DNA of 57,172 nt from Cylindrodendrum hubeiense (taxonomy: Eukaryota > Ascomycota > Sordariomycetes > Hypocreales > Nectriaceae): positions 1 to 57,172 of the forward strand of contig JAANBB010000256.1 of NCBI GenBank assembly GCA_014621425.1, read 5' to 3'. Below the pieces are notes generated by a model. The model was given only the letters and a program-made list of their open reading frames with translations. It made no database searches and was not told the origin of the DNA. Below, piece after piece: positions 1-57,172 of this stretch (within the stretch, counting starts at the first letter, position 1; every line of letters starts with the position of its first letter). A program made the position numbers and the translations under genes.

Positions 1-1342
1 AGGGGGTTGGCTGGTTCAGTATTCGTGAATGGAGGGTATGGGGGCCTTGGAGGTGGGTGGGTGAGGCACAGTTCGGTAGGCACTATGTAGGGTTGCTCCA
101 GGGTTCAGGGTTGATGACCACCCCCAGATGCCGCTTGAGCGTCACCGCTGGCTTTTATTAGCAGTTGGCTTTTTGGCCTCTTCTGGTTGGCGGCTGACGG
201 CGATTGTCGTTGGAGATTTGGTGCGTGGAGTCCGTCCAGTCCGTCAAGCCCGTTCAGCCCGTTGACACTGCAGAACCCGTTTGATCCGCGACGCGAGCTG
301 ATGATGGGCTGATGGGCGTTGGTGTGCGACGCTCTTGGTTTATCTGCTGGCCGCGGCAACGTTTTGTGTGCGTCACTAGGTGGGCCGATCGCGGGTTATG
401 CCGACCTGGCTCGAGTTTCGACTGTGTTGCGAGATGAAGACAAACAGAGTTTGGAAGAACGATGAAGACGGAAGACGCACGGCTGACGGCTTGGCGAAGT
501 TTGGCGAAGTTTGAGCCGTGAATTGGCAACAACAAGCGTCTGAATAGGTGAATTCCTAAGTATCTAGGTAGGTGATGCGGAGCGAGATGGTGCGAGGGGA
601 ACAAGGCAGACGTGGAAGAGGGAGAGCCAAAGGGACATGTCAGGCAGGCAGGCAGGTACAGACGCCGTCACGTCAAAAAGAGGCAAGGAAGCGGAAAGGA
701 AGTGGAAGGAGCATGTGGGCAATCGTCGTACACCTCGCTCTTACCGGTCTTGCTGGCTGGAGGAGGTGCCATTTCGGTCTGCATCTCTCTGTCTAATGCA
801 ACCCCCCTTGTCTAGACTTAGAAGATGAAGCGAGGCGAGCCGGACGACAGTCGAGGAGAAAGGAAGGCGTGTTCAGAGGCAGAAGTGATCGACTTCTGGC
901 ACATGCCTGCCTACCACTACTACCGCACACCTTGCCTCCTGCCTCCATACCTACCTACCTACCTACTACCTATCTAACTACCTTCCTTCTTTCCCTTCAA
1001 ATCCTCTTCCGCCATCGCCACTCACTTCCTTCATACCTAGAGGTACCTGCCTATATTCATCAACATCCACACGGCGCGAACAACCACTAACACATGGTCA
1101 TCGCCCTCTTCATCGCCCTCCTTCTATTTCTCAGAGTTGGAGGGTCCTGCAGCCTCCATCAGTCATACCGCCGCCGCCGCCCGCCACAAAACCCACAGGA
1201 TAACCGACAACCCCCAACTTAAAATCTCCAGCCTAATTATGGCCGACTTGGAATGCGCATGCTGCATGCTGCACTCTGCACTCTGCATCTCTTAGGAGAG
1301 CTGCCCACGACAGAAACGCTTGGGCAGCCGTGCAAAGGTGGG

Positions 1343-1428
1343 TGCTGTGTGCTACGGGCTGCGTGCTGCGTGCTGTGTGCTGCGTGCTGTATGCTGCGTG
1401 CTGCGTGCTGTGTGCTGTGTGCTGCGTG
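1343..1428. repeat. Heptamer tandem repeat (GCTGYGT)n
   Basis: About twelve imperfect copies of a 7-bp unit, GCTGCGT or GCTGTGT, stand head to tail. Variation is mostly C/T at one position. The tract produces Cys/Ala/Val-rich chance frames on the plus strand and His/Ser-rich ones on the minus strand. Confidence 0.85.
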
Positions 1429-1509
1429 GTCGCTATGACCATGTACGAATACGTGGGGCACATCTGCAAGTGCCCACTAACCCCCCTCGCTCGCGCGCGG
1501 AGGCTGCGG

Positions 1510-1573
1510 CAAGCACGCACCAAGCACGCTACAAACACGCTACAAGCACGCTCCACGCACGCTCCACGCACGT
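1510..1573. repeat. 11-bp imperfect tandem repeat
   Basis: Roughly six copies of an 11-bp unit resembling CAAGCACGCTA follow one another, drifting to CACGCACGCTC at the right end. It lies 80 bp after the heptamer array. Confidence 0.75.
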
Positions 1574-2398
1574 ACCCATCCCAAGCCTGCTCCCCTCTCG
1601 CTAGTGCGTGTTAGCGCGGGTGTCCCAGCACTAAAGTCCTCCGGAGTGCGGAGGAGAGGCAAGGGTCACCCAGTGCTGACGAATTAGACGTGTGGCCACT
1701 GAAAGGGAGCCGTCAAGGAGGACAACTTGCCAAAGCCCAAAGGTGCCAGTGCTTTGGACACTAAAAGCCATGGGCAATTGAGAGATGGCAATCCTCTCTG
1801 CGAGTGTGTACCTAGAACTCTCCCGGTTGCTACAGGTACCTAACATACGACTGACCAATACCTCTATGAGCCCTCATGATTCACTCTGCACCCTCCATCT
1901 TATCTGATGTCTTATCTGGCTCTACATAGTATCTTTTATATTTGGGTCCCCTCCCCCCCCCTATTTCTTATAGTAGGTTGGAGCTTGAGTATGCAGACAA
2001 TCACGACGACATGGGGGGGCATCGACATGGGGCATCGACGTTGGCGGCGACGTCACCCACACGCCCAAAACCACACACCCAAAATCACCCACCCACACAC
2101 ACCCAGAGGTTTGCTTTTGCGGGGTAACGAGCCTCCCCAGAGTCATCTCTACGACGACCGTCATCTCCCCCCTGCTAGCATCATTTTGCTTTGCGCCGCC
2201 CAGTCGAATTCCTGGTTGGGGGCTACCCCCTTCTTCTTCCTTGTAATGCTGATCGCTACTCGGCGTCCATCTAGTCCCCGTCGAGGGTATCATAAGGGGC
2301 CACGATTGAGATGGGATGGAAGAACTGCATCCTTCATCATCAGCTGTCGTGTCAGATGAGTCGTCATGCAGAACGGCCATCCACCGGCCTCGTCATGT

Positions 2399-2427
2399 CA
2401 ACCACAACCACAACCACAACCACAACA
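2399..2427. repeat. Hexamer repeat (AACCAC)n
   Basis: Nearly five copies of the 6-bp unit AACCAC. Non-coding context. Confidence 0.8.
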
Positions 2428-2544
2428 GCAAGATGGAGGTGCGAGTCGACGCAGCAGAGCAGAGGGTGGGCGGAACGACGCCGAAATTCAATGAGTGGTG
2501 CTCTCGGCCTTGTCTTCGCTCCCTCCAAACCCTCCTCTCCAATG

Positions 2545-2594
2545 CCTCTCTGATCTCTCCCTCTCTCATCTCTCCATCTCTGATCTCTCCATCT
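2545..2594. repeat. Polypyrimidine tandem repeat
   Basis: Repeats of an ATCTCTCC-like unit in a pyrimidine-rich tract on the plus strand. No gene is attached to it. Confidence 0.65.
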
Positions 2595-3245
2595 TGGGCC
2601 TGGGCTGCTTCTTGCTTTCTGGGGAAGCTCTCCTCTTCGTCTGCTCTCCCTGTCACAGTGCCACACTTGCACCCACTCTTGCCTTAGTGCGCCGCCTCTG
2701 AGATCAAGTGATCAAGTGATGTCAAGTTTGTCAACCTCCCAACTACGAAGGAGGAGGATCATCATCGCTAGCAGGGCAGGCGAGTGCCGTCCTCTCGGCT
2801 CCAGCTCATTCTTCCCCGGCAGAGAAACGAGGACCAGCGCCAGCGCCAGACCCCGATCCAGCCCCGAAGCAAGAAGGCAAAACAGCACCCAACCCACCCA
2901 ACTCAACCACACCTGCACTAATCTGTAGACATGGCACCACCGTCGTGTCTCACCTGTCTTGCCTGTTTCGTCCGCTCAACCTCCAAGCTCCAAGCTCCAA
3001 GCTTGTTGATGCTTCTTCCGCTGCTTCTTCTGCGCCTTCTGTGACTTTGCCTTTCTTCCTTCCCTTGTCCTGGACTAGTCCCAACCTTGGAGTGCGCTTG
3101 TGCTGCCACATGCACCCGTCCTCGTGTCTCGGTTGCCACGCATTCGTCGTTGTTGTTTCGGCTGATGCTTGGGGTACTGTGCTCTAAGGTTCCAATACAG
3201 AAGACGCCCCCAGCTTTTCAAGCTTTGTGCTCTCTTGCCTTGGAC

Positions 3246-3285
3246 ACCTAGGTACCTAGGTACCTAACTAAGGTAAGGTAAGGTA
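3246..3285. repeat. ACCTAGGT/TAAGG satellite tract
   Basis: Palindromic ACCTAGGT units pass into an AAGGT pentamer run. The same family of motif recurs at 948-982, 36966-37054, 46261-46295 and 48984-48994, always outside genes. Confidence 0.75.
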
Positions 3286-3584
3286 TCCAGAGCTCCGTGT
3301 TACCTTACCCTCAGCAACTCCCATCTTCAACAGTTCTTCCATGCTGCCCAGCCTCACAGCCGCCCAGCCCAACAACCCGCAACCTCCTTGGATACCTGCG
3401 TTCCCTACCTACCTGGATGCATGCATATCAAGAACGGAATAGGTACCGTGTCAGTAAATCAACTATATACTTCCTCCAATCACAGGCCAAACTACTTCCC
3501 CGCGCGCACATGTTTCCGAGACCGGCTACCGGCACCCTCGGCCAACGCGTTGGCGCCTCACTTGGGCAGCATCCATTCTTATCC

Positions 3585-3645
3585 CACACGCACACAAGCA
3601 CACAAGCACAAACGCACACACGCACACACACACACACACACACAC
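3585..3645. repeat. (CA)n microsatellite
   Basis: Imperfect CACACG/CACAAG units become a clean CA dinucleotide run at the right end. It encodes the Thr/His-rich part of a long chance frame. Confidence 0.9.
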
Positions 3646-4730
3646 GACGCAGTCTCACTCACGGCTCACCTGTTTGTAATCCACACAACCATCCACCACG
3701 ACTCTCACACCCTCACACCCTCACACTTGGGATTATTACGTTCACTAACCTCACACGCACACCATCCGATAAAACAGCCAAATCCCATTGTGTCTGCCAA
3801 AGTTGCTTTCCACGCCATCCATCCCTCATTCCTCATTTTGTCCCCAGTCAATGCGCATCGACACGCCAGATTCATACCCACCTCCTCCGTAGCGATACTC
3901 GGTGGCACTCCGTGGCATCATTTGCTTGCTCAGCCGCCCATCTTAGCCGCTGACGACGTAGCATGCATGCCTTATTCATCCGGAAGCCAGGGCAATCGCG
4001 TCGCTGTTCATCTTGACGGCCAATGGGCCCATACTCGATTCCCATCTCCAAGCGTCCCCCCACCGGCCGTGGCATCCACGGCACTGGACCAATCCCCCTT
4101 TCCCACAATCTTGGCCCAACCTGCTCCTATCGCGCTCACCACCCTTCCAGAGATTGGCGAGCTTGTGGCTGCCTATCAGCGGCTCGCGGAAGTGACTGCT
4201 CCTGCAGCAGACGGGGCCGGGCGTGCGTTGGCGTGGGAAGCATGGGAATGGGAGGGGAATGGGAGGGGAAAGTATGTCACGGCGCCGCGGCTTGGCTTAG
4301 ACGAGTGTGCACAAAGGCGATCAGCGATCTTGGTCGACGGCGGTCTAGACCTCGGTGAGCTTGTCGCTATCTGGCGCGGGTTGTCCAATAATTATGTTCC
4401 AGACATTATATACTACTACATATGTGCATCGAAGCATCCTAAGTTGTGCGGTGTGTAGGAGGTGTGCGGGCGTGAGGCGGATGTGTATTGTCGATGGGTT
4501 CTCGGTAGCTCTCAGTAGCTCTGGAGTCTTGGACAGATCCCACGACAGATCCCCCCCCACGCGCTCGTGCTCGCACTTCTCTTGTCCACCATTCCCCCCT
4601 CTCCATCATATCCTCCCAACTCGTCCTTTCATCATGTCCCCCATCTTGTCTCATCTACAGCCCTCCTCTCTTATCAGTGACAATCCAGCTTTGGGTTTAC
4701 CATCCCCCCGAACTCTACGGTTCCTGGACC

Positions 4731-5314
4731 TTACAGATCCTGGTTCCGTGGGTTCTCAAGCGTAAAGCTCACGTCACCAGTCGAAGCACCCCCCACACAC
4801 GTCGCCGAGAGGCTCCCCGTTGGGCACTGATCGCGCGCCGCCTGCACACACCGTATCCACTGCTCCTTGGAAATGGTGATAGAAGCGCCCGCATCGTCCG
4901 CCGACAAGGTGAACAGGGCCGAGCCGGCCGAGCCGGTCGTCACCGCGGGCGCGCCATTGCAGCGGTCAATGGAGCCGGGCATGCCGCCGCAGATGCTCAG
5001 CTGCGCGACGGTTTCGTCGTGGAGGATGATGCCCCTGTGAAAGCCAGATGTGTAAGTAACTTTTACGTTGACCCCTGTGAAGCGAAACGGGCCGTTTAGA
5101 GACGGAGAGGGATATCATACTGGCTGGAGTCGAGGCACGTCGTCTTCACCAAGACACTGTGGTCCGCCTCCATGGTGGCACGCGCTCTGAGGACCTCGTG
5201 GTGCTTGGCCACGCTGGGGATTCTCGGCATGAGCGGCACCTTGTCTAGGACCATTCCCTGTACGACGCCGGCGGCGACGAGGACGGCCTGAAGGAGGGTT
5301 TGGGTCGAGACCAT
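4731..5314 (-). CDS. Small secreted cysteine-containing protein
   Basis: Two exons, 5314-5121 and 5034-4731, give 165 aa. The 86-bp intron (5120-5035) has donor GTATGA and a TTTCACAG acceptor; the splice is in phase 2 and joins ...CLDSSQ to GIILHDETVAQ. Residues 1-20 form a typical signal peptide (MVSTQTLLQAVLVAAGVVQG). The mature part has six cysteines, which suits up to three disulfides. It contains no transmembrane helix after the signal and no domain I recognise. It is probably an extracellular protein of unknown function, either a cell-wall-associated or an effector-like small secreted protein. The start is the first ATG of the frame, directly before the signal peptide. Signal and splice sites are seen; secretion is inferred. 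Confidence 0.75.
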
Positions 5315-6021
5315 TTTGGCGGTATATCTGAGTAAGAGGATGGTATAATGATAGGTAGGGGTCGTAGGCGCTGGATAGGGGTTTGAAACGGGATCTTCGT
5401 TCTCGAGTCGTCAGGTCCGGCAGATCAAGGTTGTAACGGCGATATGGAAAGTAGCACAGGTAAGGAGCGGCGATCGCAGATCGTGCCGAGAGAACGTAGG
5501 CGTCAAAGTATTGGACGGTCAAGGAGACACTGCTAGCAGCGGAAGAAAGGTACGGTACAGAGAAACAGAAGGTGAAAGGATGAAGAAAACACGGGAAGCG
5601 AGGCGTAAATTGTCGTCTTGAGCTGGTTGGCTCGCGTTCAGGGTGAAACGAGCCTCGAGCTGTCCTGAAACCGTGTGTTAGTGAGTGTGGTGGGGAACGG
5701 GGGGTTGACTCCTTGCTCGTGCATATTACTATGTAGTGCCAGCGAAGCCAAGCCTGCATCAATTGGTTTCTTTTTTTTAGGGATACAACTCAGGAAATAC
5801 CCGGGAGTAAAAAGATTGGCTCGTAAACACATAGTATTTTGTTTTGTTTCTCAGGCCATATTCATGTGTGACGGGTGTCAGACCGGTTCGGCCAATCCCA
5901 TACCCCCAGTCATTATGTCGTCCGTCCCAACAACTCCCCGGCGTAGCCTTCAACAATAACCCCTTGTCAAAACATGGACTGGTTCTAAGACATTGTATGC
6001 ACAATCCAATTAATCAACCAT
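5315..6021. other. Intergenic: promoter of secreted protein
   Basis: No gene is recognised. The right part is the 3' flank of the WSS1-type gene and the left part the 5' flank of the secreted-protein gene, both on the minus strand. A 215-aa minus-strand frame across 5115-5762 overlaps the true exon in another frame and looks like a shadow. Confidence 0.6.
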
Positions 6022-7555
6022 TCAGACCTGGCCAGCGACCTCTCGCCTCTGCCCGCAAAGCCCACACACTCCGCAATCGCCCGCGTTGCGATAGAGCGTG
6101 CCCTTGCATGCGTCGCTCCGGCAATGCCATGAGCTTGAGGTTGATGTAGGATCCAGCACGTTGGCGCACATGGCGCAGGTAAGTGCCGGCCGTGGGTTGG
6201 AGAATGAGCACATTGAACATGACATGTTTTGTGCATCGCCGCTGTTTCTGACAGGTCCTTTTGTTCCTGAGGACGCTTTCAAAGAGCGGTCGAGAGAGCC
6301 CTCAGAGGCGTGCGAGTGAGCTCTAGATTCGGCTGTTGGCATTGTGGGAGCATCGACCCCCGAGGGCTCATCAATCGGCTCCGTTTTGACCTTTCGGCTC
6401 AGTCCATCGTATGAATCATCGCCATCGGGTTCTCGCTTGACCTTCCCTTTTCCCTTCACATCCCTCGCGGCTGCTGGGGCTTGTGGCTCGGGCGATTCTC
6501 TCTTAACCCTCCTGAACATGTCCTGTAGCTCAACAAGCTCATTCTTCGCTGAAGGGTCATCGGCATTCTCATCCTCGCATACCTTCACCATTCCCTGGCC
6601 CTTTCCATCCAGCATCCTCTTGCCATTGGCGTCCACAGCGTCTTTCGAATTGGGCCCGATTGCTTCATCATCCTCGTACTCGGTGTCGCTGCCCGACTCC
6701 GTATCTATATCCTCCTCCTTAGGGCCTGGTGACTCCTCCTTCTGAGTCCCGAAGCGTGCCAGCGCCGCCGCAGCCCGGAGCTCTCGCCCCCTTGCGCTCC
6801 CCGCTACGCGAGGTTTGCCCTGTACCTTCTTCCCCTTTTCCAGCTTGACTTTGGTCTCCTCATCCGCTCCGAGGGCCATTCCGTTCTTCCCAAACTTTTT
6901 TAGGATTCTTTTCTCCTTTCTCTCCTGATATGTCAAGGTAGGTTTTGCCTTTCGCTTCCTTCGGGATCTGTATGTGCCTCCACAGAGGTGCTCTGGCAGG
7001 ATCTCGTCTGCAAGCACTGTGTTATTTTCCCACTGGCCGGTCGCTAGATTCGCGCCCCGGCCCCAGACACCATCTCCTGTGTAGCCCTTTGACCAAAGCT
7101 CGGTCATTTGTACTGCGTACGAGTTTCTCACAGCCCAGAAGGCCCGGGAGTGATTCATCTGCTTGCAATGCGCCAACTCATGCATCATGACCATTTGAAC
7201 GTAGTCAAAAGGAAGCCATCTGCCGGTGCTGGGTGATTTTAGTACAAGCTGGACAACCTCGCCAGCGTTAAAATTGCGCCCGACAAATTCACGATTCGGT
7301 TCATACTCCTCTAGAGAGGTGACGTAGAGGTGGTGTTCTCGCATGATGGGTCCTAAACCACGGCCACGGTCAGGGCGGTACTTTTCAACGATTCTGTCAA
7401 ATGGATAACTTACGACATTGTGCCGCTATCCTCTCCAGAAAATCCCGGGCAATCTTCTCGTCAGGCCCAGTCAAAGGCTTGATGAAGACAATGTTGGGGT
7501 TTGGTTGAGATTTTTTCTCATTCAGCCGCTGATATCCAGCAACCATGGCTGGCAT
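6022..7555 (-). CDS. WSS1: WLM-domain metalloprotease, WSS1-type
   Basis: Two exons, 7555-7414 and 7352-6022, give 490 aa. The 61-bp intron (7413-7353) has donor GTAAGT and acceptor TTTAG. The WLM domain fills about residues 1-170 and contains the zinc motif HELAHCKQMNH (His105, Glu106, His109, His115). A long charged, disordered middle follows (Lys/Glu-rich, repeated VKREP/VKTEP stretches). Two CxxC-type zinc-ribbon or RanBP2-like fingers lie near the C-terminus (SCSMCSF...CAMC, then CGVCGLC). Known for the family: the yeast protein is a DNA-activated protease that clears DNA-protein crosslinks and SUMO conjugates, working with Cdc48. An ACGCGT element lies 146 bp upstream. The first exon is short but matches the start of the WLM domain, which supports the model. 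Confidence 0.92.
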
Positions 7556-7700
7556 GACGACAATATGTTTTATAAAAAAAACCTGCGCAAAGGCCCGAAC
7601 AGCAAAGCCTTAGTCTGGCGGTTGATATCAGCGGCGAGATGTTTGTGTGGATATTGATGACGCAGGAAGACGAGGTAACCAGGTGGAGCCCGTGTTGGAG

Positions 7701-7706
7701 ACGCGT
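7701..7706. promoter_or_regulatory. MCB-like ACGCGT upstream of WSS1
   Basis: The palindrome ACGCGT sits 146 bp before the WSS1-type start codon. In yeasts this is the MBF binding core of G1/S genes. A 6-bp match occurs often by chance, so function is inferred only. Confidence 0.3.
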
Positions 7707-7836
7707 AAAGTGGTACCAGCAGTACGCGAGATCATGTGATCCCCCAGTAAATGGCTTTCTTGAGACAGATTCGCGTGAGCATCTCTTCGCACAAATTGGC
7801 AATAGGTAGATCATATGTGAGTCATAACACATTTCA

Positions 7837-7874
7837 ATGTCTATTCTCATCATGTCTATTCTTATCATGTCTAT
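7837..7874. repeat. 15-bp tandem repeat
   Basis: Two and a half copies of ATGTCTATTCTYATC, differing at one C/T position. Non-coding. Confidence 0.85.
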
Positions 7875-8030
7875 AGAAAAGCCCCATCTCTCCAGACACC
7901 ATTTGTTCTATGCTCGAGTCTTAATTAAACTCGTATAAATATGCTCGCTGGTGATGAAATCAACCCAAATAACGCCAGCAATGCCGATGACGCTCCAGTC
8001 TATGAACGCAAATGCTTCGTCTCAAGTATA

Positions 8031-10529
8031 TCATGCCGCCCTAGACTCTGGCCTCCCTTCAACATTAGCAATTGCACTCTGTAGCGCGTTTGTCAAATCC
8101 ACATGGAACAGGGGCATGTCCAGGCCGTGTACCACAGCACCCTTCCTCCTGAGCTTCTCAGCCTCCCCAGGCGACATTCCCATATCGCAATCAGAATACA
8201 CGCCAAGCTCTTCATCCTTATTTCGGCCTTCTCCATTTATATTGTGATCCCTTTCGTTGGCTACATCTTCGGCGATTGCTGCTGCGGAGTCTTTGCCACC
8301 GATCTCTGCCACGCTGAAGATGGATTTCCATCGGCGCTGCGCTCCACCGTCTCTTGAACCGGCCGGAACACCAAATCCCCCGGATACCAAGGCTCGCTTC
8401 GTCCACCTGTTGTTGATACATGCAATGTGCCAGTCAACCATGTTGGGTGCTGCGTATAAGTCGAGTTGGTTCCGGATATCGATAAGTCTTTGGATTGAGG
8501 TGATGTCGACGTTGTTCACAGAACTAAAGTCTAGGATTACCGCCTTCAACGGTGGCAGGCTGGAGTCCGGGTCTGAAGCTGCAGGCCTCTTGGACGACTG
8601 CCGGGGCCCGGGGTTGTTCCAAGGTCGGTCACCTGGGCGCTCAAAGTCCTCAGGGCTGGTGCGTCTCGTGTGTGCCTGAACGAAGTCGGTCAAATAATCC
8701 AGCGCAAAGTTGGCGTTGGGATAGTTGAAGCCCTCGGAAAAGCGGTAGATGAAAATGCCCGGATAGGGATGATCAACCTCGACCTCGGGATTTGAACCAT
8801 CTCCATGATCAACTGGTAGGAAGACATTTCGTGCTGAGCTGTCCACATGGTCAAAGGTTCCATACATTCCCACCACCTGGCGGTGATCATCTCCGATAAT
8901 ATGATCCCCAAGAACCGAGTGAACCTTGACTTTGCCAAGAAATCGCCCCCTGGCCTTGAGAATTCGATAGATGAGAACAAATGCTGAGAGACAGACCGTT
9001 GCGTACAAACCATCCTCAATCTGGGTAAATATGCTGACAAACACGCCAATAAAGAAGATGGAGACCTCAATAGGCGAGACTCGCCAAAACTGATACACAG
9101 TGTTTGGGGGGGTGACGAGATCGCCAACAGCGTGGATTATGACAGCTGCGAGAGTGGCGCTCGGGATGTAGAAAAAGACAGCAGTCAAGAGGTATGTAGC
9201 GATGAGGACAACAGCTCCAGTGATGATTCCCGAAGCGGGCGTTCGAACTCCGGCCTTGGACTGGATAGCTGTACGACTGAATGACCCGGTGGAAGGATAT
9301 GCGCCGAAGAAAGGCCCGATAATGTTTGTCATGCCAATGGCCACCATTTCTTGTGATGGGTCGATGGTATAATTGTTCACCCGTCCAAAGGATTTCGAGA
9401 TGGCAATGTGCTCGACCAACAAGACGATAACGGTGGCCGGGAGGTAGGATCCAAACTGCGAGACAATGTCACTCGATATATTGGGAACGCCGATGTTCCG
9501 AAAGCCTGAATGCACTCGTTAGTTTGGGATTTCAAATTGTTCCCAGCAAAACATACCCTTCGGGACAGATCCCAGGATTTTGAACATGGGATCGTTTTTC
9601 CTGGAATGGTTAAGAGCCCAACTAATCAACGTGTATAGTAGAATGATGAACACTGTTCGCATGGTATTAGCAAAGAACAGGATGCGCTTAAACCGTGGGT
9701 AGCGCTCGGCGGAAGTCGTGAAAGCGGATCGGATGACGTAGAGAAAGACGAGTGCCGAAATCCCCATGGAGGCATCAAGACTTGTATCTCCAAGATGGTC
9801 CAGCACGTTGATGAAGACCTTGTAGGGTGAGTCTCGACTGGAGAACCCCGTGAGGCCCAATAGTGAAGGAAGCTGGCCGACGCAAATGGTGATGGCGGAG
9901 CCAGTCATGAAAGCCGAAAGCGAGGTGATGGAGATGAGATCAACGATCCAGCCACATCGGAGCAAGCCAATTGCGAGCACGATGCACCCAGAAATGACGG
10001 ACAGAGCCGAAGCGATGACATGGGCGGGAACACCCTCGTTCGTGGCGGTGAGGTCCTGTACAACATTGCCGACGACTGTGGACAGCACAGCTACTGGTCC
10101 AATAGAGATGTCCTTGGAGGTACCAAACACCCAGTAGATCAGAACACCGATGAAGGACGAATAGAGACCGAACTGGGGATCAAGGTTGGCGAGGATGGCA
10201 TAGGCCATGCCCTGCGGGACAACGATTGCGCCAATGGTAATTCCAGCTACCAGGTCACCGGCAAGCCATTGTAAGTTGTAGTGGTGGATCCATGTCAGGA
10301 AGGGGAACAGAGATCTGCCATACTCGGTCACCTCCTGACGCGAAGGAACCTGCTCGTGAAGCCATTCGGAAGATGTGGGGACGCTCTCGAAGAAGGAGTG
10401 GCTAGTCTGTCTCGACAGTATTGACTCGCCCCGGGTTACGTCATCTATTGAATATGGGTTCTGGCCCTCGAGCTTGATGCCCAGGACCTTGGCCAGGCCT
10501 TGGCCAACGGTGGCGCCGGAGCCTGGCAT
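8031..10529 (-). CDS. SulP-family sulfate permease with STAS domain
   Basis: Two exons, 10529-9557 and 9505-8031, give 815 aa. The 51-bp intron (9556-9506) has donor GTATGT and joins ...SVPKG to FRNIGVPN. The start chosen (MPGSGATVGQ) is the Met just before the conserved region; an upstream in-frame ATG at 10679 adds 50 poorly conserved residues. The SulP signature is clear: DLVAGITIGAIVVPQGMAYA, GLYSSFIGVLIYWVFGTSKD and IGPVAVLS, followed by about 10-12 membrane helices. The C-terminal STAS domain has AVILDFSSVNNVDITSIQ and a long low-complexity insert. Known role of the family: proton-coupled sulfate uptake at the plasma membrane, usually under sulfur-starvation control (Neurospora CYS-13/CYS-14, yeast Sul1/Sul2). 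Substrate is inferred from the family. Confidence 0.95.
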
Positions 10530-12850
10530 TGCCAAATCGTGGTAGAGTGGCCGTTGAGAGATGCGACGCTGCGCTGCAACAAGTATTCCAGGTCCGGGTG
10601 TGTAACACGGCGCGATGCAAGGTGCGGACCGGTAGCAGAATCGGGTATCGGAAAGGGACGCAGCCGATTCGTCACACAACCGCAGCGTTGCAAGGGAGAT
10701 CAGCGGCCAAGACTTTGGATTTGAAAGACCATGGTGCGGCAGGAGAGTTATATGATGGAGTTGTCTGAGATGCTCGGGGAGTTGGGAGTCGAATGCGCGC
10801 CGGATAGGCGAGTGTCAGGCACCAGTCCACCACTCTGCTGATCCCACGCGGCTGGATCACCAGGTCCCTGTGTTTGGCTGCTAATTTGAGCACTGAGTGT
10901 CTCGGAAGGTCGGCTGGAGTGTGACGAGATGCACTAAAGGTGCAAAGGACAGGAGTCTAGCGAATGGGTGGCCGTCTGGGAGTTGTTGTGTGTCTTGTGG
11001 CCTGGGTCTCAGCACGACGAGGTTGATGACGAATATCGTGGGGGAAAAGGCGACATCCGAGCACTACACGATGGAGGAGGCGCCCCAACAAGAAAGACAG
11101 ACACAGGGACAGCTGGGAGACCGGGAGAATGAGAGAGAGAGAGAGAGAAAGACAGAACAAAGACACAATAGACCGGACTATTATTCCTATGCGGTTGATT
11201 ACCTCATTCTGTGGAGAGCAGCGAGTACGCGTAAGATCATGGTACAGCGGGAAATCCCTGATGACGACTCCTGGAGTCTTTTGCTTACCCCTACTCCGTC
11301 CGCACCTGGGCGCCTCCGGGTGTCGGGGTGGACACGGGGACGGATATGGAGGGGCCCAGATCGGGCCGTCGGCGTGGGCAAACGAGGCAAACGAGGCGAG
11401 AGCGCAGAGCATGTCCTAGTTGGAGCCGGAGCCCACATTCCTCCCGCGCCCATGACGAAGTGTCGTGGCGGTCGTCCCGCGTTGTGGGTTGTGAGCGGCG
11501 GTCTGGAGTTGAGAGAAGAGGTTGAGTGGTGGTGTCTGGACTAACATGACCGATGGTGCAATCGCCGCCTTGCCGCTTGCGGAATGGCGCGGCCGTTTTC
11601 CCGGTCTCCAGAACAGCGTTCGCAGGGCGAGTGTGTGTGTAGCGTGTGCGCAGTGTGCGCAGTGTGTGAGCGCGCTCCCAGTCAGCTGCGTCCCGCGGTC
11701 CCATGAGACAATTGGCATCCCAGAGCGGAAGCCAGAGCAGCGAACTCTCGCAGCACGACAGGCACGGATGAGACACACCCCACGCCCGGGTTCGCTTTGC
11801 AGCGAGTCTATTGGTAAGCTTCCAGAAGCCCACGAAAGGCGGCGGCAATCTCGGGGAGTTGAGGACGTCCCCCATGTCATTCCCAGACCCATCCCACGCC
11901 GACTTGCTCCCCCTTCGAAACAGGGCCCCCACCGTCTCTTATATACTACTCCGTAGTGCTCCGTATGAAGTGCATATATGCGGATACCATAGTCGTACGC
12001 CAGAGACGCAGCGGGCCGTGAAGGGGGTATGCAAGCATTCAGAAACCCCGGACCATCGGCATTCGTCAGCTCGCTCTCTGTCGGCTGCTGGTTAATAACC
12101 ATGCATGCCGTAGCCGGCCGGCCAAGAAGCCATGATGTGATTTCGGGTCAGCTTTTTGCTTTGTCATTTCTTCATTCATCTCTCATCTCTCATCTTCTTC
12201 ATCTTTTTATTCTCCATGTTGTTTTTCTCCAACTATAGACTTGTTACTCATCCCGCCTTGCCTGTTCCTTGCCGGGAAACTCGCTGGTCAGTCGACTGTT
12301 TTCTACAGTGACGTGCCCAAATACCACCCCAGCCTCCCAGCCCAGCCCAGCTCCCAACCTCTAACTAAGACGAACCCTTTGTGCGCTGGATGAAGAAAGT
12401 GAAGAAACACGGCATAGGCTGGCTAGACCGAGTCCGTACCCGAATAAATTATTCCGCCTCGGACAATATCTCAAGCTTGCAATCAGGTACTATAATGTGT
12501 TACAGATTGTCTTACTCCGTATTCTTCGCTTCATTGTCTCAAGGCTCTGGGTGCTGCTCCAACGCGAAACCAACACGGGTGTGCGCGCGAGAGACGGCTT
12601 GTCCCACCACTAGCCAGCCTCATCAGCCCTGTTCCAGCCTCCCCGCTAACAGGTTTGGCGCAGAGCCACAACCAGCATCAGCGCAGCATCGGCAGCAAGT
12701 GGCATATCCGCGCTGTCAACGCTCGTTGGCAATCGCTCATGTCATTGTCCCTGTCCTCCTTCTCTTCTTCCTCTCCCCTTCATAATCTTGCTTTCTCGTC
12801 AATGTCATTCGCCTAATTGAAACTCTTGAAACTCGCCGCCCAACGAAACC
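10530..12850. other. Intergenic between SulP permease and BUB2-like gene
   Basis: This 2.3-kb divergent promoter region has no recognisable coding sequence. A short (GA)n run is at 11131-11149. Several 100-230-aa frames on both strands are mutually overlapping, low in hydrophobic-core pattern and have no motifs. Confidence 0.65.
11131..11149. repeat. (GA)n microsatellite
   Basis: A GA dinucleotide run of about nine repeats, followed by AAAGACAG. Confidence 0.85.
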
Positions 12851-14375
12851 ATGTCGGAGCCCTCGTCGTCCTCCGCATCCTCCTCGAGGCCGGTGATCCC
12901 CTCACTGGCCGCCTCGCTCATCACCGAACTCCAGGCCCCTCCGTCGCCGCGCACCCATCGCGCCCTCCGTCGCCTCCAGTCCGCTCATACCCTCGGCGCC
13001 CGCGCCAACAACCCGCCCTCCGCTCATCTCTCAGCAACGCCTGCGAGAGCACCGCAATGTCTCGCCAACTCGTGTCTCCCCAGGCCAGGGCACCCTCGCC
13101 CCCGCTGCCCCAGTCCACCGCTCTCCCACGCGCGGCCGCGCAAATAGTGATGCGACGCCGCCGCTCCTCCACCAGATAAACGTTGTCACTGCCAGCAAGC
13201 GTGCGGGCGGGAAGAAGCCCGTCTTCTCCCATGGGCACCTGTCTCTGCAGCAGATCATCCGCGAGGGGCCGACCGACGGTGACTTCCTGGGAGCCTTGGA
13301 GAGTGCACGCTGGAAGGTCATTGATGGAGGTGTCAAGAGCGCCGAGGATGGAATGGTGAGCTCTCCCCTGGAACGAGCATGTCCCCTAAGCTGGCACTAA
13401 CTTGCAATCCGTGACAGTCGACTCTGAGGATCTACGTCTGGATGGTCCTCCTCGATGCCCCCATCCTCTCGACAGATGACTACCTGGCCCTCATCCACCG
13501 TGGCGCCTCGCCAGCCTACTCCAAGATCCGCAACGACACCTTCCGCACCCTCACCACTGACCCGCTCTTCCGCCGCCGCGTCAGCGAGGCCAGCTTAATC
13601 CGCCTGCTCAACGCCATCGCCTGGAGACTCCACGACTCTCGCGAGGAGCAGCGCCAGAGCCGTCCGGGCAGCAGCCGTGCCTCCGTCTCCAGCCAGTCCC
13701 ACACTAGCGCCTCGTCTCCCACCGCTCGGAGCCGCGCCCGTGCCTTGACCCTGACGACCGAGGGGTCGGAATCCGGCGCCGGTGCTGCGGCCCCGGAGCC
13801 GGGCACCTACGTCCAGGGCATGAACGTCCTTGCCGCTCCGTTCCTCTACGCCGCCCGCAGCGAGGCCGAGGCCTTTGTCGCCTTCCACTCCCTCCTCACC
13901 CGCGAGTGCCCGGGATACATCCGGGGTGCCATGGATGGCGTCCACCGGGGACTGGCCCTCGTCGACAAGGTCCTCGCTATCGTAGATCCCAAGCTGAGCT
14001 TGTATCTTACGGCCAAGGGACTCTCGGCCGAGATTTACGCCTTCCCCTCCGTCTTGACCCTCTGCGCCTGCACGCCCCCGTTGCCCGAGGTCTTGCGTCT
14101 CTGGGACTTCTTGTTCGCATACGGGCCACACCTCAACATCGTTTGCATCGTTGCCCAGCTCACCATCATGCGATCTCAAATCCTCCAGTCTCCAAGGTAT
14201 GCTCCCACCTCGCCCTCCTCTGTCGCAATCAGTACTAACCCCAAACAACAGCCCAAATAAGGTCTTGCGGTCCTTCCCCCAGCTGAATGCCGACCTTGTC
14301 AAGTCTGTCACCATCGGAATCATCAAGAAGATCCCTGATGATGTCTACTCTGAGATTGTGTCCCACGCTCTCTGA
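12851..14375 (+). CDS. BUB2: BUB2/Cdc16-like TBC-domain GTPase-activating protein, with apparent frameshift
   Basis: Exons 12851-13355, 13418-14196 and 14252-14375; introns of 62 and 55 bp have donors GTGAGC and GTATGC. The TBC domain has the arginine-finger motif IRNDTFR and the glutamine-finger YVQGM, then the conserved end ...VTIGIIKKIPDDVYSEIV. Bub2 with Bfa1 forms the GAP for Tem1 at the spindle pole body and restrains mitotic exit or septation. A Ser/Arg-rich insert (about 60 residues) separates the two fingers. Oddity: within exon 1 the frame must change near 13022. Residues up to RANNPPS are in one frame and LISQQRLREHRNVSPTRVSP onward in the next; one extra base explains it, giving 468 aa when skipped. 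It could be a sequence error or a real lesion. Confidence 0.85.
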
Positions 14376-15179
14376 GGTCCAAATCTGCAATCAAAAAGTA
14401 GGACATAGTGACATGTTGGTCAACAGGCTACGACGCTCGGTCACGCCAGACAACGCATCACAGGCAGGGATCCTGGCCAGGAGCCCCTTCAAGCTGAACC
14501 CTCCCTGGGCCTGCCACGCGAATCGGGGATTTCCCCCTTGGCCAAGAGGGAGAGGGGCAATCTAATGTGCATGATGCACCTTATCGTGACGGGCAGCTCA
14601 GCGGCCCGATCCGGATGTCAGGGCTCCTCCGGAACATCCGGATGCTGTGCATCGCTTCGATGCAAGATTAGTCGGGCCATGGAATGTACACATACATCCC
14701 CGGTGGCGTCTGGGGATGCAGGCTCATTGGAACGCTTTTACATACACAGCTTCCAAGCTAACCTTTGTACGATACATAATGATGAATAGGGGCGGATTTG
14801 GGATATTTTGCTGTTACGTGTTTATGAGCCCAAGAACCGGTACAAACTTGAACCATGAGAAGCACATAGACATATTCTTAACTTGGCTCCTCATTGTATG
14901 AATTAATGAATGTACGAATGCTTTATTATGATACTTGATTATTTACCTTCTTGATGCAATTCTAAACTGAGCTCTCTTGGTCTTTAAATGCGTGCCAATA
15001 CTATGTGTATGCACCAACTGTTTGCAACCAAACCCAATAAACGCCCATGAATGCCAATGCAGAATGCTTCGCAAAAAAAACACCAACCGCTGCCCGCCAC
15101 TGCTTAAAAGGGGCCGCATAGCTCTCGTCCATCATCCCTCATCCAGCCGCAACAACACACTCGAGTTCACTCGATTGCA
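14376..15179. other. Intergenic, relatively AT-rich
   Basis: 3' flank of the BUB2-like gene and 5' flank of the candidate Cys-rich gene. A TTAAAAG TATA-like element is at 15104-15110. No other gene is recognised. Confidence 0.65.
15104..15110 (+). promoter_or_regulatory. TATA-like element
   Basis: TTAAAAG lies 70 bp before the ATG at 15180, followed by a CA/TC-rich leader such as fungal genes often have. It supports transcription of the small gene but is weak evidence on its own. Confidence 0.35.
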
Positions 15180-15494
15180 ATGCATCCCGTCGCATTCCTA
15201 CTGCCATTCATCGTTGGGGTAGTTGCCGCCGGTGCTGACACGAACTACCCGCTCGTGAAGCCGCAGCATCTGTACCGTCGCGTTGCGACCGAATGCAAGA
15301 CGTACAACCGCGCTCTAGGCAGCTCCTAATATATTCGTCCATCGTCGAGTCTAATTATGTCCAGATGTGTTGCACGGAGGACTGAAGACTGCGAGGTCGA
15401 ATATTATTGTGCGCCTATCACCGGATTATATTGCCTCAAGATATGCCGCCTCCCTCCCAGTTTCACAGAACAAGCTGGCAGGGAGGAGGGCTAG
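15180..15494 (+). CDS. Candidate Cys-rich small secreted protein (two exons)
   Basis: Proposed model: exon 1 at 15180-15301 and exon 2 at 15365-15494, 83 aa. The 63-bp intron has donor GTACAA, a TCTAAT branch-like site and acceptor TGTCCAG. Residues 1-18 or so are a signal peptide (MHPVAFLLPFIVGVVAAG). After splicing the mature part holds six cysteines: ECKTC, EDC, YYC, LYC and KIC. Unspliced, the frame would stop after 49 aa. Clustered cysteines appearing only in the spliced frame argue that the gene is real. I recognise no family. It may be an extracellular defence, adhesion or effector-like peptide. The donor is non-optimal and the C-terminal end after the last Cys is uncertain. Confidence 0.45.
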
Positions 15495-16017
15495 ACGGTC
15501 GATATAGACTGTCGATGACCGTGGGGAAGCAGAGGGGGGTCTTCAATGCCTTTGATGCAGCCGGTGTTGTCGACTTGGCAACAGTCAGACTGACAAGAAT
15601 GACCATAGTCATGACCCTGGGCTCAGCCATAAAAACAACCACACGTGCAAATCCCAAACTCCTCATGCGTCAAGCGAACATAAAGGAATCAGTCACCGTC
15701 TCGGATGCCGATATTAAAATACCTACCATCATCGAAACTATACCCCTGGGTACCAGCTCGCCAAAGTCTTGCTAGGACCAGTATCGAGCTTATTGTGGGC
15801 TATGATGACATCTGTCTCTGGCCGGCATACCCGTTTGGAGTTTATCATGGGTCCGTTTGGAAATGCTGAAAGAGTATGGTCCGTAGTCATCAAACGTTTG
15901 ATGGTAGACCAGGAAAAGGGTACCGGGGGAGAAGGCGTTTTAGAATCCAGATAGCCATGCCGACTGTGCTCCGGATGAATAAAATCTCCAAGAAATAGTC
16001 CACAAGGAATGATCTCC
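15495..16017. other. Intergenic between candidate secreted gene and PAQR gene
   Basis: Convergent 3' flanks. Frames of 122 aa (+) and 172 aa (-) cross it without motifs. Nothing else is seen. Confidence 0.6.
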
Positions 16018-17505
16018 TTAGTAACTAGGGCAGCCTGCCTCAGCGCGGTGGAAAGCGTTGGCGAAGAATGACTCCATAGCTGTGTAATGAAACAGGATGC
16101 CGCCAAGCACTGCAGCATGCCAAAGGTTGTGGCTGCCTCCGACGTAGTCGAACATGCCAGGGCACCATCGTTCAGGGATCTTGCTAGCGTACACAACCGC
16201 TCCGCCAAAGTAGACCAAAACGGACTTGGAGATGGGCGAGTAGAAGTCGTAGACAAAGTCTAACCCATGTGTCCACCCAAGCTGGACAATAGGCATGAAG
16301 CCAGTCAGGGCCAGGCCCACGTAGAAGGCCACGCGCGCCCATGCCATATCAGCACCATTGAAGCGAGGGTGCCAGGGGAGGACGACACCACCGATTCCGA
16401 GCAAAGCTGTAAGGGTCATGTAAAGCCAACGGCTGAGGGGGTCACAGTAAAAGGCAGTGTACTCAGTAGTCATAATAGACGCAGCAATGAGTAGGGAGAT
16501 GCCAGTGTAGTCCACACAAGCAAAGAGAGAGATGGCGTTCATATCAGCAACGGCATTCATCGTGTGCCAGATGGTTGAGCAAACGAGAGTCAGGCAGGCC
16601 ATCGTAAAAAAGACGGCAGCCACAAAGATGTCTGTCTTGGTACTCAGGGAGAAGTTGATGCTGCTCGGGTAAAACCAAAAAGCGATGGCGAGAACCACGA
16701 CGAGACCAATAGCATGGGACCAGATGTTCACCGATTCATTGGAAAAGTTGAAGGCAGACCAGACACACTCGAGCCATGACTCGGTAAAACGGTACCCTTT
16801 GATGATGTGTGGGTTGTTTTTCCACGGACTGGGCAGGTCGTCGTAGCTGATCAGACGGGCCTCCTTCGCCTGGCCGATGGCATGTTGGATATGCTCCTCC
16901 AGGGACATGGCGGCTCGCATGGCTCGCTCCATACCCTCGTTAGCGACACGTCGTCCCTCGTCCATGAAGGCCTCAGCGGCGGTAGCAGCGTTTGCGAGGC
17001 TTTGCTCGCGAAGCTTATAAGCCCGGTTCTCAAACTCGGTCAGCATCTCCTCCAGCAGTTCCACACCGACTCGAGCCTTCTCGTTGAGCGACTCGGCGGC
17101 CTCGATGCCCTCATGATATCTCATCTCGAGGGTCTCGACCATTATGTGTAATCGTCGTCGGCCGGCGCCGAGGACCTCCTCGGAAGCGTGGGAACATCGG
17201 GATCGGACAGCCTGCAGGGTCGACCAGGCGCGGGAAATGCTCGTATCCTTGCTCAGGTCGGCATAGCTCTCGATGAAGTCGAGGCGACGCTCGAGTTCAG
17301 AAAGGAAAAGGTCGACCTTGAGCAGGATGCTCTCCTCGCCGTCCATGATGGAGCCGACGATAGAGTTGCGGCGGGGAATGAAGAAGGAGTGTCGACGCTT
17401 GCGGGGTTGGTCTGCGCGGAGATCGGAGCCGGAGACAGTGGCAACGTTGTCGTCCTGGGCCCGGCAGGCATAGGCCGAGGCGATGGCGGTGGTTACGTCG
17501 GACAT
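16018..17505 (-). CDS. IZH3: PAQR / haemolysin-III family receptor, Izh3-type
   Basis: A single exon of 495 aa. The N-terminal ~215 residues are cytosolic and helical, with a short disordered lead (basic RKRRHSFFIPRR). The C-terminal half carries the seven-helix PAQR core: FRFTESW-like entry, SNESVNIWSHAIG, STIWHTMNAVADMNAIS, the DYTGISLL segment, and GGSHNLWHAAVLGGILFHY, whose histidines belong to the metal site of the family. Known relatives are yeast Izh3 and animal adiponectin receptors, which affect lipid/ceramide signalling and zinc homeostasis. Membrane location is inferred from the helices. The long N-terminal extension is what separates Izh3-type from the shorter Izh1/2/4. Start is the first ATG of the frame. 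Confidence 0.92.
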   Translation of the reverse strand: MSDVTTAIASAYACRAQDDNVATVSGSDLRADQPRKRRHSFFIPRRNSIVGSIMDGEESILLKVDLFLSELERRLDFIESYADLSKDTSISRAWSTLQAVRSRCSHASEEVLGAGRRRLHIMVETLEMRYHEGIEAAESLNEKARVGVELLEEMLTEFENRAYKLREQSLANAATAAEAFMDEGRRVANEGMERAMRAAMSLEEHIQHAIGQAKEARLISYDDLPSPWKNNPHIIKGYRFTESWLECVWSAFNFSNESVNIWSHAIGLVVVLAIAFWFYPSSINFSLSTKTDIFVAAVFFTMACLTLVCSTIWHTMNAVADMNAISLFACVDYTGISLLIAASIMTTEYTAFYCDPLSRWLYMTLTALLGIGGVVLPWHPRFNGADMAWARVAFYVGLALTGFMPIVQLGWTHGLDFVYDFYSPISKSVLVYFGGAVVYASKIPERWCPGMFDYVGGSHNLWHAAVLGGILFHYTAMESFFANAFHRAEAGCPSY

Positions 17506-18997
17506 TGTGGCGGACTCGGGGTGCGACGCTTGCTGGTGGTGTTTGTTGTGTCTGCGCCGATGACTGGCGGGGCGACTCTACTGGTAAGGCCGCCTGCAAG
17601 CCAAGGTATGTGCAGCCTATGTGAGGCTTCACACACAACGTCGACGAGGCCACGAGTGATGGGTGGAATGCGCAATTGGCTGGCTGTTGGCTGTATGTTC
17701 GGTCTACAGATTGTGCGGGAGAAGTTGGGAATGCGGCCGCAAGACGTGGGCGAGCCGTGGAGGTGATTGGCCGCGTGGAGGAGGAGGATTGCCGAGTTTG
17801 GGGGGTCTGACCCGGGCCAAGCTTTGTCACGGGTTTTGCTCTTGGGTCTCAGACAAGAATCCGATGGTTGCAAGTTTGTATTATAGGTCTCGGATAAAAT
17901 AACGCGGCGGAAAGGGTCCCAGTAACGGGTGCAACGGTTTGTGATGAGTGATTTGGCCCTCTGCAGGAGAGAGTGTAAGGATGAGAATGAAAGTCAATAG
18001 ATCGAACAGCGGCGAGCTGAAATTGGGTCCCTGGATGGCTTCTGGGGCGCCGGGCTTGGCGATGCCGGAGCGCTCTTGGGGCGAATCCACTGTTGAATAG
18101 TGATTGGAGGAACAGCGCATGACCCCCAACGAAGGCCCAGTGGAGATATGGAAACGGGAAAATACACCGCAGGATCCCAACACCCGGCGGAAATGGCCTG
18201 CAGTTGCGCTGCAAGATTCAGCGCCCGACCGGCGACAACCCCCAATAGTCGTCTGTGATCCAGCCCTAGTCCCGCGGGTAGGGCCCTAGAAGCGAAGGTT
18301 TCCGTCTCCCCGGCCAAAGAAGCAGATGACAGTGGACGAAAGCTCGCCACGGGACGTCAGCGCATATAGCGCCCCGCCAATCACTGCGCAAGCGCTAATG
18401 CGCTACACGGGGGGGGCGTTGGGGGGCCGGTCCCTGGAGTCCCTGGAGTCCCTGGGGGCCCTGAGGGTCCGCTGCTGGTTGGTCCCTGTGCCTGACCAAG
18501 GCGATCCGCCCATGATGCCTCTCGATCCCTCGGTCCAGGAGTCGGCACACGGACGTCACCAATGTCTACTGGGAAATTTGGCTTCCATGCAACATCGGCA
18601 CAGAGCAGAAGTTCCATGTCCCCTCGTCAGACTCCTCAGCTCCCGAGGCCTCGATTACGTTTCTCGTCGCATTAGTAATTATTTTTGGTTTCACACATCA
18701 CTTGCTGGTTGGCTCGCCACTCAACCTAACCTGGACGGTTCGCCGATCCGCCGACTCGGACACTCACACACCTCCGACTCATTTGATCCGATCCGATCCG
18801 TCACTGCGTCTCAGCCTCGGCTCCACATCTCCCTGGCACCACACCAACAAGCAACGATCTTGTCCTCCCCACTAGCACAAAGTCGCAGCCTCGTCTCCAG
18901 AGCTTCCTACAATTTCATCCCATCCCACCTCAAGCTCAGCCTTGCCTCCGGACCATCACCCCCTAGTCATAACCTCGAAGCCATCGATCGCGTCACC
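17506..18997. other. Divergent promoter, PAQR / THOC5 genes
   Basis: No coding gene is seen. The plus-strand frame that runs into THOC5 is open upstream to 18326, but that part is Pro/Ser-rich and lies in the likely 5' UTR. A short near-tandem GTCCCTGGA repeat is at 18431-18455. Confidence 0.6.
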
Positions 18998-19766
18998 ATG
19001 GCCATCGACAAGATCGTCACCGAGCCCAGTCTCGTCGCCGTCCTACAAATTTCCGACCAGGCACGCGATCAGGCTGAATCCCTCGTCAAGGTCGTTGATC
19101 AAACTTGCGACGGGACTATCTCGGCCGAAGAGCAAGCAGACATCGCGAAGCAACAGAAGCTTCTCTTCACAAACATATCGCACCTGCGCGGACTCCACCG
19201 GAACGCCTGCTTCTCCGCGCGCGAGACCAAGGCCGAGACGGCCGAGGCGCGTCAGGAGGTCGACCGCCTGCACCTTCAACTCCAGAACCTCTTCTACGAG
19301 CAACGGCATCTCCAGGGCGAGATCTCCGCCTGCGAGTCTTACGAGTGCGTATCATCCGTTCAGTACAGTCGTGGTCATTGACGCGGAACATGGGCTAATT
19401 CGTACTTGCAGTCACAAGTACCAGCAACTCCCTCTCATCCCGTTGGAAGACTTTATCTCCCAACATCCCCAACACGAAAACGATGACGACAACACATTAA
19501 TGGTGGCGCGTATCGATCACGAGCGAGCAGAGCGCGAGGCATTGGAGCAACAGAGACAGGAACTTCTGAAGCGGAAGCAGAAACTGATTGCCGACAACAA
19601 GCGCAGAAAGGACGACCTGGCCAGCCTGGACAACGATCTAGAAAAGTTCATTGACGTAAGCCCCCTCCACGTAATTAAGTGGCTTAATGCATCATCCATA
19701 CCACCAGAAACTTACACATTTCAGGCCGCGAAACCCATCCAGAAGCTGTTCGAAAAGGCACCATAA
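18998..19766 (+). CDS. THO complex subunit 5 (fungal short form)
   Basis: Three exons: 18998-19344, 19412-19655 and 19725-19766, 210 aa. Introns are 67 and 69 bp with donors GTGCGT and GTAAGC; the first is phase 2 and joins CESY-D-HKYQQL. The protein is nearly all helix and coiled coil: a first coiled-coil block to about residue 115, the conserved HKYQQLPLIPLEDF segment, then a heptad-rich block (RAEREALEQQRQELLKRKQK...). This motif set identifies THOC5 (FMIP), part of the THO/TREX complex that couples transcription to mRNA export in the nucleus. Fungal versions lack the long C-terminal region of animal THOC5. The ATG was chosen because conservation begins there; the frame is open further upstream without an identified domain. 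Confidence 0.85.
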
Positions 19767-22700
19767 ACGACTGACGATGATGACGACAACAATGACAACA
19801 GAGAGGACGAGGATGATGAGGCGCGGTGAAATTGCAAGAGGATGATACGGGACAAATACGCACTCCTCCACAATGACGCGTCTCAAACCCGCGATTCGAG
19901 GTGTGTACGTCACACCTTTCCATTCAATAAGGATGAAGGACTAAGGCAATTCAGTGCGCTCGATTAGAAGTGCTGGTGCCCCGCGTACTCAACATAGCCT
20001 ACAAATACGAGCGGCGAGAGCAACTAACGACGCTCTGGTGGAGATATCAAATCAGCATAAAAGATACCCTTTGGTTTAGATGGTGGAAAATGAATACAAA
20101 CGAATACAAGCAAATACCGTCTCTCTGATAATTCTGCTTGCGCCGGGCCAGCAGGGCGGTTGGTGCCTAACAATCCAACGTCCGTTTTGTTCCAGAGGCG
20201 GGCAGATGACATGGACAAACCAGTAGCACAAGACGAAGCGATTCCCATTAGCAATGCGGAGCTCAGACGCAAACGCAGCAGGGCTCTATGGGCCCTCGAC
20301 GATAGCCGTATTGAATTCTCGTTAAACATACAAATGGTATGTCGGCTCTCCGAGTTGGTGATTAATCATGCACGGTGCAGGTTAGGAGGCAACCAGCGCA
20401 GAATTGATACTGAAACTACAAAGCTACGTCCACGACGTGCTACAGACCGATTTCCTCTAGCGATCAGCCCCACCAGTCGCAAAATGGACGTTTGTTTGGA
20501 CAAGACCACATTCGCGCCATACCTAGTGATGATAACGTAGGGCATAATTACCAAAGACGAGTCCTCGTTATCGAAAGATACTTTAACCACTAACACTGGG
20601 GACTTTGAGACTGGGGAAAGTCGGTATCACTACCGAGCAACAGTGAGCTTGTGGAACGGCTGGATCGAGTTTTGCTATCCCATGACTACCAGGATGACGG
20701 CGTGACCCTCCATGACAGACAAAAGTGTGAATCGGAAAGATGGCGGATCCATTTCCTAGCACAATTTGAAGTCTTACCCGCCCAAAGCGCCCTGATCGGG
20801 CTGGAGATGATAGCATCTCGAGACGGCTTGGAATAGTTGGCGGAGCGTACTCGTGGTGCTTGGACGCCTGAGATCCAATCGCTCCGACATGTGGCCAATG
20901 ACGGGCGAGATATGACGGCGCATGGAGATGGACCGAAGATGGACCTAGTTGCCGGGTTGCAGACACCGCTTCGCCTTGAGGGTAGGGGTCGCCTTGGGTG
21001 ACTTATTAGCGAGCAGCGGACTGGGCCAGTAGTGGCAACGCGTGCCGTAGACAAGCATTACGATTGACGAGCCATGTCTCAGCGACCGACCAGCCGCGTG
21101 CCCAGAAGACTCTAAGGTCGTCAGGCCTAGGCTGTGGCGGGCCAGTGAGAAGTGGCGGTGCGCGAACGTTGGCCAGCAAAGACAAGTTAAGGGTCCAAGA
21201 GAGACTTCCAGCCCGGCACTAGGGGTGGGCACCAAGGCCCTTGTGACCTAGAAGGGGCTCGGGCGGACTCGAAAATGGACGGTTATGGAGCAGGATCGCT
21301 GTGAGATGGCGCTGAAGAACCGATAAGGCCAGGGTGGAGAGGGCGGAGGAGTGGTTCGCCGGCAAACGACATACTACGTACATCTGTACATGAGGACAAA
21401 ACCAGGGTCTCGATGAGCCCAGTTGAGGAGATGAATGGCCGATGCCGAGGGAATGATTGGCTGACACGCACGGGTGGCCCAGTCCTTTGTAGGCTTGGGG
21501 GTGCACATGGATTGTGCGTCCATCAAACATCAAACAGTGTGGCCGGCAGCACAGCGCAACACCAACGAGCCAAGCACAGTGCAAGCGGACAAGGCTTGTC
21601 GTATCACAAGGACGGTGGCATTGCGGATGGAGGGAGTTTCATCAGCAACACATGAGCACCATCTTCCAGATCGACTCTCTGCCTCGGCACTTTTCTCGCA
21701 TTGGGCGAACCAAGACGCGCGTCCCGGTTTGACACGCAGCAGGAGGTGATTGTGCATATTGTGTGACTTGGCTTGCTCGTGTAGCTATCGCTCGTGATGG
21801 TGTTAGTGCTTGGAGCTGAGCAAGACCGTTCGTTCTAGAGCAATGACGTTGGGGCGCATGAGACGAGACAGAGGCTCCATGTCACACAGGACGGTCACCA
21901 AACATGGGTCTGTCCCTTGTCCGACAGGCCAGCCGGGGCAGTCGAGTCGAGAGAGCGGGAGATAGTCTAGAGCAAACGAAAAACCCCTCCAACCCGAAAA
22001 ATAAAGGCTGGGGTGTGGTTGCAGCGCGTCTAATGAGGAAATGGGAGCTACTCAGCCTGGGAAAAGGGGACTCAGGTCTGTGCAGCGTACCGTGCTCTGT
22101 ACAGTGCCCCATACTGCCACGGGTCTCTGAAATGGGCAGGGGACCCAAGGATATCCAGGAACCATTCGGTAGCATGGCCTAGCGAGAGGCTACCAGCCTG
22201 GCTGCCAATGACTGGCCAGCGAGTGCTCATCCAGATTCTGGGCTGCCGAAACTCAAAAAGCTTCCATGATCAATCCGAGCCGGTAGGTTCTCTCAGTGAA
22301 CAGCGCCCCAGCAACAACCCTTTTTCGTTCCCTTTTCGCTTTCCTCCCGCCCCAACCCACGAGGCGCTAGCATTCTCGGGGGTAGCCTGCAGCACATATT
22401 TCGATATCCCGTTTCGGGGAATTTTGTCGTCGTCGAAGCGAATATGGACTTCAGTGCTGCGTCGATGTTCCCAGAACAAAAGGCAAATAGCAGTGGTGTG
22501 CATGATATTATGTACAAGGACAGATACGGATGCTTCACGTACGCCTCGAGACCCAATTTAGATAGTATCAGCCGGACTGGATCACATACCACGGGCGACT
22601 TTCCTTAAGTACCCCCTGGTTATGAGGCTGTAAGGCACTGTGGCCCTTCCGTCCGATGACCGACTAAGCTCTTCTACCTGTTTTACATATAATAGCTGAA

Positions 22701-24204
22701 ATAGAATACGAGAGAGACGATGCCATCTGCGCAATCTGTCAACCGTTCCTGCGTTAGATCCACATAGGAGTCCGCCGCTACAGCGCACTGTGCTCGTCGT
22801 GGTAATGAACCCACATCCCCAGCTGAAGCCCGATGAAGAAAAGGCAGCCCGCAAAGCAAGTATACTGACTGGTCAAGTCGTAGTTGAATACACATTGAAG
22901 GGATCTGGTCAGAGGGTCAGAGGGCGTCGGGGACCCATGCGCCGTCCAGACTGGATCTGGATCCGGGTACCCACTCCCCTCCACAAGGACTGCACATCAT
23001 TTCACCTAGGGCCGTGCGAATTAACAACTGGCTGGCCCATGTGGGAGCGCCAGCCAACGGTGGCTTTCTGGATGTTCCGTGGCTCGCTTCGCCCGTTGTG
23101 TATGGCCCGAACTGTGTTGCTCTGGGCCGTGAGCGGTGGGCTCTGAGTTATTGGCTATGGGTCATGGGTTATGGACTGTGCACAATACAGTGTGGTTTGT
23201 ATTGTAGAAGCCTGACAACAACTGAGGTATCCAGGCTTCATGCCCCCTCCCCAGTTTCCCCCGTCTCTCCACGACGCCATCCAACCGCCCAGCAAGCATC
23301 GATATGTACCAACCTAGCCACACCTCCACGCCTCTGCTCTACCGTCGGGGCTATCCAGGCTTCAACCGCGCTACCTCTGGTACATGGGTCTCTACCATTC
23401 TACCACTAGTCCTCCGCTCCTAACCTCGTGCTCAGGCTTTACCCGCCTCGACTGGATTTGGGGTGTGGGAGGTGTGTGGGAGGCACTGCCAACTTGGATC
23501 ATGTCTCCCCTGTCCCTTGCCTTTTCCTCATCCGTCCACCATCCGCATCCTCAACGTGGGATCCTCAGTGTGAGTCTAGTTGGAACAGACTAGCCCTGAA
23601 TCTTTGTCCATTGCAACATGGCTCTCGGGGGGTCAATGGGTCAATGGGTCAATTGGCCAAGCTACTGAGGACTTGACGGTGACTTGACAGGCCCTTGCCA
23701 ATCTGCCCTACCGGTACCTCACTCTGACCACTGCCACTGTCACTGAACTTGGCCGTCCGTTCGTTACCTTGCCGTCCCGTCACCCAGTGCCTCGCCCGTT
23801 TCGCTCGCCTCTCTCTCTTGTTGCTTGTGTTTGTACTGTAGTGCCGTCCCTACCCTCCTCCATCGCTAGCCTGGCGTCGTCCTCGAGGTGGTTCAGCCTC
23901 TCTCATTCTCTCTCACTCCCTCTCCCTCCCTCCCTCTCCCTCTCTCTTTCTCTCTTCGGGCTAGCTCCTTCATCTTGTCCTCAAGCTCCTCCTCCGTTTC
24001 TTTCTCTTTCCTCCCTCTCTTCCTTCCTCAACTCCTCTCGTAGCCGTCACCATTTCCCCTGTGCTCCTCTCTCCCCACCCACTTCTCCTCGGCCACTGGT
24101 GCCTTTTGGTGCTCTCCATTCCCGTCTCCTTACTCCCGTCTCCTTACTCCCGTCTCCAGCTCCCAGCTGCGTACCTCCTTCAACCTACTCGCCGGCTGCC
24201 AAAC
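19767..24204. other. 4.4-kb gene-poor stretch
   Basis: I find no domain, splice-consistent exon chain, tRNA or repeat family here. Many 60-130-aa frames overlap on both strands. The last 500 bp is a polypyrimidine-rich 5' UTR/promoter of the glycosyltransferase gene, with a CT-rich tract at 23890-23960 and a 14-bp tandem repeat at 24121-24157. It might host a non-coding RNA or an unrecognised lineage-specific gene. Confidence 0.5.
24121..24157. repeat. 14-bp tandem repeat in 5' UTR
   Basis: Two full copies of CCCGTCTCCTTACT and a partial third. It lies within the pyrimidine-rich leader of the GT2 gene, about 50-85 bp before its ATG. Confidence 0.8.
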
Positions 24205-26389
24205 ATGTCTCTCTTCAACTGGGTGTCCCGGCGCGCTGGCGGCCTGAGCATGATCTGGCTGATCGCGCTGTGCTACTGGGTCATATCGCGGGAATCATCC
24301 CTCCACCAACATCGATACAAGTATGAACAGCCGGACAAGCAAGGCTCATACTATTCGTCAACATCCACCACCGGTGCCGGCATTTGGACGTTCGCCTTCG
24401 CCTACTATTGCCTCTTTATCCACGTCCTCGTCTGTCTCTTCCCGATGAGAGCTTGCTGGACCGTCTGGAACCTCACCAAGACCCTCAAGCGCGCCGCCCA
24501 CAGTCACTCTCTCCTGGACCTCAAGAAGCTCGCTTCACGCCGTGGATCATACACATCTGTATCAAGCTCCGAGACTCTTACCTCGAGCCACAATGGCGCT
24601 TCCTCCTCTACCACTAGCGAAGCTGGCGACCTCGACCCCGAGTCGTACACCGACGGCGTGTCCACGGCCGCCGACAATGTCATCCATGTCATCGTCATTC
24701 CGAACTACAAGGAGGAGTATGACACTCTCAAGGAGACGCTTGAGGTTCTGGCAAGCCACTCGCGCGCTCAGGATTCGTACGATGTAAGTCACTGCTTCTT
24801 ACCGCTGTCGTATCAACACTCTTCGCAATCGACAGTCCATGTTCATTGTCATTTGTGACGCGCAGCATTCTTTCAGACCTAGGATGGTTATTAACATGTG
24901 TGCGCCAGGTCTATCTCGCGATGGAGACGCGGGAGTCCAACGGTGAGACCAAGGCTCTGGGTCTCATGCAGGAATTCGCCAAAAAGTTCCGATCAATTGA
25001 TTTCACGATGCACCCGTCAGATATCCCTGGCGAGGCCGCTGGAAAGGGTAGCAACATTGGTTGGGCTGCTCGCAAGCTCAGTGCCAAGTACTCGATGGGG
25101 GTCAGAAAAGACGTAATTGTCACCGGGATTGATGGTATGTGCGCCTCTTGGCATCAGATTAGCATCTCACGGGTGCCACACCTTATGTAGCCTCCATTTG
25201 AGCTTGTTGCTGACCGGGGTTTATTTCCGACACTACAGCGGACAGCCACCTCGCTGCCGATTACTTCGCGCTCCTCACCAACATGCACTTGGCCTACCCC
25301 GAAACTGCCGCAACTACCATCTATTCGGCTCCAATCATTTTCGATCGTAATGCACACAACGTCCACCCTCTTGTCCGCGTTGCCGACATTGTCTGGGTCG
25401 CCGCCGGCATGTCCGGTCTCTACCCCGGTTCCAGCATCGCCCCACCTACATCGGTCTACTCCCTGCCTCTGGACCTCATCGACCGTGTTGGCGGTTGGGA
25501 TTGCGATGGTGAGGCCATTGGCGAGGACTTACACATGTACATCAAGTGTTTTTTTGCCCTCAACGGGAACCTGACCAGTCGTGTCATCAACTGCCCGGTC
25601 AGCCAGAGCAACGTCACTGGCGGAGGTGCCTCCGGGTGGCGCGGCGCATACGCTGATATCAATGCTCGGTACAAGCAGGCCCTTCGTCACATGTGGGGTG
25701 CCCTCGACACAGGCTTTGCGATGCGGAAGTTTGTGGAGATGTGGCAGGAGCGAAAGCACATTTCGCGAGCGTATCAACCTCTTCATTGCACTCAAGTTGA
25801 CGGTGCGGACCTGTTCATCCCTGAGAGCCAGTTTAGCGACGAAGGCGTGCACCAGCCTATCGAAAATGGTATCTTTTCCGATATTACCAAGGACACGATC
25901 AAGGAGCCCCATTGGGAGCACGTCTTTTATATGGTGCACCGAATCTTCGAGGCGCATTTCCTCCCGGTTCATATGGCTATTCTAGTCGTTGCATCTACGG
26001 TTTACGTCAAGGTCACGGAAGGCAAGGAAGACCCGCACAATCTGGCTTGGATCTTCAACTGGTGTAACGTGATCAGAATCTTCGGCTTCCTTCAAATCTC
26101 GATTTACCTGTTTATGTACGAGAGTTTCCATCGCGTTGGTGTCGCTGCCCGCGAGAGGGCCATGGTCAAGGCCGGTCTGGCTGACGGGATGGACTTCTCT
26201 CGACGAGGCCTTCGCAAGAACTGGAAAGACTACCTCATGGTCCCCCTGGTGGCCCCGCTGTATGGCACGATCCCAAGCGCCCAGGCGTTGATCTGCCAGC
26301 TCTGGAACCAGGACCTGGTGTATACGGTCAGCAAGAAGGCGACTCGACGACAAGCGCCGCCTGCGCCGAGAGTGGATGACATGGCCTAG
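24205..26389 (+). CDS. Membrane-bound family 2 glycosyltransferase
   Basis: Exons 24205-24783, 24909-25134 and 25239-26389 give 651 aa; introns are 125 and 104 bp with donors GTAAGT and GTATGT. Two N-terminal membrane segments (about residues 15-30 and 65-85) are followed by a Ser-rich loop. The catalytic domain starts at HVIVIPNYKEEYDTL and has the DxD-like GIDADSHLAADYF, the acceptor-site EAIGEDLHMY, and YKQALRHMWG at the QxxRW position. Three or so C-terminal helices follow (HMAILVVASTVYV, FGFLQISIYLFMY, YLMVPLVAPLYG). This is the layout of processive polysaccharide synthases such as cellulose and hyaluronan synthases, though the product is unknown. Probably plasma-membrane or Golgi. The ATG was picked at the first membrane segment; the frame is open 48 codons upstream in the CT-rich leader. 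Confidence 0.85.
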
Positions 26390-27342
26390 GCAGTCAAGAA
26401 GGCAGTCGGCCATCCGTGAGGGAACATGGCACTGTATAAAGGATCCATTGATATTTCGAAATCATGATGCGATTCTATTACGGGCAGGATGACTCATGGT
26501 GGAGTGTATATATGATACGGTCGGTACAGATGGGCATTAGCATTGCAGTTTTTCGGTTCAAGGAGGCTCATCCGGCGTTAAAGGGACAGCATCAGCATCA
26601 GTATTAATGGTGTCACGGAGTGCTATATAGACTAGCTCTTAGATAGACGATAGTGGGCTGGACATGGAGAGGGCGGTAATGTTGCAAGGAGAGATGATTC
26701 CCAGGACAGGTTCTGGCATCACGGCATCAGGAACGGAACAGAAGGGTTGGAAATAAGCCTAATCACATAATCCTATAGTATCTAATACCACGGGAAGAAC
26801 CCAGCGACTTCAAATGGAAGTCGACGAGGATGATTCCTATTTACGAAAACCAGATGGCCACCAAAATGACCAAATGTGATGCGATGCAACTGTATCTCTA
26901 GCCGAGCATCCCGTGAGGTTGTCACGGTCGCCGACCAAGCGGAGAACGGGCAGAAGTGGAGTGCCCGCGTGTATGGGCCGAGCTGAACATGGCCGAGTTC
27001 CGATGGGCTTCGGATGTTAAGTCCCTGGTAGCCAATCAGAGGCGGGCCGCATGCCAATTCAGTACTCTGAACTCAATGCTCTCGCACCCAACGGCTCCAA
27101 GCGCTCGATTATGCTCCAGGCCGGCACGGGTTCATGGCTGCAGACGTCGGCTACTAAATGGGCTGCCAGAGCTATTTAAACCGTGGTTGCTGGCATGTCC
27201 TTTTTGGGGGTTCAGATCCCGTTTCCTTCTCTTAGCCGCGATTGCTTGAAGCTACGTGACTTGGCAATCATATCCATCGACTCCAACTCTACCTAGGGAA
27301 ACTGAATACCCTGCAAATAACCCCCCATCCCCATCAGCAGTC
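26390..27342. other. Intergenic between GT2 and DJ-1 genes
   Basis: 3' flank of the GT2 gene and promoter of the DJ-1/PfpI gene, with a TATTTAAA box at 27173-27180. No gene is seen. Confidence 0.65.
27173..27180 (+). promoter_or_regulatory. TATA box, DJ-1/PfpI gene
   Basis: TATTTAAA lies 163 bp before the chosen ATG in otherwise GC-rich DNA. It is a good TATA-element match; the transcription start would be expected some tens of bases downstream. Confidence 0.45.
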
Positions 27343-28170
27343 ATGACCTCAAAACAAGTCCGCATTGGCGTCTTCATCCCGTCGGGTGCGCAGGCACTCG
27401 ATGTGGCGACCGTCGATGTGCTGGCCGTCATGTCCAAGGAGTATCTTGGCATCATGCCCATGCTCCCGGCGCACATGAAGGAGCTGGCCCCGAGCGTGAC
27501 CGTCTCGTACATCACGACGCCCGAGCAGGGCCCGGAGATTCCCCTCACGGCCAACATGACCATCAAGGCGACGCACTCGTACGAGGAGCCCGCCGCAGCG
27601 CCCGGCCAGTTCGACGTCATCATTGTCCCCGGTCCAGATCCGGCGGAGTCGTTTGAGGAGGGCGGTCTCAAGTGGCTTCGCACGCAGTTTGAGACACCCG
27701 GCGTAGATATCTTGAGCGTGTGCACGGGGATCTACATATGTGGTGCGGCGGGGATTTTAGAGGGGAAGAAGGCGAGTGGGCCGAGGGGGCTTCAGGATGA
27801 TCTGGTCAAGAAGTATCCCGGGGTGAAGCTGGTGGGAGAAAAGTACCGTTGGGTTCAAGACGGGAACCTGTGGTCAAGTGGTGAGTTTCGCTCTTCCTCT
27901 CTATTCCGTTCTTTTCAACCAACAGCGATTGCAGGTGGCATCACCAACGGCAACGACCTCATGGCAGCATACGCGAAGGCCTGCGGACGGTGGGCCCAGC
28001 CAGTCGCCGAGCTGGGACCGGTACTGACGGACGTCGGCGACCGCGGCCAAATCTACGGCGAGAGCCCGAATCGGTTTATGCTCGGTATGGTGTGGACAAT
28101 TATCAAGGGGTGGTTTGCCAGCGTGGGAACGTCATCCAAGCCGGAGGCACCCAAGGACAAGGCCGTCTGA
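27343..28170 (+). CDS. DJ-1/PfpI family protein
   Basis: Two exons, 27343-27880 and 27935-28170, give 257 aa; the 54-bp intron has donor GTGAGT and joins LWSSG to GITNGNDL. The fold signature is clear: RIGVFIPSGAQALDVATVDV at the start (with the acidic residue that pairs with the nucleophile), FDVIIVPGPDP in the middle, and the nucleophile elbow SVCTGIYICGAAGIL with Cys127. The usual following ATTHW/TCHW-type segment is replaced by ASGPRGL, so it is not a standard protease- or hydratase-type member. Possible roles in the family include glyoxalase-like detoxification and isonitrile hydration; none can be assigned here. The ATG at 27343 was chosen because conservation starts there; 29 upstream in-frame codons lack a pattern. 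Confidence 0.85.
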   Translation: MTSKQVRIGVFIPSGAQALDVATVDVLAVMSKEYLGIMPMLPAHMKELAPSVTVSYITTPEQGPEIPLTANMTIKATHSYEEPAAAPGQFDVIIVPGPDPAESFEEGGLKWLRTQFETPGVDILSVCTGIYICGAAGILEGKKASGPRGLQDDLVKKYPGVKLVGEKYRWVQDGNLWSSGEFRSSSLFRSFQPTAIAGGITNGNDLMAAYAKACGRWAQPVAELGPVLTDVGDRGQIYGESPNRFMLGMVWTIIKGWFASVGTSSKPEAPKDKAV

Positions 28171-28996
28171 TTGTCCATGGTTCGCCGCCGGGAGCCAGCC
28201 AACGAGCCGGACCGACAGCGTCTGGCCGAGAGCACCCAGGGGCTTAGAAACGGCTCGACGGCAAGAGTGTATACTATGTAAGAGATAGCAGAATGGCTGC
28301 CTGTCCTGGATGGTTTGATCCAGATTAGAATTCAGGGGGGCAGCGTAGCGACAATCCCAATCCAAGATATTTCGTTCGTCTCAGACCGCTTCAAAAGTAT
28401 CCGTCGTCCCCCGTCAAGACAAGGATGCGCAACATCCTCGCTCCCCCACGGCCGGCCTCGTCTTGTGGAAGCCCAATTGGCCCAGGTCTCGCCTGTGGCT
28501 AAAATACAGTTATCCGTATGGGGTGGTGTCCAGAATCCCACGTGCTGCATGCCCAGGTAGCTTGGTGGTTTACATCTGTACGTGCGACGACCATGGCCGC
28601 TTCAGGCGCCTCTGGGCCGGCCAATTCCTGGGTGCGACTGTTTGCAGGCCGCTTGGGAAAATCTGCACAGTAGCGGGTCGCCCCTCTGGACCCTCTGGTT
28701 GCTGAGACAGCGCTCGCCCCATTACGATAAGCGGCTTATCGCAGCCTGCTACTGGCCACCTCTGTTTTGGCAGTGGGGGCGGCGCTGGCGCAGGCTGTCC
28801 TGGACCCAGAAAAAAAATTCGAAGCTCTGGAGATGCTTCCTGAAATCTTTTGATTTTCTCTCCCAGTCGTGAACTCCATCTCCCACCTCACACCATAAAT
28901 CTCTTTCTTTCCTCCCACACTCCCGCATCTCCCTCTTCCCGAGTATACCCCTTCTCCCTCTACAGTACTCTTCTTTCTCACCTCACAACCGCCACA
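28171..28996. other. Intergenic between DJ-1 and FKBP genes
   Basis: No gene is seen. The last 150 bp is a CT-rich leader of the FKBP gene. Confidence 0.65.
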
Positions 28997-30666
28997 ATGT
29001 CTGCCTTCCCCGGCCCCGTCTACGGCCTCGAGGTCCCGCCTGGCGAGATCCTCATCCCGGCCGCGATGGAGTTCCCTGCCTCTGTAAGTTTCTGCTCCTA
29101 CCCATTGGCGCTGTCAAATCCCATGCCCTGGCTTCTTGCCGCTGTCCCGAGTGCGCCGACGCTCGACAGCGCTCGCCAGCAGCTCTCATGACCGCTGCCC
29201 ATGCCCATCGCATCTGCCTGCTGACCGCGAAAATCACAGTTCCGCATCACCATGGCTGCTGTCGATCCCACTGAGGAGCCTGAGGCCGATGCCGATGGCA
29301 ACGTCCCCTCCGTCCCTCGTTCTACTCTCCGACTGGTCAAGCGCGCCTTCCCCGGTCTTGACGACGAGGATGATGAGGTTGATGATGAGTACATGAAGGC
29401 CCTCCTCGCCGCCTCTGAGGATGATGATGAGGACGATGAGGATGAGGAGGCCAACGGCGGCCCCAGCGACCCCACCAAGTCCAAGAAGCAGAAGCAGGCT
29501 GCTGCCATCAAGAAGCTCATCGAGGCCAGCCAGGAGTCCTCCGATGAGGAGATGGCCGACGCCAAGCCCAACGGCAAGTCCAAGGGCAAGGCCAAGGCCG
29601 TCAAGGAGGATGAGGAGGAGGACGATGATGAGGAGGAAGACTCCGATGATGACAGCGAGGAGGGTGCTGATCTCGAGAACTTTGTCATCTGCACTCTCGA
29701 CACCGAGAGGGTACGACCAACCCCGTTGCCCGCTCCTTGATGCATTCAGATCGCTAACACTCTGTGCAGACCTACCAGCAGCCCCTTGACATCACCGTCA
29801 ACCACGGTGAGAAGGTCTACTTCGTTGTCACTGGTACTCACACCGTCTACCTCACCGGCAACTACATCCTGGATGACGAGGACTCTGAGGATGACGAGGA
29901 TGAGGACGACTACGACCTCTCCCCCGATGAGCTCGAGTACGCCCTAGGCGAGGAGGAGAGCGGCGATGAGAGCGACGAGCTCGACGGCCTCGACGACCCC
30001 CGTGTCACCGAGGTCGACTCTGAGGAGGAGGCCCCCAAGCTGGTCTCTGTCAAGAAGGGCAAGAACAAGCGCACCGCCGAGGAGGCCACCGAGGGTCTTG
30101 ATGAGCTCATCACCAAGGAGGACACCAAGCTGTCCAAGAAGCAGCAGAAGAAGCTCAAGAACAACAAGGGCGAGCCCGTCGTCACCGAGGACAGCAAGAA
30201 GAAGGTCCAGTTCGCCAAGAACCTCGAGCAGGGCCCCACCGGCTCCGATGTTAAGGCCAAGCAGACCAAGGCTGCCAGCGGCGTCAAGATTGTCCAGGGC
30301 GTCACTATTGATGACCGCACCGTCGGAAACGGCCGCACTGCCAAGAGCGGCGACACCGTCGGTGTCCGATACATCGGCAAGCTCGCCAACGGCCAGCAGT
30401 TTGATGGTGAGTGATGGTAACCCTTGAACCGCGATTGTTCCGCATACTGACGCACCGCAGCCAACAAGAAGGGCAAGCCTTTTGCCTTCAAGGTCGGCAA
30501 GGGCCAGGTCATCAAGGGCTGGGACGTCGGTATCGTCGGCATGGCCATTGGTGGCGAGCGCCGCCTGACCATTCCCGCCCAGCTCGCCTACGGCTCCCGT
30601 GGCATGCCCGGCATCCCCGCCAACAGCCAGCTGACCTTCGACGTCAAGCTGCTTGAGATCAAGTGA
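28997..30666 (+). CDS. FPR4: Nucleolar FKBP-type prolyl isomerase, Fpr3/Fpr4-like
   Basis: Four exons: 28997-29083, 29240-29710, 29770-30406 and 30461-30666, 466 aa; introns 156, 59 and 54 bp. The N-terminus ([14 protein letters not shown]...[10 protein letters not shown]) is the nucleoplasmin-like domain, followed by long Asp/Glu stretches and Lys-rich patches, which are typical of histone-binding nucleolar proteins. The last ~110 residues are a complete FKBP domain: [67 protein letters not shown]. Known for yeast Fpr3/Fpr4: prolyl isomerisation on histone tails and histone chaperone activity, FK506 and rapamycin binding. Conserved aromatic pocket residues (Tyr, Phe, Trp) are present, so the enzyme should be active. 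The first ATG fits the domain start. Confidence 0.95.
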
Positions 30667-31470
30667 GCGTAGGGCATATGCCAAGCGTTCTTGATCCAGC
30701 GTCCACGTCGAGTGGGCGGCGTGTACTAATACCCTGCTGTGGCCCGCCGCCTATGGATATGAGTGGGCTATCAGCTGGGTGATGACGATTTTCTGGTTTC
30801 CGGGGTTCCTTCCATCTGCTCACTTTGTACGCTACATGCGGTGATGAGGAGCCTTAGACCTGCGCCTTCTGCAGAGATCCGGTGTCCGCCAAAAGGACGT
30901 CGCGACGCAGTCGGATAGAGCGGGGATGATGGGGCGAGGACCTGCATTGCATGAATGGCGTATGACGAAAAGGTTTTCTCTTTGATGCCGTAGGATGTCC
31001 CTCGGCAGTTGCAACGGCGGTTGATTAGGGTCGGTTGTAGGTAATAGGGATTTGCCAATAAAGACTTCTTATGTTGAAACAAGACCCTCCTTTGGGAGTC
31101 TCCCCGTGATGTTGACGTATTTGGACCACGAGTAGCCTGAGTGAAGAGTTGTAGACTTGACCTGTTGCCGTGTTTATGTCGTCTTTCGTGGCCGGTCGTT
31201 TGTTCCTTCCCAGTGAAACCTCTTCGGCAGGTCGTGGGCACTCACTGTTGCTTGCCGCGTTAGCCAAGGGCGGCCTCTATCCCCAACTCTCGGCATTTTC
31301 TTACCCCCGACGTCAATCATCAACTGTCTCCGGCCCAACAAGCTACATGCAACACGGCTGTGTATCCATTTCTTTCATTCTTTCATTCGTTGGAGACCCC
31401 ATCGCTTCGTGCTGACTTCATTACTTGTAACCGTAGCCCGTCTACATGTTGGCTACCCTGGAACAACACC
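30667..31470. other. Intergenic between FKBP and PUK1-like kinase
   Basis: 3' flank of the FKBP gene and promoter of the kinase. No gene is recognised; minus-strand frames are Arg/Ser-rich chance readings. Confidence 0.6.
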
Positions 31471-34195
31471 ATGGGTCGTCCAACCCTGCACAACAAAGGC
31501 AGCCAGTTTTTTATGCATACGCTCTCAACTGACCAAATCGATTCCACTGCCGAATCATCTACACCATGTTTCCCTCTCCAAGAGGCTACTGGCGACCGGC
31601 ATGTTCTGAGACTTCGTCGCACCAGCTCAAGGGTATGGTCCGACATCCGGGGCGCTATCAAGGCGATCGGGAGAAGCAGCAATGACAGTAAGAGGGATAT
31701 TTAACATTTTAACAAGTCAACAACTCATCGTCTATAGGCTGTAAAGACTCGACAGTCGCCAAATGGTCCCTTAAAGACATTTCCTTCGAATCCTGCAGAG
31801 GCAAGGGGGTCGCGTTGCATGAACAGGGACGAACCCCCTCCCCAACGCCCCAAGTCAAAGGCATAACTCCTAGGGATCTCCTTAGAAAACTACGACTAAG
31901 ACATCTGGCGCTCGATTCAAACACCACAGTCGTGCTCCGAACACCTCTCCTAAGGGGTAGAAGTTCACTCCAGGCCCTCACTAGTGTCCAATTCCCATCA
32001 TCATCAAGCGAGTTCGACACGTCTCACTCTTCCAATGAGACGAGCAAGATATCTACAGTCGCTGATGGCTCAACGAGAAAGACCTCGGTGGACTCACGGT
32101 TCTCGTGTTCCATCAAACCCACGGCAAACAGACGGCATAGCAGGCGTAATCCATGGACACGCTCAAGCCCAGAGGGAGCAGCCCTGAACACCATTCAAGA
32201 GTCGGGTATATCTTTGATCCAACCTACCGTTGTAACGGTGGAGAGAGCTGCAGCAGCCAAGATCTACCTAGAAACTAAGTTCAGCGAGCTGTTGCACAAA
32301 CCCAACACGCGGGGAGTCCGGCGCCAGTATCTCGAGTCCCAACTCTACTACAGCCCTCACCTTACCCGAGAGCAAAAACAAGCAATTCGGGAGTCCTTCA
32401 ACAACCAAGAGACATGGCACCTGAGAGAAATACGCGTTATGAAGTCACAAAGCCTTGCTCTCCGGGGAGAGAAATCAGTTGGCTCGTATCTTGAGAATTA
32501 CGAGCCCCTTCAAGTCTTGGGAAAGGGAAGTTTTGGTGTTGTGCGACTGGTTCGAGAAAAGCATGCCCCAGGATACACCTTTTCAAGGCAAGTGTACGCC
32601 ATGAAAGTGATCCGAAAGTCCGAGATGTTGAGAAGCTGCCAAGAGGGCCATTTGAGGGCCGAAAGAGACTTCCTCGTTGATTCTGAGGGATCGAACTGGT
32701 GCGTCCTTTCAGCTTCACTAAAATCTCAAGAATAGACTGCTAACGTTGGCCTCCAGGGTTGTCCCCTTAATCTCTAGCTTTCAAGACATCGACAATCTCT
32801 ACTTGGTAATGGAATATATGCCCGGTGGCGACTTCTTGGGGCTGTTGATCCGAGAAAACATTCTGCATGAATCTGTTGCGCGCTTCTACATAGCCGAGAT
32901 GATCCTAGCTGTCGAGGAAGCCCATCGCCTCAAATTCATTCACCGAGACATTAAACCCGACAACTTTCTCATCTCCGCATCTGGGCATCTCAAGATCTCG
33001 GATTTTGGACTTGCCTTTGATGGTCACTGGTCCCATGACGCCTCTTACTACAACTGTCATCGGTATTCGTTGGTCCGAAAGCTTGGGCTCAATGTCAATG
33101 GAGACGAAGCTGACCAAAAGAGTAACCGCGGCATTCTGACACAATTCGAATGGTATAAATCTCTGGTAGAGGGCCTTGAGAGACACGGAAAGTTGCCCAT
33201 CGACGCAGACAAAGACCTCGAGAATCTCATCGGCTGGAGAAACCAGCATGGAAATCGCACCGCCGCGAATTCCGTTGTCGGAACGAGCCAATACATGGCC
33301 CCTGAAGTTGTCTTGGGGCAGAAATACGACGGCAGATGCGATTAGTAGAGCATCGGCATCATCCTGTACGAGTGTCTGTACGGACACACGCCGTTCCTGT
33401 CAGATGAAGGGCGGAAGCAAACCAAGAGGAATATTCAAGTGAGTATCGCCTCAAGGTTCGATAGTAATTGTCTTGTCAAAGCTCACACGTCGACAGGATT
33501 ACAAGAGCCACTTTCGATTTCCCCAGAGACCTCTTGCCAGCGACAAATGCAAAGACTTGATATTCCGTCTGATACAAGACAAGGAACATCGCCTCTGTTC
33601 AAGAAGATACTACATGAAGGATTGTGGTCAGCCTGATAGCTCCAGATATAGGGACTTCTTTGGGCGGCACGTCTTCCCGGATGACGCAGAGGACATCAAG
33701 TCGCACCGTTGGTTCAAGAATGTGCCTTGGGACCGCCTGCAGACAATCGCACCTCCATTCATCCCTCATGTCCATAGCGCCGAAGATACTCATTATTTTG
33801 ACGAATCAGATGTAATCGAGGATTGGTCGAAGTCGTCGCCTTCGGGGGTTCTCTTAACCCCTGAAGATGTCCGGCAAGTGCTGCACGATTTCGAGCCGCG
33901 CGTGCAGAGCCAAGCAATCAAGCTCATCGAATCGCCGTTCGACTCCACAAAGTTACGCAAGATGGACCGTCAGATCGAGGAATCACAGGAGTTGAGGCTG
34001 GAAGAGAAAGAGATGCTCAAGCACTTTGTGAGGCTTTATGGACAGAAGGATCGCAAGCGACCCAGGGACATTTTGCTGCGGGACCAGGGCATCAAGGACG
34101 GCGTAATGGACATCAGGAAGAAGACGGCCTTTGTGGGCTATACGTGGCGGAGGATGAGACCAGGAGGTTATACGGCCACGAGAATAATCGACTGA
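31471..34195 (+). CDS. PUK1: AGC/NDR-type kinase, PUK1 ortholog, with two in-frame UAG codons
   Basis: Four exons: 31471-31687, 31738-32698, 32757-33438 and 33497-34195, 852 aa if both UAGs are read as Trp. Introns are 50, 58, 58 bp. An N-terminal Ser/Arg-rich region is followed by the NDR N-terminal regulatory segment (AAAKIYLETKFSELLHKPN...). The kinase domain has LGKGSFGVVRLV, YAMKVIRK, HRDIKPDNFLIS, SDFGLAFDG, the long NDR activation insert and VVGTSQYMAPEVV. The C-terminus has the hydrophobic motif FVGYTW. After YDGRCD come TAG TAG (33343-33348, codons 589-590) and then SIGIILYECLYGHTPFL; the family has Trp-Trp there. Everything else is open and conserved. In Fusarium graminearum the perithecium-specific kinase PUK1 has the same tandem UAGs, edited to UGG in sexual tissue (known). 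Same mechanism here is inferred. Alternative: recent pseudogene. Confidence 0.85.
33335..33354 (+). promoter_or_regulatory. Hairpin presenting the UAG UAG editing sites
   Basis: GATGC (33335-33339) pairs perfectly with GCATC (33350-33354), leaving a 10-nt loop GATTAGTAGA that contains both TAGs. Each A has U before and G after. Fungal A-to-I editing is reported to favour U at -1 and hairpin loops, so this fits an editing substrate. The stem is short; beyond it only C-G and G-C pairs past a mismatch add stability. Confidence 0.55.
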
Positions 34196-34434
34196 GGGTA
34201 GATTGACTGCCGACTGGTGGTTTGGCTAAGAAGCCGTTGATGAGGAGGAACCAGGAACGAGGCATTAAAGCTGGAACGGGAGCTAGGAAGTCGATTATGA
34301 GTAGTATAGTAGTAGTAGTATTATTAATAGACATTATTCACTATAGATTCATTACTCCTGACCAATGATATCAAATACGTTTCCTGCATTCATGATTCTT
34401 ATCCATGACTCGTCATCTACAACAAACATTTCAC

Positions 34435-36159
34435 TTAACGCGTCTTTGTACGCCTCGCAGGGCTGCCATCAGAATCCGACTCACTCAGAGCAACTAAGTC
34501 ACCCGATGCCGCGGCCTTTGCGTTGCGGATCTCCCAATCAAACTCCTTGAGGCCGCGGATCTCCCAAGAGAAGAAGAGCAACGAGAGGAGCCCATCCACC
34601 ACGCCAGCGACTAAGCCTAGGCTGCTGACGAGCATCAGGATAAAGGCAACGAAGTTGGCGGGGCTGAACCAGACGCCGACCAAGCAGGCGACCCAGACAA
34701 ACAGGGCAATGAAGAAGTGGACACCTCGCCAGTAGCGCTGGCGGACCTCGCGGAGGGAGTACTTGTGGATCATGGCGAGGATCTCATCGTAGACGACCAT
34801 AGGGAGAGGTTCGTCGTCGGGGTTATGGAATAGCTGCTGATCCGGATCGGAGGGTAGCGCCCTAGGGACGGAGCGGATGCTACTGGCCGGGCTGCTGTTG
34901 GCCAGGTAGGCACCCGTTTTAAGGGCGGTGGAGGGGGTTTCGGATCGAGCGTACGCCGGTGCGGTCAATGACGAAGGAGTGTGCCGAGTGAGGGTTGCGC
35001 GAACAGCGAAGTGGTCCGAGAGGGAGACGTGAAGGTCTGGGTGGCGCTCTGTGAGAGCAACAATTGCCGTCTTGATAACCCAGCCGGGGGTTGTGGGCGG
35101 AGCGTCCGGATCGACGCCAGTGGAGGCAAAGATATAATCGAGGCGTTTGCCTCGAGGATCTATCGCATCTGGAGGCACATCGTAAGGCTTACCAGCTTTC
35201 AGAAGGTTCTGCTGATTCTTGGTCCAGCGCCAGGTGTTGTAGACAGAGTCACTGGTGGCGCCGTTTTCGAGGAGGTTGTAGTCGGCGGTGGGGATGGGCC
35301 TGTGACGAGACTTCTCGGCGGAATGGTGGGCGGGACCAAGAGAGCTGTTCGGGTGGAGGACGCGCCAAACGTCGCGGACTGGAGCGTGGGCGGTGATGAG
35401 GCGGTGGGCGAGGGAGAGAGGCAGCATATTGAAGTCGCCCATGGCTACGACGAGGTGGCCACGCTCAGCGGCGCCGCGGAGGAGCTTAGACATTTCCCAT
35501 GCCTGGGCGGTGCGGTGACAGATGTACGAGTCGTTGGGCTCGCTCTCGTAGGGTGCGTGGGTCTGAGAGGGGAGTTAGAACTGGTCTGTACCATGGACAG
35601 TGGCCAAGAACAGCTTGGTTAAGCTGTCTCGGAGACAAACATAAAGGGCTGGACCTGGACTTACATGTGTGTTGAAGACCTCAATGACGTCCTTCCTCCG
35701 TGACCCGAACCGAATCTTGGCACATGCAACACCCTTGCCTACGTACCAATCCCCCCGCCAGAAGGCCGTGGGACGGCCATTGAGAGTATATTTGAACATG
35801 GTGCTCTCTTCGATGGGCCAGCGGCTCAGGATAGCGAGGCCGCCGCCAAAGGCGCCACTGTGGTAGAACTTGCCATAGGGAAGGATCTGGCGGGTATGGC
35901 GACGGATGGCGCGGTAGTCGTCCTGAGTCCAGCACTCCTGGAGGGCGACAATGTGAGGGGCAGGGGCGAGGAGGGCAAGCTGGCGACCAATCTCGTCAAG
36001 ACGGGGGGTGCGGAGGGCAGAGATGTGCAGAAGGCCCCAGCAGTTGAGGGTAAGGAGGTTGAGCTCGGTGGGGAGGGCGTCTTCATCGTCGGGGACGGCG
36101 GTGTTGCTGGTGGGAGACGGGATGGTATTGTTGGTGGCAGCGTCGGCGGCGACGACCAT
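34435..36159 (-). CDS. ISC1: Inositol phosphosphingolipid phospholipase C
   Basis: Two exons, 36159-35665 and 35562-34435, give 540 aa; the 102-bp intron has donor GTAAGT and joins VFNTH to THAPYESEPND. It belongs to the Mg-dependent neutral sphingomyelinase / exonuclease-endonuclease-phosphatase fold: NLLTLNCWGL, VALQECW (metal-binding Glu), FGGGLAILSRWP, VFNTHTHAPY, AMGDFNMLP, RLDYIFAS and the catalytic SDHFAV. Two adjacent C-terminal membrane helices (VHFFIALFVWVACLVGVWF and FVAFILMLVSSLGLVAGV) are as in yeast Isc1. Known role: cleavage of inositol phosphosphingolipids to ceramide at ER and mitochondrial membranes, linked to stress and division. An alternative upstream ATG at 36264 would add 35 Pro-rich residues. 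It is convergent with the kinase gene, 239 bp apart. Confidence 0.93.
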
Positions 36160-36482
36160 GGCGGCGGTGGTATACAGCACCAGAGGCGCTGGCGGTGGTA
36201 GGACAGTTTGGAGAAAGTCGAGCCTTTGATTGCTGAATGGGAGTGGCCGTGGATGTGGGAGCAACAGTGAAAGCGACAGTGACAGTGCGAGTGGGCCGAG
36301 AATCGGATCGGATCGCGAGTCAATGACGCGATTGAGTTGCGAGAGTGAGGGAGGCGATGGATCCGGAGGGGGATCGATGGAGTATCGCGGTCAAGGGAAG
36401 GGGACGGGTAGAATTAATGGCACGTATAGGACTCCTCAGCCGGGTACGACACGTGGGAGAAAAAGAAAGCAGCCAAATTAAA

Positions 36483-36518
36483 GGAGCGTGAGGAGCGTGA
36501 GGTGCGTGAGGTGCGTGA
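36483..36518. repeat. 9-bp tandem repeat
   Basis: Four copies of GGWGCGTGA: two with A and two with T at the third base. Confidence 0.85.
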
Positions 36519-36965
36519 CGGTGTGTGAGAGTGAAGTTGTGAAAAAGCAACTTGACGGGTTTCCCCTGGAGCCATCGTTCCTACTACCTTCCCACCCATG
36601 TCGTCGTTAAGATGACGGCAAGGTACACCGAGGCCCGCACCTTCCTGGCGTAACCCCAAATCCACAATCGCGAACGTCCTTGCCACAACTAGCCGAAGCT
36701 AACTGCTATCGTGCTGTGCCACGGTATTGGTGGAGCCAAACTCTCTGCCGACTAATTTTAGTGGTAATTAGCAGGTCATAGTGAGCAGACCGCTTTTGCG
36801 GTTGGCTGATGAGTTGCGATTCAGTCGCGCCATGACGACTTTCATGTGAAATGCCATCGAATGCCCTCGCTGGGTAAGGGCGCGGGCGCATGTCTTCTCA
36901 GTAATGAATGGGCTCGTTACGTCTATATTACGTGCTGGGAGACGACATGAGGGCTGCAGCTTCAA

Positions 36966-37054
36966 CTACCTTACCTACCTAGGTACTGGTTCCAACAAAT
37001 GTATAGTTACATACCTAGGTAGGTACCTACTTACCAAGGCACCTAGGTACCTAG
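36966..37054. repeat. ACCTAGGT/TACC satellite tract
   Basis: Two blocks of TACC, ACCT and palindromic ACCTAGGT units flank a 23-bp AT-rich spacer. It is the largest of several such tracts in this window. The blocks could fold back on each other because the unit is palindromic. Confidence 0.75.
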
Positions 37055-37947
37055 TACAGCCAGGGCCTCCTTGATTTTCCCAACGTGCGGCGGCAGAAGC
37101 TATCGATGGCAAGGTATATCCGCCGTGTCGTCACAATCCTTGGTGTTGAGGTATACAGACCCCTACCTATCTTGTCTTGCCTTCTCCTCCTACTACCTTT
37201 ATGATTGATCGCAGCGAAACCCACTTCGCCGCTTATCAGCTATTAAGCCCTCCCCACCATGCCCCAAAAAATAGCTGCCAAGCTCCTCTTATTAAAGCTT
37301 CGGGAGAGCTGCGTCAAGCTACGTCAAGCTGCTGGCTGTCGCATTTGTTGCTCTACCGACAAGTCACTCCCCCCCTTATTCTGGCCCCCTCCCATCCAAT
37401 CCTATCCACCCTCTGAGGTTCAAGTGGGGAGGGATCAACGTCGAGTATCAAGACCAGTCCTCACATTTACACCGTTTGATCCCCCTCTATTCAGCCCGTA
37501 TGCACGCAATGACACTTACACCGTACGTCGTCATTGGCAGCGCCCACAGCCCCTCCTCATCGTCCATCCCGATGGCTGGCTGACCTGCTACGTTGGGGTG
37601 GGCGGACTGCCACTGTCTCGCCTCCCGCCTCTCGCCTCTTATCGAGCTTCCAACGGGAAATCGGCAATTGTATGGGGCTGTCCTCTGATCAGTCGATGTA
37701 GGCGAGGGTAGCTCAGGTAGGTAGGTGTGTAGCATGCAGCATGTAGTCAGGTACTCGGGTACTCGGGTTGGTAGTATGATGGTAGCATGATTCGCGGTCC
37801 ATATATATCAAGTCTTACATCTCCGTCACTTGCTTCCTCTCATTTGCTTCCTTTCATTCGAAACCACTACTCATCGCAGCGTCAATATTGTACAATCCGT
37901 GATATCATCCCACTATTCGCAAACCTTGACTCATTAATACCGTCACC

Positions 37948-38733
37948 ATGCCGTCTCCCATCGAATTCCTCCTCATCAAGTTCAAGCCCGTCTTCGTCTC
38001 CGACCCTTCCGCCCCGCCCGCCGTCTTCTCATCCGTTGTCTCTCAGCTCAAGGCCGTCCCCGGCGTCACCACTCTTTACCTAGGCCAGCCGATTGAGAAG
38101 CCTGGCACCTGGGTCCTCGGTACCCGCTGGGAATCTCGAGATAAGTACGAAGCCTTCATCGCCTCCTCGGCCTCCACCGACTTCCACGCCGCACTGCGCG
38201 CCCTCCTCGACCAGAGCCCTATCATCAACCCCATTGCCGACTACACCCACGACGTCGATGGCGCACTCAACGCCCCGTGCACCGAGTTCTGTACCTGCTG
38301 GGGCGTCGATGAGAGCTTCCACGAGGAGCGTATGCACCCCTTTGCCGATCCTCTCGACGCCGCGGGCCTGAAGGGTTTCTACGGCATGGCTAGGGGCACC
38401 TTCGTCCAACCCGCCCACGAGGATCCCTCGGTTATCCCGGGCATTGCCTCAAGAATTCTGCTTGGCTGGGATAGCAAAGAGGTTCATATGAGCTACAAGG
38501 ACGTTGGAAGCGGTAAGCCAATACCGTCCTCGGCTTCTTCGCCGAGCCGTCCCGCTATTGCTCCCTGTAGCGTTGATCTGACACTAGCATAGTTATTGAC
38601 GATAATGTTCACCTCATCATGGATCGCCGGAAGGAGCTTGAGATGGTAAGACCTATGGCGCCTCGCCGTCCGTCCACTCGTCCAGCCATGTCTAACCACT
38701 ATACAGTACCACGTCCCTCTTCAAAAGCTGTAA
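37948..38733 (+). CDS. Dimeric alpha/beta-barrel (ABM-like) protein
   Basis: Three exons: 37948-38512, 38593-38645 and 38707-38733, 214 aa; introns 80 and 61 bp, both with GTAAG donors. The last exon encodes only YHVPLQKL and the stop. Residues 1-95 read as a ferredoxin-like ABM/Dabb barrel half (PIEFLLIKFKPVF...VVSQLKAVPGVTTLYLGQPIE...GTRWESRDKYEAFIASSAS). Residues 100-214 may form a second similar half (EERMHPFADPL...GFYGMARGTFVQ...LLGWDSKEVHMSYKD). Such proteins are small cytosolic oxygenase-like or stress-response proteins, often near secondary-metabolism genes; there is none here. Function unknown. The exon chain gives a length divisible by three and a sensible C-terminus, which supports it. 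Confidence 0.75.
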
Positions 38734-39352
38734 GTGAGGTGACTGTAAACGAGGCCTTGTTATCTTTAGGTCGGCCGGTTACAACAAGACGCGTATAAAG
38801 ATGTAGAGAGCGGAGGTCCTAGGACATATCAGCTGCCTCTGTTGGATGCCTTCACACATAAATCAGATTAGTTGAGTCAATCGTTCACCGAGACACGCAG
38901 TCAAGTTGCCACAAGCTACATCAAAATGAAGAAGAAAAAGAATCAAATGCGCCATTATAATCGAGTACCTTGGGAGCTGTCAATTGTTACAACGCGGCTC
39001 CCTGCTCCAACCAAACAATTTCACTCTCGCCAGCTCGTCCCAGTCGATGAAATGCGAATTTCCCATCCTGTTACACCTGTCTATGCCATTCCCACCGCTC
39101 AAGACCCATCCCTTGGAGCTGCAACTTGGAAGACGGGACTTGGCGTCCATTCAACCATCGCACATCCACCAGGCTGTTGACGAGGTACTGAAAGACTTGT
39201 GCAACAACAATTCTTTCCTTGTCTTCTCCCACATAGATGAATAGATGGTCACCAACCCCCTTTTTTTGTCCATACTGTAAACACCTCGCCGTCGAGATAA
39301 TGCACTCCGCAGAGCGCCCGGAATATCGTCGTCGTCGTTGTCGTCGTCAAAA
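38734..39352. other. Intergenic, convergent 3' flanks
   Basis: 3' flanks of the alpha/beta-barrel and triple-KH genes. A GTC-rich run (39321-39349) lies just beyond the KH stop. No gene is seen. Confidence 0.65.
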
Positions 39353-40886
39353 TTAGATGCGATGTTTCTCCGATTCTGTTAAAAGGGCGAATGCGTTAGA
39401 ATCTCAGTTACTGCCGGTTTTGTTTTGCACCTCACCAAGTCGAGAGTAGAGCATGTATAGCGCCATGCGGTTGGCCTCCTCTGTTCCGGTAATAGTAACC
39501 AACCGCTCGTTGCTGTTGTCCTGCGGCTCGTTAATCTTGATCACGCTGTTGCTCATCTGGCGTATCTCGTTGATCTTCTGTCCACCCTTGCCAATAATGG
39601 CACCGACCATGTCATTGGGGATGTAGATCTGCTGCGTAATCGGGCCTCCGGGAACCGCCCCGGTCATGGGCTGCGCCTGAGGGGCGCCGCCGTGGGGCTG
39701 AGGACCGGCGTGCGGTGCCATGTGAGGCTGGATGTGAGGGGCGGCACCATATGCTGCTCCTTGCGCACCATACTGCATGGGCATCACGGGGTTTCCCTGA
39801 GCTGCCGGGTGAGGATACTGCTGGGGGTAAGGCGCAGGCGGCATGTGATGAGGGCGACGCTCGCTGTGGCGACCGTAGTTCTCGCCTCGGCCGTAGTGTC
39901 CAGACGCGGGCTGGGGGCAGTAAGGGACAACCTGCATGCCTCCGGGGATGGAACCAGCGGGGGCGCCGCTTCGGGTCGCGTATGCGGAAGCGGCAGGACC
40001 GCCGAATCTATCGTTGAGCTGCTCCAGCAGGGTGCTGCCGACATAGTAAGTGGCGATGTGGACGGCGTCTGCGACACCCATGACCACCAAGGAACGTTCA
40101 CTAGACATGGGAAGGCAGGAGTCGGACGCATTCAGGCGCGCACCTGAGGCTTCTTGGATCTCGCGGATGCGCGCTCCACCCTTGCCAATGATGGAACCGA
40201 TCAGGATGTGAGGGATAAGAAGACGCAGGGGATAGGTCTTGGAGGACGCGGTCGAGGGCTCGCTCAGGGGCTCATTGTTAAGGGTTCGAATGATCAAACC
40301 AAAGGCCTTGGGAATAATTAGTACGTCGAGAGGGAACACCTAGCTTTGTAAAAAGGGGACCTACCTTGGCCACAGCGTCTACTATTCCGCTGACGGTTAG
40401 AATACGCTCGACAGCCCCCTTCTGGTAGTCGCTGACAGTGCACTTGGCGTTGGAGAGCTTCCGGATGTTGGAGACGTTCTCGCCTCCCTTTCCAATAACG
40501 GTCGCTGCTTCCGGGCTAGAGATGACAGCTCGGATATGGATCCAGGAGGTTTCGTCGTGGGCCGCAGCAGAGGTGACTGCGTTTGATGCCGAGGCGGCGA
40601 CAGTGGCGGCGGCGGCAGCTTTGATATCAGAAATCTCCTCAGTCGCCGGGGCGTCACCTTGCTCAGACTTGGTGCCGTTGGTCTTATCATCGCCATTCTG
40701 CTCTTGGCTATCGACGATGGGTTCGACGGCGGGAGCTTCAGGCACCTCCACATCGTCATCGTGGTTCATGACCTTGTCGAGCGCGGGTCGCTTGGCATCG
40801 GGCTGGTCGGTGGCGCGGGATGGAGAGGACGCCTCCTCGAGGGGGCGCTTGGCCGATTGGGTGGGCTGGGTAGGCGAAGCGGACAT
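39353..40886 (-). CDS. Triple-KH-domain RNA-binding protein (Rnc1/Hek2-like)
   Basis: Three exons: 40886-40365, 40306-39436 and 39375-39353, 471 aa; introns 58 and 60 bp. Three KH domains each have the GxxG loop: TVIGKGGENVSNI, GSIIGKGGARIREI and GAIIGKGGQKINEI. A Gly/Pro/His/Gln-rich linker separates KH2 and KH3. The acidic N-terminus carries a KRP-type basic patch. Related proteins (fission yeast Rnc1, yeast Hek2/Pbp2, animal PCBP/hnRNP K) bind C- or U-rich mRNA and regulate stability and translation. The last intron is supported by GTGAGG donor, TCTAAC branch and TTTTAACAG acceptor, and gives the end SRLESEKHRI. If retained, translation instead ends SRLGEVQNKTGSN at 39404. Start is the first ATG of the frame. 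Confidence 0.92.
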
Positions 40887-42401
40887 TTTGCTTGATGTAA
40901 ATGGATCACGGGCGGATATCTTGTTTCGTTTGAAACGATCTTTATTTCGTCTTATTTACACTCAGGGGGTTTTCGAAGGAAAACGTGCTGGTGTAGTGAC
41001 TTTGGATCGGTGGGATCGCGCTTCGGTGAAGTATTCGTGAAGTGACTGGTGTCGCGAGGGGCGCTGCCCAGAGAGTGACGGAGTGACGGGTTGAGTGGAA
41101 GGAGAAGGTGATCTCAAGGGTAATCCTTTCTCGGGCTCAGGGCGGGCTCCAGAAGTCTTGCAACGGGGGTCGAAATGGCAGTGCCCGGAAGATTTCCCAG
41201 ACGGTGGGCGGGAAGGAAAGGGCGGAGATGATGGTTTGTGATGAAGAAGTTGAGTGGTTGAGGAGAGGTGAAGCGATTATCGATACTGGGACAGAGGTCT
41301 GAAAAGCAGAAAGGAAGAGGCAAGTGCTCAGCTCAAACCTTGTGACCACGGATTCCTGGGTGTCGCAAACGGCTCCGATCAGCTGGGACGGGCGAATAAG
41401 AGGCCTTTGTCGCGTCGCAAGTCGCTGGCCACAATGTGGGAAGACGGGAGAGCGGAGGGAGGAGCGCGTTTCGAGGGTCGCTGTACCGGGTCTGGTGGTT
41501 GCTGTCGCGCGCAGGGAGGGGGCAGACAAGGCAGGAACAAGGAGGCGGCCAATGCGAAGGAAGCAAGAAAGAAGGAAGAAAAAGGGCTCAGGACCAGTCT
41601 ACGATAGTCGCTGGGAGTGGGAAAGATGAGAAACCTCAGCGGCCGAATGAAAGGGGGGGTGGGAGATGACCAGAGTCGGGAGTCGGGGGGGAAGTTTGGG
41701 AGAAGGATCGGGAGAAGCTGCTGAAACGACTTCACCATGAGATGTTAGATGTGCTGGCAAGTCACGTGGACGGCTCTCCCGTCGTGGTCGGAGCATTAGC
41801 ACAGTGCGGTGAATATAACTGGGCCCGTCTGGGGAAGCCGCCCGGGAGCGCAGCTTTTAGTTACCGACCTTCGGGAGCCGTCTTGGGGATTCTGGGGAGT
41901 ACGTACCTGCCCCAGCAGTCAGGCCTACTCCCTGTAATCAAATGCTACCGTGCGAGTTACAGTGCGTGCATTTCGCCACACCCACCATACTCACCACAGG
42001 AGCGCGCGAGAGCCCTGGACGCTCATCAAGGCATACGCGTGTCACGCACTTTCGAAGCCTCACCTGTATCAGATCCTGCACAATTGAGATACCGACCGCA
42101 GCGGGCGCCGAATATTCCCGGTGACTCTTCTGCTTCGAATCCGAGTCGCTGATCAGCGAGGCTCGCCCACCCCGCGAAAGCGCAATTGTCGCATCTAGAT
42201 TCACCTGCCTGTCCAGCGCATCGCGCATCTGTCGGCACTGGCCGTGCATGACTGAGTACAGTTGGCGTTCGGCGCGAAGCATTGGCCCACTGCATCCCGG
42301 GCATTGAAAGCCATCGACGGCCATATTAAACAGTTCTGCGACTCAGCCCGAGTCCTTTCCGGTTTACGAAATAGCGCCTGTGGAGCTCGCTTTGCCGGAG
42401 A
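40887..42401. other. Divergent promoter, KH protein / coiled-coil gene
   Basis: 1.5 kb with no recognisable gene. G-rich plus strand at 41400-41720 gives Arg/Gly-rich chance frames. An ACGCGT element is at 42035-42040. Confidence 0.65.
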
Positions 42402-43439
42402 ATGAATGAGAGGTCGCAGGGCGCTGAGGCGCAGCTATACACGGCCAATCTCGACCACACGTTGAAGGAGCTGCAGAAGAAGGTTCGAGAATATGAGAAT
42501 GAGTTGCAAAAGGTAAGCCGCCTCTCATACCAAAGCCCTGTCGTCGGACGCTGATCAGGGAGTAGCTCCGAACGAGCCAAGTTGAGCTTCCTCAGTCTGT
42601 CGCAGGACAGGCTCAAGTGATCAAAACGGCCCTGGATGAAGTCACAGACTCGGAGCCTTTTTTGCCGTTCCCAGGATCCCTCCTACCGGCCTTGCTAGCT
42701 TTGCGCAAAACACATCAGACGATCCAAGAGTCCAGGGCCTATCTTGCGTCGCATCGCACTGGTCATGAGCAAATTACGCGCCAGTTGGAGGCGCATCAGG
42801 CCAGATTAAAAGATCAAAATCTTCTCAAGGATGCTCTTGAAGCGCGAGTTCAGTCCCTACGCAATGAACTCGAGGTCAATGCCGACGTGACTCCAGAGGC
42901 TGGGGCGCGAGAGCACCTCCAGGAGCTGAAGGAGAAAAAAAAAGACCTACGATCAAGAAACATCAAAGCTCATGAAGGTACTGCTTGGGTTCATCAATGA
43001 TAACCTCGCACCAATGCTTGCCGCGGAGGAGCTCGGTGGTCCCGTTGTGGGTGATCTCATGGATATTGAGAGCGATGATCTCGCGGCCGGCTTCAACTCG
43101 CAAGGAAAGCTGAAAAAGGCGACAGATGGCGCAGGCAATGATGACAAGCGACAGCGGCGAATCGATGAAATCTGGGGCCAGGCTGGTAACGGCGAGCAGG
43201 ACGAGAGTGTTGGACCCCAGGACGAGGTTGTTGGTGCTAGTGCGGAGATGAAGCAGCTCACGGAGGAGCTTCTCAACACGCTCTCCGAGGCGAAGGGCAA
43301 CACCGAGGCGTCATATGTCCAATTACCAAGAGAATCAGCCGCGGCCCGGTTTCTTGTGCGATCCAAGGTGGCATTGTTCCACCCCAAAGATGCGACAAGG
43401 CTCAGGCTCGTTGACTTTGGAAGGGAGTTGGAGGCATAG
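42402..43439 (+). CDS. Coiled-coil protein, possibly kinetochore (CENP-K/Sim4-like), with frameshift at A9
   Basis: Exons 42402-42512 and 42566-43439; the 53-bp intron has donor GTAAGC. Exon 2 is in one frame to ELKEKKK (about 42950) and in the next from TYDQETSKLMKVLLGFINDNLAPML to the stop. The change falls in a run of nine A residues (42945-42953); with eight A the frame is continuous and the protein is 327 aa. The N-terminal half is coiled coil (LKELQKKVREYENELQKLR, later LEAHQARLKDQNLLKDALEARVQSL), then a globular C-terminal part ending RFLVRSKVALFHPKDATRLRLVDFGRELE. I am unsure of the family: the pattern recalls fungal inner-kinetochore subunits of CENP-K/Sim4 type, but I cannot confirm it. 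A sequencing error in the homopolymer is likely; transcriptional slippage is possible. Confidence 0.7.
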
Positions 43440-43819
43440 AATCGCGTGCGCGGGAATCTAGCACCAAGTACGACATACTGGATGCTGGTAATCTACTCAC
43501 CCGACAGGCTGAGAGCGCCGCACTGCTCTGTTTGTAATTTAGTCTTGACATTGCGTTTCCAACAGGTCACGTTTCCCTCTCCCCGATTCATTTCATCCTT
43601 CATGCCCTAGTTTAAGTACCAACCCCCGATTACCAGGAGAGTCTCGCAATGCTGAAGAAGCAAGCACTTAATCCTAAGCTTCCCCATTGGCCAATTCACA
43701 CACGCGTCGCCGCCCCTCGCGTCGCGTCCCCACGAAGCCGGTCAACCTCCTCCTTCTCTTTATTCAAGCCCAGTTTTGACACACCGCTCCTCTTCATCCA
43801 CCAATTCTCCTTCATCAAC
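43440..43819. promoter_or_regulatory. dUTPase promoter with CCAAT and MCB-like sites
   Basis: Back-to-back ATTGG/CCAAT (43686-43695) and ACGCGT (43702-43707) lie 113-134 bp before the dUTPase ATG. A further GCGTCGCG is at 43719-43726. No other gene is seen. Confidence 0.5.
43702..43707. promoter_or_regulatory. MCB-like ACGCGT upstream of dUTPase
   Basis: ACGCGT 113 bp before the ATG, next to a CCAAT box. dUTPase is a common G1/S gene. Confidence 0.4.
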
Positions 43820-44390
43820 ATGTCTGCCGCCCCTGAGTCCAACAACACCACCATTTCTTCGCCTCCCGCCAAGCGCATTAAGACCGCCGCCACCATGGAG
43901 CCTATCCCTCTGCAGATCAAGAAGCTCTCCGAGAAGGGCCGCCTGCCTACTCGCGGCAGCGCCTTTGCGGCTGGCTACGATATCTACGCCGCCCGCGACA
44001 CCACCATCCCCGCCCGTGGCAAGGCTCTTGTCGACACCGACATTAGCATGGCCATCCCTGAGGGAACCTGTAAGTTCTACTTTATATCGCCATGCCCATG
44101 CAGGTGACAGGACGCTAACCTGGATTCCAGACGGTCGCATTGCCCCCCGCTCCGGCCTTGCGTCTAAGAATTTCATTGACACCGGTGCCGGTGTCATTGA
44201 CGCCGATTACCGCGGTCAGGTCAAGGTGTTGCTTTTTAACCACGCCGAGTCCGACTTTGAGATTAAGGAGGGCGACCGCATCGCACAGCTCATTCTTGAG
44301 CGCATCTACACCCCCGAGGTTGTCGAGGTCCAGGAATTGGCTGACAGCGTGCGCGGCGCCGGCGGCTTTGGCAGCACTGGCCTAGCATAA
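43820..44390 (+). CDS. DUT1: dUTP diphosphatase (dUTPase)
   Basis: Two exons, 43820-44069 and 44131-44390, give 169 aa; the 61-bp intron (GTAAGT donor) splits the Tyr codon of EGTYGRIAP. All five trimeric dUTPase motifs are intact: [31 protein letters not shown] (with catalytic Asp), [12 protein letters not shown] and [10 protein letters not shown]. It hydrolyses dUTP to dUMP, keeping uracil out of DNA and feeding dTMP synthesis. The short N-terminus contains PAKRIKT, a possible nuclear localisation signal. The frame is open upstream to an ATG at 43649, which would add 57 residues rich in Arg/Ser and nearly free of acids, like a mitochondrial presequence. The CCAAT and ACGCGT sites lie inside that extension, so the start at 43820 is preferred. 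Convergent with pyridoxal kinase. Confidence 0.96.
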
Positions 44391-44632
44391 GGGATCCTAT
44401 ATTAATTTTATGAGTCAATGAACGAGCTGGTGTTGTCTACGGGAATCTACTAGACTTTGGCTTCAGGAGGTGGACAAAAAGGAACACGGAACAGGGGGGT
44501 AGGAGAACAACGATAGATCAATAAACAGGGACGTAAGCACAACGCCGTTCCTTCTTTTCTTCCATGCGCGTCTATTTCATCTTTGTCTATGACCATGGCC
44601 GGAGCCGTCTTCTATCCTCCATGCATGTTCAC

Positions 44633-46097
44633 CTACATTGCCTTGGCGGGGAACAGCTTCGACGGCGATCGCAAGCAGTCAAGGTTCCTCACAAGCTGCA
44701 GTTCGGCCGCCTTGCTCCTCACCAGATGCACCTTCTTGTCATCGGTTCTCTCCTCTGGTGCCATGTCATCAGTGGTACGGTCGACGACCTTGCGCATGCC
44801 ATCGGACGTCTTGGAAAGCACCTCGTGCATGCTGGCGATGACCTTCTCGGCAGCCTGGGCGAGGGGGAGTTCGGCGGCAGGGACGTTGTCTTCGCTGAGC
44901 CAGCTGGGGGTGAACCGCAGCTGCTCGTTTGCATGGTGGACGGCCTGGCGCATGCGGATGACCATGAGGGCGGCGAACATGTCGCCGGTGCCGCTGAAGT
45001 AGCAGTCAATAGAAGGGAAGACGATCTTGAAGAGGCGGGCCTTGCCCGTCGACGTCATACTCGATCCGACAACAGAGAGGTGCGAGGCCGGAATGTCGGG
45101 GGAGTCAAGGTTGACCGAGGTGATGACGATGTGGGGGACCTTGAACTTGTCGTGCATGAGCTGGATGGCATTGGTTAGGCTATCCATGTCGACAATCTTG
45201 GACTCGGAGAGTAGTCTTGAAGCGGATAGATGTCAGCGCACGCGGCGACAGTGAGCGTGGGAGGGCATTGGGAGGACAATGGGAGGGCAATGGGAGAGCA
45301 ATGGGAGAGCAATTGGAAGTTGGTGGACATACTCGGCCTCGAACTGATTGGGCAGGATAAGATCCGCATGGTGGATGAGAGACCTGTAGGCCGGGACGAC
45401 GTCTTCGGCGACGTAGAGCCTCCCGTTGTCACCCATGACAGGATCGAGAACCCAGAAGAACTTGCCCGGGATATTCTTCGACTTCTCCTGAAGCTCGCGG
45501 CCGATGGCACCTACGGCATTGACGGCCTCGGCGCCGGGGATGTATCCGGAGAGCAGCATGTCAAAGTCATCGAGATATGACTGCTTCAGGCCGTCGTACA
45601 GGTCCTGGATCTCCTGGGCCGAGACCTTTGTTCCTTTCCACTGCCTGTAGCCGGTGTGGTTGCCTTGGATGGGGTTTACGCGTTAGATTTCCCTTGGCTC
45701 TGTGTGTTCCGACTGCGTTCCGACTGCGTTCCGACGCTCTTGATGGCGTGGGCCATGGATGAGGGACTGAGGGACTCACTGAACTGCACTGTATTGAGGG
45801 CTGCGACATCGCATCCTAGAGATTGCAGCACGAAGACGGCAATCTTGTTCCCCACGTACCTGAGCGCATCCCGAGTCAGTATAAAATACGGATATGCTTT
45901 CCTTGTCAGGCAGGCAGGCAGGCAGGCAGGCGGATGCGAGGTTGAAGTTGAAGGCACATCTTACCCAGAGACAACCTGGAAGTGAGCGCACAGCGTCAGT
46001 CAAGGTCATTGGTTTTGGATGGGAGTCATGATTGCAGTCATACATGGCTCGCGACGGCGAGAACCCGCGTGTCGGGCACAGGGAGGGAATCGGACAT
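44633..46097 (-). CDS. BUD16: Pyridoxal kinase
   Basis: Five exons: 46097-46044, 45975-45965, 45859-45780, 45663-45333 and 45215-44633, 352 aa; introns 68, 105, 116 and 117 bp. Exon 2 is an 11-nt micro-exon that restores VASHVVSGYVGNKIAVF. Family motifs are present: SHVVSGYVGNK at the substrate loop, NTVQFSNHTGY, DMLLSGYIPGAEAV, WVLDPVMGDNG and LILPNQFEAELLS. Late comes CYFSGTGDMFAAL, the GTGD nucleotide-binding loop with the catalytic Asp. It phosphorylates pyridoxal, pyridoxine and pyridoxamine to make PLP precursors in the cytosol. Three introns carry different tandem repeats. The start at 46097 is the only ATG that connects to the conserved N-terminus. Confidence 0.93.
45259..45313. repeat. 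11-bp tandem repeat in intron 4 of pyridoxal kinase
   Basis: Five copies of GGGAGRGCAAT with small changes, wholly inside the intron 45332-45216. Confidence 0.85.
45707..45735. repeat. 11-bp tandem repeat in intron 3 of pyridoxal kinase
   Basis: Two perfect copies of TTCCGACTGCG and a partial third inside the intron 45779-45664. Confidence 0.85.
45907..45930. repeat. (CAGG)6 microsatellite in intron 2 of pyridoxal kinase
   Basis: Six perfect CAGG units inside the intron 45964-45860. Confidence 0.95.
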
Positions 46098-47314
46098 GGA
46101 AGCCGAGTAGGGCAACTTGCGGCAGCCGAGTTTGTGAGGGAGCGCCTCTTGGCGGGCGAGGACGGGGTTGGTTGGCTGGGTTTGCGCGGATGCAACGGAC
46201 GGGGATGTGACGAAGGCACTTGACGGAAGGTTCTGTACCTATTGGGGCACGGAGGACTCCGTAGGTAGATACTTAGGTAGGTAAGGTAGGTAGATAACAC
46301 CGGAGGATAACGACAGAGTCTGCTACGGTATCAAAGTTGCCGGTTGGTGCGTCACTGCCAGAACAAGAGCCTTTGACAAGCCACGGGAAATCGAGGTAGA
46401 GAGTGATCGAGAAAAGATGCGGGTGAAATGCACAACGACGTCGCCCTCTGAGATGACTGGCGTTTGAGTCAACCGACCATGGCTTGCTAGCGACGGGTGT
46501 TCCCCGCCAAAGATCCGATGCGATGCGTTTTGCCCCGCACCCCGAGCCCTCTTTTTGTTTCTCTCTCCAACACCCGTTTTTGGTGGTTGGTGGTTACGAT
46601 TTGACGTCAAAAGCCTGCGTCCGCTTCCAATTGGTCGCCAAAATGATGGCAGACGTCACCGCTGACTGTGAGGACTTTACTGTGAGGACTTTACTGCGAC
46701 CAAAATACACAGGGGATACACGGGGAATACACGGGGAAATGCTAACATGGCCCAAGACACCATGTCATGCTTATCCCTTCATGAGTCTTATTTGTGCTGT
46801 ATTGCTCACGCCGCCCAGGCCATAGATAACCCGCAGCTAAATACAACTCAAATAGCTCAGCTGCGCCGTGCTCCACATCCAAGCGAGACACGCCCTTTGC
46901 GGAGCAGCCAAGTGGACACCGCGTGACTGGCATAGTGCCATACCAGGCAGGTCATGGGATCAATGGGATCAATGGGACCAAGATAAAAGATAGGGAGAAA
47001 CATGTCGGCTTGTATGCCGTTGTAGTGTTGGGCAACCAAAACAAAGGCTTTGAAATCATTATCGTGTCAGGGCAGCTGACCGCGAGCTAGCCCACAGCAA
47101 GCCATCATACAACCATGGCTCATACTTGCTCTAGTAACAGATATCCTTCTGAAGACCCCTCCTCTCCTCCCCCTCCCCTTCCCCCCGTAAAGAAACCCCC
47201 CGGTATTCATCTTGTCGGCAGAGTCCCCTCCGCGCCAAAGCAAGATTACCACGTCCTCGCAACGCCGGCTGATAGTAGGTAGGATGGTGTCGTTTTCATG
47301 TTCCAGGTGAATAT
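46098..47314. other. Intergenic between pyridoxal kinase and PCNA
   Basis: 5' flank of the pyridoxal kinase and 3' flank of PCNA. It holds TAGG-type repeats (46261-46295) and a 14-bp tandem duplication (46667-46694). No gene is recognised. Confidence 0.65.
46667..46694. repeat. 14-bp tandem duplication
   Basis: Two exact copies of TGTGAGGACTTTAC. Confidence 0.9.
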
Positions 47315-48244
47315 TTACTCGTCATCACCAATCTGGATTCGCATGTTAGCACAATGATATGGTAGTGGAACTGGATGGGACGGGGTCGCCATACCTTTGG
47401 CGCGAGGTAGAAGCGCAGGTAGCTGCTGCCAGCAAGCGTGTACTCGACCAGGAGCGGCACCTCGTTGGAGAGACAGATCTTGACCTGGGTCGACAGGGCA
47501 GCAGCCTTGCAGAAGTTGCCCAGGTATTTGAGGGAGAAGGTCAGGGACACGGGCTCCGTCAGCTCAATATCGACGTTGAGCTCAGGCTTGTCGAGGTCGG
47601 TGTGGCTTCGTAGCGTCACGGAGCCGTTGCCGATGTCGCCGTTGGACGAGAACTTGACACCATCCTTGGACGCCTCGATATTGACTGCAACGGGGAAACT
47701 CGGAATGTTAGCATTGCTGAGCTTTTGGCAGAAGAAACGAAAAGGACAAGTAATGCCAAAGGGGGGACTGACCGGATTCTGACATGGCAGTCAAGTCGGC
47801 GACAATGCGTCGGAACTCGACTGAGGGCATGGCGATAGTGGCAGCATACTCGGTGTCCGGGATACCGAGGTGCTCCTGGTCGATATCCATGAGCTTGAGG
47901 TCATACTCGCTGATACGGTCGTTCGCGCTGCTCTCAAAGACGAGGTTGAGGACGTCGGGGCCATCCTCGGCCTTGACGGTGAGGATGTCCTCGTTCTGGG
48001 CGGCGCGTAGGACCTTGGTCAGGGAGGTCAGGTTGACTCCCAGGGAGATGTTGCGGTCGCAGCGGAAGGGGGAGAAGGCCTCGGCCTTGAGCATCATGGA
48101 CACAAGCGCGACATGGGAGTTATCCATAGCCTGCAGGGCGATGCCAGTATCGTTGCAGTCGAAGTTGCAATCCTGGACGAGATCCTTGATGGCATCGACG
48201 ACCTTCTTCAGGAGGGCGGCCTGCTCGAGTCGTGCCTCCAACAT
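47315..48244 (-). CDS. POL30: PCNA, DNA polymerase sliding clamp
   Basis: Three exons: 48244-47773, 47684-47395 and 47332-47315, 259 aa, the usual PCNA length. Introns are 88 and 62 bp; the first has the less common donor GTCAGT. The sequence is a classic [27 protein letters not shown], the Cys/Asp-rich [43 protein letters not shown], the interdomain loop [13 protein letters not shown], and the C-terminal LAPKIGDDE, whose last eleven bases of coding plus the stop form a tiny exon. The homotrimer encircles DNA and tethers polymerases, Fen1 and ligase in the nucleus. An ACGCGT element is 342 bp upstream. Start is the conserved Met-Leu-Glu. Confidence 0.98.
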
Positions 48245-49328
48245 GTCTGCGTTTGCGTAATGTTAGCTGGCTGAATCTGGTGAGTCTGGCGGTGCGGGAA
48301 GCTGCGTGAGCTGCCTGGGCAGAAAAAAAAAGGCGGGGACGGCGAGGGCTCACTGACTGACTGGCTGGGGATTGTGAGTTGTTGGGTGGATGGAAAGAGG
48401 GAGACGGAGAGAGTCGGGTCGAGGATGATTGAGTGTCGAAAGAAAGGGTCGTTGGGGAGAGAGCAAGAAGGAGAAAAGTGGTTGCGAGAAGGGATGGTTG
48501 GCGGGTGCAAGATTGCTTGAGGGCTGAAGCCAACCACGGCACGCAAGCACTTAACACGCGGGCCGCGAACAGTGGTGGGGATAAGACGCGTCGTGACGCC
48601 AACTCGACGCGGGGCTCAAAGGGCCTAAACCCAATTAATCAAACTCCCAACAGCTTCATGCCACGAGCACAGTTCACACGCGGAGAGGGAGACAGGGCGC
48701 CTTGTTCGGGCAATTTGTTTCTCAATTCATCATCATCATCTTCTCCAGCATTGAATACGCTGCGTTGAAGTATGCCCCAGTTTTGCCTTGACATCCCATG
48801 ATTCGGGCATCTTATCACTACATGGCAGCGAAAATTAAACCAAAAACACCAAGCAGCCAGGAAATCAAGAACAAAGGAAAAGGACAGGCCTAATCGAACA
48901 AAGGAATCAATATCCGCATGTTAGCTGACCTGCTGATTTTGCTTGGATACCCGAGTGCTCGGCTTGGTAGCTCAGCTTCCTGTCTAGGTACCTACGCAAC
49001 GAGGCACCGCAATACCCAAGTGTCAGAGTGCACCTTCAGGGGAAAATCAAAATATCAAACAGAAAGCAATTTAGCCTAACCAACATAATCCCAGATGCCC
49101 ATTGATGCGCCTATTCCGTTCTATATGATAATGTACCGCTTGAAAAAAAATCGTGCATGTCGTCGTGACTTTGCTGAATAAATGCGGTGTGCATGCCCGC
49201 AGATGGGTACATGCCAGCCGGTGCTGGTCGTAATAGTATAAACAAAGCAAATAAAAGTCGGTAAAAATATTGCAGTGTCGATAATAGTGTCAGGGATGCC
49301 GGCAGTGGTGGTCGAGGAGTCGATGGTT
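48245..49328. other. Intergenic between PCNA and vezatin-like gene
   Basis: Left part is the PCNA promoter (ACGCGT at 48586-48591); right part is the 3' flank of the vezatin-like gene. No gene is seen; an ACCTAGG-type motif is at 48984-48994. Confidence 0.65.
48586..48591. promoter_or_regulatory. MCB-like ACGCGT upstream of PCNA
   Basis: ACGCGT with a nearby related GACGCGG (48606-48612) in the PCNA upstream region. PCNA is an MBF target in yeasts (known); use here is inferred. Confidence 0.4.
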
Positions 49329-51442
49329 TTACATGGAAACAATCCGACCAGCCGGGGCACTCGCGCGGGTTCGAGGCCGGAGGTTGATGACCGTCTCTAG
49401 TTCTCGGAGCATGCCCTTAGTTGCGTCGATTTGTTGTCGTGCAATTGCCTTGTGCTCCCGGTCCTCCTTCATCTTGAATATCCTCTCCTCTCTTGTAAGC
49501 ATGCTTCGGGGTCGGGGTCGTGCTACTGCCTCAAACACCTCGGGGGCATCGTGGTCCACCGAACCATTGTACTCAGAACCTGGTGGCGACTCGCCCGTGA
49601 GTGCTTTCAGCGCGTCGATAGCGGTGCCGCTTTCGTCGACAGTGGTGAGCCCGCTCAGGGAGCTGGCCGGGGATATCAGAGTGCTTATGGACGAAAGCCT
49701 CTTTTCGTTTCTATCGATCCCGAGGGCCAAGGCGGCTCGGCCTTCTTCCCAAGCTGCCATAAGGTCCTTCAAGTCCACGCCAATGGATTCGAATTGGGAC
49801 ATGAGGTTGGGCCCTAGTTCCGAAATGTCGTTCGAGTCGTTGAGTGTCCTATCCGACTCCTCCCGCAGGAGTTGAAGCTTGGCTTGCAGCCCCCTAATTC
49901 CGGTAGACAGCGAGTTAAGCTTCCGAAGCTGAGCCCGCCAACGCTCCCTCCCAGGTGTCAGGGCATTCTTTGGGTTTGGTGACGATGGAAATGGGAATGC
50001 TTGACACATGTTAGTATGGGATCGAGGTGCTAGGTCACCTAGAGACACTTACTCTCTTCCTCGCTGAGGATGGTCTGCAGCCTATCATATGCAGTATACG
50101 TCGAGGCATTGATACTGCGAAGAGACTCAACTGCCGTCGTCCATCGAAGCAAGTCATTTGCGTCGCCGCTGGCATCAAGAGCTAATAATGCGCAGAGGAA
50201 CATTTTACGGATGGTGGAAAACCGGGCGGCGAGGATTTTCAGAGTCCTCAGTGACTCCGTGTCCTCAAATTCATCCACATCGAAACCGCGTTGGGCATCA
50301 GATATGTCGAAATCACTAACGTCATAGATGTCATAGTACTTCTCCAAGTCTGTCTGTTCTGCGAACCCATTCACAACAGTGCACACTTGATTGTACGTCT
50401 GGAGGACGCCAGAAAGGGAGTTCTTCAAGGCCCTGCGTAACCGGACGCATTTCCGAGTTTGAGTACGGTCCTCGATCCGGCTGATGGGAGGCAATGGTGC
50501 GCTGCTGCATAATCGTTAGATGTTTGGTTCCACTATCGAATTTGGGGGCTAGGGGACTGACATTCGGTACCCACGGGACACCAATTCCACCTCTTGGATA
50601 AGGGACAGGGCAGCCCCAGAAGCGCTGTCATGACTGTGGGAGTTTTCGATAAATTTCGTGATTTCGGATAGAGACTGCGATCGTCGATATCGCAACCATT
50701 GTCTCCTCATATACACCTGTCCCAACAGAATGCTGGCTGCACAGAGGAGGAGGAGGAAAACAAGTCGTTTCCGCGTGATCCCATTTTCCACGACCCAGCT
50801 CAATATCACTGCAACTGCTAAAGCAGCAAGTACTGACGCAATAATGCCCTCGGTCGACAATAGAGATTGGTCCTCGTCACTCGCGGGCGCCACACCGACG
50901 TCGGCACTGAGTTGGTGCTGTCCTAGCCCAGAATGGCCGCTTAACAACTGGGAGGCGATGATGGTATAGCGGAACTGTTCGAGAAACTTGGCATTGTCGG
51001 CCCGATCGATGCTCGCTGCTACCACGGCCTAGAGGGTGAGCTGGTTAGGGGGCGGCGAACAGAGGACAGGGAATGAAGGACATGGCAGACGCACCGAGTA
51101 TTTTTTCCTAATAGATCGCAACGAGACAGGTTTCGGGACCTCGACGCGGAGGGGGCCCGGGACCTTATTGCGGAATCTCGCCTTAACCAGAGGTCGACCT
51201 GTAGGCGCAAAGGGAGAGGGACTGGGAGGTGGTGAAGGACTGGATCGGCCAGCCGAGGATTCGGGATCGGGAGTCGTCGCACCGGGCGCCCAGTCTAGCT
51301 GCGGCTCATCTCCCCCATCTTGAGCAAAGGTTAGTTGAAGTTCTGTTGCACCGAGGATAGAAGGCGCAAGGGGTTGGGCGGAATGGGACTCACCTCTGAG
51401 GTACTCGGCTAAAGGCGACTCCTCATATACCACGGGCTCCAT
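49329..51442 (-). CDS. Vezatin / Inp2-like membrane protein
   Basis: Five exons: 51442-51394, 51318-51095, 51028-50562, 50504-50053 and 49999-49329, 620 aa; introns 75, 66, 57 and 53 bp. The first is 75 bp, has no stop and keeps frame if retained. Two close membrane helices (IIASVLAALAVAVILSWVV and RLVFLLLLCAASILLGQVY, roughly residues 150-195) follow the motif LEQFRYTIIASQLLSG. A helical myosin-binding region comes next (ISRIEDRTQTRKCVRLRRALKNSLSGV) and then coiled-coil. This is the vezatin-type family; in yeasts the counterpart Inp2 is the peroxisomal receptor for myosin V, moving peroxisomes to the bud. Function in this fungus is inferred. Exon 3 ends at a GTCAGT donor. Confidence 0.75.
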
Positions 51443-52657
51443 CTAACAGCGCTGTGACGTCGGTGAGGATAAGGAGGCACGCAGAGCCATGGAGTGGTGA
51501 GCGGCAAGCGACGTAGCGGAGGGTGGCGGCGCGGGGATCAGGATAGCAGCAACGAGTGATGGGTGTGAAGGGGTCGATTAGGGCGTTGGGAGAGTTGGAG
51601 GTGGCTGTCGACGGTTTAACAGGGCGGTTCAGGAGAGGCGGCGAGGAGAGGCGGCGAGAGGCGGCAAGGACAGGCGGCAAGGACAGGCTGGTGGTTGTCG
51701 ATGTTCCTATTTGGGGAGCTCCACGCCGGCGCGCCCCAGTGACCAAGCTGGGGCAGGCGACCAGGGTTGACAGCCGATAGGCGGAGGCGCAGAGGTTCAG
51801 GTCGGTGATGCGCCGTGCATGGACGGGGTGGCCGGGGGCAGATGAGGGCCGTTGGACGGTTAGATTGCGTACTTGCACTTGGCGGGCGGTCCGGACGGAT
51901 TCTTGAATTGTCCTTTGTCTTCGTCCGCACAGAGACGGGGGTGACGGGGACGAACGGGGGACGAACGGGACGTTGCAGGGGCCCGGATTTCCGCAGAACA
52001 GCAGCAACTTATTAGCCAGGCGCAGGGGCATGCAGGGTGCAGGGGGGCCGCCAAATCGGACGAAGCGGTGGTTGGGTAAACGGAGGTCCGGACAAGACGC
52101 AGAAGCGGTAGCGGCGTGGGCACGCGCATGGGGCACCTGCGCAGTGGTTCAGGTGTTCAGGTGTTGTGGTCAGAAATAGCGTGGGTCGGATTTACGTTCC
52201 CCCGCGGTGCCCGAGCCGAACCCCACCTGCGCAACTGCCCTTGCTGCCCTTGCTGCCCTTGCTGCCCTTGCTGCCCTTGCTGCCCCAGCTCTCGCTACCG
52301 ACCCGCCTTACATAATACAATGCTCAATTGGAGGCGTCCTGGTTGGCTGATGGATCCACAGCCAAAGAGATGCTCTAACCAAACTCCCGCCAGAGCTTGA
52401 ATCTCCAACTGGGACAAGCCAACACCCGCATCCTCGACGCTCCACGACGCTTCCCACCACGGCACCGGCCTCTCCCCGATCTCGAATTGGAGGCACGGCT
52501 CTACCGCGCAGGGGCATGAATCTCTCCGCCACGGTTCATCCCACCACCTCCAGCCTCAGCCTGCCCAATGCCCCCGCGATGCGCGGCACTTCGCTCACGA
52601 GCTGGCTGGTGCCCGGCACCGACAGCCTCGCCAGACAGCATATGGATCACCGACACG
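51443..52657. other. Divergent promoter, vezatin-like / mitochondrial protein genes
   Basis: No gene is seen. A 9-bp tandem repeat is at 52235-52286. Both strands have Arg/Pro/Ser-rich frames typical of GC-rich non-coding DNA. Confidence 0.6.
52235..52286. repeat. 9-bp tandem repeat
   Basis: Five perfect copies of CTGCCCTTG and a partial sixth, within the divergent promoter. Confidence 0.9.
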
Positions 52658-54748
52658 ATGCTGCGTCAAGCCATTGAGCGCTATCGCCGCGCTTCTGCCC
52701 AATCGTGCCGGACTCTGAGCTCCTTCCCAGGGCCCATGGAAAGCCGCCGTCGTATGGGCAAACGCCACATGACCGCCGTCATGTCCGACTCACGTTCCGC
52801 GGCTTCACCTTGGTCCATTGAGCTCCCTCTCCAGCCTGGTGAATGGAAATGGGAGGCCCCAACCGACCCAGGAGACCGGATTCGAGATGGTGACAAGTTC
52901 AGTCTGCGTCGGAACATCGATCGCCTCATTGGATGGCTCGAGAACCCCGACCAAGACACCCCCACCGACATATTAGTCGCTGCAACAGCCGAACCACGCG
53001 CGGTTGAAGCCTCCATGGCTTCGTCTTTCCAGCGATCGCTCACTGAGCTGCACCAGCGCCTTGCTGCCCTCGACCTCGCAAATGCCGACGAAAGGGCAGT
53101 GTGGATAGCTTGCAGGCCATTTTCCGACCACATCCAACACTCAATTCGAGAGAACATGATCACGAGTGAGGATTTGATCATAGCTCTTGATCCTTTCGAT
53201 TCCCAAATCAAGAATCAGCTAGCACGAGAATTGCTGGACGGTATACGCGGCAGAATGGCGACCCAACTCGTCCGAACCATTTATATCTCCCGATCTGATA
53301 AGGAGCACGACCGTTACGCCAATGGATTCTGGAAAGCGTGTGTCAATCTGCTCAGAGAAATGGGAACACATCAGTTCGAGACCTACTTCTACTTTTTCAG
53401 GCTCGCGCAGAGTATTCCGCGCAAGCGCTACAAACGTCTCAGTAAAGTCCTCGTCTTTGACATGATGGCAGCATACGTCGAATTCCAAGCATCTCTACCT
53501 TTTCCGCACAAGCATTCGACTAGCCATAACATAATCCTCAGTGCAGCAATCAAGCACCTCGATCGAGAGAGGCCGCAGTTGATGTGGGAGGCAGTCCTCC
53601 AAATTCTCGGTGAAAAGCACAGCGGTGAGCACCTCACTAGGCTTCAACGTCAGGCAGTTATGACCATGTCATTTAGCCCCTACGTGTCGAGTCGCGAGTG
53701 CTTCGATATGTACCCCTGTGATTGGACCAGCAAGGACGCGTTCCTTTTTACCAAGGGCCGTCTGTGGGCTACCAGGTGTTTTCAGAGGGATTCTGTGCCA
53801 TACTTCATGCACCTAGACGTCGCGAGTCTGGATTGGGCCAGCATGGTGAAGGATATCTGGAGTGCCCCTGAAACGGAAAGGAAGATCCTCCTAAAACACC
53901 TATGCCGGTCGACAATCAAGACCGGGCAGTTCCGGGCAATGGCAGAGCAGCTGATAGAGAAAATGCCATGGAACACGAGGTTATTCCGGGAGATTGCCAT
54001 TGCCAGCGGCAATTACCGAAAGGCCCGGTTGCTCTGGAGGTTGGTCCGCGACAAGTCGGGGATAACGTACATGATCCGATGCTGGGACTGGACGGCATGG
54101 ACTCCATATGTGGAAGCCATGATCAAAGATCCGGACATGAATATCAGGTTCATCTGGCGGGTCCTCGGCCTCAATTGGGGCCAGCCCAACAAGGCTGCCC
54201 CTGGCCGGGCGCTGTGTGGCATTAACAGCCAGACAGAGCTACTTGAGTTGATGGCGCGATGGTTTCTCGAGGCGGACCATCTCAGCGAGCGGCAAACTCT
54301 CCACTGCATAGAGGAGTGCCTTGCTGTATACCAGTCAATCGACAGGACCCTCTCACCGCAGATGATCCTCTGCATGGTTGAGGTGACACTGCGCGATCTG
54401 GAACGGGGAAACCGCGGTCGCGAAGAACGACTGGCGTGGATGGTGCGACTCATCAAGAAGCACATGGGAGATGATGAAGCAGACAAAGTCCTCTTTCAGC
54501 TCCAAGGATGGCGGTGGACTATCGAGAACCGAATCCAACGTCCCGAAAAGCCGACGATCAAGCTGATCGAGGACGAATTGGCGATGCTCGCCAAAGAGGC
54601 TGTCAGTGGGGATCTCAAGGACACACCTTTAGTAATGATTCAAAAACCGGAGGAGATGCCAGAAGACGACCTTTCTGGCCTGGATGAACTTGAAAGCCTG
54701 GAGACCGTCATTCGGGAAATGAGAAAGATGGACGGCAATAGTGCCTAA
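52658..54748 (+). CDS. Helical protein with mitochondrial presequence, unknown function
   Basis: A single exon of 696 aa from the chosen ATG at 52658; the frame is open 30 codons further, to 52568. The start MLRQAIERYRRASAQSC, followed by RTLSSFP, is rich in Arg and hydroxylated residues with one acid, like a mitochondrial targeting sequence, and that decides the start. The rest is alpha-helical throughout, with repeating ~35-residue helix pairs in the second half (for example GNYRKARLLWRLVRDKSGITYMIRC, and LSPQMILCMVEVTLRDLE). This resembles PPR-like or other alpha-solenoid RNA-handling proteins of fungal mitochondria, but I could not place it in a family. The C-terminus is acidic. There are no introns in 2.1 kb, unlike most neighbours. 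Confidence 0.8.
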   Translation: MLRQAIERYRRASAQSCRTLSSFPGPMESRRRMGKRHMTAVMSDSRSAASPWSIELPLQPGEWKWEAPTDPGDRIRDGDKFSLRRNIDRLIGWLENPDQDTPTDILVAATAEPRAVEASMASSFQRSLTELHQRLAALDLANADERAVWIACRPFSDHIQHSIRENMITSEDLIIALDPFDSQIKNQLARELLDGIRGRMATQLVRTIYISRSDKEHDRYANGFWKACVNLLREMGTHQFETYFYFFRLAQSIPRKRYKRLSKVLVFDMMAAYVEFQASLPFPHKHSTSHNIILSAAIKHLDRERPQLMWEAVLQILGEKHSGEHLTRLQRQAVMTMSFSPYVSSRECFDMYPCDWTSKDAFLFTKGRLWATRCFQRDSVPYFMHLDVASLDWASMVKDIWSAPETERKILLKHLCRSTIKTGQFRAMAEQLIEKMPWNTRLFREIAIASGNYRKARLLWRLVRDKSGITYMIRCWDWTAWTPYVEAMIKDPDMNIRFIWRVLGLNWGQPNKAAPGRALCGINSQTELLELMARWFLEADHLSERQTLHCIEECLAVYQSIDRTLSPQMILCMVEVTLRDLERGNRGREERLAWMVRLIKKHMGDDEADKVLFQLQGWRWTIENRIQRPEKPTIKLIEDELAMLAKEAVSGDLKDTPLVMIQKPEEMPEDDLSGLDELESLETVIREMRKMDGNSA

Positions 54749-55398
54749 ATATTAACGTGATGACCTGCGGTAGAACAATCAACGAGAAATCATGAACATG
54801 TCAGGGATATAGACAAAAAGAAGGGACCATATTTGGAGTGTAGAATAAGTAGGCCTGCGATGAATGATGGCCATGGCGCCAGTGTATTAACTAGTATATA
54901 TACAATAACTATACCATGCAGAAGCCACAGCGCAGTTTCACGGCTCCATCCATATTGCAGACATCGACCCAAGTCTGGATAAACTTGCCAAGATTCAACA
55001 ATGTGAAACAGCGCGAAGAGAATGCAAACGTAGGGGTATCGACGAGTCATGTATTCTTTTATAAGACAGGCAGCTAGGCTGGCAGACGAAAGTAATATCG
55101 AACAAATAAGAGTGCGGTATGCCATTACAACATGAATATGGACCAAGCCAAATAACTCCAAAATAACAAGAAGACGCAACGCGGCGTGATAACGTACAAC
55201 AGTAATGAAATCGAAGTCCGACCGTGTAGTAAAAGGAAATTCACATCAGCCAGGATATCATGAACCTTTTGTTCCCTTTCCCAGTAGCCCCAAAAACAAT
55301 AACAAACAAAAAGGAAAACGTCGCTGTAGACCGTATCATATCTAATCAAAACACCCGCCATTATCTTGCACGACCTTTGCTGGTCATGGTCGTGCTTC
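54749..55398. other. Convergent 3' flanks, AT-rich
   Basis: 3' flanks of the mitochondrial-protein and coiled-coil genes. A 129-aa hydrophobic minus-strand frame lies in it but looks like chance (see rejected items). Confidence 0.6.
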
Positions 55399-57172
55399 CT
55401 ATATTCCCCCCTCCATATATTCAGCCTCGGGCTGGCCCATGTGCTCCGTCACAACGCTGATGTGACTGCGAGCACCCTGGGACGTGCCTCCGACGTCGCT
55501 CGAGGCCCCAAAGGGAAGCTTGGAGCGAGCGATGAGTACCTGTGCGGGACACACCACAATCTCCTCGTCACCCTGGCCCGTGTCATCTCCCTTCTTGACG
55601 ACTAAGGGGAAGAGGACGATACGGACCACGGCGCCTTGGGACTCGAGGTCTTCATTCGTCATGTTTGCGTTGCCGCTGCGCTCGTTCATCATGGAAGCGT
55701 TGAACTGAACTGTGGCGGCAAGCTCACCGTCTGCATCGTACTCCGGTTGCAGAGGCGGCAGCATCATGTACTCAGCCTTCTGAGTACGCATCTCAACTGA
55801 GAGGCCCACGGCCTCCTTCATCACGCGTCGTAGTTGTGATTGTATCTGATCCTCCAAGTTGCCAGGCGGCGGGAGGATCTTGCATAGTGTTTGGAAAACA
55901 GCCTGGACGACGGCCTCGGTATCCAGGTCGCGTTGGCGCTTGAAGCTATCGCGCTTCGCCAGTAGTGTCAAGGTCACGGCGCGCCATTGGCGCACCGCTT
56001 CCGGTGGGCCAACCTCAGTCAGCAGCTTCTCGAGCGACTTGAGCTTCTGTCTTTGCTCTCGGTCCATGCCGAAGAGGTAGCGGGTAAAGACAAACTCCCA
56101 AATCATGTTCATCGTCATGGACATGAAGATGTCTCGGCGCTTGACGCGGTCTTTGAGGTAGGTGTCGACATCAGAGCCATCCAGGACGGCATTGTCGAGT
56201 CGATCGATGGTCTTCTCGTCATTGATCTCGCTTGTCAGGCGGCAGGCGCGCATGTCGGAAAACTTGGAGAAGCGCAGCACCCATTGCTGGACGTGGGAGC
56301 AGAGTTGTTGGCAGCGATGATCGAAGTGATCCTCGTCGCGGAGGTTGAGGAAGTGCTCGTCGCTGGCCTTGGACTCGAGAATCTGGCGCTGCATATCACG
56401 AATCTTCTCCTTGGCAGTCTCGAGCTGCGCGCGCAGCTTGGCAATTTCAGCATCCTTTTCTTGCAGAGTTTGGTCGAAGTGGCCTTGGGCGCCACGCGTG
56501 TCCTCGAGTTCGCGGGTCATGGTCGCATGGCGAACTTCGAGATCGGTGTATCGGCTGGTGTCCTTGTTGGCCAGCTCGGCATTGGCGCTGGCGAGGCCAT
56601 CGTTGACCTCGGTAAGGCGGGAGACTTCGTTTTGGAGGAACTGGAGGGACTGCCTGAGAGCGTCGATCTCGGCGTCGCGGTCGGCCAGAGAGGTAGCGGC
56701 GCGTTGGCTGACGCTGGTTTCTGCCGTGGTTCGCGCGTCACTGAGGGCGCGGTTCTCGGCTATCAGCTGCTCGACTTTGTTCTCGAGCTCGAGCACCTGC
56801 ATGCTCTGTCGTCGGCGCATGCTGTGGGGCCGTGTAGGCGAACGGGGCGAACCGATGCGGCCCTCGCCGAAGCCATCCTGGGACGAGTCAGTCGCGGTGA
56901 GACAGAGGGGACGAGAGTACATGTCATTCATGTATGTCATGTATGCCACTTACATAAACATCGGCCATGTCCTTGGCGCGGACACGACCTTCATTTGCAA
57001 CGGGCGTGGTGTTGTTTTGGTTACGGAGCGCCCGCAGATCGCCGCTCATTCGCTTGTCAACCCGACGGAGCGGTGGAGTGGAGGAGCGGATGGTGCCTGG
57101 ACTTTCAGGCCGCAATCTTGAGTGGCTCCGGCGTGCGACGACGGGAGAGGCTGGTGTTGGACAGGGATCGAC
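55399..57172 (-). CDS. Conserved fungal coiled-coil protein (5' end beyond window)
   Basis: Exon 2 (56877-55399) and the 3' part of exon 1 (57172-56954) are inside the window: 565 codons before the stop, the N-terminus missing. The 76-bp intron has donor GTAAGT and joins AKDMADVY to DGFGEGRIGSP. The visible N-terminal part is disordered with Ser/Pro and Arg motifs (RPESPGTIRSSTPPLRRV, SPRSPTRPHSMRRRQS). A long coiled coil follows (about 150 residues from VLELENKVEQLI), then a helical globular domain (RQWRAVTLTLLAKRDSF, AEYMMLPPLQPEYD) and a conserved RIVLFPLVVKKGDD plus EIVVCPAQVLIA segment. I recognise the combination as a conserved protein of filamentous ascomycetes but know no function. 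The phospho-site-like S/T-P clusters suggest regulation. Confidence 0.8.

Follow-up and report, generated by a model that had tools for sequence, protein, structure and literature searches.

The stretch of DNA analyzed here (the window) comprises 57,172 nucleotides of contig JAANBB010000256.1 of Cylindrodendrum hubeiense (Nectriaceae, Hypocreales, Sordariomycetes). It carries a gene for an NDR-type kinase, 852 codons in four exons, in which codons 589 and 590 are a tandem pair of in-frame TAGs, preceded by an FKBP-type peptidyl-prolyl isomerase gene. The features of the locus are as follows.

29758..30666, forward strand: exons of the FKBP-type peptidyl-prolyl isomerase, with nucleoplasmin-like and FKBP_C domains; syntenic neighbour
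31471..31687, forward strand: kinase exon 1, with the predicted start ATG at 31471, the earliest in-frame ATG of the open reading frame
31738..32698, forward strand: kinase exon 2, with the N-terminal region, the start of the kinase domain, the Gly loop, and the catalytic Lys
32757..33438, forward strand: kinase exon 3, with HRD, DFG, the NDR-type insert, APE, both TAG codons, and helix F
33335..33354, forward strand: predicted hairpin, a 5-bp stem (GAUGC/GCAUC) with a 10-nt loop, GAUUAGUAGA, that holds both adenines
33343..33348, forward strand: tandem TAG TAG, codons 589-590, predicted A-to-I sites at 33344 and 33347
33497..34195, forward strand: kinase exon 4, with the end of the C-lobe, the AGC tail, the hydrophobic motif FVGYTW, and the TGA stop

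Once the exons are joined across three GT-AG introns of 50, 58, and 58 nt (31688-31737, 32699-32756, and 33439-33496), a single frame runs from the ATG at 31471 to a TGA whose last base is 34195; its sole interruptions are the two TAG codons, whose adenines are read in the window sequence at 33344 and 33347. The alternative frames contain 10 and 8 stops within the 261 codons past the pair; chance therefore does not account for the absence of further stops in the kinase frame. Kinase motifs are found on both sides of the interruption (GKGSFG, YAMKV, HRDIKPDN, DFGL, MAPE, EHRL, and the C-terminal FVGYTW). The part before the stops matches the Pfam kinase domain with 132 bits, and the piece after the stops, taken alone, gives a weak match, of 23.7 bits against a cut-off of 31.7, to the corresponding end of the profile. 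An earlier reading made from the sequence alone had described a kinase that is open before and after the stops with its downstream motifs intact, and the four-exon translation bears this description out.

Matches to nucleoplasmin-like (NPL) and FKBP_C domains at 29758-30663 identify a conserved gene neighbour upstream of the kinase. The FKBP and kinase genes are arranged head to tail (29758-31471). Three homologous models (P0010, P0039, and P0112, from Stachybotrys, Fusarium longipes, and Paramyrothecium) place FKBP and kinase domains in one protein, and these fusions are probably prediction errors. Elsewhere in the window, pairs of same-frame open reading frames of at least 120 codons each and parted by one stop occur 13 times, the stop being TAG in 4, TAA in 4, and TGA in 5; the TAGs lie at 25188-25190 on the forward strand and at 51029-51031, 25982-25984, and 11416-11418 on the reverse strand.

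The identity of the kinase follows from comparison both outside and inside the genome. Among relatives of solved structure, the closest is CBK1 of yeast; its aligned sequence is CDWWSLG, with Trp-Trp facing both TAG codons. The sequence-only reading had stated that NDR kinases have Trp-Trp at codons 589-590, and position, frame, and this alignment agree with it. Two paralogues in the same genome, COT1/CBK1-like, also read CDWWSLG without stops there, and a third, DBF2-like, reads VDYWSLG, likewise without a stop (the paralogue names are our own labels). As these three NDR-like paralogues have Trp-Trp or Tyr-Trp in their DNA, the stops are peculiar to the PUK1-like gene among the four compared. 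The COT1/CBK1-like kinase (APEIFTG...CDWWSLG) is present in two copies, at C246:56645-57540 and C698:1771-2680, where one was expected. A search of the genome for near-identical matches to the window kinase protein returned only the window's own gene. Kinase matches with two internal TAGs on contigs C17 and C341 were considered as candidate edited kinases and rejected, as by eye they appear to be ordinary intron-spanning frames.

Homologues of the window kinase were taken as the best 120 of 2144 matches, from 7997 scored candidates. The top seven are from Nectriaceae, including Fusarium, and in a tree the window kinase clusters with Neonectria, Dactylonectria, and Thelonectria, within Nectriaceae. 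Fusarium culmorum is named among these 120, F. graminearum PUK1 and Neurospora crassa stk-21 are not found there by name, and none of the 120 is a C. hubeiense kinase. On these sequence comparisons, the window kinase is the C. hubeiense orthologue of PUK1/stk-21, an NDR-type AGC kinase.

The state of the site in the 120 homologues was read from protein models, in which skipping of the site points to a stop indirectly, and group labels, here and for the 120 RID homologues below, were taken from the names. Trp-Trp is present in 41 and a gap in 79. All 25 Nectriaceae models skip the site, as do 44 of the 46 from Hypocreales outside Nectriaceae, the two with Trp-Trp being Clonostachys and Geosmithia. 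Sordariomycetes outside Hypocreales are gapped in 10 of 22 cases; the model restarts at the second Trp in 9 of these, and the remaining one (Verticillium) has a longer skip. Trp-Trp is found in all 23 Leotiomycetes, with no gaps, and in all 4 unnamed metagenome proteins. To our knowledge, editing of this kind has not been found in Leotiomycetes. For the conservation of the TAG pair, which the sequence-only reading had proposed to assess by aligning orthologues across Sordariomycetes, these models indicate at least one stop at the site throughout the listed Nectriaceae and in nearly all other listed Hypocreales, and the remaining Sordariomycetes skip the site in fewer than half of the cases.

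The point at which the gapped models resume gives additional insight. If a predictor takes a TAG as splice acceptor, resumption at the Ser after the pair would mark a TAG at the second codon, and resumption at the second Trp would mark one at the first. Of the 79 gapped models, 22 restart precisely at this Ser and 13 precisely at the second Trp; in the other 44 the skip extends further, too far to tell which codon is the stop. The 71 models of the mostly gapped Hypocreales (25 Nectriaceae and 46 others) include 22 that resume at the Ser and 4 at the second Trp. Two calibrations agree with published states: Pyricularia rows have Trp-Trp, the state that PMC4817773 gives for Magnaporthe oryzae, and a gap is found in the Fusarium rows, in line with PUK1. 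The same source also describes genomic G's at the site in Claviceps paspali, a species outside the listed homologues; the 12 Claviceps rows within the list are all gapped. In a quick tree built with the site region left out, the Trp-Trp state takes four changes, a rough count, since the tree has several long branches (P0108, P0064, P0073, P0034, and others). It could be speculated, with some doubt on our part, that Hypocreales added a second UAG to an edited first one that parts of Sordariales and Xylariales also have, and that the pair, kept in most of the order, is an old and selectively kept two-lock device; Clonostachys and Geosmithia would then have Trp-Trp either by reversal in DNA or by retention of an older state.

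The sequence beyond the stops is under constraint. Compared with the 23 Leotiomycetes, the window protein has an identity of 0.670 before and 0.498 after the stops, a downstream/upstream ratio of 0.743. The same ratio spans 0.685-0.799 in 12 Sordariomycete genes with Trp-Trp and is 0.724 in Clonostachys and 0.717 in Geosmithia. Against the three nearest homologues compared (P0001-P0003), identity is 0.429-0.664 in the N-terminal region, 0.857-0.925 in the kinase part that precedes the stops, and 0.764-0.873 in the parts that follow them. The gap between tail and N-terminal region is smaller against P0004 (0.745 and 0.645 versus 0.504) and slight against P0005 (0.661 and 0.566 versus 0.536). 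Judged by protein identity ratio, constraint on the post-stop sequence matches that of genes with Trp-Trp, in keeping with purifying selection. Such a pattern would not be expected if the gene had already died when the clade arose, and the earlier argument from the intact downstream region is upheld.

The predicted hairpin around the site is the best fold in three of four stretches folded, and the fourth has a 9-nt loop that also contains both adenines. In 61-nt stretches centred on each A, the probabilities of lying in a hairpin loop are 0.95 and 0.94; for comparison, of 925 TAGs taken from the two strands of the window, the best fold places 34.3% in a hairpin loop, and 15.5% have a probability of at least 0.9. 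Shuffled sequences fold just as favourably (z of 0.50 and -0.14). The preferred context for editing, which is not a required one, is a U at -1 and an A in a hairpin loop, and the TAG pair has the first and, by prediction, the second. The predicted placement in a hairpin loop lends mild support to editing.

The genome also encodes a likely component of the editing machinery. Published work assigns the editing to Tad2-Tad3 with Ame1 (PMC11087585, PMC11156358). The genome has three matches to DUF726, on contigs C30, C674, and C137. The AME1-like protein on C30 (locus L006) carries MV at 495-496, S526, D584, and H624, each five positions before those of F. graminearum Ame1 as numbered in PMC11087585. 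The other two DUF726 proteins are without MV, having LD and HN by alignment or SL and AH by distance from the active-site Ser. In the alignment of 120 listed AME1-like homologues, MV is present in 109, IV in 8, and LV, TV, and FV in one each. By these residues, the genome encodes a Sordariomycete-type Ame1-like activator of editing, marked by the diagnostic MV at the Tad3 contact.

A second candidate editing target in the C. hubeiense genome is RID, a published target in F. graminearum (PMC4817773). The RID-like DNA methyltransferase on contig C65 has one in-frame TAG (locus L009, nt 1243-1245). Among the 120 listed RID homologues, models from outside Nectriaceae have Trp in this column in 65 of 69 cases and a gap in 4; those from Nectriaceae have Trp in 0 of 51, with 46 gaps and 5 Asn at a spliced junction, and many resume directly after the column. 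The A of this TAG is not predicted to lie in a hairpin loop (probability 0.001), and here the fold gives no support.

MAT1-1-1, with an HMG-box piece, is on contig C59 (locus L023), beside frames that we label MAT1-1-2 and the DNA lyase-like APN2. By eye, none of the nine HMG matches of the genome is a MAT1-2-1-like box, although intron-split boxes could escape such a count. It may therefore be that the strain is the MAT1-1 partner of an outcrossing species. The original description of C. hubeiense, under the name Neonectria hubeiensis, was based on its sexual form; a literature search found no paper combining Neonectria and RNA editing.

Several alternatives can be weighed against these results. 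TGG to TAG is a change within the reach of RIP, and the gene could be dying through G-to-A mutations, for example by RIP on the other strand (TGGTGG to TAGTAG), with loss of full-length translation. The RIP indices of the gene are, however, unremarkable (product 0.573, substrate 1.247), none of 113 one-kb stretches of the window has a RIP signature, and 12 other Trp codons of the kinase gene are intact. A post-stop identity ratio like that of Trp-Trp genes, a tail more conserved than the N-terminal region (clearly so against P0001-P0003), and the skipped site in every listed Nectriaceae model also argue against decay, which we regard as very unlikely. A very recent death confined to this strain may be compatible with the protein data. 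That the TAGTAG lies inside a real intron is what many database models of relatives assume when they splice the site out, and a TAG is usable as an acceptor. Nevertheless, scoring of GTR donors found no GTA or GTG that, paired with the second TAG, would make an intron of 36-140 nt, and the last 60 nt contain no CTRAY or YTNAY branch motif. Splicing would also take out some of the core that lies between APE and helix F, the start of the removed stretch varies among species, and the intron predicted in F. graminearum stays in the cDNA (PMC4817773, PMC7306014), all of which leaves a real intron extremely improbable.

It is equally hard to credit that the short product is itself functional or that ribosomes read through the unedited stops. 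Retention of the stops would fit such an explanation, which has no further support in the sequence. Two consecutive stops, though, make read-through very inefficient, and the parts missing from the short form stay conserved. In addition, PMC7306014 reports that non-editable puk1 and stk-21 alleles fail to complement. Finally, the transcript could be edited by another enzyme or at another stage, such as by the OLD deaminases that act on zao mRNAs upon virus infection, or in hyphae. A further A-to-I system is described in Sordariomycetes (PMC12754623), and hyphal editing, although rare, is known in F. graminearum (PMC11169179). We nevertheless consider this a slim prospect, as PUK1 editing in F. 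graminearum is perithecial (PMC4817773), FgTad2 purified from perithecia is active on PUK1 mRNA in vitro, and a fip5 mutant loses editing at the two A's of PUK1 (PMC11156358).

Editing of the kinase mRNA at both UAG codons in perithecia, giving a full-length PUK1/stk-21 orthologue, is thus by far the most probable explanation. The sequence-level predictions tested support it, namely orthology, conservation of the site, constraint, UAGs in a predicted hairpin loop, the lack of RIP and of a splice donor, and the presence of an Ame1-like gene. By this mechanism, an NDR-type kinase acting in the sexual stage would be transcribed with a stop at codon 589, right after the helix-F Asp, such that the unedited product would lack the end of the C-lobe, the AGC tail, and the hydrophobic motif. 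As perithecia develop, Ame1 would activate the tRNA deaminases Tad2-Tad3, which would act as a pair on both hairpin-loop adenines, and the resulting inosine, read as G, would convert both UAGs to Trp codons. Full-length kinase would then be made in perithecia only. Editing itself, its enzyme, its stage, and a role in ascospore formation and release are carried over by analogy from F. graminearum and N. crassa.

The site, the enzyme, and the biology are already published for relatives, and for C. hubeiense the gene structure, orthology, site conservation, downstream constraint, and Ame1-like activator are obtained here from genomic and protein comparison. What our analysis suggests beyond the published work is the Cylindrodendrum case, the likely state of the site in 120 homologues, and genome-level signs of editing capacity. 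The founding case of stage-specific fungal mRNA recoding would thereby extend to another genus. For the 25 Nectriaceae homologues listed, the publicly available models of the kinase appear to be wrong in its active core, since gene prediction passes over the stops. Across the 120 homologues, the likely Trp-Trp, UAG-Trp, and double-stop states allow a comparative test of whether the stops are an adaptive lock or a neutral passenger. The diagnostic residues of Ame1, together with RID and MAT1-1, illustrate a way of predicting editing in species without RNA data.

The closest known system is PUK1 (FGRRES_01058) of F. graminearum, which is also an NDR-type kinase with a tandem UAG in the kinase domain. 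The sequence-only reading had correctly stated that its tandem UAG is edited to UGG UGG in sexual tissue. PMC4817773 reports that UAGUAG becomes UGGUGG in 90% of perithecial transcripts and that automated annotation had hidden the stops in a false intron, much as the models of relatives skip the site here. The pair occupies codons 611-612 in PUK1 (our arithmetic from A1831 and A1834), as opposed to 589-590 in C. hubeiense, which lies outside Fusarium and for which editing is predicted, whereas that of PUK1 was measured. The orthologous kinase stk-21 (NCU03242) of N. crassa had been named there as an edited relative of PUK1; it is indeed edited in perithecia, but from UAGUGG to UGGUGG, with a single UAG at the first codon instead of a pair (PMC4817773), and its non-editable allele does not restore ascospore formation (PMC4817773, PMC7306014). 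FgRID, FgAMA1, AMD1, and other premature-stop-correction genes share a coding-region UAG corrected in the sexual stage, in other proteins (PMC4817773, PMC11156358). CHE1 and ZAO likewise undergo UAG-to-Trp recoding, and the stop in CHE1 also yields wrong gene models, but they are zinc-finger factors, recoded in hyphae or in response to virus, and ZAO is edited by OLD deaminases (PMC11169179, PMC12754623).
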